Shown here piece after piece: positions 1-33,902 of a stretch of DNA of 33,902 bases. Within the stretch, counting starts at the first letter, position 1; each line of letters opens with the position of its first letter. The stretch comes from Puniceibacterium antarcticum (GTDB lineage: Bacteria > Pseudomonadota > Alphaproteobacteria > Rhodobacterales > Rhodobacteraceae). Both the position numbers and the translations under genes were made by a program. The stretch is from positions 1-33,902 of the forward strand of contig NZ_AWWI01000131.1 of the NCBI RefSeq assembly GCF_002760615.1, read 5' to 3'. Under the pieces are notes generated by a model, which saw nothing but the letters and a program-made list of their open reading frames with translations, did not search any database and was not told the DNA's origin.

Positions 1-574
1 CCGGATGCCGCCGCGCGCCCGTGCCGCACAGGCCGCATGGCTGCCGCAGGCCCGCGAAATCGCCTGGCCCGTCACCGTCGACTCTGTCGTCGCCCTCGGG
101 CGTCTGCCGCATCTGCCGCGCGGGACACGCCTGCGCGCGCAAGATCAGCTGGCGGTGGACACAGCGCTGGATCGCATGGGGCTTATCCCCTTCCGTCACC
201 GTCTGGCCACTGAACTTTCGGGCGGCGAACAGGCCCGCGTGCTGATCGCCCGCACGCTCGCCCAAGGCACGCCCCTGCTGATGGCGGATGAACCGATTGC
301 GGGCCTCGACCCCGCCGCGCAGATTTCCACCCTGCAGGTCTTTGCCGACCTCGCGGGCGAAGGCCGCGCCGTGCTCACCTCTTTGCATGACCTCAGCTTG
401 GCCGCGCGCTACTGCACCCGCCTGCTCGTGCTGCACCGGGGACACCTCTATGCCGACGGCCCCCCGGCCGAGGTCTTGACACCCGACACCCTCGCCACAG
501 TCTTTCACCTGCGCGCCCGCGTCCACCTGACCGAAGACGGCCCGCTGTTCCAGGCGCTGGGCGTGCTCAGCTGA
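1..574 (+). CDS. ABC transporter ATP-binding protein, iron/siderophore/hemin type, 5' truncated by the window
   Basis: This is the C-terminal part of a nucleotide-binding subunit that powers an import system of the FecE/FhuC/BtuD kind in the inner membrane. The visible part carries the ABC signature LSGGEQ followed by ARVLIARTLAQ, then Walker B with its catalytic Glu in LLMADEPIAGLDP, and the switch histidine in SLHD. The Walker A and Q-loop regions are missing because the reading frame is open to the left edge, so the ATG at 5 is probably internal. The tail resembles the Fe3+-siderophore group, with a frequent 'L.LHRG...G.P.EVLT' end. The substrate cannot be decided because the permease and binding protein are outside the window. 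It converges on mrp with a 13-base gap and no clear terminator. Confidence 0.85.
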   Translation, partial: RMPPRARAAQAAWLPQAREIAWPVTVDSVVALGRLPHLPRGTRLRAQDQLAVDTALDRMGLIPFRHRLATELSGGEQARVLIARTLAQGTPLLMADEPIAGLDPAAQISTLQVFADLAGEGRAVLTSLHDLSLAARYCTRLLVLHRGHLYADGPPAEVLTPDTLATVFHLRARVHLTEDGPLFQALGVLS

Positions 575-587
575 ACGCGAAGGCCGC

Positions 588-1652
588 TCAGGCCATGCCG
601 CCCTTGATCAACCCCTCGGCCAGCCGCGCATAGGCCTCGGCCATCACACCCTCACCCGCAGCCACCGGCACGCCGCCGTCGCCCGCCAGCCGCGTTTCCA
701 GATCGATCGGCAGCGACGCCAGCAGCGGCAGCCCCATCTTCTCGGCCTCACGGCGCACACCGCCCTCGCCAAAGATATGGCTCTCTCCGCCGCAATGGGG
801 GCAATGGAACACCGACATATTCTCGATCAACCCCAGAACCGGCGTCTTGAGTGTCGCGAACATGTCCAGCGCCTTGCGCGCATCCAGCAGCGCCACATCC
901 TGCGGGGTAGAGACAACAATGGCCCCGGTGATATCGGATTTCTGGCACAGGGTCATCGCCACATCCCCGGTCCCCGGCGGCAGATCGACGATCAGCACAT
1001 CCAGCTCTCCCCAGGCGACCTGCCCCAGCATCTGCTGTAGCGCGCCCATCAGCATCGGGCCGCGCCAGACAACCGCCTTGTCCTCGGGCAGCATCAACCC
1101 GATGGACATCATCGTGACGCCATGCGCCACCAGCGGGATGATCGTCTTGCCATCCGGGCTCGCGGGGCGCGCGCTGACCCCCATCATGCGCGGCTGGCTG
1201 GGGCCGTATATATCAGCGTCCAGCAGACCAACCCGCCGCCCCTGACGCGCCAGCGCCACAGCAAGGTTCGACGACACCGTGGATTTGCCCACGCCGCCCT
1301 TGCCTGACCCAACGGCGAGGATGCGATCCACCCCGGCGGGTTTCATCGGCCCCGCCTGCGGTTTCGGATGCCCCCCGATCTTGAGCGACGGCGCCTTTGC
1401 CGCCGGACCATGCGCCGTCAGCGCTACCGAAACGCTCTCGACCCCCGCCACCCCCGCAACGATCTTTTCCGCAGCCTGCCGCAGCGGCTCCATCTGACGG
1501 GCGATTTCCGGCGACGGCGCCTCGATCACAAAACGCACTTTTCCCTGTTCAATATGGAGGGCACGAATCATGTCACGTGAAATGAGGTCCCCCCCATCCG
1601 GCAAAACAAGCCTCGCCAGCTCCGCCCGAATCGCAGTTTCGATGTCACTCAT
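588..1652 (-). CDS. mrp: Mrp/NBP35-family Fe-S cluster carrier ATPase
   Basis: This is a cytosolic P-loop ATPase of the Mrp/ApbC/NBP35 family, which carries and delivers [4Fe-4S] clusters. Residues 1-80 form a MIP18/DUF59-like domain. The deviant Walker A GSGKGGVGKS lies at about 115-124, the DADIYGPSQP switch region at about 145-154, and DLPPGTGD at about 223-230. The cluster-binding CxxC (FHCPHCGG) gives Cys284 and Cys287. The length of 354 residues is normal. An ATG two codons upstream (1658) also exists. I prefer 1652 because GGGAG then sits seven bases before the start, whereas it would almost touch the upstream ATG. The upstream region is shared with the divergent DUF1127/small-RNA locus and contains operator-like repeats at 1708-1746. 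Confidence 0.93.
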   Translation of the reverse strand: MSDIETAIRAELARLVLPDGGDLISRDMIRALHIEQGKVRFVIEAPSPEIARQMEPLRQAAEKIVAGVAGVESVSVALTAHGPAAKAPSLKIGGHPKPQAGPMKPAGVDRILAVGSGKGGVGKSTVSSNLAVALARQGRRVGLLDADIYGPSQPRMMGVSARPASPDGKTIIPLVAHGVTMMSIGLMLPEDKAVVWRGPMLMGALQQMLGQVAWGELDVLIVDLPPGTGDVAMTLCQKSDITGAIVVSTPQDVALLDARKALDMFATLKTPVLGLIENMSVFHCPHCGGESHIFGEGGVRREAEKMGLPLLASLPIDLETRLAGDGGVPVAAGEGVMAEAYARLAEGLIKGGMA

Positions 1653-1707
1653 GCCCATTCTCCCGGCGAATCCGCCTTCACTTTCATGTGTCTGAATCTT
1701 GTATTAA

Positions 1708-1746
1708 CGCGAACAATGTTAGCGGTCCCATTTTCCCATGTTAGCG
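1708..1746. promoter_or_regulatory. Operator-like repeats between mrp and the DUF1127 locus
   Basis: The sequence CGCGAACA-A-TGTTAGCG (1708-1724) is an inverted repeat with one mismatched position per arm (CGCnAACA/TGTTnGCG). The half-site ATGTTAGCG recurs exactly at 1738-1746, 22 bp from its first copy at 1716. That spacing is two helical turns, and the sequence after each copy is similar too. TGTTAGCG is a typical half-site of LacI-family operators, but no regulator is in the window. Which of the two divergent genes it would serve cannot be told. Confidence 0.35.
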
Positions 1747-1798
1747 CCCCCATTTGCGCCCAATAAAGTGGCAAATGACTGGAATAGGTCAATAATCC

Positions 1799-1817
1799 CT
1801 ATGCAGTTTCTGCATAG
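1799..1817. promoter_or_regulatory. Perfect 8-3-8 inverted repeat upstream of the sigma32-like promoter
   Basis: CTATGCAG (1799-1806) and CTGCATAG (1810-1817) form a perfect dyad around TTT. It ends about 20 bp upstream of the proposed -35 element of the DUF1127/small-RNA operon. This is the right place for an activator or repressor site. No U-run follows, so a terminator is unlikely. The binding protein is unknown. Confidence 0.4.
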
Positions 1818-1837
1818 CAGCATTGAGACCAAAGTCA

Positions 1838-1865
1838 TTGTGCAACCGCAGCATTTGCCCCATCT
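1838..1865 (+). promoter_or_regulatory. Candidate RpoH (sigma32)-type promoter for DUF1127 and the small-RNA array
   Basis: A -35 like TTGTGC (1838-1843) is followed by a 14-base spacer and CCCCATCT (1858-1865). The second box matches the heat-shock -10 consensus CCCCATnT closely. Transcription would start near 1871, about 37 bases before the DUF1127 ATG. In Rhodobacter sphaeroides the homologous locus is known to depend on RpoHI/RpoHII sigma factors, which agrees with this reading. The assignment is by eye only. Confidence 0.6.
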
Positions 1866-1907
1866 TGGGCTCAACGAAACGAGACACATGAACCGAGGCG
1901 AAGCAAT

Positions 1908-2126
1908 ATGGCCTACGCAACCAACATCAATACAGCATCGCAAGGCGCAGCAGCGTCGCGCTTTTCTGCAGTTCTGAACACTCTGCGCACTGGCATGGCC
2001 AAGCGCAAGCTGTATCGGAACACTCTGAACGAACTTCAGTCGCTCAACGATCGTGAACTGGCCGACCTTGGCCTGCACCGCTCGATGCTGCGCCGGATCG
2101 CCTACGAAGCGGCGAACCAAGCCTAA
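1908..2126 (+). CDS. DUF1127 small arginine-rich protein (CcaF1-like)
   Basis: This 72-residue protein ends in the DUF1127 core: RKLYRNTLNELQSLNDRELADLGLHRSML and a short basic tail (about residues 33-67). The N-terminal 30 residues are low-complexity and Ala/Thr/Ser-rich. In R. sphaeroides the DUF1127 protein encoded just before the CcsR small RNAs (CcaF1) is reported to bind RNA and to take part in sRNA maturation and RNA turnover. The order here (sigma32-like promoter, DUF1127, then CUCCUCCC-loop RNAs) is the same, so an equivalent role is likely but inferred. A purine-rich GAGGCGA lies about eight bases before the ATG. The spacer 2127-2230 holds two small hairpins (GCGGC/GCCGC and GGAAC/GTTCC) that could be RNA-processing landmarks. 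Confidence 0.88.
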   Translation: MAYATNINTASQGAAASRFSAVLNTLRTGMAKRKLYRNTLNELQSLNDRELADLGLHRSMLRRIAYEAANQA

Positions 2127-2230
2127 GATTTTTGCAGCGCGGCAGAAAGCCGCCTGCATGACGCAACGGCAGATGGACTTCTTATCTGGCGTTGGAACAA
2201 ACTCTCGGAACATAAAGTTCCAGTACAGAA

Positions 2231-2310
2231 TTCGGCGACCCTCTCCTCCTCCCTGGGTCGTTCGATAGCGCGGTGACACCTCTCCTCCTCCCTGGTGTCA
2301 CCGCTCGTAA
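2231..2310 (+). ncRNA. Cuckoo/CcsR-type sRNA, unit 1
   Basis: Hairpin A pairs CGACCC (2236-2241) with GGGTCG (2255-2260). Hairpin B pairs 2270-2280 with 2294-2304 over 11 perfect base pairs. Both loops are TCTCCTCCTCCCT (2242-2254 and 2281-2293). Compared with the later units, B has T-A in place of C-G and A-T in place of G-T, so the stem is conserved rather than the sequence. Processing from the DUF1127 co-transcript is inferred from the Rhodobacter family. Confidence 0.85.
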
Positions 2311-2348
2311 TTTAGGGATCGGTCCAGCGGGACCCAGTCCCACAACAG

Positions 2349-2427
2349 TTCGGGGCCCTCTCCTCCTCCCTGGGTCCTCGATAGCGCGGCGGCACCTCTC
2401 CTCCTCCCTGGTGTCGCCGCACCTAAG
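2349..2427 (+). ncRNA. Cuckoo/CcsR-type sRNA, unit 2
   Basis: Hairpin A pairs 2352-2358 with 2372-2378, including G-U pairs. Hairpin B pairs 2386-2396 with 2410-2420. The loops at 2359-2371 and 2397-2409 carry the same C/U-rich anti-Shine-Dalgarno motif. This unit is intermediate between the diverged first unit and the nearly identical units 3-5. Confidence 0.85.
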
Positions 2428-2465
2428 TTTCGGGATCGGTCCACCGGGACCTATTCCCACCACAG

Positions 2466-2546
2466 TTCGGCGGCCCTCTCCTCCTCCCTGGGTCGGTCGA
2501 AATCGCGGCGGCATCTCTCCTCCTCCCTGGTGTCGCCGCACCTCAG
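2466..2546 (+). ncRNA. Cuckoo/CcsR-type sRNA, unit 3
   Basis: Hairpin A pairs 2471-2476 with 2490-2495. Hairpin B pairs 2505-2515 with 2529-2539. A C-to-T change at 2514 turns one C-G pair of B into U-G and so keeps the stem. The two loops are the standard TCTCCTCCTCCCT. Confidence 0.85.
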
Positions 2547-2585
2547 TTTCGGGATCGGTCCATTCGGGGCCCACTCCCACCACAG

Positions 2586-2666
2586 TTCGGCGGCCCTCTC
2601 CTCCTCCCTGGGTCGGTCGAAATCGCGGCGGCACCTCTCCTCCTCCCTGGTGTCGCCGCACCTAAT
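2586..2666 (+). ncRNA. Cuckoo/CcsR-type sRNA, unit 4
   Basis: This unit is nearly identical to unit 3, shifted by 120 bp. Hairpin B pairs 2625-2635 with 2649-2659 without the C-to-T change of unit 3. The loops are the standard motif. The sequence after hairpin B is slightly shorter than in unit 3. Confidence 0.85.
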
Positions 2667-2703
2667 TCGGGATCGGTCCATTCGGGACCCACTCCCACCA
2701 CAG

Positions 2704-2784
2704 TTCGGCGGCCCTCTCCTCCTCCCTGGGTCGGTCGAAATCGCGGCGGCACCTCTCCTCCTCCCTGGTGTCGCCGCACCTCAG
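2704..2784 (+). ncRNA. Cuckoo/CcsR-type sRNA, unit 5
   Basis: Hairpin A ends in CCC at 2712-2714 and GGG at 2728-2730. Hairpin B pairs 2743-2753 with 2767-2777. Both loops are the standard motif. This is the last complete unit, and its sequence is almost that of units 3 and 4. Confidence 0.85.
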
Positions 2785-2823
2785 TTTCGGGATCGGCCCA
2801 TTCGGGGCCCACTCCCACCACAG

Positions 2824-2857
2824 TTCGGCGGCCCACTCCTCCTCCCGGGTCGCCGTA
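2824..2857 (+). ncRNA. Terminal half unit of the cuckoo array
   Basis: Only hairpin A is present. It is extended to nine base pairs (2826-2834 with 2847-2855) around a variant loop, ACTCCTCCTCCC. The terminator hairpin follows in the place of hairpin B, so a last RNA of about 75 bases made of this hairpin plus the terminator is possible. Confidence 0.7.
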
Positions 2858-2862
2858 AACTC

Positions 2863-2901
2863 AAACGGCGGTGCAAGTTTCCCTCGCACCGCCGTTTTTT
2901 T
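2863..2901 (+). terminator. Rho-independent terminator of the small-RNA array
   Basis: A 12-bp perfect stem (2863-2874 with 2886-2897, core ACGGCGGTGC) encloses an 11-base loop and runs into seven T residues (2895-2901). It is the strongest terminator of the window and closes the DUF1127/cuckoo transcript. The following 2902-3043 has no feature I can support other than the leader of valS. Confidence 0.9.
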
Positions 2902-3043
2902 ATCTCCCACATCCCCCTGACGATTCCCCGGCGCACAACACAATCCCGCCGCACCCCGGTTTTTCCCCGGCGCCCGCTTCCCCTTGGCCAGTGGCTTCGA
3001 TAGATGTCGCGCAACGGATTTATGAAGAACGGGACCAAACCCC

Positions 3044-6000
3044 ATGGCGATGGAAAAGACATTCGACGCGGCCGAGGCCGAACAGCGGCTCTACAAGGCC
3101 TGGGAAGACTCCGGTGCCTTTGCCGCCGGCGCTGGCCCTGCGACCAAAAATGCCGACGCAAAACCATACAGCGTCATGATCCCGCCGCCCAACGTGACCG
3201 GGTCTCTGCACATGGGCCACGCGTTCAACAACACGCTGCAGGACATCCTCGTGCGCTGGAAACGGATGCAGGGCTTTGACACCCTCTGGCAGCCGGGCAC
3301 CGATCACGCCGGGATCGCAACGCAAATGGTGACCGAACGCGACATGGCCGCCAATGGCGAACCCTCGCGCCGCGACATGGGCCGTGACGATTTCCTCAAA
3401 CGTGTCTGGCAGCAAAAGATCAATTCGCGCGGCACCATCATCGGTCAGCTCAAACGCCTTGGCGCGTCGCTGGATTGGAGCCGCGAGGCCTTTACCATGT
3501 CCGGCGCCCCCGGTGCCCCTGCCGGGGAAGAGGGCAATTTCCACGATGCCGTCATCAAGGTCTTTGTTGAGATGTACAACAAAGGGCTGATCTATCGCGG
3601 CAAACGCCTCGTCAACTGGGACCCGCATTTCGAAACCGCGATCAGCGACCTTGAGGTCGAGAATATCGATGTCGCGGGCCATATGTGGCATTTCAAATAC
3701 CCGCTCGCTGGCGGCGAAACCTATGAGTACGTGGAAAAGGACGAAGACGGAAACACCCTCTTCACCGAAACGCGCGACTATATCTCGATCGCGACCACCC
3801 GCCCCGAAACCATGCTGGGCGACGGCGCGGTTGCCGTGCATCCGCTCGACGAACGCTATGCGCCGATCATGGGCAAGCTCTGCGAAATCCCCGTCGGCCC
3901 CAAGGAACACCGCCGCCTGATCCCGATCATCACCGATGAATACCCCGACCGCACGTTCGGGTCAGGCGCGGTCAAGATCACCGGCGCGCATGATTTCAAC
4001 GACTATGCGGTCGCCAAACGCGGCAATATCCCCTGCTACCGCCTGATGGACACCCGCGCCCAGATGCGCGCCGACGGTGCCCCCTATGCCGACGAAGCCG
4101 CCAAGGCGCAAAAGATCCTCGACGGGGCCGAGTTCACCGAAGCCGAAGTCGATGCCATCAATCTGGTGCCAGAGGCCTATCGCGGTCTTGACCGGTTTGA
4201 CGCGCGGGACAAGGTCGTCGCTGACATCACCGCCGAAGGTCTGGCCGTGATGACCCAGGGGAACGATCCGCGCCTTGGCAAAAAGGCCGCCAAACCCGTC
4301 GCCCCCGAAGAGGGCGGCGAAGCGCGCGAGGAGGAACTCGTTCCCCTCGTCGAGGCAAAGACCATCATGCAGCCCTTTGGCGACCGCTCAAAGGTTGTCA
4401 TCGAACCCATGCTCACCGACCAATGGTTCGTGGATACCGCGAAAATCGTCGAACCCGCGCTCGACGCCGTGCGCGACGGCACGACTCAGATCATCCCCGA
4501 GCGCGAGAAAAAGGTTTATTTCCACTGGCTCGAAAACATCGAACCCTGGTGCATTTCGCGTCAGCTCTGGTGGGGGCATCAGATCCCGGTCTGGCACGCG
4601 CCGGGCACGGGCGGTGAATGGCGCAGCTTCTGCGCCGCGACCGAGCAAGAGGCCCTCAAACAGATGCACGACTTCTTTGGTGAGGAGGCTGAATTCCTCC
4701 TCGTCGAAGACGCCAACGCGGCCGAGGATATGCTGGCCGACCTGCTGTCTCAGGGCACCGATTACACAGGCGTCGATCAGCGCCGCCGCCCGCAGGCGAT
4801 CCCATTCTTCCGCGATCCCGACGTGCTCGACACCTGGTTCTCCTCCGGTCTCTGGCCCATCGGCACCCTCGGCTGGCCCGACCAGACCGATGCGCTGAAA
4901 AAATACTTCCCGACCAGCGACCTCATCACCGGCACCGACATCCTGTTCTTCTGGGTGGCGCGCATGATGATGATGCAGCTCACCGTCGTCGATCAGGTGC
5001 CGTTCAAAACCGTCTATCTGCACGGCCTCGTGCGCGACGCCAAGGGCAAGAAGATGTCGAAATCCCTCGGCAACGTCGTTGATCCGCTCGACCTCATTGA
5101 CGAATTCGGCGCCGACGCCCTGCGCTTTACCAATGCGGCCATGGCGAGCCTTGGGGGCGCGCTGAAGCTCGACACCCAGCGCATCGCCGGCTACCGCAAC
5201 TTTTCGACCAAGCTGTGGAACGCCTGCCGTTTCGCCGAAATGAACGAGGTGTTCCAGCCATACGGAACCCATACGGAGTCCATATCGATTCCACATGCCT
5301 CCCAGACGGCGAATAAATGGATCATCGGCGAAACCGCCAAGGTCCTGGCCGAGGTTGATGCGGCGCTCGAAAGCTACCGTTTCAACGATGCTGCCACTGC
5401 CCTTTACGCCTTTGTCTGGGGTAAGGTCTGCGACTGGTACGTGGAATTCTCCAAGCCGCTGTTCGACAGTCAGGATGCTGAAATCATTGCGGAAACCCGC
5501 GCCACCATGGCCTGGGTCCTTGATCAGTGTCTGATCCTGCTGCACCCGATCATGCCCTTCATCACAGAAGAACTCTGGGGCACGCTCGCCAAACGCGACA
5601 CCATGCTGATCCACGCCGACTGGCCGACCTACACCGCCGCAGATCTGGTCGATGCGCAGGCAGACGGCGAAATGAACTGGGTCATCTCCCTGATCGACGG
5701 CGTCCGCTCTGCCCGCGCGCAAATGCACGTGCCCGCAGGCCTCAAGGTGCCCATGCTGGTCACCGACCTTGACGTCGCCGGACAGGCCGCGTGGGACCGC
5801 AACGAGGCGCTGATCAAACGCCTTGCGCGCATCGACTCCCTCGACAAAACCGACGCTTTCCCAAAAGGTTGCGTGACGGTCCCCGTCGCGGGCGGCACCT
5901 TTGGCCTGCCCCTTGCCGGCATCATCGATGTCGAGGAAGAAAAGGCCCGGCTGGAAAAAACCCTTGGCAAACTGGCCAAGGAAATCGGCGGTCTCAAGGG

Positions 6001-6136
6001 GCGTCTCAACAACCCCAAATTCGCCGAAAGCGCCCCGGATGAGGTGGTGGAAGAGGCCCGCGACAACCTGAATGCGCGCGAAGAAGAAGAAGCGACACTG
6101 AAAGCCGCCCTCGCCCGCCTCGCCGAACTGGGCTGA
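3044..6136 (+). CDS. valS: Valyl-tRNA synthetase
   Basis: This is the class Ia enzyme that charges tRNA-Val in the cytosol and edits mischarged threonine. The HIGH motif is HMGH at residues 56-59, preceded by PPPNVTGSL. The editing (CP1) domain follows with the [10 protein letters not shown] segment. The KMSKS loop is exactly at residues 670-674. The C-terminal coiled coil, which begins near [11 protein letters not shown], is characteristic of ValRS. The length of 1030 residues is somewhat above that of enterobacterial enzymes. Residues about 737-748 ([10 protein letters not shown] and neighbours) are encoded by a short repeat seen again at 24129-24173, so a repeat seems to have entered this gene in frame. 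A second ATG two codons downstream (3050) could also serve as start. The gene is single, with a structured 3' region behind it. Confidence 0.97.
5254..5287 (+). repeat. 11-bp-periodic dispersed repeat inside valS (copy 1)
   Basis: The copy reads as CCAG, then units CCATACGGAAC and CCATACGGAGT that share their first bases with this lead, ending in CCATATCG. The related copy at 24129-24173 has one more 11-bp unit with the same ends. The two copies are on the same strand. Here the repeat is translated within valS (about residues 737-748). Confidence 0.65.
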
Positions 6137-6161
6137 TCCCCGCATTAGGCAATCGGTAACG

Positions 6162-6283
6162 CCTGTCTGTTAGCTCTCACTGCGCAGACAGGAACCGGCT
6201 CTGCCCGCCAGAAACGGTTCGACCCTCCTCGGGTCAGAAAAGCGCCCGCCCTCTTCCTCCCCCCTGGGCGCGGGCGCTTTTCT
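6162..6283 (+). ncRNA. Candidate structured RNA downstream of valS (cuckoo-like orphan)
   Basis: Four hairpins follow each other on the plus strand: CCTGTCTG/CAGACAGG (6162-6169 with 6185-6192), GAACCG/CGGTTC (6192-6197 with 6215-6220), GACCC-TCCTC-GGGTC (6221-6235) and the terminator stem 6236-6283. The last two show CCTCC-type loops in consecutive hairpins, with the GACCC/GGGTC stem also seen in cuckoo hairpin A. This could be a valS 3'-UTR-derived sRNA. It could also be only a complex terminator. No own promoter is obvious. Confidence 0.4.
6236..6283. terminator. Terminator between the convergent valS and trkH
   Basis: A 14-bp stem pairs 6236-6249 with 6270-6283 (AGAAAAGCGCCCGC and its complement). 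The A/T-rich outer ends give a T-rich tract on both strands. It therefore probably stops both valS and trkH transcripts. The 20-base loop is C/T-rich (TCTTCCTCCCCCC). Confidence 0.75.
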
Positions 6284-6343
6284 CTTTGCTATGTTTTCAA
6301 AAATCCAAACCCACACGCCGCGGGCCGCACCGTTACGCAACCA

Positions 6344-7792
6344 TCACGCGCGCCAGAATCGCACCGTGAGAATCGCATAGACTGATAAAAGTTCCAATCT
6401 TCCCAATAACATGGCAATGATCAGGATCCATTTTGCTGTATCGTTCAGCCCCTGGAAATTGCCTGCCGGCCCGATCCGGTCCCCCAATCCAGGGCCGATA
6501 TTGCCCAGCGCCGTCGCCGCCCCCGAAATCGCGGTGACAAAATCCAGACCCGTCATGCTCAGCGCCACGGACAACACACCCAGCGTCACCACAAAGAACA
6601 CAAAGAACGAAATGACCGAGGACATCACCTCCTCATCCACCACACGCCCCTCATAACGCGGGGTAAAAATGCCGTGGGGCGATCGGATCTTTCGCAGCTG
6701 TACCCTGATTGAGGCAAATAAAAGCTGATATCGGAACACCTTGACCGAACAGGTCGTCGACCCGGCGCAGCCGCCGATCAGCCCGATGAAAAAGAACATC
6801 GCAATCAGGAACGGCCCCCAGGTCATGTAATCGACCGAGGCATAACCGGTGCCCGAAATGATCGAGGTGACGTTGAACAGCGCCTCGCGGAACGCCTGCT
6901 CGGGATGATGCGGAAAGATCTGCAGCAGCACAAAGACCATGATCAGCACCAGCACCAGCACAATCATCAGAAAGGTGCGGATCTGGCTGTCGCGAAAGAT
7001 CGCCCGCTGATTGCCATTCACCATCTGCACGTACCGCACAAACGGCAGCGCGGCGAGCACCATGAACACCGAGGCGACATATTCCGCCGGTCCCGAAAAC
7101 TGCGCAAAGGACGCATCGTAATTGGCAAATCCCCCCGTCGACACGGTGCTCAGCGCATGCACCACAGCATCAAAAGCATTCATTCCACAGACCAGATAGG
7201 CCAGCGCGCAACTCAGGGTGATGCTGACATAGATGGTCGAAATGCTCGAAGCGATCTGTGTCGCCCGGGGCAAGATCTTTCCCATGGTGTCAAAGGCTTC
7301 GGACCGGAAAACCTGCATGCCCCCGACCCGCAGTTCGGGCAGGAACACCATGGCCACCACGATGATGCCGATGCCCCCCAGCCACTGCAGCAGCCCGCGC
7401 CACAACAGGATGCCCTTGGGCAGCGACTCGAGCCCGGTGAACACGGTCGAGCCGGTCGTGGTCATGCCCGACATCGCCTCGAAGAACGCATCGACAAACC
7501 TCGCCTCCGTCGCTCCCAGAACAAACGGCAAGGCGCCAAAGATCGGCAGGAACACCCAGACCCCGGTGGTCAGAAGAAAGGTCTGCTGGATCGACAGCCT
7601 GTCCGGCACCGCATTGACACAGGCCAGCGCAATCAGCCCGCCGCAGAACATGGTGACGATGGCGCTTTGCGCGAAAACCGGCCATTCATCGCGCCCTTCG
7701 ACGATATCCACAAGCATCGGCAACAGCATCGTGGCGCCCAGAATGGTCACAAGAAGGCCGATCACATAACAGACGGGGCGCAGATCAAACAT
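6344..7792 (-). CDS. trkH: TrkH-family potassium uptake protein
   Basis: This 482-residue polytopic inner-membrane protein is the K+-translocating subunit of the Trk system. Hydrophobic segments occur through its whole length, beginning with CYVIGLLVTILGATMLLPML. The family's repeated pore loops are visible as MSGMTTTGSTVF, STVSTGGFANY, TSIISGTGYAS and a later ALGNIGPGLG, each carrying a selectivity-filter glycine. A GGCAGSTTCSVKVFR segment is typical of TrkH. Regulatory TrkA, which binds NAD(H), is not in the window. The gene converges with valS and shares a bidirectional terminator. Its upstream side (7793-7980) holds a dispersed repeat and no gene. Confidence 0.92.
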   Translation of the reverse strand: MFDLRPVCYVIGLLVTILGATMLLPMLVDIVEGRDEWPVFAQSAIVTMFCGGLIALACVNAVPDRLSIQQTFLLTTGVWVFLPIFGALPFVLGATEARFVDAFFEAMSGMTTTGSTVFTGLESLPKGILLWRGLLQWLGGIGIIVVAMVFLPELRVGGMQVFRSEAFDTMGKILPRATQIASSISTIYVSITLSCALAYLVCGMNAFDAVVHALSTVSTGGFANYDASFAQFSGPAEYVASVFMVLAALPFVRYVQMVNGNQRAIFRDSQIRTFLMIVLVLVLIMVFVLLQIFPHHPEQAFREALFNVTSIISGTGYASVDYMTWGPFLIAMFFFIGLIGGCAGSTTCSVKVFRYQLLFASIRVQLRKIRSPHGIFTPRYEGRVVDEEVMSSVISFFVFFVVTLGVLSVALSMTGLDFVTAISGAATALGNIGPGLGDRIGPAGNFQGLNDTAKWILIIAMLLGRLELLSVYAILTVRFWRA

Positions 7793-7883
7793 GACGCTCA
7801 GCGTTGGCGGCGCAGCGCTCCGCTGTCAAGCCGATGCACCCAGCATCGTGGCACCCTTCAGAAATGGCAAAGCGCGCGCCCGG

Positions 7884-7943
7884 CTTCATCTGCCCCCAAA
7901 TATCCCGGGGGAGGCTGCGCTGGTCCCGCAGGGGCCAGTGCAG
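7884..7943 (+). repeat. Composite dispersed repeat, copy 1 (conserved 30-mer plus hairpin)
   Basis: A conserved stretch (7884-7914; core TTCATCTGCC, then AAATATCCCGGG) is followed directly by a 13-bp hairpin (7915-7927 with 7931-7943, with two G-T pairs). The same order occurs at 26995-27043 and, reversed, at 32796-32846. I associate this motif with Rhodobacteraceae intergenic regions from memory. Here it lies in the 188-base gap between trkH and folE2, pointing against both genes. A second hairpin (GGGGGC-AGC-GCCCCC) follows. Confidence 0.75.
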
Positions 7944-7980
7944 ACGGGGGCAGCGCCCCCGGACTTGGGATGCACCGGGC

Positions 7981-9081
7981 TCAGCCGACGTGGAACAGCG
8001 TCGAGAACAACTTTGGGTCCAGCGAATCGTTGGCAAAGGTGTCGCCTTCGGTCAGCACCGACACCGCATCATGGCTGTGCAGACTTTCCTGATGCGAGGC
8101 GAGAACCCGGAAATCACCCACCCGCGGATCACCCTGCAGCTGCTCGGCAAACAGCCGCGCCGCATCCTCGACAAAGATCGGATTGGCCGCGTTCAGCTCT
8201 GCAAAGGCCTGCTCGTCTTCGCGCTTGACCATGACCTGCGTCTCGGTCGGCACGGCGCGGCGGCACATGTCGATCAGATCCTCGAACCACAGGCATTCGC
8301 CCTCGTTCAGCACCACCGAGATCCGCGCCACGGACCGCTGCGAATGCGGCGTCGCCAGCTGACCGCGGGTGCGCCGCGCATGTTCCGACAGCTCCAGCGA
8401 ACAGGGGCAGGTGGAGCTGTAGACATAGTCAAGATGCATGATCTTGCGCCGCACACCGTTGCTCTCGACCAGCTCCAGCGCGATGTCGTAATACTGATAC
8501 CCTGACAGGCCAGAGCGCAGGCTGCTCACCTTCACCGGGAACTTGATCCGCATGTTGATGCGGGCGTCAAAGCTTTCCAGATCGGTCTTGTAATCTTCCA
8601 GAGCCGCCTCGATCACGCCAAAGCTGAAGGTCTCTTCCGCATAGACATAAAAGGAGCGCATGATCCGGGACATGTTGATGCCCTTCTTGTCCGCGTCCAA
8701 GCTGACGGTGCCGGTCACGCTCGTCTCCAGCGTCAGATCGCCATTGTCGCGCGTATGATACTGGATTGGCAGACGAAAATTCGAAATACCCACATGCTGG
8801 ATCGACCTGTTCGCGCCCTTGATCAGCGCCGAAGGACCGTTTTGCAGATCCGGCAGGGTGTCCTTGTAGGCTGAGGTGACGCCAAACGCCTCGGGATATC
8901 TGCGCGACAGAACCGGATAGCTGTCCACCGGCGCATCCGGCACAAGCCGCGCCAGCACCGGATCCAGCGCTTCGATCTCGGCATCATGGGCCTTGCCGGC
9001 CCATTGCCGCAGAAGTGCAAGCGCCTGCTCCGCCTCTTCGCGGCTCGGCTTGCGATCCATCTCTGGCGTGTGAATATTCAT
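7981..9081 (-). CDS. folE2: GTP cyclohydrolase FolE2 (type IB)
   Basis: This cytosolic enzyme converts GTP to dihydroneopterin triphosphate, the first step of folate synthesis. It belongs to the metal-flexible T-fold family unrelated in sequence to FolE. The family motif STCPCSLELSEH holds the metal-binding cysteine (Cys225/Cys227 in this numbering). The segments KKGINMSRIMRSFY and LRSGLSGYQYYD are also characteristic. The length is 366 residues. An in-frame ATG eight codons upstream exists (9105). I chose 9081 because AAGGGGA then lies seven bases ahead, and the protein begins MNIHTPEM. Some bacteria regulate folE2 by zinc through Zur, but I see no clear Zur box in 9082-9317. Confidence 0.93.
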   Translation of the reverse strand: MNIHTPEMDRKPSREEAEQALALLRQWAGKAHDAEIEALDPVLARLVPDAPVDSYPVLSRRYPEAFGVTSAYKDTLPDLQNGPSALIKGANRSIQHVGISNFRLPIQYHTRDNGDLTLETSVTGTVSLDADKKGINMSRIMRSFYVYAEETFSFGVIEAALEDYKTDLESFDARINMRIKFPVKVSSLRSGLSGYQYYDIALELVESNGVRRKIMHLDYVYSSTCPCSLELSEHARRTRGQLATPHSQRSVARISVVLNEGECLWFEDLIDMCRRAVPTETQVMVKREDEQAFAELNAANPIFVEDAARLFAEQLQGDPRVGDFRVLASHQESLHSHDAVSVLTEGDTFANDSLDPKLFSTLFHVG

Positions 9082-9317
9082 CAGGGGGTCCCCTTGCCTC
9101 GGCATTCCATAATCACTTAGGCCTTCCTGTGACAGAATTCCATGTCGTTAAAGTAATACGAAGGAATACGTTTGACAGAGCAATCGCGGGCAGATCGGAA
9201 TAAATTTCTCGCGCCCGCAACATACCGGGCTTGCGCCGTCAGGTTCTGTCCTATCAGGCGCGCCAACCCGGATCGGCACGCCTGTTGTTCTACCTGACCC
9301 GATCAAAGGCCGCAGCC

Positions 9318-10487
9318 TCAGACCGCGTTCAGCGCCTGCAGCACGTCATCGACCAGATCCTCGGGATCCTCAATGCCGACCGACAGACGAATCAGACCTT
9401 CGCTGATCCCCAGCGACGCGCGCACCTCTGCCGGCAGACGCTGATGCGTCGTGGTCGCCGGGTGGGTTGCAATGGATTTCGCATCACCAAGGTTGTTCGA
9501 GATCAGAATAACCTCAAGCGCGTTCAGGAACCGGAATGCAGCCGCCTTGCCCCCCTCAAGGTCAATGGCCAGCATCGTGCCACCCTTGCCCATCTGGCGC
9601 AGCATCAGCGCATGTTGCGGATGGCTCTCTAGCCCCGGATAGATCACCCGCGCGATGCCGGGCTTGCCCTCAAGTGCCTGCGCCACCTGCATTGCATTCT
9701 CGGTCTGCGCCCGCACCCGCAGGTCGATCGTCTCGATGCCCTTAAGCAGCACCCAGGCCGTAAACGGGCTCATCGAGCCACCGGTGTGCTTCATGTAAGG
9801 CTCGACCGTGCCGCGAATAAACGCCTCGGTGCCCAGGATCACGCCACCCAGCACCCGGCCCTGCCCGTCGATATGTTTGGTCGCGGAATAGATCACCACA
9901 TCCGCCCCCTGCGCGATGGCATCGGAATAGACCGGCGTGGAAAACACGTTGTCCACCAGCACCAGCGCCCCCTGCGCATGGGCAATTTCCGCAACACCCG
10001 CAATGTCCACCAGCTCCAGCGCCGGGTTGGACATGGATTCAAAGAACACCGCCTTGGTGTTGGGCCGCACCGCCGCCGTCCACTGCTCCAGATCGGCGCC
10101 GTCCACAAATGTCACCTCAACCCCGAACCGCGGCAGGATGGATTCAAGGATATACAGACAGGACCCGAACAGCGCGCGGGCCGACACCACATGATCCCCG
10201 GCCTTCAGCATCGACACCAGCGCACCGTTGACTGCCGCCATACCGGACGCCGTGGCAAATCCCGCCTCGGCACCTTCCAGCATCGCGATCCGCTCTTCGA
10301 ACATCCGCACCGTGGGGTTGCCGTAACGGGCATAGATATACTCATCCGGCCCGCATTCGATGAACCGCCCTTCGGCCTGTTCGGCGCTGTCATAGACAAA
10401 GCCCTGGGTGAGGAAAATCGCCTCGCTCAGCTCGCCCCACTGGCTGCGCTTCGTTCCACCATGCACCAGTTTCGTGCGCTTTTTCAT
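9318..10487 (-). CDS. metZ: O-succinylhomoserine sulfhydrylase
   Basis: This PLP enzyme of the Cys/Met metabolism family makes homocysteine directly from O-succinylhomoserine and sulfide in methionine synthesis. The PLP lysine is Lys204 in SATKHIDGQGRVLGG. The phosphate-binding ASGMAA segment (80-85) and the YARYGNPT motif (about 52-59) are intact, and the C-terminal SxGIEDPEDLVDD is typical. The length is 389 residues. I start at the ATG at 10487, with GGGAG eight bases upstream, because the GTG at 10514 lies directly at the end of the leader terminator. A SAM-II riboswitch and intrinsic terminator precede the gene, so methionine-responsive control by SAM is expected. MetZ and related cystathionine synthases are close, and the choice rests on overall resemblance and the riboswitch context. 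Confidence 0.9.
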   Translation of the reverse strand: MKKRTKLVHGGTKRSQWGELSEAIFLTQGFVYDSAEQAEGRFIECGPDEYIYARYGNPTVRMFEERIAMLEGAEAGFATASGMAAVNGALVSMLKAGDHVVSARALFGSCLYILESILPRFGVEVTFVDGADLEQWTAAVRPNTKAVFFESMSNPALELVDIAGVAEIAHAQGALVLVDNVFSTPVYSDAIAQGADVVIYSATKHIDGQGRVLGGVILGTEAFIRGTVEPYMKHTGGSMSPFTAWVLLKGIETIDLRVRAQTENAMQVAQALEGKPGIARVIYPGLESHPQHALMLRQMGKGGTMLAIDLEGGKAAAFRFLNALEVILISNNLGDAKSIATHPATTTHQRLPAEVRASLGISEGLIRLSVGIEDPEDLVDDVLQALNAV

Positions 10488-10514
10488 TGTGCTGTCTCCC
10501 GGCCCATCGGCCAC

Positions 10515-10547
10515 AAAAAAACCCCGTCGCGGCCAAGCGCAAGGGGG
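10515..10547 (-). terminator. Intrinsic terminator in the metZ leader (riboswitch expression platform)
   Basis: Read on the minus strand, CCCC...GGGG arms with an inner CGC/GCG pairing are followed by seven U residues (10521 down to 10515). It lies between the SAM-II aptamer and the metZ start. SAM binding would be expected to favour this terminator. The stem is interrupted rather than continuous. Confidence 0.7.
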
Positions 10548-10560
10548 CTCCCTCGTCGTC

Positions 10561-10654
10561 TGACCTCTTTAGCGTGTTTTCCAAGGGTGCCCTGACCAGC
10601 GTCAGTCCGCCCCCCGAGTGGCCCGCAATCCGGTAACAAATCGCCACGCGATCC
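10561..10654 (-). promoter_or_regulatory. SAM-II riboswitch (metA motif) upstream of metZ
   Basis: Read on the minus strand, GTGGC (10647-10643) opens a stem closed by GCCAC. The stem encloses GATTTGTTACCGGATTGCGG, which matches the SAM-II core of ATTT, CCG and ATTGC. The 3' part has ACGCTAAAGAGG, the conserved GCTAAA segment that forms the pseudoknot and the SAM pocket. The loop between them is longer than in minimal SAM-II RNAs and contains an extra hairpin, CTGAC-GCTG-GTCAG. Alphaproteobacterial metZ and metA genes are the standard targets of this class. Confidence 0.88.
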
Positions 10655-10769
10655 TCTTATGCGCCGTTGCGCAACGGGTCAAGACCGTCACGTTGCTGTA
10701 ACCGCAGCTTCACGCGGGCTTCGTAGCCATGGGCTATCGTTCATCGACACGATTTTGCGGGGTCCGACC

Positions 10770-11174
10770 ATGTCCTTTTTTGACAACACCTCTCGTGGGC
10801 TGTTCACCAACATGATGGGCCTCGACAGCCTGCGTCTCAGCCTGCAAGAGGCTGTGATGCGCGCCATGCCCGACAACACGCTTGAGGATGAATTCACCGA
10901 GGCGGTGCTTTTCGTGCTCTCCATCCGCCTCAACCGGCTGACCGGCGGCGCCCATGACATGACATTTTCCGCCCGCTGCCATCAGACCACGACACAGGCG
11001 CGCTTTCCGCCATCCCGGCTGATCTGGCGCGGTATGGTGGCCGTGATCGACCTTTACTGCGCCGCCTTCCGGGGCGAGGTGGCGCATTGCGAAACGGCCT
11101 GGTACAACCACTGCAGCCGGGGCACCGTAGGACAACGCCGCCAAGAACGCCCCCTTGCCCCCCAACACGAATAG
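10770..11174 (+). CDS. Conserved-looking hypothetical protein
   Basis: I do not recognise this 134-residue protein. The ATG at 10770 is chosen because a G-rich GCGGGG lies about eight bases ahead and the residues upstream of it (from 10659) look like translated leader. The N-terminal two thirds (MSFFDNTSRGLFTNMMGLDS onward) look helical and soluble, with a hydrophobic patch near VLFVLSIRLNRL. Four cysteines and several histidines occur in the C-terminal half (CHQTTTQ, DLYCAAF, HCETAWYNHC), which could hint at metal binding but form no known motif. There is no signal peptide. It is transcribed away from metZ and lies 35 bases before the glutathione transferase, so the two may form an operon. 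The reading frame is credible from codon use, and no function is offered. Confidence 0.6.
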   Translation: MSFFDNTSRGLFTNMMGLDSLRLSLQEAVMRAMPDNTLEDEFTEAVLFVLSIRLNRLTGGAHDMTFSARCHQTTTQARFPPSRLIWRGMVAVIDLYCAAFRGEVAHCETAWYNHCSRGTVGQRRQERPLAPQHE

Positions 11175-11209
11175 GGCATGATCCGGACACCCAGATCCGG
11201 AGCACCCCC

Positions 11210-11872
11210 ATGACATCCCCCATCGACCTCTATTACTGGCCCACGCCCAACGGCTGGAAAATCTCCATCGCGCTTGAGGAGATGGGCCTGCCCTACACAA
11301 CCCACCTCATCGACATTTCGGCGGGCGACCAGATGGCCCCGGCCTTCCTCAAAGTCTCGCCCAACAACAAGATCCCCGCGATCACCGACCCCGACGGCCC
11401 GGATGGCGCGCCGATCCACATCTTTGAATCCGGCGCGATCCTGCAATACCTCGCCCGCAAGACCGGCCTGTTCTGCGGTGCCACCGAACGCGACCGGATC
11501 GCCGTCGATCAATGGCTGATGTGGCAGATGGGCGGCCTAGGACCCATGGCGGGACAGGCGCATCACTTCCTGAAATTCGCGAAACAGGACATTCCCTACG
11601 CCAAGGACCGCTATCGCGCCGAAACCGCGCGACTCTATACGGTCCTTGATCACCAGCTGTCGCAGACCGCCTATGTCGCAGGCCCCGACTACAGCATCGC
11701 CGACATGTCCATCTGGGGCTGGGCCTCTCTCTGGGAAGGGCAGCAACAGACGCTGGATGACAAACCTCACCTTGCCCGCTGGATCGACACGGTCGGCAGC
11801 CGCCCTGCGGTACAGCGTGGCCGCGCGCTCCACGCCGACAAACGCCGCGACCCGACCGCCAAACCGGCCTGA
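11210..11872 (+). CDS. Nu-class glutathione transferase / disulfide reductase (YfcG-like)
   Basis: This 220-residue protein has the thioredoxin-fold N-terminal domain and all-alpha C-terminal domain of glutathione transferases. The start LYYWPTPNGWKISIALEEMGLPY, the SPNNKIPAI cis-Pro segment and FESGAILQYLARKTGLF are nearly those of Escherichia coli YfcG. The same holds for WQMGGLGPMAGQAHHF and the YSIADMSIWGW N-capping box. YfcG has little ordinary transferase activity and reduces small disulfides with glutathione, so this is the likely chemistry here. The start at 11210 gives the expected N-terminus. The gene follows the unknown 134-residue protein by 35 bases. It is followed by small GC hairpins (for example GGGGCC/GGCCCC near 11940) and converges with uvrD. 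Confidence 0.9.
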   Translation: MTSPIDLYYWPTPNGWKISIALEEMGLPYTTHLIDISAGDQMAPAFLKVSPNNKIPAITDPDGPDGAPIHIFESGAILQYLARKTGLFCGATERDRIAVDQWLMWQMGGLGPMAGQAHHFLKFAKQDIPYAKDRYRAETARLYTVLDHQLSQTAYVAGPDYSIADMSIWGWASLWEGQQQTLDDKPHLARWIDTVGSRPAVQRGRALHADKRRDPTAKPA

Positions 11873-11999
11873 CCCGGCAACAGGCACCACGCCAGACGCA
11901 AAAGCGTCACGGTGCAGTGTATAACGAGGACGGGGCCGCAAGGCCCCGGACGAGAGCACCGGCATGCGCCGCAGGCGCATTCCACCGGATCAAGCCTTC

Positions 12000-14429
12000 T
12001 TAAAACGGCACGTCATCGGCCGCACAGATGAATCGCGCCACAACCTTCTTCGGCCCTGACTTTTCAAAGTCGATCTCCAGCTTGTCGCCTTCGATGCCGA
12101 CCACCGCGCCATAGCCGAATTTCTGGTGAAACACCCGCTCGCCCATCACATAAGACGACAGCGCATTCAGATCGATGGTCGTGTTCCGGCTTTCCTTGGG
12201 CTGGGCCACAGGCCGCGTCGACGCCCGTTCCTGCAGCCGCTTCCAGCCGGGCGAGTTGTAGACATTGGCATCCATCACCCGCTGCTCAAGCCCCGAGGAC
12301 GCGCCCCCCATGCCCGCCGCCCCATAGCCACCACCATAAAGGCCGGGCGGGGTCAGCACATCCACATGTTCCTCGGGCAGCTCGTCGATAAACCGCGACG
12401 GCATTTGAGACTGCCATCGTCCAAAATAAAGACGATTGGCCACAAAGGTGATCGTGCAAAGCTCCTCCGCCCGGGTGATCCCCACATAGGCCAGCCGCCG
12501 CTCTTCCTCCAACCCCTTCACGCCGCTCTCATCCATGGACCGCTGAGACGGAAGAAAGCCTTCCTCCCAGCCGGGCAGAAACACGGCGGAAAACTCCAGC
12601 CCCTTGGCCGCGTGCAGCGTCATGATCGAGATCTTTTCGCCGACATCCTCGGTGCTGTTGTCCATGATCAGGCTGACGTGTTCCAGAAACCCCTGAAGGT
12701 TCTCGAACTTTTCTAGCGCCACGACCAGTTCCTTGAGGTTCTCCAGCCGCCCCGGCGCCTCGATCGTCTTGTCACTCTGCCACATGGCGGTATAGCCGCT
12801 CTCGTCCAGAATGATCTCGGCCAGCTCCATATGGTTGATCTCGGGGGGGCCGTATTCGTATTGCGGACCCTCAGCGCCATCGTCCAGCACATCCTCGTCG
12901 CCCAGCCCCACGGGCCGCACCGGACCGCGCAGCTTGGCATTCCAGCGCGCCAGCCCCTCGACCAGCTTGCGCAGCTCGGACCCGCCCTTGCCCTTGATCA
13001 GCCCCTGATCCACCGCCAGCCGCGCGCCTTCGACCAGCGACACGCCCGCCGCCCGCGCCGTCACCTGAATGGTCTGCTGCGCCTTGTCGCCAAGACCCCG
13101 CTTGGGCGTGTTCACAATCCGCTCAAACGCCAGATCATCCTCGGGCGAAATCACCAGCCGGAAATAGGCCATCGCATCGCGGATTTCCAACCGCTCATAG
13201 AATCGCGGCCCGCCGATCACCCGGTAGGGCAGCCCAATGGTCAGGAACCGGTCCTCGAACGCACGCATCTGATGTGAGGCGCGCACAAGGATCGCCATCT
13301 CGTCCAGCGAATAGCCCCGCATCCCGCGGGTGCCCGACTGAATCGATTCGACCTCTTCGCCGATCCAGCGCGCCTCTTCCTCGCCGTCCCAATGGCCGAT
13401 CAGCCGGACCTTCTCGCCATCCGGCACCTCGGTCCACAGCTCCTTGCCCAGCCGGCCGCTGTTGCCCTTGATCACCCCCGACGCCGCCTTAAGGATATGC
13501 GGGGTCGAGCGATAATTCTGCTCCAGCCGCACCACATGCGCGCCGGGAAAATCCTTTTCGAACCGCAGGATATTGCCCACCTCGGCGCCGCGCCAGCCAT
13601 AGATCGACTGATCGTCATCCCCCACGCAGCAGATGTTCTTGTGTGACGCCGCCAGCAGCCGCAGCCACAGATACTGCGCGACGTTCGTATCCTGATATTC
13701 GTCGACAAGGATGTATTTGAACCAGCGCTGATACTGCTCAAGCACATCGGGATGCGTCTGAAAGATCACCACCATATGCAGCAGCAGATCGCCGAAATCG
13801 ACGGCGTTCAGCTCGCGCAGCCGCAACTGATAGGCGGCATACAGCTTGGGTCCCTTGTCGTTATAGGCCCCCGCATCCGCCGCAGGCACCTTGTCCGGCG
13901 TCAGCGCGCGGTTCTTCCATCCGTCGATGATGTTGGCGAGCAACCGCGGCGGCCAGCGCTTTTCGTCGATCCCCTCGGCCCTGATCAGCTGTTTCAGCAG
14001 GCGGATCTGGTCATCAGTGTCCAGAATCGTAAAAGTCGACTTCAGCCCCACCAGCTCGGCATGACGGCGCAGCAGCTTGACGCAGATCGAATGGAAGGTG
14101 CCCAGCCAGCGCACCCCATCCGCCGTCCCGCCCAGCAGACGGCCCACACGTTCCTTCATCTCGCGCGCGGCCTTGTTGGTAAAGGTCACCGCCAGAATCT
14201 CGTCCTGGCGCGCGCGCCGCGTGTGCAGCAGATGCGCAATCCGCGCGGTCAGCGCCTTGGTCTTGCCCGTGCCGGCGCCCGCCAGCATCAGCACAGGGCC
14301 ATCCATCGTCTCGACCGCGAGCCGCTGCTCGGGGTTCAGCTCATTCAGATAGGGCGCGGGCCGGGCGGCCATGGCACGCGCGGACAGCGAAGCGCCTTCA
14401 AAGGCGTCCATTTCATCGAAACTGCTCAT
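12000..14429 (-). CDS. uvrD: UvrD/PcrA-family ATP-dependent DNA helicase
   Basis: This superfamily 1A 3'-5' helicase acts in nucleotide excision repair, mismatch repair and removal of replication blocks. From the ATG at 14429 (MSSFDEMD) the protein has 809 residues. Walker A AGAGTGKT is at about 50-57, preceded by the Q motif LNPEQRLAVE. Further motifs are TFTNKAAREMKERV (Ia), GTFHSICVKLLR, VDEYQDTN (II), VGDDDQSIYGWRGA (III), LEQNYRS (IV), MTLHAAKGLEFSAVF (V) and EERRLAYVGITRA (VI). The C-terminus (VFHQKFGYGAVVGIEGDKLE) is the Tudor-like fold that binds RNA polymerase in PcrA/UvrD. The frame is open for 45 more codons upstream, but these contain a Gly/Cys-rich stretch that is not family-like. 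The next gene is divergent. Confidence 0.95.
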   Translation of the reverse strand: MSSFDEMDAFEGASLSARAMAARPAPYLNELNPEQRLAVETMDGPVLMLAGAGTGKTKALTARIAHLLHTRRARQDEILAVTFTNKAAREMKERVGRLLGGTADGVRWLGTFHSICVKLLRRHAELVGLKSTFTILDTDDQIRLLKQLIRAEGIDEKRWPPRLLANIIDGWKNRALTPDKVPAADAGAYNDKGPKLYAAYQLRLRELNAVDFGDLLLHMVVIFQTHPDVLEQYQRWFKYILVDEYQDTNVAQYLWLRLLAASHKNICCVGDDDQSIYGWRGAEVGNILRFEKDFPGAHVVRLEQNYRSTPHILKAASGVIKGNSGRLGKELWTEVPDGEKVRLIGHWDGEEEARWIGEEVESIQSGTRGMRGYSLDEMAILVRASHQMRAFEDRFLTIGLPYRVIGGPRFYERLEIRDAMAYFRLVISPEDDLAFERIVNTPKRGLGDKAQQTIQVTARAAGVSLVEGARLAVDQGLIKGKGGSELRKLVEGLARWNAKLRGPVRPVGLGDEDVLDDGAEGPQYEYGPPEINHMELAEIILDESGYTAMWQSDKTIEAPGRLENLKELVVALEKFENLQGFLEHVSLIMDNSTEDVGEKISIMTLHAAKGLEFSAVFLPGWEEGFLPSQRSMDESGVKGLEEERRLAYVGITRAEELCTITFVANRLYFGRWQSQMPSRFIDELPEEHVDVLTPPGLYGGGYGAAGMGGASSGLEQRVMDANVYNSPGWKRLQERASTRPVAQPKESRNTTIDLNALSSYVMGERVFHQKFGYGAVVGIEGDKLEIDFEKSGPKKVVARFICAADDVPF

Positions 14430-14573
14430 ACCCGACAAGATAGCGCCCCCGCGCCCCGAGATAAAGCCATGTTCAGGAATTGTTCCCAAGCCCCGGCAAA
14501 GAAAATCCGAACGCCCCCGCAGCAGCGCGCAAGCACCCTTGCAGCCCCCCGCGCAACCCGCCAATCATGCGCC

Positions 14574-15710
14574 ATGGACATGAACAGCCGCTATCCCGCC
14601 ATCGCCGACCTGCGCGCCCGCGCCCGTCACCGCATCCCCCGCTTTGTCTGGGAATACCTCGATTCGGCCACCGGCACCGAAGCCACCCAGCGCCGCAACC
14701 GCACAGCGCTCGACCGCGTGTTGTTCACGCCCTCCATCCTGCACGGAGAGATCGCGTCGGACCTCACCACGCCCTTGCTGGGCGAATCACATCCCCTGCC
14801 GGTGGGCATCTCGCCGCTTGGCATGTCGGGTCTGATCTGGCCTGATGCGGAAAAGCTGCTGGCCCGCGCCGCAACCCATGCGGGCATTCCCTACGGCCTT
14901 TCGACCGTCGCCACCCAAACGCCGGAAACCATCGGCCCCCTGACCAATGGCAAGGGCTGGTTCCAACTTTATCCGCCGCGCGATACCGACATCCGCAAGG
15001 ACATGCTGCGCCGCGCCCGCGAGTCGGGCTTTTCCACGCTGGTCCTCACCGTCGATGTGCCCGTCGCCTCGCGCCGCGAACGCCAGCTGCGCGGCGGGCT
15101 GATGCAACCACCCCGCCTGACCCCGCGCCTGCTGGCACAGGTCGCGCTGCGCCCCGCATGGGCCATCGGCACCGCGCAACTGGGCATGCCGCACATGCGC
15201 ACACTCGACGCCTACGCCAGCAACACAGGCTCCACCGACTCAACCGCCCATGTGGGATACCTCCTGCGCACCTCACCCGACTGGGACTACCTCACATGGC
15301 TGCGCGACCACTGGGATGGCCCGCTTGTGGTCAAGGGCGTGCTCAACCCCGATGACGTGCCCCGCCTTGAACAGGCCGGTGTCGATGCGATCTGGGTCAG
15401 CAACCATGCCGGGCGTCAGTTTGACGCCGCCCCGGCCAGCATTGACGTCCTGCCCGCCATCCGCGCCGCCACCACCCTGCCGCTGATCTTTGACAGCGGG
15501 ATCGAAGGCGGGCTCGATATCCTGCGCGCCATCGCACAGGGCGCGGATTTTGTCATGCTGGGCCGCGCCTTTCACTATGCGCTCGCAGCACTCGGCGCCG
15601 ACGGCCCCGCCCATCTGATCGACATCCTGTCACGCGACATGACCGCCAACCTCGGCCAGCTTGGTGTGGCGCGCGCCACGGATCTGCGCGGACGCGCCCA
15701 CCTCGTCTAG
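14574..15710 (+). CDS. FMN-dependent alpha-hydroxy-acid dehydrogenase (LldD/glycolate oxidase family)
   Basis: This TIM-barrel flavoprotein of 378 residues oxidises a short 2-hydroxy acid such as L-lactate, glycolate or mandelate. Family hallmarks are FVWEYLDSATGTE at the start, FQLYPPRD, LTVDVPVASRRERQLR, the FMN-binding Lys254 in LVVKGV, and the active-site SNHAGRQFD with His278 and Arg281. The usual sequence at the last site is NHGGRQ, so Ala279 replaces a conserved Gly; the catalytic residues remain. DSGIEGGLDILRAIAQGADFVMLGRAF is the phosphate-binding end of the barrel. L-lactate is the best guess but not provable. The start at 14574 has a second ATG two codons on and no strong Shine-Dalgarno. 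The gene is divergent from uvrD, and pyruvate carboxylase follows, which would fit lactate-to-oxaloacetate flow. Confidence 0.88.
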   Translation: MDMNSRYPAIADLRARARHRIPRFVWEYLDSATGTEATQRRNRTALDRVLFTPSILHGEIASDLTTPLLGESHPLPVGISPLGMSGLIWPDAEKLLARAATHAGIPYGLSTVATQTPETIGPLTNGKGWFQLYPPRDTDIRKDMLRRARESGFSTLVLTVDVPVASRRERQLRGGLMQPPRLTPRLLAQVALRPAWAIGTAQLGMPHMRTLDAYASNTGSTDSTAHVGYLLRTSPDWDYLTWLRDHWDGPLVVKGVLNPDDVPRLEQAGVDAIWVSNHAGRQFDAAPASIDVLPAIRAATTLPLIFDSGIEGGLDILRAIAQGADFVMLGRAFHYALAALGADGPAHLIDILSRDMTANLGQLGVARATDLRGRAHLV

Positions 15711-15770
15711 TTCGGGCGCCGCAAAAAAAGGCATCCGTTCGGGCAATGGGGACCTACCCGTTTCGGCCAG

Positions 15771-15799
15771 TTGTTAACCCTAGATTTCTTGCGTAACCT
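15771..15799 (+). promoter_or_regulatory. Candidate sigma70-type promoter of pyc
   Basis: TTGTTA (15771-15776) and TAACCT (15794-15799) are separated by 17 bases, about 30 bases upstream of the pyc start. The spacing is ideal and the boxes are moderate matches. The short leader carries the AGGAAGA ribosome-binding site. Confidence 0.45.
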
Positions 15800-15830
15800 T
15801 CGGGCAATCCTCATTCTCAGGAAGACCCAC

Positions 15831-18800
15831 ATGCCCGAATTCAAAAAGATCCTCATTGCGAACCGTGGCGAAATTGCCATCCGCATCATGCGCGCTGCCA
15901 ATGAAATGGGCAAAAAAACCGTTGCGGTCTTTGCCGAAGAGGACAAGCTGGGCCTCCACCGCTTCAAGGCAGACGAATCCTATCGCATCGGCGAAGGTCT
16001 GGGGCCGGTCGCGGCCTATCTGAGCATTCCGGAAATCATCCGCGTGGCCAAAGCCTCTGGCGCCGACGCGATCCACCCAGGCTATGGCCTGCTGTCCGAA
16101 AACCCCGATTTTGTTGATGCCTGCGACGCGGCCGGGATCACCTTTATCGGCCCCAAGGCCAAGACCATGCGCCAGCTGGGCGACAAAGCCAGCGCCCGCC
16201 GCGTCGCGGTCGAGGCAGGCGTGCCCGTCATCCCCGCAACCGAGGTGCTGGGCGACGACATGGCCGCGATCAAGAAAGAGGCGGCCGAGGTCGGCTATCC
16301 CCTGATGCTCAAGGCGTCCTGGGGCGGCGGCGGGCGCGGCATGCGCCCGATCATGTCCGAGAAAGAGCTTGAGGAAAAAGTTCGCGAAGGTCGGCGCGAG
16401 GCCAAGGCCGCCTTTGGCAATGACGAAGGCTACCTTGAGAAAATGATCATGCGCGCCCGCCATGTCGAGGTGCAGATCCTTGGCGACAGCCATGGCCAGA
16501 TCTACCATCTGTTCGAGCGCGACTGCTCTGTGCAGCGCCGCAACCAGAAGGTCGTCGAACGCGCCCCCGCCCCCTACCTGAGCGAGGCCCAGCGCGAGGA
16601 GATCTGCGAACTCGGCCGCAAGATCTGCGCCCATGTGAATTACGAATGCGCCGGCACCGTCGAATTCCTGATGGATATGGACGACGGCAATTTCTACTTC
16701 ATCGAGGTGAACCCCCGCGTTCAGGTCGAACACACCGTCACCGAAGAAGTGACCGGCATCGACATCGTGCAGGCCCAGATCATGATTGCCGAGGGCAAGT
16801 CCCTGGCAGAAGCGACCGGCAAGGCCAGCCAGTATGACATCCGCCTGACCGGCCACGCCCTGCAGACCCGCATCACCACCGAGGACCCGCAGAACAACTT
16901 CATCCCCGATTATGGCCGCCTGACCGCCTATCGCTCCGCCACCGGCATGGGCATCCGTCTGGACGGCGGCACCGCCTATGCGGGCGGCGTCATCACCCGC
17001 TATTATGACTCGCTTCTGGTCAAGATCACCGCCAAGGCGCAGACCCCGGAAAAGGCGATTGCCCGCATGGACCGCGCCCTGCGCGAATTCCGCATCCGGG
17101 GTGTGTCCACCAACATCGCCTTTGTGGAAAACCTGCTCAAGCATCCGACCTTCCTGAACAACCAGTACCACACCAAGTTCATCGACGAGACGCCCGAGCT
17201 GTTTCACTTCAAGAAACGCCGCGACCGGGGCACCAAGGTGCTGACCTACATCGCCGATATCACCGTGAACGGCCACCCCGAGGTCGAGGGCCGCGCCCTG
17301 CCCATGGCCGATCTGAAAAACCCCAAGGCCCCCGTCGCGCGCAGTGAAGAGATCGCCAAAGGCACCCGCAATCTGCTTGAGGAAAAAGGCCCGCAGGCCG
17401 TGGCCGACTGGATGGCCGCCCAGAAACAGGTGCTGATCACCGACACCACCATGCGCGACGGCCACCAGTCGCTGCTCGCCACCCGCATGCGCTCGATCGA
17501 CATGATCAAGGCAGCCCCGGCCTACGCCGCCAACCTGCCACAGCTCTTCAGCGTCGAATGCTGGGGCGGCGCGACCTTTGACGTGGCCTACCGCTTTTTG
17601 CAGGAATGCCCATGGCAGCGCCTGCGCGACATCCGCGCCAAACTGCCCAACGTCATGACCCAGATGCTGCTGCGCGGTTCGAACGGCGTCGGCTACACCG
17701 TCTATCCCGACAACGTGGTGCAGGCCTTTGTCAAACGCGCCGCCGAATCGGGTGTCGATGTCTTCCGCGTCTTTGACTCGCTCAACTGGGTGGAAAACAT
17801 GCGCGTCTCGATGGATGCCGTGCTGGAAACCAACAAGATCCTCGAAGGCTCCATCTGCTACACCGGCGATATCCTCGACCCCGACCGCGCAAAATATTCG
17901 CTGAAATACTATGTCGAGATGGGCAAGGAACTGAAGGCCGCCGGTTCCCACATCCTCGGCCTCAAGGATATGGCGGGCCTGTTGAAACCCTCTGCCGCCG
18001 GACCACTGGTCAAGGCGCTGAAGGAAGAGGTCGGCCTGCCGATCCACTTCCACACCCATGACACTTCGGGCGCCGGGATCGCCTCGATCATGGCCGCCGC
18101 CGCGGCGGGCGTGGACGCGGTTGATGCCGCGATGGATGCGCTCTCGGGCAACACCAGCCAGCCGACGCTGGGTTCCGTGGTCGAGGCGCTGCGCTTTACC
18201 GAACGCGACACCGGGCTCGACATGTCCGCGATCCGCGACATGTCGACCTACTGGGAACAGGTGCGCATGCAATATGCGGCGTTCGAATCCGCCATGCAGG
18301 CCCCCGCGTCAGAGGTCTATCTGCACGAAATGCCCGGCGGTCAGTTCACCAACCTGCGCGCCCAGGCACGTTCGCTGGGGCTCGAAGAGAAATGGCCCGA
18401 AATCGCCAAGACCTACGCCGATGTGAACCAGATGTTCGGCGATATCGTCAAGGTGACGCCCTCGTCAAAGGTTGTCGGGGACATGGCGCTGATGATGGTC
18501 TCTCAGGGCCTGACCCGTGCGCAGGTCGAAGACCCCAAAAGCGACGTCAGCTTTCCTGATTCGGTCATCGACATGATGCGCGGCAACCTCGGCCAGCCTC
18601 CGGGCGGCTTCCCCAAGGGCATCGTCAAAAAGGTGCTGAAGGGCGAAAAGCCAAACACTGAACGCCCCGGCAAACATGTGCCCGCCGCCGATCTGGAAAA
18701 GATCCGCGCCGATGTGAGCAAAGAGATGGAGGGCAAAGAGGTCGATGACGAGGATCTGATGGGCTACCTCATGTATCCCAAGGTGTTTCTCGATTACATG

Positions 18801-19274
18801 GGCCGCCACCGCACCTACGGCCCTGTCCGGGTGCTGCCGACCAAAACCTTCTTTTACGGCATGGAACCGGGCGAAGAGATCACCGCCGAAATCGACCCCG
18901 GCAAGATCATGGAGATTCGCCTGCAGACCATCGGCGAGACACAGGAAGACGGCGAAGCGCGGGTGTTCTTTGAACTCAACGGCCAGCCCCGCACCATCCG
19001 CGTGCCCAACCGCAAGGCAAAAGCGTCTTCGGTCGCACGCCCCAAGGCAGAGGCCGGCAATTCCAACCACATTGGCGCCCCGATGCCCGGTGTGGTGGCA
19101 ACCGTGGCCGCAAAGACCGGCCAGAAGGTGAAAGAGGGCGATCTGCTGCTGACGATCGAGGCGATGAAGATGGAAACCGGCCTGCACGCCGAACGCGACG
19201 CGGTGATCAAGGCTGTGCATGTGCAGGCAGGTGGCCAGATCGACGCCAAGGATCTGCTGATAGAGCTGGAATAA
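15831..19274 (+). CDS. pyc: Pyruvate carboxylase
   Basis: This biotin enzyme carboxylates pyruvate to oxaloacetate and refills the TCA cycle. The order is the single-chain one. A biotin carboxylase domain (about 1-455) starts KKILIANRGEIAIRI and has the GGGGRGM glycine loop and EVNPRVQVEHTVTE. The carboxyltransferase begins with ITDTTMRDGHQSLLATRMR (Asp543 in the metal motif) and includes the HFHTHDTSG metal histidines. The PYC/OADA conserved domain follows, and the carrier domain has its biotinyl lysine at Lys1113 in EAMKMETG. The length is 1147 residues, as usual. The ATG at 15831 is preceded by AGGAAGA, and the 20 codons before it are leader. The gene is monocistronic, with a plausible promoter upstream. 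Confidence 0.97.
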   Translation: MPEFKKILIANRGEIAIRIMRAANEMGKKTVAVFAEEDKLGLHRFKADESYRIGEGLGPVAAYLSIPEIIRVAKASGADAIHPGYGLLSENPDFVDACDAAGITFIGPKAKTMRQLGDKASARRVAVEAGVPVIPATEVLGDDMAAIKKEAAEVGYPLMLKASWGGGGRGMRPIMSEKELEEKVREGRREAKAAFGNDEGYLEKMIMRARHVEVQILGDSHGQIYHLFERDCSVQRRNQKVVERAPAPYLSEAQREEICELGRKICAHVNYECAGTVEFLMDMDDGNFYFIEVNPRVQVEHTVTEEVTGIDIVQAQIMIAEGKSLAEATGKASQYDIRLTGHALQTRITTEDPQNNFIPDYGRLTAYRSATGMGIRLDGGTAYAGGVITRYYDSLLVKITAKAQTPEKAIARMDRALREFRIRGVSTNIAFVENLLKHPTFLNNQYHTKFIDETPELFHFKKRRDRGTKVLTYIADITVNGHPEVEGRALPMADLKNPKAPVARSEEIAKGTRNLLEEKGPQAVADWMAAQKQVLITDTTMRDGHQSLLATRMRSIDMIKAAPAYAANLPQLFSVECWGGATFDVAYRFLQECPWQRLRDIRAKLPNVMTQMLLRGSNGVGYTVYPDNVVQAFVKRAAESGVDVFRVFDSLNWVENMRVSMDAVLETNKILEGSICYTGDILDPDRAKYSLKYYVEMGKELKAAGSHILGLKDMAGLLKPSAAGPLVKALKEEVGLPIHFHTHDTSGAGIASIMAAAAAGVDAVDAAMDALSGNTSQPTLGSVVEALRFTERDTGLDMSAIRDMSTYWEQVRMQYAAFESAMQAPASEVYLHEMPGGQFTNLRAQARSLGLEEKWPEIAKTYADVNQMFGDIVKVTPSSKVVGDMALMMVSQGLTRAQVEDPKSDVSFPDSVIDMMRGNLGQPPGGFPKGIVKKVLKGEKPNTERPGKHVPAADLEKIRADVSKEMEGKEVDDEDLMGYLMYPKVFLDYMGRHRTYGPVRVLPTKTFFYGMEPGEEITAEIDPGKIMEIRLQTIGETQEDGEARVFFELNGQPRTIRVPNRKAKASSVARPKAEAGNSNHIGAPMPGVVATVAAKTGQKVKEGDLLLTIEAMKMETGLHAERDAVIKAVHVQAGGQIDAKDLLIELE

Positions 19275-19392
19275 AGCCGCCTTTCAGGCACCATCGCTGT
19301 GACCGGGGGCAAGCGTTCCGGTCGCGGCAGACTCACCCTGCACCCGGATCAGCGGCGGCACGCAACTTTTCCTGCTTCGCGCAAATTTCCTC

Positions 19393-19420
19393 TTGCAGCG
19401 CCCGCGTCTTGCGACTAAAT
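19393..19420 (+). promoter_or_regulatory. Candidate promoter of the tRNA-Gly pair
   Basis: TTGCAG (19393-19398) and CTAAAT (19415-19420) are spaced by 16 bases and lie about 20 bases before the first tRNA. Nothing else is seen in 19275-19392. Confidence 0.45.
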
Positions 19421-19438
19421 CCGCCACACCATCGGTAA

Positions 19439-19513
19439 GCGGGCGTAGCTCAGGGGTAGAGCATAACCTTGCCAAGGTTAGGGTCGGGCGTTCGAATCGC
19501 CTCGCCCGCTCCA
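19439..19513 (+). tRNA. tRNA-Gly (anticodon GCC), copy 1
   Basis: The sequence folds as a full cloverleaf. Acceptor GCGGGCG pairs with CGCCCGC. The D-arm is GCTC/GAGC, and the anticodon stem is TAACC/GGTTA around TTGCCAA. The T-arm is GGGCG/CGCCT with the TTCGAAT loop. The discriminator T and a genomically encoded CCA end it at 19513. The anticodon GCC reads GGC and GGU, which are abundant codons in this GC-rich genome. Confidence 0.97.
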
Positions 19514-19535
19514 ATGGTGACGAAACGACTGAAGC

Positions 19536-19610
19536 GCGGGCGTAGCTCAGGGGTAGAGCATAACCTTGCCAAGGTTAGGGTCGGGCGTTCGAATCGCCTC
19601 GCCCGCTCCA
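19536..19610 (+). tRNA. tRNA-Gly (anticodon GCC), copy 2
   Basis: This is identical over all 75 bases to copy 1, including the encoded CCA, and lies 22 bases downstream. The pair is probably one transcript. Exact identity points to recent duplication or gene conversion for dosage. Confidence 0.97.
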
Positions 19611-19623
19611 GTCGGACGATAAT

Positions 19624-19661
19624 AAAAACAAGGCCGCCCTCAGGGGCGGCTTTTGTTTTTT
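19624..19661 (+). terminator. Terminator of the tRNA-Gly transcript
   Basis: A GCCGCC/GGCGGC stem around CTCAGG is flanked by an AAAACAAG arm and a TTTTGTTTTTT tail. The U-rich tail gives strong termination shortly after the second tRNA. The A-rich arm makes it usable on the other strand too. Confidence 0.8.
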
Positions 19662-19800
19662 CCAACCGCGCCGCAGATTAGTGTCTTGCCCGCCGCCCCC
19701 CCTGTGGATAAGAACGAAGACGGAACGCCTCGAAGATGTTATTCTTCGGTTGCGCAAGCGGCCCGCAACGGGTTTTATCCGCCAAAAGAGGGCCTGCAAA

Positions 19801-20760
19801 ATGCTGACATCGGTGGAACTTTGCGCAGGCGCAGGCGGACAGGCTCTTGGCCTGGAAAAGGCCGGTTTCGATCACGCCGCCCTCGTGGAAATCGACCACC
19901 ACTGCTGCAACACCCTGCGCCACAACCGCCCCGAATGGAACGTCCTCGAAGAAGACATGCGCCTGTTCCGCGAACAGGCCAAGTCGTTCAGGGGGCTTGA
20001 TCTTCTGGCCGGTGGCCTGCCCTGCCCGCCGTTTTCCGTCGCGGGCAAGCAGCTTGGCGAACAGGACGAACGCAACCTTTTCAACGATGCCATCGACATC
20101 ATCGACGCCGCCCGCCCCCGTGCCGTGATGATCGAAAACGTGCGCGGCTTTCTCGACGCGGTCTTTCACGACTACCGTGAAAAGCTCAAAGGCCAGCTCG
20201 ACAAGCTTGGCTATCGCACCGACTGGCGCCTGCTGAATGCGTCGGATTACGGCGTGCCGCAGCTGCGCCCCCGCGTGGTGATCGTCGCCATCCAGAAATC
20301 CCGCGCCGATCTGTTCCAGTGGCCCGATCCCAACCCGCACAACCCGCCCACCGTGGGCGAAACCCTGCGCGACCTCATGGCCGAACGCGGCTGGCGCGGG
20401 GCCGATGACTGGGCGGCCAAGGCGGACGAGATTGCCCCGACCATCGTTGGCGGCTCCAAAAAACACGGCGGCCCCGACCTTGGCCCGACCCGTGCGCGCG
20501 CCGCATGGGCAACGCTTGGGGTCGAGGGTCGCACCATCGCCCCCGAGGCGCCAGATCCGTTTCACAACGGCATGCCGCGCCTGACCGTACCCATGGTCGC
20601 CCGCATTCAGGGCTTCCCAGATGACTGGCACTTTACCGGCGCAAAAACCAACGCCTATCGTCAGGTCGGCAACGCCTTTCCGCCCCCCGTGGCGCAGGCC
20701 GTCTCGACCCAGATTTCCCGCGCCCTGCGCAAACGCGTGCTGCGCAGCGTCCGCGCCTGA
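19801..20760 (+). CDS. C5 DNA cytosine methyltransferase of a type II restriction-modification system
   Basis: This 319-residue enzyme transfers a methyl group from S-adenosylmethionine to cytosine C5. Motif I is ELCAGAGGQALGLEKAGF at about 6-23. Motif IV is LPCPPFS with the catalytic Cys75, motif VI is ENV at 112-114, motif VIII is QLRPRV at 154-159, and motifs IX-X end with RQVGNAFPPPVA near 287. The target-recognition region between about 160 and 260 is short. I chose the ATG at 19801 because motif I begins right after it. GAGGG lies nine bases upstream, and the 40 upstream codons do not look like the family. The next gene, 18 bases on, is a NaeI-like endonuclease, so this is its protective partner. 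No controller gene is seen. Confidence 0.93.
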   Translation: MLTSVELCAGAGGQALGLEKAGFDHAALVEIDHHCCNTLRHNRPEWNVLEEDMRLFREQAKSFRGLDLLAGGLPCPPFSVAGKQLGEQDERNLFNDAIDIIDAARPRAVMIENVRGFLDAVFHDYREKLKGQLDKLGYRTDWRLLNASDYGVPQLRPRVVIVAIQKSRADLFQWPDPNPHNPPTVGETLRDLMAERGWRGADDWAAKADEIAPTIVGGSKKHGGPDLGPTRARAAWATLGVEGRTIAPEAPDPFHNGMPRLTVPMVARIQGFPDDWHFTGAKTNAYRQVGNAFPPPVAQAVSTQISRALRKRVLRSVRA

Positions 20761-20778
20761 CCTCGGTCGCGCGCCCCC

Positions 20779-21699
20779 ATGAAGAAAACCCTTCCCTCCA
20801 GCCTCGTGACCCCGGACCACCCGGATCACCCGCTGCTGCACGCCCTGGCGGACGACATCACCCGCCGCGCGGGCGGTGCTGCCACATTGGCCGAGGCCTT
20901 TCCCGCCATGCTGCGCCGCTGCATCGACGATGTGATCATGACGCCCAAGACCGGGCGCAGGTCCTATGACGAGCTGGAAAAGACCGAAAAGACCTATATC
21001 GGCACCCGGGTCGAGATCGAACTGCGCGCCCTGCTGCGCCTGTCACGCGGGCGGCTCGACACGGTCATTCTGGGCCATGATGTGGACATCAAGAACACCA
21101 TGGGCAGCAACTGGATGATCCCGACAGAGGCGGTCAATCACCCCTGCCTGCTGGTCGCCGCGGACGAATCGCGCGCCATGTGCTACCTCGGCCTGATCGT
21201 GGCGCGCCCCGACTATCTGACAGTTGGCCAGAACAAGGATGCCAAGAAATCCATTTCGGCCAATGGCTTCGCCCATATCCTCTGGCTGCTCTGTCACCAG
21301 CCCTACCCAGCCAATTTCTGGCGCAACGTACCGCCCGCGACCGTGACCCACATCTTTGCAGGCAGCACCGGCAATCAGCGCATGGCCACCCTGTTTCGCG
21401 AAATCACCGGCCAGCCGATCACCCGCGACGTGGTCGAGGCGGTCGCCCAGCAACAGGATTTCATGCGCCGCATCCGTTCGGACAAGGGGCGCGGTGCACG
21501 CGATCATCTGGCCGAGGAGGGCATCCTGCTGCTCTCGGGCCATTACGACGCGCCGCTGATCAAGGCGCTGCACCTGCCCGCCTGCACCGGCAGCGAATTC
21601 ATCTCGTATCAGCCGCAGACACAGGCAGAGGCCGATCTCGCCCTGCGCACCGGCGCCCCCCTCTGCTGGCCCCCCCGACAAAGCAGGCTGGACCTCTGA
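20779..21699 (+). CDS. NaeI-like type II restriction endonuclease
   Basis: This 306-residue protein lies 18 bases behind the methyltransferase and is probably co-translated with it. Residues 72-130 resemble the Endo domain of NaeI. KTYIGTRVEIELRALLRL is followed by Asp94, Asp103 and Lys105 in LDTVILGHDVDIK. As I remember it, the NaeI catalytic set is Glu70, Asp86, Asp95 and Lys97. The Asp-Asp-Lys spacings (9 and 2) agree exactly, and Glu79 sits 15 residues before the first Asp instead of 16. The C-terminal half would correspond to the second DNA-binding (Topo/CAP-like) domain, but I see no clear motif there. NaeI is a type IIE enzyme cutting GCCGGC after binding a second site. Whether this one shares the specificity is inference only. 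Confidence 0.75.
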   Translation: MKKTLPSSLVTPDHPDHPLLHALADDITRRAGGAATLAEAFPAMLRRCIDDVIMTPKTGRRSYDELEKTEKTYIGTRVEIELRALLRLSRGRLDTVILGHDVDIKNTMGSNWMIPTEAVNHPCLLVAADESRAMCYLGLIVARPDYLTVGQNKDAKKSISANGFAHILWLLCHQPYPANFWRNVPPATVTHIFAGSTGNQRMATLFREITGQPITRDVVEAVAQQQDFMRRIRSDKGRGARDHLAEEGILLLSGHYDAPLIKALHLPACTGSEFISYQPQTQAEADLALRTGAPLCWPPRQSRLDL

Positions 21700-21792
21700 T
21701 CCGGTTCTGAAACGACCGCCGTCGATCTAGAGCAAAGGATCACCCCAGCACCCGGACCAGAGTCAAGCCGAAGGCCCCGATCCTGTCCCGCC

Positions 21793-22032
21793 CTAAAACG
21801 CCTTGAACGTCAGCGTCGTCAGCGTGCGTTCCAGCCCCTTGATCCCGCTCATGTGCTCGTTGATGAAATGGCCCACATCCTGCCCCTCGGGCACGTAGAG
21901 CTTGACCAGCAGGTCATAATCGCCACTTGTCGAATACAATTCGGAATGGATTTCGCGCAGGGCAATCTCTTCGGCCACCGAATAGGTGGTGCCGGGGGTG
22001 CAGCGGATCTGGACAAAGACGCAGGTGGTCAT
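21793..22032 (-). CDS. Stand-alone Lrp/AsnC ligand-binding (RAM) domain protein
   Basis: This 79-residue protein consists only of the alpha-beta RAM domain that binds amino acids in Lrp/AsnC regulators. Indicators are [19 protein letters not shown] at the start, the core [22 protein letters not shown], and the end [13 protein letters not shown]. There is no helix-turn-helix, so it cannot bind DNA by itself. Such small proteins may be amino-acid sensors or partners of full-length Lrp proteins. It is transcribed away from hisB across 138 bases, which raises the possibility of a link to amino-acid synthesis, but this is only context. AGGAG seven bases before the ATG supports the start. Confidence 0.88.
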
Positions 22033-22170
22033 GGAAGGCTCCTAATTCTGTGCGCAAAAGCTGGCACAGCCACCCCGCCCGCACAATCGCAAAACGTGCC
22101 GCCCCCCTTGGCCCGACCGCCCGCGCCGCCTATAAGCCCTTCGAACGCCACAAACTGGCAGGAGAGCCCC

Positions 22171-22758
22171 ATGCGCACCGCGACCGTCACCCGCGCCACA
22201 TCCGAGACCGAGATCACTGTCGAGATCAACCTCGACGGCACCGGGAGCTATGACAACCAGACCGGCATCGGCTTCTTTGACCACATGCTGGACCAGCTGT
22301 CGCGCCACGCGCTGATCGACATGACCGTGCGTGCCAAGGGCGATCTGCACATCGACGACCACCACACGGTCGAAGACACCGGCATTGCGCTCGGTCAGGC
22401 ACTGGTCAAGGCTCTGGGCGACAAGACAGGCATCCGCCGCTACGGGTCCTGCCTGCTGCCCATGGATGACGCACAGGTGCGCTGTGCGCTCGACCTCTCT
22501 GCGCGGCCCTTCCTGATCTGGAATGTGCCCATGCCCAGCCCAAAGATCGGCACGTTTGACACCGAACTGGTGCGCGAATTCTTTCAGGCGCTCAGCACCC
22601 ATGGCGGCATCACCCTGCACATCGACCTCCTGCACGGCTTCAACAGCCACCACATCGCCGAGGCCACGTTCAAATCCGTGGCCCGTGCCCTGCGCGAAGC
22701 CGTCGAAACCGACCCCCGCACAGCGCAGGCCATCCCCTCGACCAAAGGCGCGCTCTAA
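22171..22758 (+). CDS. hisB: Imidazoleglycerol-phosphate dehydratase
   Basis: This is the sixth step of histidine synthesis, dehydrating imidazole-glycerol phosphate to imidazole-acetol phosphate in the cytosol. The two manganese-binding repeats are clear: [12 protein letters not shown] with [17 protein letters not shown], and [20 protein letters not shown]. The 195-residue length is that of the monofunctional enzyme without the phosphatase domain. The ATG at 22171 is supported by GGAGAG upstream and by the start [15 protein letters not shown]. It begins the first block of the his cluster and is followed by hisH after 39 bases. Confidence 0.96.
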
Positions 22759-22797
22759 CCCCGCGCCCCCACTGACACTACAGGATCAAGGCACCCC

Positions 22798-23436
22798 ATG
22801 CTGACAGCCATCATCGACTACGAAAGCGGCAATCTGCACTCCTGCCAAAAGGCCTTTGAACGCATGGCGGCGGAAACTGGCGCCGGGTCGGTCATCGTCA
22901 CCACCGACGCCGATGTGGTGGCAAAGGCCGACCGCATCGTCCTGCCCGGCGACGGCGCCTTTCCCGCCTGCGCCACCGCCCTGCGCGGCGACAGCGGCCT
23001 CTACAACGCTATGGTCGAAGCGGTCGAGGTCAAGGCCCGCCCCTTCCTCGGCATCTGCGTCGGCATGCAGCTCATGGCCCGCAAGGGGCATGAATACACC
23101 GAAACCGACGGTCTGGGCTGGATCGACGGAGAGGTCATGCACATCGCGCCCAAGGACCGCTCCTTCAAGGTGCCGCATATGGGCTGGAACGATCTGGTCC
23201 TGAACCACCCGCACCCGGTGCTGGACGGCATCAAGACCGGCGATCACGCCTATTTCGTGCATTCCTACCAGATCCGCATGGCCGACATGACCCAGCGCAT
23301 CGCCCATGTGGACTATGCCGAGGAAATCACCGCCATCGTCGGACGCGACAACATGCTGGGCCTGCAGTTCCACCCGGAAAAATCCGCCGACAACGGCCTG
23401 CGCATGATCGCCAACTTCCTGAAATGGAAACCCTGA
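22798..23436 (+). CDS. hisH: Imidazole glycerol phosphate synthase, glutaminase subunit
   Basis: This class I glutamine amidotransferase supplies ammonia to HisF through a tunnel. The catalytic triad is Cys87 in GICVGMQ with His192 and Glu194 in LQFHPEKSADN. The oxyanion loop corresponds to LPGDGAFPAC near 49-58. The length is 212 residues. It follows hisB by 39 bases on the same strand. Its partner hisF lies more than 2.4 kb further, with an insertion of opposite-strand genes in between. Stoichiometric expression of the two subunits thus may not rely on a single transcript. Confidence 0.96.
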   Translation: MLTAIIDYESGNLHSCQKAFERMAAETGAGSVIVTTDADVVAKADRIVLPGDGAFPACATALRGDSGLYNAMVEAVEVKARPFLGICVGMQLMARKGHEYTETDGLGWIDGEVMHIAPKDRSFKVPHMGWNDLVLNHPHPVLDGIKTGDHAYFVHSYQIRMADMTQRIAHVDYAEEITAIVGRDNMLGLQFHPEKSADNGLRMIANFLKWKP

Positions 23437-23618
23437 GGTCAGATAGGGGATAGGATGGGCCTGAGCGTCAGATCATGACCCGGAGTGCCTCTGCGCAAGG
23501 AGAAGCCACCGTTCGTCATAGTGCGAAGAACGGCGGCTCTGAGTCCAGAATAAAAGATGCTGCGCCATCAAGACATGTCTGGTTTTTGGGTCTGCTGGAG
23601 CGAAATCGTAATTTCCAC

Positions 23619-23825
23619 CTAATTGTTCGAGGCCCGCGAATGAGCCACGAGCGCATTTGCATGTCCGTGACCGAGCCCATGTTCAGACTTAAGCCAAGCA
23701 ACCGTCTCCATGTGCTTCTCTTCGGGTCTGGCTGAGATCAGGTCGAGCCAATGCTGAACCGGCTTGCCGTAAGTCTTCTCGATAGAAGGGAAATAGGACG
23801 CGGGGCCTTTGACCTTCTCTTCCAT
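23619..23825 (-). CDS. DUF4287-domain small protein
   Basis: This 68-residue acidic/basic soluble protein matches the DUF4287 pattern. It starts KGPASYFPSIEKTYGKPVQHWLDLI and goes on to a WLKSEHGLGHGHANALVAHSR helix, where a Gly-His-Gly-His turn precedes the last helix. The family is common in proteobacteria and actinobacteria, and its function is unknown to me. The start has a good ribosome-binding site (GAGGAA seven bases ahead). It lies on the minus strand in the gap between hisH and hisA and is not part of the his pathway. The 182 bases between hisH and its 3' end (23437-23618) have no feature I can support, apart from an imperfect inverted repeat (CCGTTC/GAACGG near 23508-23534). Confidence 0.82.
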   Translation of the reverse strand: MEEKVKGPASYFPSIEKTYGKPVQHWLDLISARPEEKHMETVAWLKSEHGLGHGHANALVAHSRASNN

Positions 23826-24205
23826 GAAATGGTTCCTCTAAAGTCGATACACTCTATCGCAGAATACCGGAACACACGGCAAAGCCACAACCGTCTAGTT
23901 GGGAGATGTCCCATAGTGGAGCAAGCGCAGCAACCAATGCGCCAAATAGCTTCGTTAGAACCAAACTTATTGACGCCTTTCTATTTACGAAAGCCGACAT
24001 TGGCAAAATCGCAGCGAAAGTCCCCATTTTCCGCACCCCCGACCTTGGCGCAAGAAGCGCTGAAAGGCCGGTCTGGCGAGGATATTCGTGACGTTTGAGC
24101 AACCTCACGTGCCACGCAAACCCGACTCCCAGCCACACGGTTTCCATACGCAATCCATACGGTTTCCATATCGCGTTTTTGCTGTAATGCCAAAGGCTTG
24201 AACAT
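23826..24205. other. Gene-poor, lower-GC spacer inside the his cluster
   Basis: This spacer has no gene I trust. Its base composition is visibly more A/T-rich than its neighbours. A minus-strand frame (23854-24222) can be read but has no recognisable domain, no good start and runs through a repeat, so it may be a degraded remnant. The stretch holds the second copy of the 11-bp-periodic repeat (24129-24173). The look is that of a scar from an insertion that separated hisH from hisA. Confidence 0.4.
24129..24173 (+). repeat. 11-bp-periodic dispersed repeat (copy 2)
   Basis: The copy consists of CCAG, then CCACACGGTTT, CCATACGCAAT and CCATACGGTTT (the first sharing its start with the lead), and the end CCATATCG. 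It is the same element as at 5254-5287 in valS, with one further 11-bp unit. It is intergenic here and lies just downstream of the DUF2147 terminator. Confidence 0.65.
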
Positions 24206-24238
24206 GAAAAAGGGGCCGACACAGCACTGTCGGCCCCC
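24206..24238 (-). terminator. Terminator of the DUF2147 gene
   Basis: A 10-bp perfect stem (24212-24221 with 24228-24237, core GGGGCCGACA) with a six-base loop ends in five U residues on the minus strand (24211-24207). It follows the DUF2147 stop codon by about 35 bases. Confidence 0.85.
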
Positions 24239-24272
24239 GTATGGGCGATGGACGCGCCCGCGACGTTCAGAT

Positions 24273-24659
24273 CTAGTTAACCCGCTGCCAGGTCTGCTTG
24301 GAACACAGCAGCCCGCCCAGCACGCAGCCCGACAATTTCACCGTATTGCCGTCCAGCTGCATCTTGCCCATGTAGATCTTGTCATTCGACGGGCGCCAGA
24401 CCTTGCCCTCATAGGCGCCGTTGCCCTGTGGCACCATGTTGATCACCAGCACCTTGCCGATATTGGGGGATTTGTATTCGCCCGACGCGTTGAACGTGCG
24501 CTCAATCGTCCCGCAAATCATTGTGCCACAAGGCTTTAGCCCCACCAGCGCATAACTCCCGTCATCAGGCTCGGTCTGCCATGTGCCCTCGATCGGGTCC
24601 GCCCAGACCGCCCCGGCACACAGGCTCAGCGTCAGAACAATCGCACTCAGTCTCTTCAT
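24273..24659 (-). CDS. Exported DUF2147-family protein
   Basis: The 128-residue product begins with a clear Sec signal peptide ([20 protein letters not shown], cleavage likely after AWA). The mature domain then starts [19 protein letters not shown]. The DUF2147 pattern (GTW...CG..LCGTI, ...YKGKVW.P...K.Y.G.M.L.G..L.L.GC.LG..LC..Q.W.R) is followed throughout. The conserved Cys pairs (CGTMICG and [10 protein letters not shown]) probably form periplasmic disulfides. The biochemical role is unknown. GGGAGGAG upstream gives a strong start, and a terminator follows. It is on the opposite strand to the his genes and interrupts their order. Confidence 0.9.
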
Positions 24660-24794
24660 GTCTCAACTCCTCCCAAAGTCCTCTCACCAACCATGCGAAC
24701 AGGCCGCATTCCGATCAAGTCTGACGTCAGGTCGCGTTGCATCTGTCGTTCCGTCATGCAAAACACGCAGCAGATATTTCAGGGAAAGCTGCGC

Positions 24795-25520
24795 ATGATC
24801 CTCTACCCCGCCATCGACCTCAAGGATGGTCAGGCCGTCCGCCTTCTGCGCGGCGACATGGAAAAATCCACTGTTTTCAACGATAAGCCCGCCGATCAGG
24901 CCCGTGCCTTTGCCGATGCGGGCTGTGAATGGCTGCATCTCGTCGACCTCAACGGCGCGTTTGCCGGAACGCCGGTCAATGGCGACGCGGTCGATGCCAT
25001 CCTCGCCGCCTGCCCCGGCATCCCCGCCCAGCTGGGCGGCGGCATCCGCGACATGGCCACAATCGAGGCCTGGCTGACCAAGGGCCTCGCCCGGGTGATT
25101 CTGGGCACCGTCGCTGTGGAAAACCCTGACCTCGTGCGCGAAGCCGCCCGCGCCTTTCCCGGTCAGGTCGCCGTCGGAATCGACGCCCGCGACGGTCGTG
25201 TGGCAACCAAAGGCTGGGCCACGGAAACCGACGTGATGGTCACAGACCTCGCCAAATCCTTCGAAGATGCAGGCGTCGCCGCCATCATCTACACCGACAT
25301 CAACCGCGACGGCGCCATGCAGGGCCCCAACATCCCCGCGACCGAGGCTCTGGCCCGCGCCGTCACCATCCCCGTCATCGCCTCGGGGGGTGTCAGCTCT
25401 CTGGCCGACCTCACCGCCCTGCGCGACACCGGCGTGATCTCGGGCGCCATCTCAGGCCGCGCCCTCTATGACGGCGCCCTTGACCTGCGTGCTGCGCTGA
25501 AGGCCCTCCAGAGCGCATGA
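24795..25520 (+). CDS. hisA: Phosphoribosylformimino-5-aminoimidazole carboxamide ribotide isomerase
   Basis: This (beta-alpha)8-barrel enzyme performs the Amadori rearrangement at the fourth step of histidine synthesis. The two catalytic aspartates are Asp8 in YPAIDLKDG and Asp130 in VGIDARDG. The two phosphate-binding sites are QLGGGIRD and IASGGVSS. The length is 241 residues. The start at 24795 gives [12 protein letters not shown] with AGGGAAAG upstream; the frame is open upstream but that part is leader. It begins the second his block, and its stop overlaps the start of the next small gene by four bases (ATGA). Confidence 0.96.
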
Positions 25521-25786
25521 ACCGGGTCTTTGCGGCGCTGGTGTTCGGCCCGATCCTGCTCTGGATCCTGTGCATCGCCGCCGTGATGATCCTCTCCGGC
25601 CCCTTCGGCTGCACCATCCACGAGGGCTTTGCCAATCCCTGCCTCGTCTGGGGCACGGATCAGTCCGAAAATGCCTATACCTTCGGCATGCTGGGCGCAT
25701 GGGGGCCGCTCTTCTTCGGTCCGCTTGTGATGGGCGTCGCGATGCTCTGGGGCATCTTCGCGCTGATCCGCCGCGCACGACGCTAG
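25517..25786 (+). CDS. Small integral membrane protein between hisA and hisF
   Basis: This 89-residue protein starts inside the last codon of hisA (ATGA overlap), so it is translationally coupled. It has two transmembrane segments, [22 protein letters not shown] and [24 protein letters not shown]. Between them is a short, probably periplasmic loop with two cysteines ([12 protein letters not shown]) that may form a disulfide, and a basic RRARR tail stays in the cytoplasm. I do not recognise the family. Its place in the his operon may be only historical. Confidence 0.75.
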
Positions 25787-25915
25787 CCCCCGACCCGCGC
25801 AGGCAGGAAAATCACCCGCCGTTTCAAACGATTGCCGCACAAGGCACAGCCGCCTCTGGCATCACCGGCCATTCCCGCCTAAAAGGTGATCAAACACCAA
25901 CTGAACGGCGGCCCC

Positions 25916-26677
25916 ATGCTCAAGACCCGCATCATCCCCTGCCTCGACGTGGCCGACGGCCGCGTGGTCAAAGGCGTGAATTTTGTCGATCTGCGCGACG
26001 CAGGCGACCCCGTCGATGCCGCCCGCGCCTATGACGCCGCCGGCGCAGACGAGATCTGCTTTCTCGACATCAACGCAACCCACGAAAACCGCGGCACCAT
26101 GTTCGACGTGGTCACCCGCACCGCTGAGCAATGCTTCATCCCCCTCACCGTCGGCGGCGGTGTGCGCACGGTGGCGGATGTCCGTGCACTGCTGCTCGCG
26201 GGCGCTGACAAGGTCAGCTTCAATTCGGCGGCCGTCGCCAACCCCGACGTGGTGACCGAGGCAGCAGACCAGTTCGGCAGCCAGTGCATCGTCGTTGCCA
26301 TCGACGCCAAGACCGTGGCCCCCGGCAAGTGGGAGGTTTTCACGCATGGCGGCCGCCGCGCCACCGGCATCGACGCTGTGGACTTTGCCATGACCATGAC
26401 AGCCAAGGGCGCCGGGGAAATCCTGCTCACCTCGATGGACAAGGATGGCACCCGCTCGGGCTTCAACCTTCCCCTGACCCGCGCGATCAGCGATGCGGTC
26501 AGCGTCCCCGTCATCGCGTCCGGGGGCGTCGGCACGCTTGATCACCTGGTCGAAGGCGTAACCGAAGGGGGCGCAAGCGCGGTCCTCGCCGCCTCCATCT
26601 TCCACTTCGGCGACTTCACCATCGCCGAGGCCAAGGCGCATATGCAGGCGGCCGGCGTGCCGATGCGCCTGTCATGA
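25916..26677 (+). CDS. hisF: Imidazole glycerol phosphate synthase, cyclase subunit
   Basis: This barrel enzyme uses ammonia from HisH to form imidazole-glycerol phosphate and AICAR. Asp11 ([15 protein letters not shown]) and Asp130 (VVAIDAKT) are the catalytic pair at their canonical positions. TVGGGVRT and IASGGVGT bind phosphate. The length is 253 residues. The ATG at 25916 matches the family start [11 protein letters not shown]. Its stop overlaps hisE by four bases. Confidence 0.97.
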
Positions 26678-26988
26678 CCCTCGACGACCTTGCCGAAACA
26701 ATCGCCCAGCGCGCAAATGCTGATCCAGACAGCAGCTGGACCGCGAAGTTGCTGGCCAAGGGTCCGGAAAAATGCGCCGAAAAGTTTGGCGAAGAGGCGA
26801 TCGAGGCGATCATCGAAGCCGTCAAAGGCGACCGCACCCGCCTCACCTGCGAAGCGGCGGATGTGCTCTTTCACCTGCTGGTCATGCTGCAGTCCCGCGA
26901 CGTCCCGCTCGCTGACGTCATGGCAGAACTCGAACGCCGCCAGGGCACCTCGGGGCTCGCCGAAAAGGCTGCCCGTCCCGCGTCCTGA
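26674..26988 (+). CDS. hisE: Phosphoribosyl-ATP pyrophosphatase
   Basis: This 104-residue all-alpha MazG-like enzyme hydrolyses phosphoribosyl-ATP at the second step of histidine synthesis. The signature is [20 protein letters not shown] with [13 protein letters not shown], which supplies the metal-binding acidic residues. It is the separate HisE form, not fused to HisI. It starts within the hisF stop (ATGA) and ends the his block. A dispersed repeat with a hairpin follows seven bases after the stop. Confidence 0.95.
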
Positions 26989-26994
26989 GCCTGC

Positions 26995-27043
26995 CTTCAT
27001 CTGCCCTCAAATATCCCGGGGAGCGCGAGGGGCTGGCCCCTCG
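26995..27043 (+). repeat. Composite dispersed repeat, copy 2, directly behind hisE
   Basis: The conserved part (26995-27023; TTCATCTGCC and AAATATCCCGGG) is followed by a stem of CGAGGGG (27026-27032) and CCCCTCG (27037-27043) with loop CTGG. It starts seven bases after the hisE stop, in the same direction. It may serve as 3'-end stabiliser or terminator-like structure, although there is no U-run. Confidence 0.75.
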
Positions 27044-27144
27044 TTGCGACATGCCCACCCACACAACCCCTTGAACCGATAAAACACCGGATGGGACGGC
27101 GGGCGGGGCGCCTTTCGGCCCTGCCGAAACAGCGCCGCATGCTG

Positions 27145-27612
27145 TCACAGCTTTGACGAAATCACACCGGTTGCAAAACCACCCATGCGCAGTTCACCGA
27201 ACAGCCGCTGATATTCGATCTTGGGACAGCGGTTCTGGATCACATCCACCCCACGCGCCTCGGCTACCGCCGCCGCCGCCGCATGCTCCACACCAATCTG
27301 CATCCATATCGTGCGCAGCCCCTCCAGCACCTCCAGCGCCTCGTGGACCACCCCCGGCACCGCCTCTGAGCGGCGGAAGATATCCACCATATCCACCAGC
27401 TCGGAAATGTCGCTCAGCGACGCCCGCACCTCCTGCCCGAACAGCCTCTCGCCCGCATGGCCCGGATTGACCGGGATCACCTTGTACCCTTTCAGCGACA
27501 GATAGCGCGCCACGTAGTAAGACGGGCGAACCGGGTTCATAGACACGCCGACAACCGCGATCACCTTGGTGCGCGTCAGGATGTCCTTGAGAAAGGGATC
27601 GGAAATGCTCAT
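27145..27612 (-). CDS. CoA-binding domain protein (YccU-like)
   Basis: This 155-residue Rossmann-fold protein belongs to the CoA_binding_2 family. The N-terminus has the nucleotide/CoA loop VVGVSMNPVRPSYYVARYL, followed by GYKVIPVNPGHAGERLFGQEV. The central part carries DMVDIFRRSEAVPGVV and WMQIGVEHAAAAA, and the C-terminus has DVIQNRCPKIEYQRL. E. coli YccU is the closest named relative. The biological role is not established, and a regulatory or CoA-protein modification role has been suggested for the fold. It is flanked upstream by a candidate sRNA with terminator, so it probably has its own promoter within 27613-27650. Confidence 0.9.
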   Translation of the reverse strand: MSISDPFLKDILTRTKVIAVVGVSMNPVRPSYYVARYLSLKGYKVIPVNPGHAGERLFGQEVRASLSDISELVDMVDIFRRSEAVPGVVHEALEVLEGLRTIWMQIGVEHAAAAAVAEARGVDVIQNRCPKIEYQRLFGELRMGGFATGVISSKL

Positions 27613-27650
27613 ACCCGCACGCTACACTGCCCGCGCAGAAGAAAGCAGAA

Positions 27651-27681
27651 TAAAAAAGCGCCCAAGGAAACCTTGGGCGCC
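27651..27681 (-). terminator. Terminator upstream of the CoA-binding gene
   Basis: GCGCCCAAGG and its complement (27658-27667 with 27671-27680) enclose a three-base loop. On the minus strand they are followed by six U residues (27657-27652). It ends the DUF2235 transcript or the candidate sRNA described at this place. Confidence 0.9.
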
Positions 27682-27757
27682 AGTGTGGAACGAGGGACAG
27701 TGAAGGTGTCGCAGGGGTTCCAGTCCTGCGATCCTGATAAGCAGATAGGCTCAGATG
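27652..27757 (-). ncRNA. Candidate intergenic sRNA with own promoter and terminator
   Basis: On the minus strand, a -35 like TTGTTC (plus 27788-27793) and a -10 TTTAAA (plus 27764-27769) are 18 bases apart. They lie in the DUF2235-CoA-binding gap. About 100 bases later the strong terminator at 27651-27681 ends the transcript. Between them lies a TCGCAGG/CCTGCGA hairpin and unpaired C/U-rich stretches. The gap has no open reading frame of note. I do not recognise an RNA family. Confidence 0.5.
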
Positions 27758-27808
27758 CCACAGTTTAAAGCCGTGTAAAGAAATTGTGAACAAAAGTCTT
27801 GCCTTTTC

Positions 27809-28861
27809 TCATATGGCAATGTCCATTTCTCGCCCCTCCTCCCGCTGCACCGACTCGTGCAGATGTTCCGACGGATCCAACCCCACCTTGCGTGCGCCCC
27901 GCAGCAGGAACAGTTTCCCAACCCCGGCCCATCCCCCGATCGACGGCGCCGTTGCGTCGCAGGGGAACCGCGCTCTCCAGCCTTCGGGCAGGGGCAGGCC
28001 CCGCATCTCCAGCTTGCCCAGCATCCAGACCAACGACAGGTTCGAAAGCCCCCGCGCCGCGCTGAATCCCCCCAGTTGCCCACCCACATCGCCATGGGTG
28101 CCCGGGAACCACAGCTGCTCCACCGTCCCGGTCCAGCCCGGCGGGCACTGCCACAGCACAGGCGCATAGACACGGCGGCGTTCGTTCAGCGCCAGCGCAT
28201 GATAGCCAAACCGGATCGAGCGCCCCAGTTCATGGTTGTGAAAGGCATGGCCATCCTGCACCATCCGCCACAGCAGTGGCACCCGCAGCCCCAGCGCTTT
28301 GACTGTGTCCCAGACACCCACCATCTCGATCATCGTTTCGGGATGGCAATACAGCCGGGCAAAGGCGCGGGCCGCCGTCCCGCCGGGATCCATCTGATAC
28401 AGGCGATAGATCTGGCGAATGTTGCTTTCGGTCGCCGCATCGCGCCGGATCAGCCCGATCCGGTCGATTATCCCGGCCAAAGATCGTACCGCATAGGCCC
28501 CGCGCGAATATCCCATCAGGAAAATCCGATCCCCGGGCCTGTAATGCGAGGCAAGATAGCCATAGGCGCGCCGGATCTGTCGGTTGATCCCACGCCCCAG
28601 CATCACATCCACGGTTGCGCCCCAGTCCGGCCATTGCAGACCGGCCTCGTAATAGACCGTCACCGACCCGCCCTGTTCGCGCAGCAGCCGATAGGTCAGA
28701 CCGGCATTGGTCTCTTCCCCCGGGGTTATGGACGACAATGTGCCGTCCAGAATGATCACGTGATCGCGCGGGCCACGCGCGGCAGACAAAGTGGAATGGC
28801 GAGAGGCAAAGCGCCCCGCGAGCCATCCCAGCGCCTTGTCACTCAGCCGCGATCTGACCAT
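27809..28861 (-). CDS. DUF2235 alpha/beta-hydrolase-like protein
   Basis: This 350-residue protein belongs to DUF2235, a family that includes phospholipase-like effectors of type VI secretion (Tle-type) and many uncharacterised enzymes. The start HVIILDGTLSS resembles the family's FDGT strand. The nucleophile elbow is GYSRGA with Ser119, and the later GVWDTV and FPGTHGDVGG segments supply the probable Asp and His. No signal peptide or VgrG/PAAR gene is nearby, so a secreted effector role is not supported. Its start overlaps the end of the upstream molybdenum-hydroxylase gene by 23 bases, so translation is probably coupled. The substrate is unknown. Confidence 0.85.
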   Translation of the reverse strand: MVRSRLSDKALGWLAGRFASRHSTLSAARGPRDHVIILDGTLSSITPGEETNAGLTYRLLREQGGSVTVYYEAGLQWPDWGATVDVMLGRGINRQIRRAYGYLASHYRPGDRIFLMGYSRGAYAVRSLAGIIDRIGLIRRDAATESNIRQIYRLYQMDPGGTAARAFARLYCHPETMIEMVGVWDTVKALGLRVPLLWRMVQDGHAFHNHELGRSIRFGYHALALNERRRVYAPVLWQCPPGWTGTVEQLWFPGTHGDVGGQLGGFSAARGLSNLSLVWMLGKLEMRGLPLPEGWRARFPCDATAPSIGGWAGVGKLFLLRGARKVGLDPSEHLHESVQREEGREMDIAI

Positions 28862-31136
28862 CCTGCATCATGTCCCAAACACGTTGTGGCGTGAACGGCA
28901 TATCCGCCTGCCGCACGCCACGATCCCACAGCGCGTCCTGCACCGCATTGGACACGGCGGCAAGCGCGCCAACCGTACCCGCCTCACCACAACCCTTCAT
29001 CCCCATGGGATTGGCCGTCGACGGCACCACCTCGGTCGAAAAGTGGATCATCGGCACGTCATCCGCCCGGGGCATGGCGTAATCCATGAAACTGGCTGAC
29101 AGCAGCTGGCCGGTTTCGTCATAGACCACACGTTCCTGCAGCGCCTGACCGATGCCCTGGACCACACCGCCATGCACCTGCCCCTCGGCCAGCATCGGAT
29201 TGATCAGATTGCCGAAATCATCCACCACCGTATAACGCTCCACGCTCACGCGGCCGGTGTCCGGGTCAATCTCGACCTCAGCGATATGGGCACCATTGGG
29301 ATAGGACCGCCCGGGCAGTTGCGCGGTTGCCTTGTGGCTCAGCAAATCCATGCGCCCGGCGGCCCGGGCCATCTCGGCCACCTCCAGCATGGTCGGGGTC
29401 AGGTTGGACCCTTCGGCACGGAACCGTTCATCGTCAAAGCGGACCTGATCCGCAGGCACACCCATATCATCCGCCAGAAAGGCAGAGAATTTCTCGACAA
29501 TCTGAGAGACCGCCGTCAGCGTCACGTTGGTCTGCACCGTGACCGACCGGGATCCGCCGGTGCCGCCACCCTGGGCGATCAGGTCACTGTCGCCCTGCAC
29601 TACACGGATACGCTCTGCCGGAATGCCGGTCTGATCCGAAAGGAACTGGGCATAAACGGTTTCGTGCCCCTGCCCGTTGGATTGTGTCCCCACATAAATC
29701 ACGGCGCTTCCATCCTCCTCGAACGTGACTTGCACGTTCTCACTAGGAGAGCCCAAAATGCTTTCGATATAGTAACACAGCCCCTGGCCGCGCAGCTTTC
29801 CCGCCTTCTGCGACGCCGCCTTGCGGGCCGCGTATCCGGCGCGATCCGCCGTCTGCGCGGCGCGGTCCAGCACTCGCGCAAATTCACCCACATCATAGGT
29901 TTCCCCCACAAGCGTGGTGAAGGGAAACTGGTCCGGACGGATGAAATTCGCCTTGCGCAGCTCCCAGGGATCAACACCCAGTTCACGCGCGGCACGATCC
30001 ATGACACGTTCCAGCACATAGATCGCCTCGGGGCGGCCTGCCCCGCGATAGGCATCGACCTGCGTCGTGTTGGTGTAGATGCCGTCGACCTGAATGAACA
30101 TCGTAGGAATGTCGTAAACCCCGGGAAGAACCCGCGAAAACAGCTGTGTCTGGATCAGCTGGGCAAAATTCGAGTTATATGCGCCCAGATTGCTGACCGT
30201 CTGCAGCCGGTAGCCGGTGATACGGTTGTCCGCGTCAAAGGCCAGCTCGGCCTGCGTGACCAGATCGCGCCCGGCATTGTCGCTCAGCATCGCCTCGCCC
30301 CGGTCGGACATCCAGCGCACCGGACGCCCCAGCGCCCGCGCCGCCTGAGCACAGACAAAATACTCAGGGTACGGCATCCCTTTCATGCCGAACCCACCCC
30401 CCACATCCGGGTTGGTGACGCGCACATTGTCCGGCGCAAGCCCCAGCATGTCGACCAGGTTCTGCTTGAGACCCCAAACCCCCTGCCCGCCAAAGGCCAG
30501 ATGCAACCGGCTGCCATCCCATTCGGCGTAACAGCCGCGCGGCTCCATGGAATTCACGATGATCCGGTTGTCACCGACCTCAAGGCTGACGGTGCGCGCC
30601 GCCGCCGCAAAGGCCGCATCGGTCGCCTCCTTGTCACCCAGCGCCCAGTCGAACGCCTTGTTGTTGGGCGCCTCGGGGTGGATCGCCGCGCCGCCCACGG
30701 CAAGGTCAACATGCACCGGCAAGTCGTCATAATCGAATGCGATCAGCTCGGCCGCATCGCGCGCCTGCTGCAGCGTGTCGGCAAAGATCATGGCAATCGC
30801 CTCACCGACAAAGCGCACGCGCCCGCGCGCCAGCAGCGGACGTTCCGGCGCCGCCCCCATGCTACCATCCTGATTCTTGGCCACGGTCGCGCCCATACCC
30901 AGTTTCATGCCCGCATCCAGCAGATCCTGCGCGGTCAGCACCAGATGCACGCCCTCTGCGGCCTGTGCCTCGGATACGTCGAGCGTGGTGATCTCGCCAT
31001 GTGCCACGGATGAGCGCAGTACATAGCCGTGCAGTGCCCCTTCGGGCGCGATGTCGTCCACATAGCGCCCATGCCCGGTCAGCAGGCGCGTATCCTCGAC
31101 CCGCTTGACCGCTTGGCTCTTGCCGAATTTATCCAT
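28839..31136 (-). CDS. Molybdenum hydroxylase large subunit (CoxL/xanthine dehydrogenase family, form II-like)
   Basis: This 765-residue protein is the molybdopterin-cytosine-dinucleotide-binding large subunit of the xanthine dehydrogenase/CO dehydrogenase/aldehyde oxidase family. The first domain is the a/b hammerhead (FVGEAIAMIFADTLQQARDAAELI). GGQGVWGLKQNL and DVGGGFGMKG bind the cofactor. The active-site loop is AYRGAGR at 362-368, not AYRCSFR, so it is the form II type and not a proven CO oxidiser. The catalytic glutamate lies in MKGCGEAGTVGA near the C-terminus. The medium (FAD) and small (2Fe-2S) subunits that normally accompany it are absent on both sides, which makes it an orphan. 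The substrate is unknown. It overlaps DUF2235 downstream and follows the septation protein gene after 85 bases. Confidence 0.88.
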   Translation of the reverse strand: MDKFGKSQAVKRVEDTRLLTGHGRYVDDIAPEGALHGYVLRSSVAHGEITTLDVSEAQAAEGVHLVLTAQDLLDAGMKLGMGATVAKNQDGSMGAAPERPLLARGRVRFVGEAIAMIFADTLQQARDAAELIAFDYDDLPVHVDLAVGGAAIHPEAPNNKAFDWALGDKEATDAAFAAAARTVSLEVGDNRIIVNSMEPRGCYAEWDGSRLHLAFGGQGVWGLKQNLVDMLGLAPDNVRVTNPDVGGGFGMKGMPYPEYFVCAQAARALGRPVRWMSDRGEAMLSDNAGRDLVTQAELAFDADNRITGYRLQTVSNLGAYNSNFAQLIQTQLFSRVLPGVYDIPTMFIQVDGIYTNTTQVDAYRGAGRPEAIYVLERVMDRAARELGVDPWELRKANFIRPDQFPFTTLVGETYDVGEFARVLDRAAQTADRAGYAARKAASQKAGKLRGQGLCYYIESILGSPSENVQVTFEEDGSAVIYVGTQSNGQGHETVYAQFLSDQTGIPAERIRVVQGDSDLIAQGGGTGGSRSVTVQTNVTLTAVSQIVEKFSAFLADDMGVPADQVRFDDERFRAEGSNLTPTMLEVAEMARAAGRMDLLSHKATAQLPGRSYPNGAHIAEVEIDPDTGRVSVERYTVVDDFGNLINPMLAEGQVHGGVVQGIGQALQERVVYDETGQLLSASFMDYAMPRADDVPMIHFSTEVVPSTANPMGMKGCGEAGTVGALAAVSNAVQDALWDRGVRQADMPFTPQRVWDMMQDGQIAAE

Positions 31137-31221
31137 GACCCGTTCCCTCAGACCTATCCGCGTTAGGCGGGACAGTAGCCTGCCCGGTCAGGGTGTCCAG
31201 AGGGCGCGGATCAAAGACGCC

Positions 31222-31827
31222 TCAGTCCTCGTCGGACTTCTCCGTGCCGTAACGCTTGAACAATCCGCCTTGGGTGAAGAAAAAGCCAAAGATGATCGCG
31301 CTCAGTCCGAAAGTCTTGAAGTAGACCCATGTTTCCGTGCTCATCGTGCGCCAGATCACCTCGTTCGCAACCGCCAGCGCAAAGAACAGCGCGCAGACCC
31401 GCTTGGTCAGCAGCATCCAGCCCTCGTGCTCCAGCGGCATGAGCCCGTCCATCGCGAATCTCAGATAGCTTTGCCCGCGCAGCAGCCCAAAGCCCAGAAT
31501 GCCGGCGAACAGCAGATAGATCAGCGTCGGCTTCATCTTGAAGAACCGCTCGTCATTCAGCCAGACCGACAGTCCGCCAAACACCGTGACCAGTATCACT
31601 GTGACAACCTGCATCCGGCTCAGCTTGCCCGTCAGCGCCCAAAGCGCGGCTGTCGATGCCATCAGAACCGGGATGAACCCCGCCGTCACCAGGATAAACC
31701 CTTCATATTCCGTCCCGCCGATCAGAAAACTGCGGTCCTTGAGCCAGAGATAGGCCACAAAGAACAACAGGATCGGTCCAAGTTCCAGCGCGGTTTTCAG
31801 GGTCGGATTGATCTTGCGTTCTGCCAT
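31222..31827 (-). CDS. yciB: Inner-membrane septation protein A (YciB/IspZ family)
   Basis: This 201-residue polytopic membrane protein starts KTALELGPILLFFVAYLW and continues with several hydrophobic helices, as in YciB. Conserved family features are KPTLIYLLFAGILGFG, PLEHEGWMLLTKRVCALFFALAVANEVIWR and the end FFTQGGLFKRYG. YciB is tied to cell envelope integrity and septation in other bacteria. The ATG at 31827 has GGAGG in front of it. It is the second gene of a likely ftsY-DMT-yciB transcript on the minus strand, with a 33-base gap to the DMT gene. Confidence 0.92.
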   Translation of the reverse strand: MAERKINPTLKTALELGPILLFFVAYLWLKDRSFLIGGTEYEGFILVTAGFIPVLMASTAALWALTGKLSRMQVVTVILVTVFGGLSVWLNDERFFKMKPTLIYLLFAGILGFGLLRGQSYLRFAMDGLMPLEHEGWMLLTKRVCALFFALAVANEVIWRTMSTETWVYFKTFGLSAIIFGFFFTQGGLFKRYGTEKSDED

Positions 31828-31860
31828 GGGGGCCTCCGTTTCGCGTACCTTATGGGGGGG

Positions 31861-32763
31861 TTATCCAGAGAACTCAACAATCACCGCACCCAGTGCAATC
31901 AGCGACATCAGGGCAATACGTCGCGGCCCGACGGTTTCCTTGAGCACGAGCCAGCCGATGAGCGCGGCAAAGACCGTCGAGGTCTCGCGCAGCACCGCCG
32001 CCTCACCCACTTTATCCAGCCGGGTGGCCAGCATGATCGAGCCGAAACTGCCAAAGGCGATCACACCGCCCGCCACGCCCCGCAGCATCAGCGGTGCAAG
32101 CGTGGGGCGGTCTTGCATCTGCCGCCAGCGGTGAGCGGCATAAAACGGCAGCACGATGCCGTCGATCACGAAGAACCAGGCGAGAAAGGTGAACGGATCC
32201 GCCGTCGCCCGAATTCCATAGGCGTCATAGGTGGTGTAAAGCGCCACGAAGAGCCCGGTGACAAAGGCAAGCCCCAGGGCCGCCATCAGCGTATCGCGCT
32301 GGGGCTGCAGATAGATCATGTTGTAGACGGCAAGGCCGAAGATGCCCGACAGCAGCACGCCCACACCAACCCATTGCATCGGCTGGAACACCTCGCCGAA
32401 CAGGAAATAGGCTCCGATCACCGCAAACAACGGCCCAGTCCCGCGCACCACCGGATAGACCACCGTATAGGCGCCCTTGGTATAGGCCATGGCCTGCAGG
32501 CATTTGTAGGAGATGTGAATCAACCAGACCACGGCAAAGATCGGCCACATATGCGGCTCGGGCCAGGGCACGACAAACAGCGCGACGGGCAGCGCCATGA
32601 CAAAGACGCTGGCATCAATCGCGCCGCGTGTGAGCCAGGGATCGTGCCGCCCCTTTTGCAACGCGCCAAACACCGCATGCAGGAAAGCCGCCGTGATGGC
32701 GAGGATCAGGGCCAGATCATGCCCCGCTTCGGTGCCCTCGAGCGAGAGGAGCCAAGCACTCAC
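31861..32763 (-). CDS. DMT-superfamily transporter (EamA family)
   Basis: This 300-residue inner-membrane protein has about ten hydrophobic helices arranged as two EamA repeats. The second begins near AALGLAFVTGLFVALYTTYDAY. Typical features are VYPVVRGTGPLFAVIGAYFLFGE and AVLRETSTVFAALIGWLVLKE, which are the same motif in both halves. The substrate, a metabolite exporter's, is not predictable. The start codon is GTG at 32763, with a weak AGAAAG upstream and no in-frame ATG near by. The dispersed repeat lies between it and ftsY. Confidence 0.85.
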   Translation of the reverse strand: MSAWLLSLEGTEAGHDLALILAITAAFLHAVFGALQKGRHDPWLTRGAIDASVFVMALPVALFVVPWPEPHMWPIFAVVWLIHISYKCLQAMAYTKGAYTVVYPVVRGTGPLFAVIGAYFLFGEVFQPMQWVGVGVLLSGIFGLAVYNMIYLQPQRDTLMAALGLAFVTGLFVALYTTYDAYGIRATADPFTFLAWFFVIDGIVLPFYAAHRWRQMQDRPTLAPLMLRGVAGGVIAFGSFGSIMLATRLDKVGEAAVLRETSTVFAALIGWLVLKETVGPRRIALMSLIALGAVIVEFSG

Positions 32764-32795
32764 TTGCAGGCTTTCTGAATTTTGATAGGGCGGAG

Positions 32796-32846
32796 CCGGA
32801 GGGCCAGCCCTCCGGACCTCCCGGGATATTTAGGGGCAGATGAAAG
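32796..32846 (-). repeat. Composite dispersed repeat, copy 3, behind ftsY
   Basis: In minus-strand direction the conserved part (32846-32817) is followed by a stem of CCGGAGGG and CCCTCCGG (32815-32808 with 32803-32796) and loop CTGG. It begins 27 bases after the ftsY stop in the same direction. The stem sequence differs from the other copies, but the position and the CTGG loop are shared with copy 2. Confidence 0.75.
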
Positions 32847-32872
32847 GGGTGAAGAGAAAGAGGGCGGTCGCT

Positions 32873-33902
32873 TCATTCGGTGTCGAGGCCTGTCAGTGCA
32901 GCGGCGAATTCCTCGGGGTCGAAGGCCTGCAGATCGTCGATCTGTTCGCCCACTCCGATGGCATGGATCGGCAGGCCAAACTTGTCCGCAAGCGCCACCA
33001 GCACGCCCCCCCGGGCCGTGCCGTCGAGTTTGGTCATCACGAGGCCAGAGACATTGGCAAGTTTCTGGAAGGTTTCGACCTGGCGCAGGGCGTTCTGGCC
33101 AGTCGTGGCATCCAGCACCAGCAGCGTGTTGTGCGGGGCGTCGGGATCTTTTTTGCGGATCACGCGCACGATCTTGGCCAGTTCCTCCATCAGATCGGCG
33201 CGGTTCTGCAGCCGTCCGGCAGTGTCGATCATCAGAAGGTCCGCGCCATCGGCCTGCGCCTTGGTCATCGCCTCGAAGGCGAGGCTGGCGGGGTCCGATC
33301 CTTCGGGCGCGGTCAGCACCGGCACGCCGGCGCGGTCGCCCCAGACCTGCAACTGTTCCACAGCGGCGGCGCGGAAGGTATCGCCTGCGGCAATCACCAC
33401 GGATTTGCCCGCAGCACGGAACTGTGCGGCGAGTTTGCCGATGGTCGTCGTCTTGCCCGACCCGTTCACCCCCACAACCAGCACCACCTGCGGCTTGGTG
33501 GGATAGAGCGGCATGGGCTTGGCGACCGACTCCATGATCCTGGCAACTTCGGCGGCGAGCAGTTGCTTGATTTCGCGGGTCGAGACTTTGCGTCCCATCC
33601 GACCTTCGGCCATATTGGCGGTGACGCGCAGGGCGGTGTCGACACCCATGTCGGCGGCAATCAGCAGCTCTTCGATCTGTTCCAGCATCGCGTCATCCAG
33701 CGTGCGGCGCAGGACCGGCGCGCCATCGCCGCGCTTGAACAGCCGTCCCAGAACGCCGCCGCCGCTGCGCCCCGGATTGGTGGCCAGCTCGTGTGGTGGG
33801 CTTGCGGGTGTTTCAGGTCTGGCGCCGGACAGCTCTTGGGGTGGCGGGGTCAGGCGCGCCGCGGGCTGCGGCATCGGATCGCTGGGGGCCGGGACGCTGG
33901 GC
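32873..33902 (-). CDS. ftsY: Signal recognition particle receptor FtsY, 5' end outside the window
   Basis: This SRP GTPase receives ribosome-nascent-chain complexes at the membrane together with Ffh. The N domain has LDDAMLEQIEELLIAADMG. G1 is VVGVNGSGKTTTIGKLA, then DTFRAAAVEQLQ, G3 DTAGR, G4 TKLDGTARGG, and the closing GVGEQIDDLQAFDPEEF. An ATG at 33874 exists. The frame stays open to the window edge with a Pro/Ser-rich stretch, and FtsY proteins normally start with a basic membrane-binding segment that is missing here. The true start is therefore probably to the right of 33902. A repeat follows the stop codon, and the DMT gene is next on the same strand. Confidence 0.96.
   Translation of the reverse strand, partial: PSVPAPSDPMPQPAARLTPPPQELSGARPETPASPPHELATNPGRSGGGVLGRLFKRGDGAPVLRRTLDDAMLEQIEELLIAADMGVDTALRVTANMAEGRMGRKVSTREIKQLLAAEVARIMESVAKPMPLYPTKPQVVLVVGVNGSGKTTTIGKLAAQFRAAGKSVVIAAGDTFRAAAVEQLQVWGDRAGVPVLTAPEGSDPASLAFEAMTKAQADGADLLMIDTAGRLQNRADLMEELAKIVRVIRKKDPDAPHNTLLVLDATTGQNALRQVETFQKLANVSGLVMTKLDGTARGGVLVALADKFGLPIHAIGVGEQIDDLQAFDPEEFAAALTGLDTE

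Follow-up and report, generated by a model that had tools for sequence, protein, structure and literature searches.

A CcsR-type small-RNA array behind a DUF1127 gene in Puniceibacterium antarcticum and two conserved promoter sites that may place it under PhaR control

A DUF1127 gene followed by a cuckoo/CcsR array

The DNA analysed here, referred to as the window, is a 33,902-nt stretch of contig NZ_AWWI01000131.1 from the marine bacterium Puniceibacterium antarcticum, whose genome assembly comprises 5.5 Mb in 189 contigs. At positions 2228-2901, the window holds eleven CUCCUCCUCCC hairpin loops arranged as five two-loop units of 117-120 nt that are followed by a half unit and a terminator. 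A preliminary description of the sequence had claimed eleven loops in five units and a half unit, preceded by a DUF1127 gene and followed by a terminator, and all of these are present. The features, with the evidence for each, are as follows.

1808-1824, no strand: operator-like site 1, TTCTGCATAGCAGCATT, whose core CTGCATAGCAG at 1810-1820 agrees with CTGCNNNGCAG, the PhaR site published for R. sphaeroides
1837-1856, no strand: operator-like site 2, ATTGTGCAACCGCAGCATTT, covering a -35-like element and the spacer behind it; weight-matrix score 33.9
1838-1865, + strand: RpoH-type promoter candidate (TTGTGC, 14-nt spacer, CCCCATCT); conserved upstream block
1908-2126, + strand: gene for a CcaF1-like DUF1127 protein of 72 aa; PF06568, E 1.1e-11, 44.7 bits against a cut-off of 23.3
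2228-2309, + strand: two-loop CcsR-like unit 1; RF02791, 54.2 bits, E 3.7e-12
2315-2341, + strand: spacer hairpin 1; folding and pairing
2347-2425, + strand: two-loop unit 2; RF02791, 51.2 bits, E 2.8e-11
2432-2458, + strand: spacer hairpin 2; folding and pairing
2465-2544, + strand: two-loop unit 3; RF02791, 52.3 bits, E 1.3e-11
2551-2578, + strand: spacer hairpin 3; folding and pairing
2585-2664, + strand: two-loop unit 4; RF02791, 57.4 bits, E 4e-13
2669-2696, + strand: spacer hairpin 4; folding and pairing
2703-2782, + strand: two-loop unit 5; RF02791, 55.3 bits, E 1.7e-12
2789-2816, + strand: spacer hairpin 5, its stem with a two-sided change; folding and pairing
2822-2861, + strand: terminal half unit, one loop with nine inner and four outer pairs; fold, and a weak RF02791 match at 2823-2900 (28.9 bits)
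2863-2901, + strand: Rho-independent terminator; fold, with a U tract at the stem end
CTCCTCCTCCC motif starts: 2243, 2282, 2360, 2398, 2478, 2517, 2598, 2637, 2716, 2755, 2836

The CTCCTCCTCCC motif occurs eleven times in the array and is absent from the rest of the window, both strands considered. It first appears 117 nt after the DUF1127 stop codon and then recurs regularly, with the paired loops of the A and B hairpins 38-39 nt apart and 78-82 nt from pair to pair. Tandem Repeats Finder reports the strongest array of the window at 2231-2852 (period 120, 5.3 copies, 92% matches). When folded as RNA, positions 2127-2905 give a z score of -9.6 against dinucleotide shuffles, none of 20 shuffles being as good, and the half unit and terminator folded together give -9.1; the terminator is missing from the output of a simple terminator scan. 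Across 26 named pairs in three hairpins and the five full units, standard pairs occupy 129 of 129 countable cells, with one gapped cell. The 'compensated stems' that had been described for unit 1 hold only in part: one change in its B stem is two-sided (C-G to U-A), but two others are one-sided (G-U to A-U), and the second two-sided change of the array belongs to the spacer hairpin of unit 5.

The cuckoo RNA family and its CIN1 loci are reportedly due to Reinkensmeier and Giegerich in 2015. The available portions of two papers describe cuckoo RNAs in Alphaproteobacteria as hairpin modules with anti-Shine-Dalgarno (aSD) loops that vary in number and often stand beside a DUF1127 gene (PMC3927594, PMC10253847), and the window locus has CCUCCUCCC in its hairpin loops and a short linked DUF1127 gene. 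The CcsR1 covariance model (RF02791), a check that the preliminary description had proposed, matches all five units over its whole length (positions 1-83) at 51.2-57.4 bits (E 4e-13 to 2.8e-11). No unit reaches the gathering score of 65.3 bits, and that score is passed by none of 40 related genomes, so the cut-off is narrow. Because the loop sequence, the two-loop unit, the linked DUF1127 gene and the terminator match the ccaF1-CcsR1-4 operon and descriptions of CIN1/cuckoo loci, we identify the window locus, on sequence grounds, as a cuckoo/CcsR array in a CIN1-type operon and thus an addition to an sRNA family already known, an identity that had been suggested beforehand and that the RF02791 and PF06568 matches and the loci of relatives bear out.

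Set beside the CcsR1-4/ccaF1 operon of R. sphaeroides (RF02791; RSP_6037), which is known here from descriptions, the window likewise has a DUF1127 gene, two-loop CCUCCUCCC RNAs in the 3' UTR, a terminal terminator and an RpoH-type promoter, but it carries five full units and a half unit where R. sphaeroides has four, and its RF02791 scores lie below gathering. No structural difference was found between the window and cuckoo/CIN1 loci as these are portrayed in citing papers; the operator-like sites and the spacer hairpin are seen additionally here. The ar14 model (RF02344) also matches the array, at 35.5-52.7 bits and below its cut-off of 58.8. The ar14/NfeR1 RNA of Rhizobiales similarly has hairpins with variable stems and aSD loops, but the available part of PMC7143759 describes an sRNA of three hairpins that has a sigma-70 promoter of its own; it is no DUF1127-linked array.

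The possibility of further arrays in the same genome was rejected, as the matches to RF02791 outside the array (E up to 1) are all weak: 22.0 bits at about 6216-6282 of the window, and one each on two further contigs, with 21.7 and 19.6 bits. The match within the window (6217-6282, + strand; E 0.011) lies 3' of a gene at 3044-6136 that we take to be valS and forms two hairpins whose loops are rich in C and U, the second resembling a terminator; it may be a degenerate cuckoo RNA or no more than the terminator of valS. Elsewhere in the window, two tRNA-Gly(gcc) genes stand in tandem on the + strand (19439-19513 and 19536-19610) and are identical over the Rfam-aligned stretch.

Loop number, tandem duplication and the spacer hairpin among relatives

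Loci of relatives were fetched with an alignment of 12 cuckoo-linked DUF1127 proteins, and the 80 named loci considered below are the best 80 of 386 confirmed; the three among these nearest to the window are Puniceibacterium. At least three loops lie downstream of the DUF1127 gene in 77 of the best 80 of 386, and the remaining three are L090 (two loops, 184 nt of contig left), L095 (none, 159 nt) and L129 (none in 1247 nt). In the 75 loci from the best 80 of 386 that have at least 1500 nt downstream, the number of loops ranges from 3 to 17, the commonest number being 6 (21 loci), with exactly 11 in four loci and more than 11 in 12; this distribution counts loops, whose numbers vary between two counts through different motif and gap rules. 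Counted instead as loop pairs 34-46 nt apart, units number 0 to 7 across 81 loci (the window and the best 80 of 386), with 5 in the window. The window array is of ordinary size within its family. An earlier suggestion that its copy number is larger is correct beside R. sphaeroides, for which four RNAs are reported, but not beside these 75 loci, and copy-number expansion was dropped as the main story, eleven loops being within the usual range of relatives. One locus, L107, comes from a record titled Enemella evansiae TN21-6, taxonomically an actinomycete, and is a typical cuckoo operon; the record title looks wrong.

Pairwise comparison of the units confirmed the reported near-identity of units 3-5 and divergence of unit 1. 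Units 3-5 differ from one another at 2-5 of 120 positions (98.3% identity for units 3 and 5, 95.8% for units 3 and 4 and for units 4 and 5), unit 2 is 90.0-90.8% identical to these three, and unit 1 differs from the others at 18-21 positions (82.5-84.9%). In a congener (locus L037, G001:C1:1606500-1609800), a 218-bp double unit is followed by an identical copy, and a third starts with 1 difference in 100. The 96-98% identity of units 3-5 and this exact repeat indicate that the array duplicates in tandem, as had been proposed, and in 12 arrays the nearest neighbour of 41 of 60 units lies within its own array, compared with a mean of 4.3 and a maximum of 19 for shuffled labels. Mean identity within an array, relative to that with the nearest other array, is higher in five of the 12 arrays, equal in two and lower in five, the window array being among the last (0.89 within, 0.91 to P. 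confluentis). With these mixed outcomes, duplication has clearly been recent in some places, but wholesale homogenisation is not evident. For selection on loop dose, which had also been put forward, the data show compatibility and no more.

A third hairpin, with a short GC stem of variable sequence, follows every B hairpin and precedes the A hairpin of the following unit. RF02791 matches stop short of it, and both this spacer hairpin and the operator-like sites at 1808-1856 are features beyond those in the preliminary description. For 160 spacers of 15-59 nt from 81 loci (the best 80 of 386 and the window), the mean z score against mononucleotide shuffles is -3.50 and 99% lie below -1.5, whereas 320 equal-length control stretches from the same loci have a mean of -0.06 and 9% below -1.5. 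In 13 spacers picked out of 47 (12 with a 5-4-5 hairpin), all 65 of 65 cells are paired and one pair varies among U-A, G-C, A-U and G-U; because these spacers were chosen, their covariation is only illustrative, and the z scores of the 160 spacers constitute the unselected test. We infer that the spacer hairpin is a processing or protecting element between the sRNAs.

Two inverted promoter sites are conserved through the family

Upstream of the DUF1127 gene, the stretch at 1838-1865 is presumably an RpoH-type promoter, as read by the sigma-32 consensus, with the RpoH-like -10 element CCCCATCT at 1858-1865; a sigma-70 scan picked another candidate at 1768-1796. Aligned upstream regions from 74 named loci (from the best 80 of 386) and the window contain the block ATGCANTTGCTGCATAGCAGCATTG, about ten variable bases and the block ATTGTGCANNYGCAGCATTT, the latter running on into CCCCATCT in the window. 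Since site 2 served as the anchor of this alignment, its TGC and GCAGCA letters are constant by construction, while the flanking letters and all of site 1 are unanchored.

Site 2 (TGCN4GCAGCA) is found within 260 nt upstream in 75 of the 80 named loci (best 80 of 386) and in 0.07% of shuffled upstream regions, and site 1 (CTGCN3GCAG) in 59 of the same best 80 of 386 and in 0.43% of shuffled regions. In a leave-one-out weight matrix, site 2 scores above the best of 2000 mononucleotide shuffles in all of the best 80 of 386 loci (lowest score 11.7 versus 10.7), and the window reaches 33.9 versus 10.7 for the best of 2000 shuffled upstream regions. A matrix for site 1, which is not leave-one-out, gives at least 20 in 78 of the best 80 of 386 (best shuffle 9.2), with weak sites at L113 (1.6) and L166 (8.7). 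As a composite, the two sites are present in 54 of 80 upstream regions of 200 nt (best 80 of 386) and once in the 924 kb that these loci otherwise comprise, both strands counted. The composite pattern also turns up once per genome in 13 of 40 relatives, each time no more than about 1 kb from CcsR1 matches, and, irrespective of neighbourhood, in 60 of 100 family genomes, mostly once and with a control of 0 (three matches have a shorter gap). Collectively, the two inverted promoter sites are conserved through this bacterial family.

Site 2 alone was rejected as a genome-wide marker, there being three other exact matches, none with a DUF1127 or phasin gene directly downstream. Across both strands of the genome, CTGCN3GCAGCA is matched 63 times, with seven palindromic places counted twice and some matches within genes, compared with 6 for the reversed control. 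Two further loci, L055 (G001:C7) and L056 (G002:C12), consist of a two-loop cuckoo RNA with no DUF1127 gene seen alongside; a site 1-like core and site 2 (26.3) stand about 50-80 nt ahead of their first loop.

A putative PhaR link and its alternatives

In the available part of PMC12542648, the R. sphaeroides PhaR DNA site is given as 5'-CTGCNNNGCAG-3', and PhaR is described as a repressor of phasin genes until PHB draws it to granules. This published site is present in the promoter region of the window as CTGCATAGCAG (1810-1820), the genome encodes PhaR (PF07879, E 1.2e-26), and its phaP gene carries TGCTGCAGCGCAGCATT, with half-sites the same as those of site 1. The commonest form of site 1 is TGCTGC-ATA-GCAGCATT (27 of 79 trained, from the best 80 of 386), and the genome's own phasin gene has TGCTGC-AGC-GCAGCATT. 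Five phasin promoters of relatives reach best scores of 15.8, 10.4, 6.9, 1.9 and -0.4 with the site 1 matrix, meaning that the centre bases differ. PhaR-controlled phaP promoters thus share inverted TGC/GCA sites with the window, but they precede a granule protein gene and the window sites precede a DUF1127-sRNA operon; at phaP1 and phaP2 of S. meliloti, two sites are reported to flank the -35 element (PMC12542648, in the part available). By analogy, MmgR (ar8) of Sinorhizobium meliloti may serve as a precedent in kind for a PhaR-repressed aSD-loop sRNA, since the accessible sections of two papers describe its gene as repressed by AniA (PhaR) and as having a putative PhaR site (PMC7143759, PMC12542648). 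MmgR differs in being a single 77-nt sRNA with three stem loops that is NtrC-induced.

The distribution of PhaR across the family bears on this link. Among 296 family genomes, approximately one per genus, PhaR (PF07879) is matched in 290, and CcsR1 matches are present in three of the six genomes without detectable PhaR. A PHB synthase match was found in none of these six and in all four other genomes checked. In the three PhaR-less genomes with CcsR-type loops, a promoter relic is readable in which half-sites are substituted and both sites are degraded, with site 2 scores of -11.0, -13.2 and -14.4 and site 1 scores of -1.5, 9.8 and 12.0. Within the stretch read, G278 has three loops only and no DUF1127 gene. 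In 16 PhaR-positive genomes with CcsR1 matches (G000-G004, G006, G009-G011, G013-G017, G020 and G022, the best DUF1127 gene of each being counted), site 2 scores at least 22 in 14, 10.2 in G013 and at most 0.9 in G011. Site 2 is counted as present in 15 of 16 PhaR-positive versus none of three PhaR-less genomes, a difference with a probability of 4/969 that ignores kinship, involves few cases and uses a line drawn after the scores were known, with G013 included although its 10.2 is just below the best shuffle. G011 has PhaR and PHB synthase matches but is without site 2 at three DUF1127 genes (0.9, -8.8 and -14.3); its site 1 scores are 30.0 and 28.4 at the two DUF1127 genes scored. At locus L045 of this genome (G011:C6:19500-24000), three DUF1127 genes are packed into about 2 kb, and loops both separate and follow them.

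Taken as a whole, the locus is probably best explained as a CIN1-type operon with a processed CcsR array and a PhaR-gated RpoH-type promoter, and we infer that PhaR gates this anti-Shine-Dalgarno RNA array through the putative sites. A single RpoH-type transcript would carry the DUF1127 gene and, in its 3' UTR, five CcsR/cuckoo sRNAs and the half unit, and RNase E would cut it between hairpins to yield roughly 80-nt two-loop RNAs, five and a half unit per transcript, whose CUCCUCCUCCC loops could pair with purine-rich Shine-Dalgarno regions. PhaR would bind site 1 above and site 2 over the -35-like element and repress the promoter, PHB granules would pull PhaR off, and the array would be released when carbon is stored and RpoH is active. 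The length of the array would set the number of sRNAs per transcription event and could be altered by tandem duplication. In R. sphaeroides, the available parts of the literature report an RpoHI/RpoHII promoter for the operon (PMC10253847), co-transcription and processing of the CcsRs (PMC10253847, PMC8625941, PMC7866481), their release from one transcript by RNase E cleavage (PMC7866481), PNPase degradation, Hfq dependence and stress induction (PMC10253847, PMC8625941, PMC7866481, PMC8307010), and flhR as a named mRNA target (PMC8307010). The DUF1127 protein might additionally influence sRNA maturation. From the same partial sources, CcaF1 promotes CcsR maturation (PMC10253847), increased amounts of CcaF1 interfere with it (PMC8307010), and DUF1127 proteins, CcaF1 included, can replace a protein-contact function in Agrobacterium (PMC12501420); we counted the disagreement between the first two papers, along with the protein contacts in the third, against this explanation of the locus.

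Some of this evidence would sit as well with an ordinary CcsR array under RpoH control only, in which the conserved sites are extended promoter elements or sites of another factor. Site 2 coincides with the -35-like element and the spacer that follows, and the R. sphaeroides operon is reported as RpoHI/RpoHII-driven. A gap of 4 nt separates the half-sites of site 2, versus 3 in the published PhaR consensus, so that the promoter or another factor could account for it. The case of G011, with PhaR yet without site 2, points the same way, and another regulator lost along with the PHB genes would yield a pattern identical to that in the PhaR-less genomes. Furthermore, the lower CcsR1 levels in stationary-phase R. 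sphaeroides (PMC8307010, in the part available) do not fit the PhaR model in a simple way if PHB rises there. Nonetheless, site 1 is located apart from the promoter candidate, agrees with the published PhaR consensus and has half-sites in common with phaP, and three PhaR-less genomes keep loops while both sites have degraded, and we regard control by RpoH only as unlikely.

The loops themselves could act as a passive sponge that titrates Shine-Dalgarno regions, ribosomes or an RNA-binding protein, with selection on total loop dose. The near-invariance of the window loops, the range of 3 to 17 loops in relatives (best 80 of 386) and the emergence of identical repeats agree with such a role, but regular two-loop units with a conserved hairpin between them fit the release of defined sRNAs, R. 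sphaeroides CcsRs have flhR as a named target (PMC8307010) and derive from one RNase E-cleaved transcript (PMC7866481), both as given in partial texts, and some relatives among the best 80 of 386 have just 3 loops. This makes a sponge quite improbable in our estimation. That the array is a functionless C/U-rich minisatellite folding by chance would account for a tandem repeat with recent duplications, but can scarcely be credited given at least three loops behind the DUF1127 gene in 77 named loci (of the best 80 of 386), the preserved pairing and the covariance-model matches.

Returning to a PhaR-gated CcsR operon, we lean, on balance, towards extending this model to the Rhodobacterales as a whole. 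The DUF1127-cuckoo operon would be a PHB-gated riboregulator in which PhaR shuts an RpoH-type promoter via two operators and granule sequestration frees a burst of sRNAs and an RNA-binding maturation factor, tying carbon storage to translational control and stress defence. In other words, judging by its control region, a widely conserved stress-sRNA operon may be a readout of the cell's carbon store. Such a PHB readout, if true, could explain the action of CcsRs on C1 metabolism and pyruvate dehydrogenase. A PhaR-CcsR link, if true, would join two studied circuits and looks new: in the open-licence literature, surveyed in part, we found no paper that treats PhaR or PHB jointly with CcsR, CcaF1, DUF1127 or cuckoo, and PMC9230146, in its available portion, has both DUF1127 and PHB but in separate places. 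Elsewhere in the family, a full TGCTGCN3GCAGCA palindrome (G000:C44:59385-59399) lies upstream of a gene that resembles, in our reading, an HpcH/HpaI-type lyase and is a possible further PhaR target.
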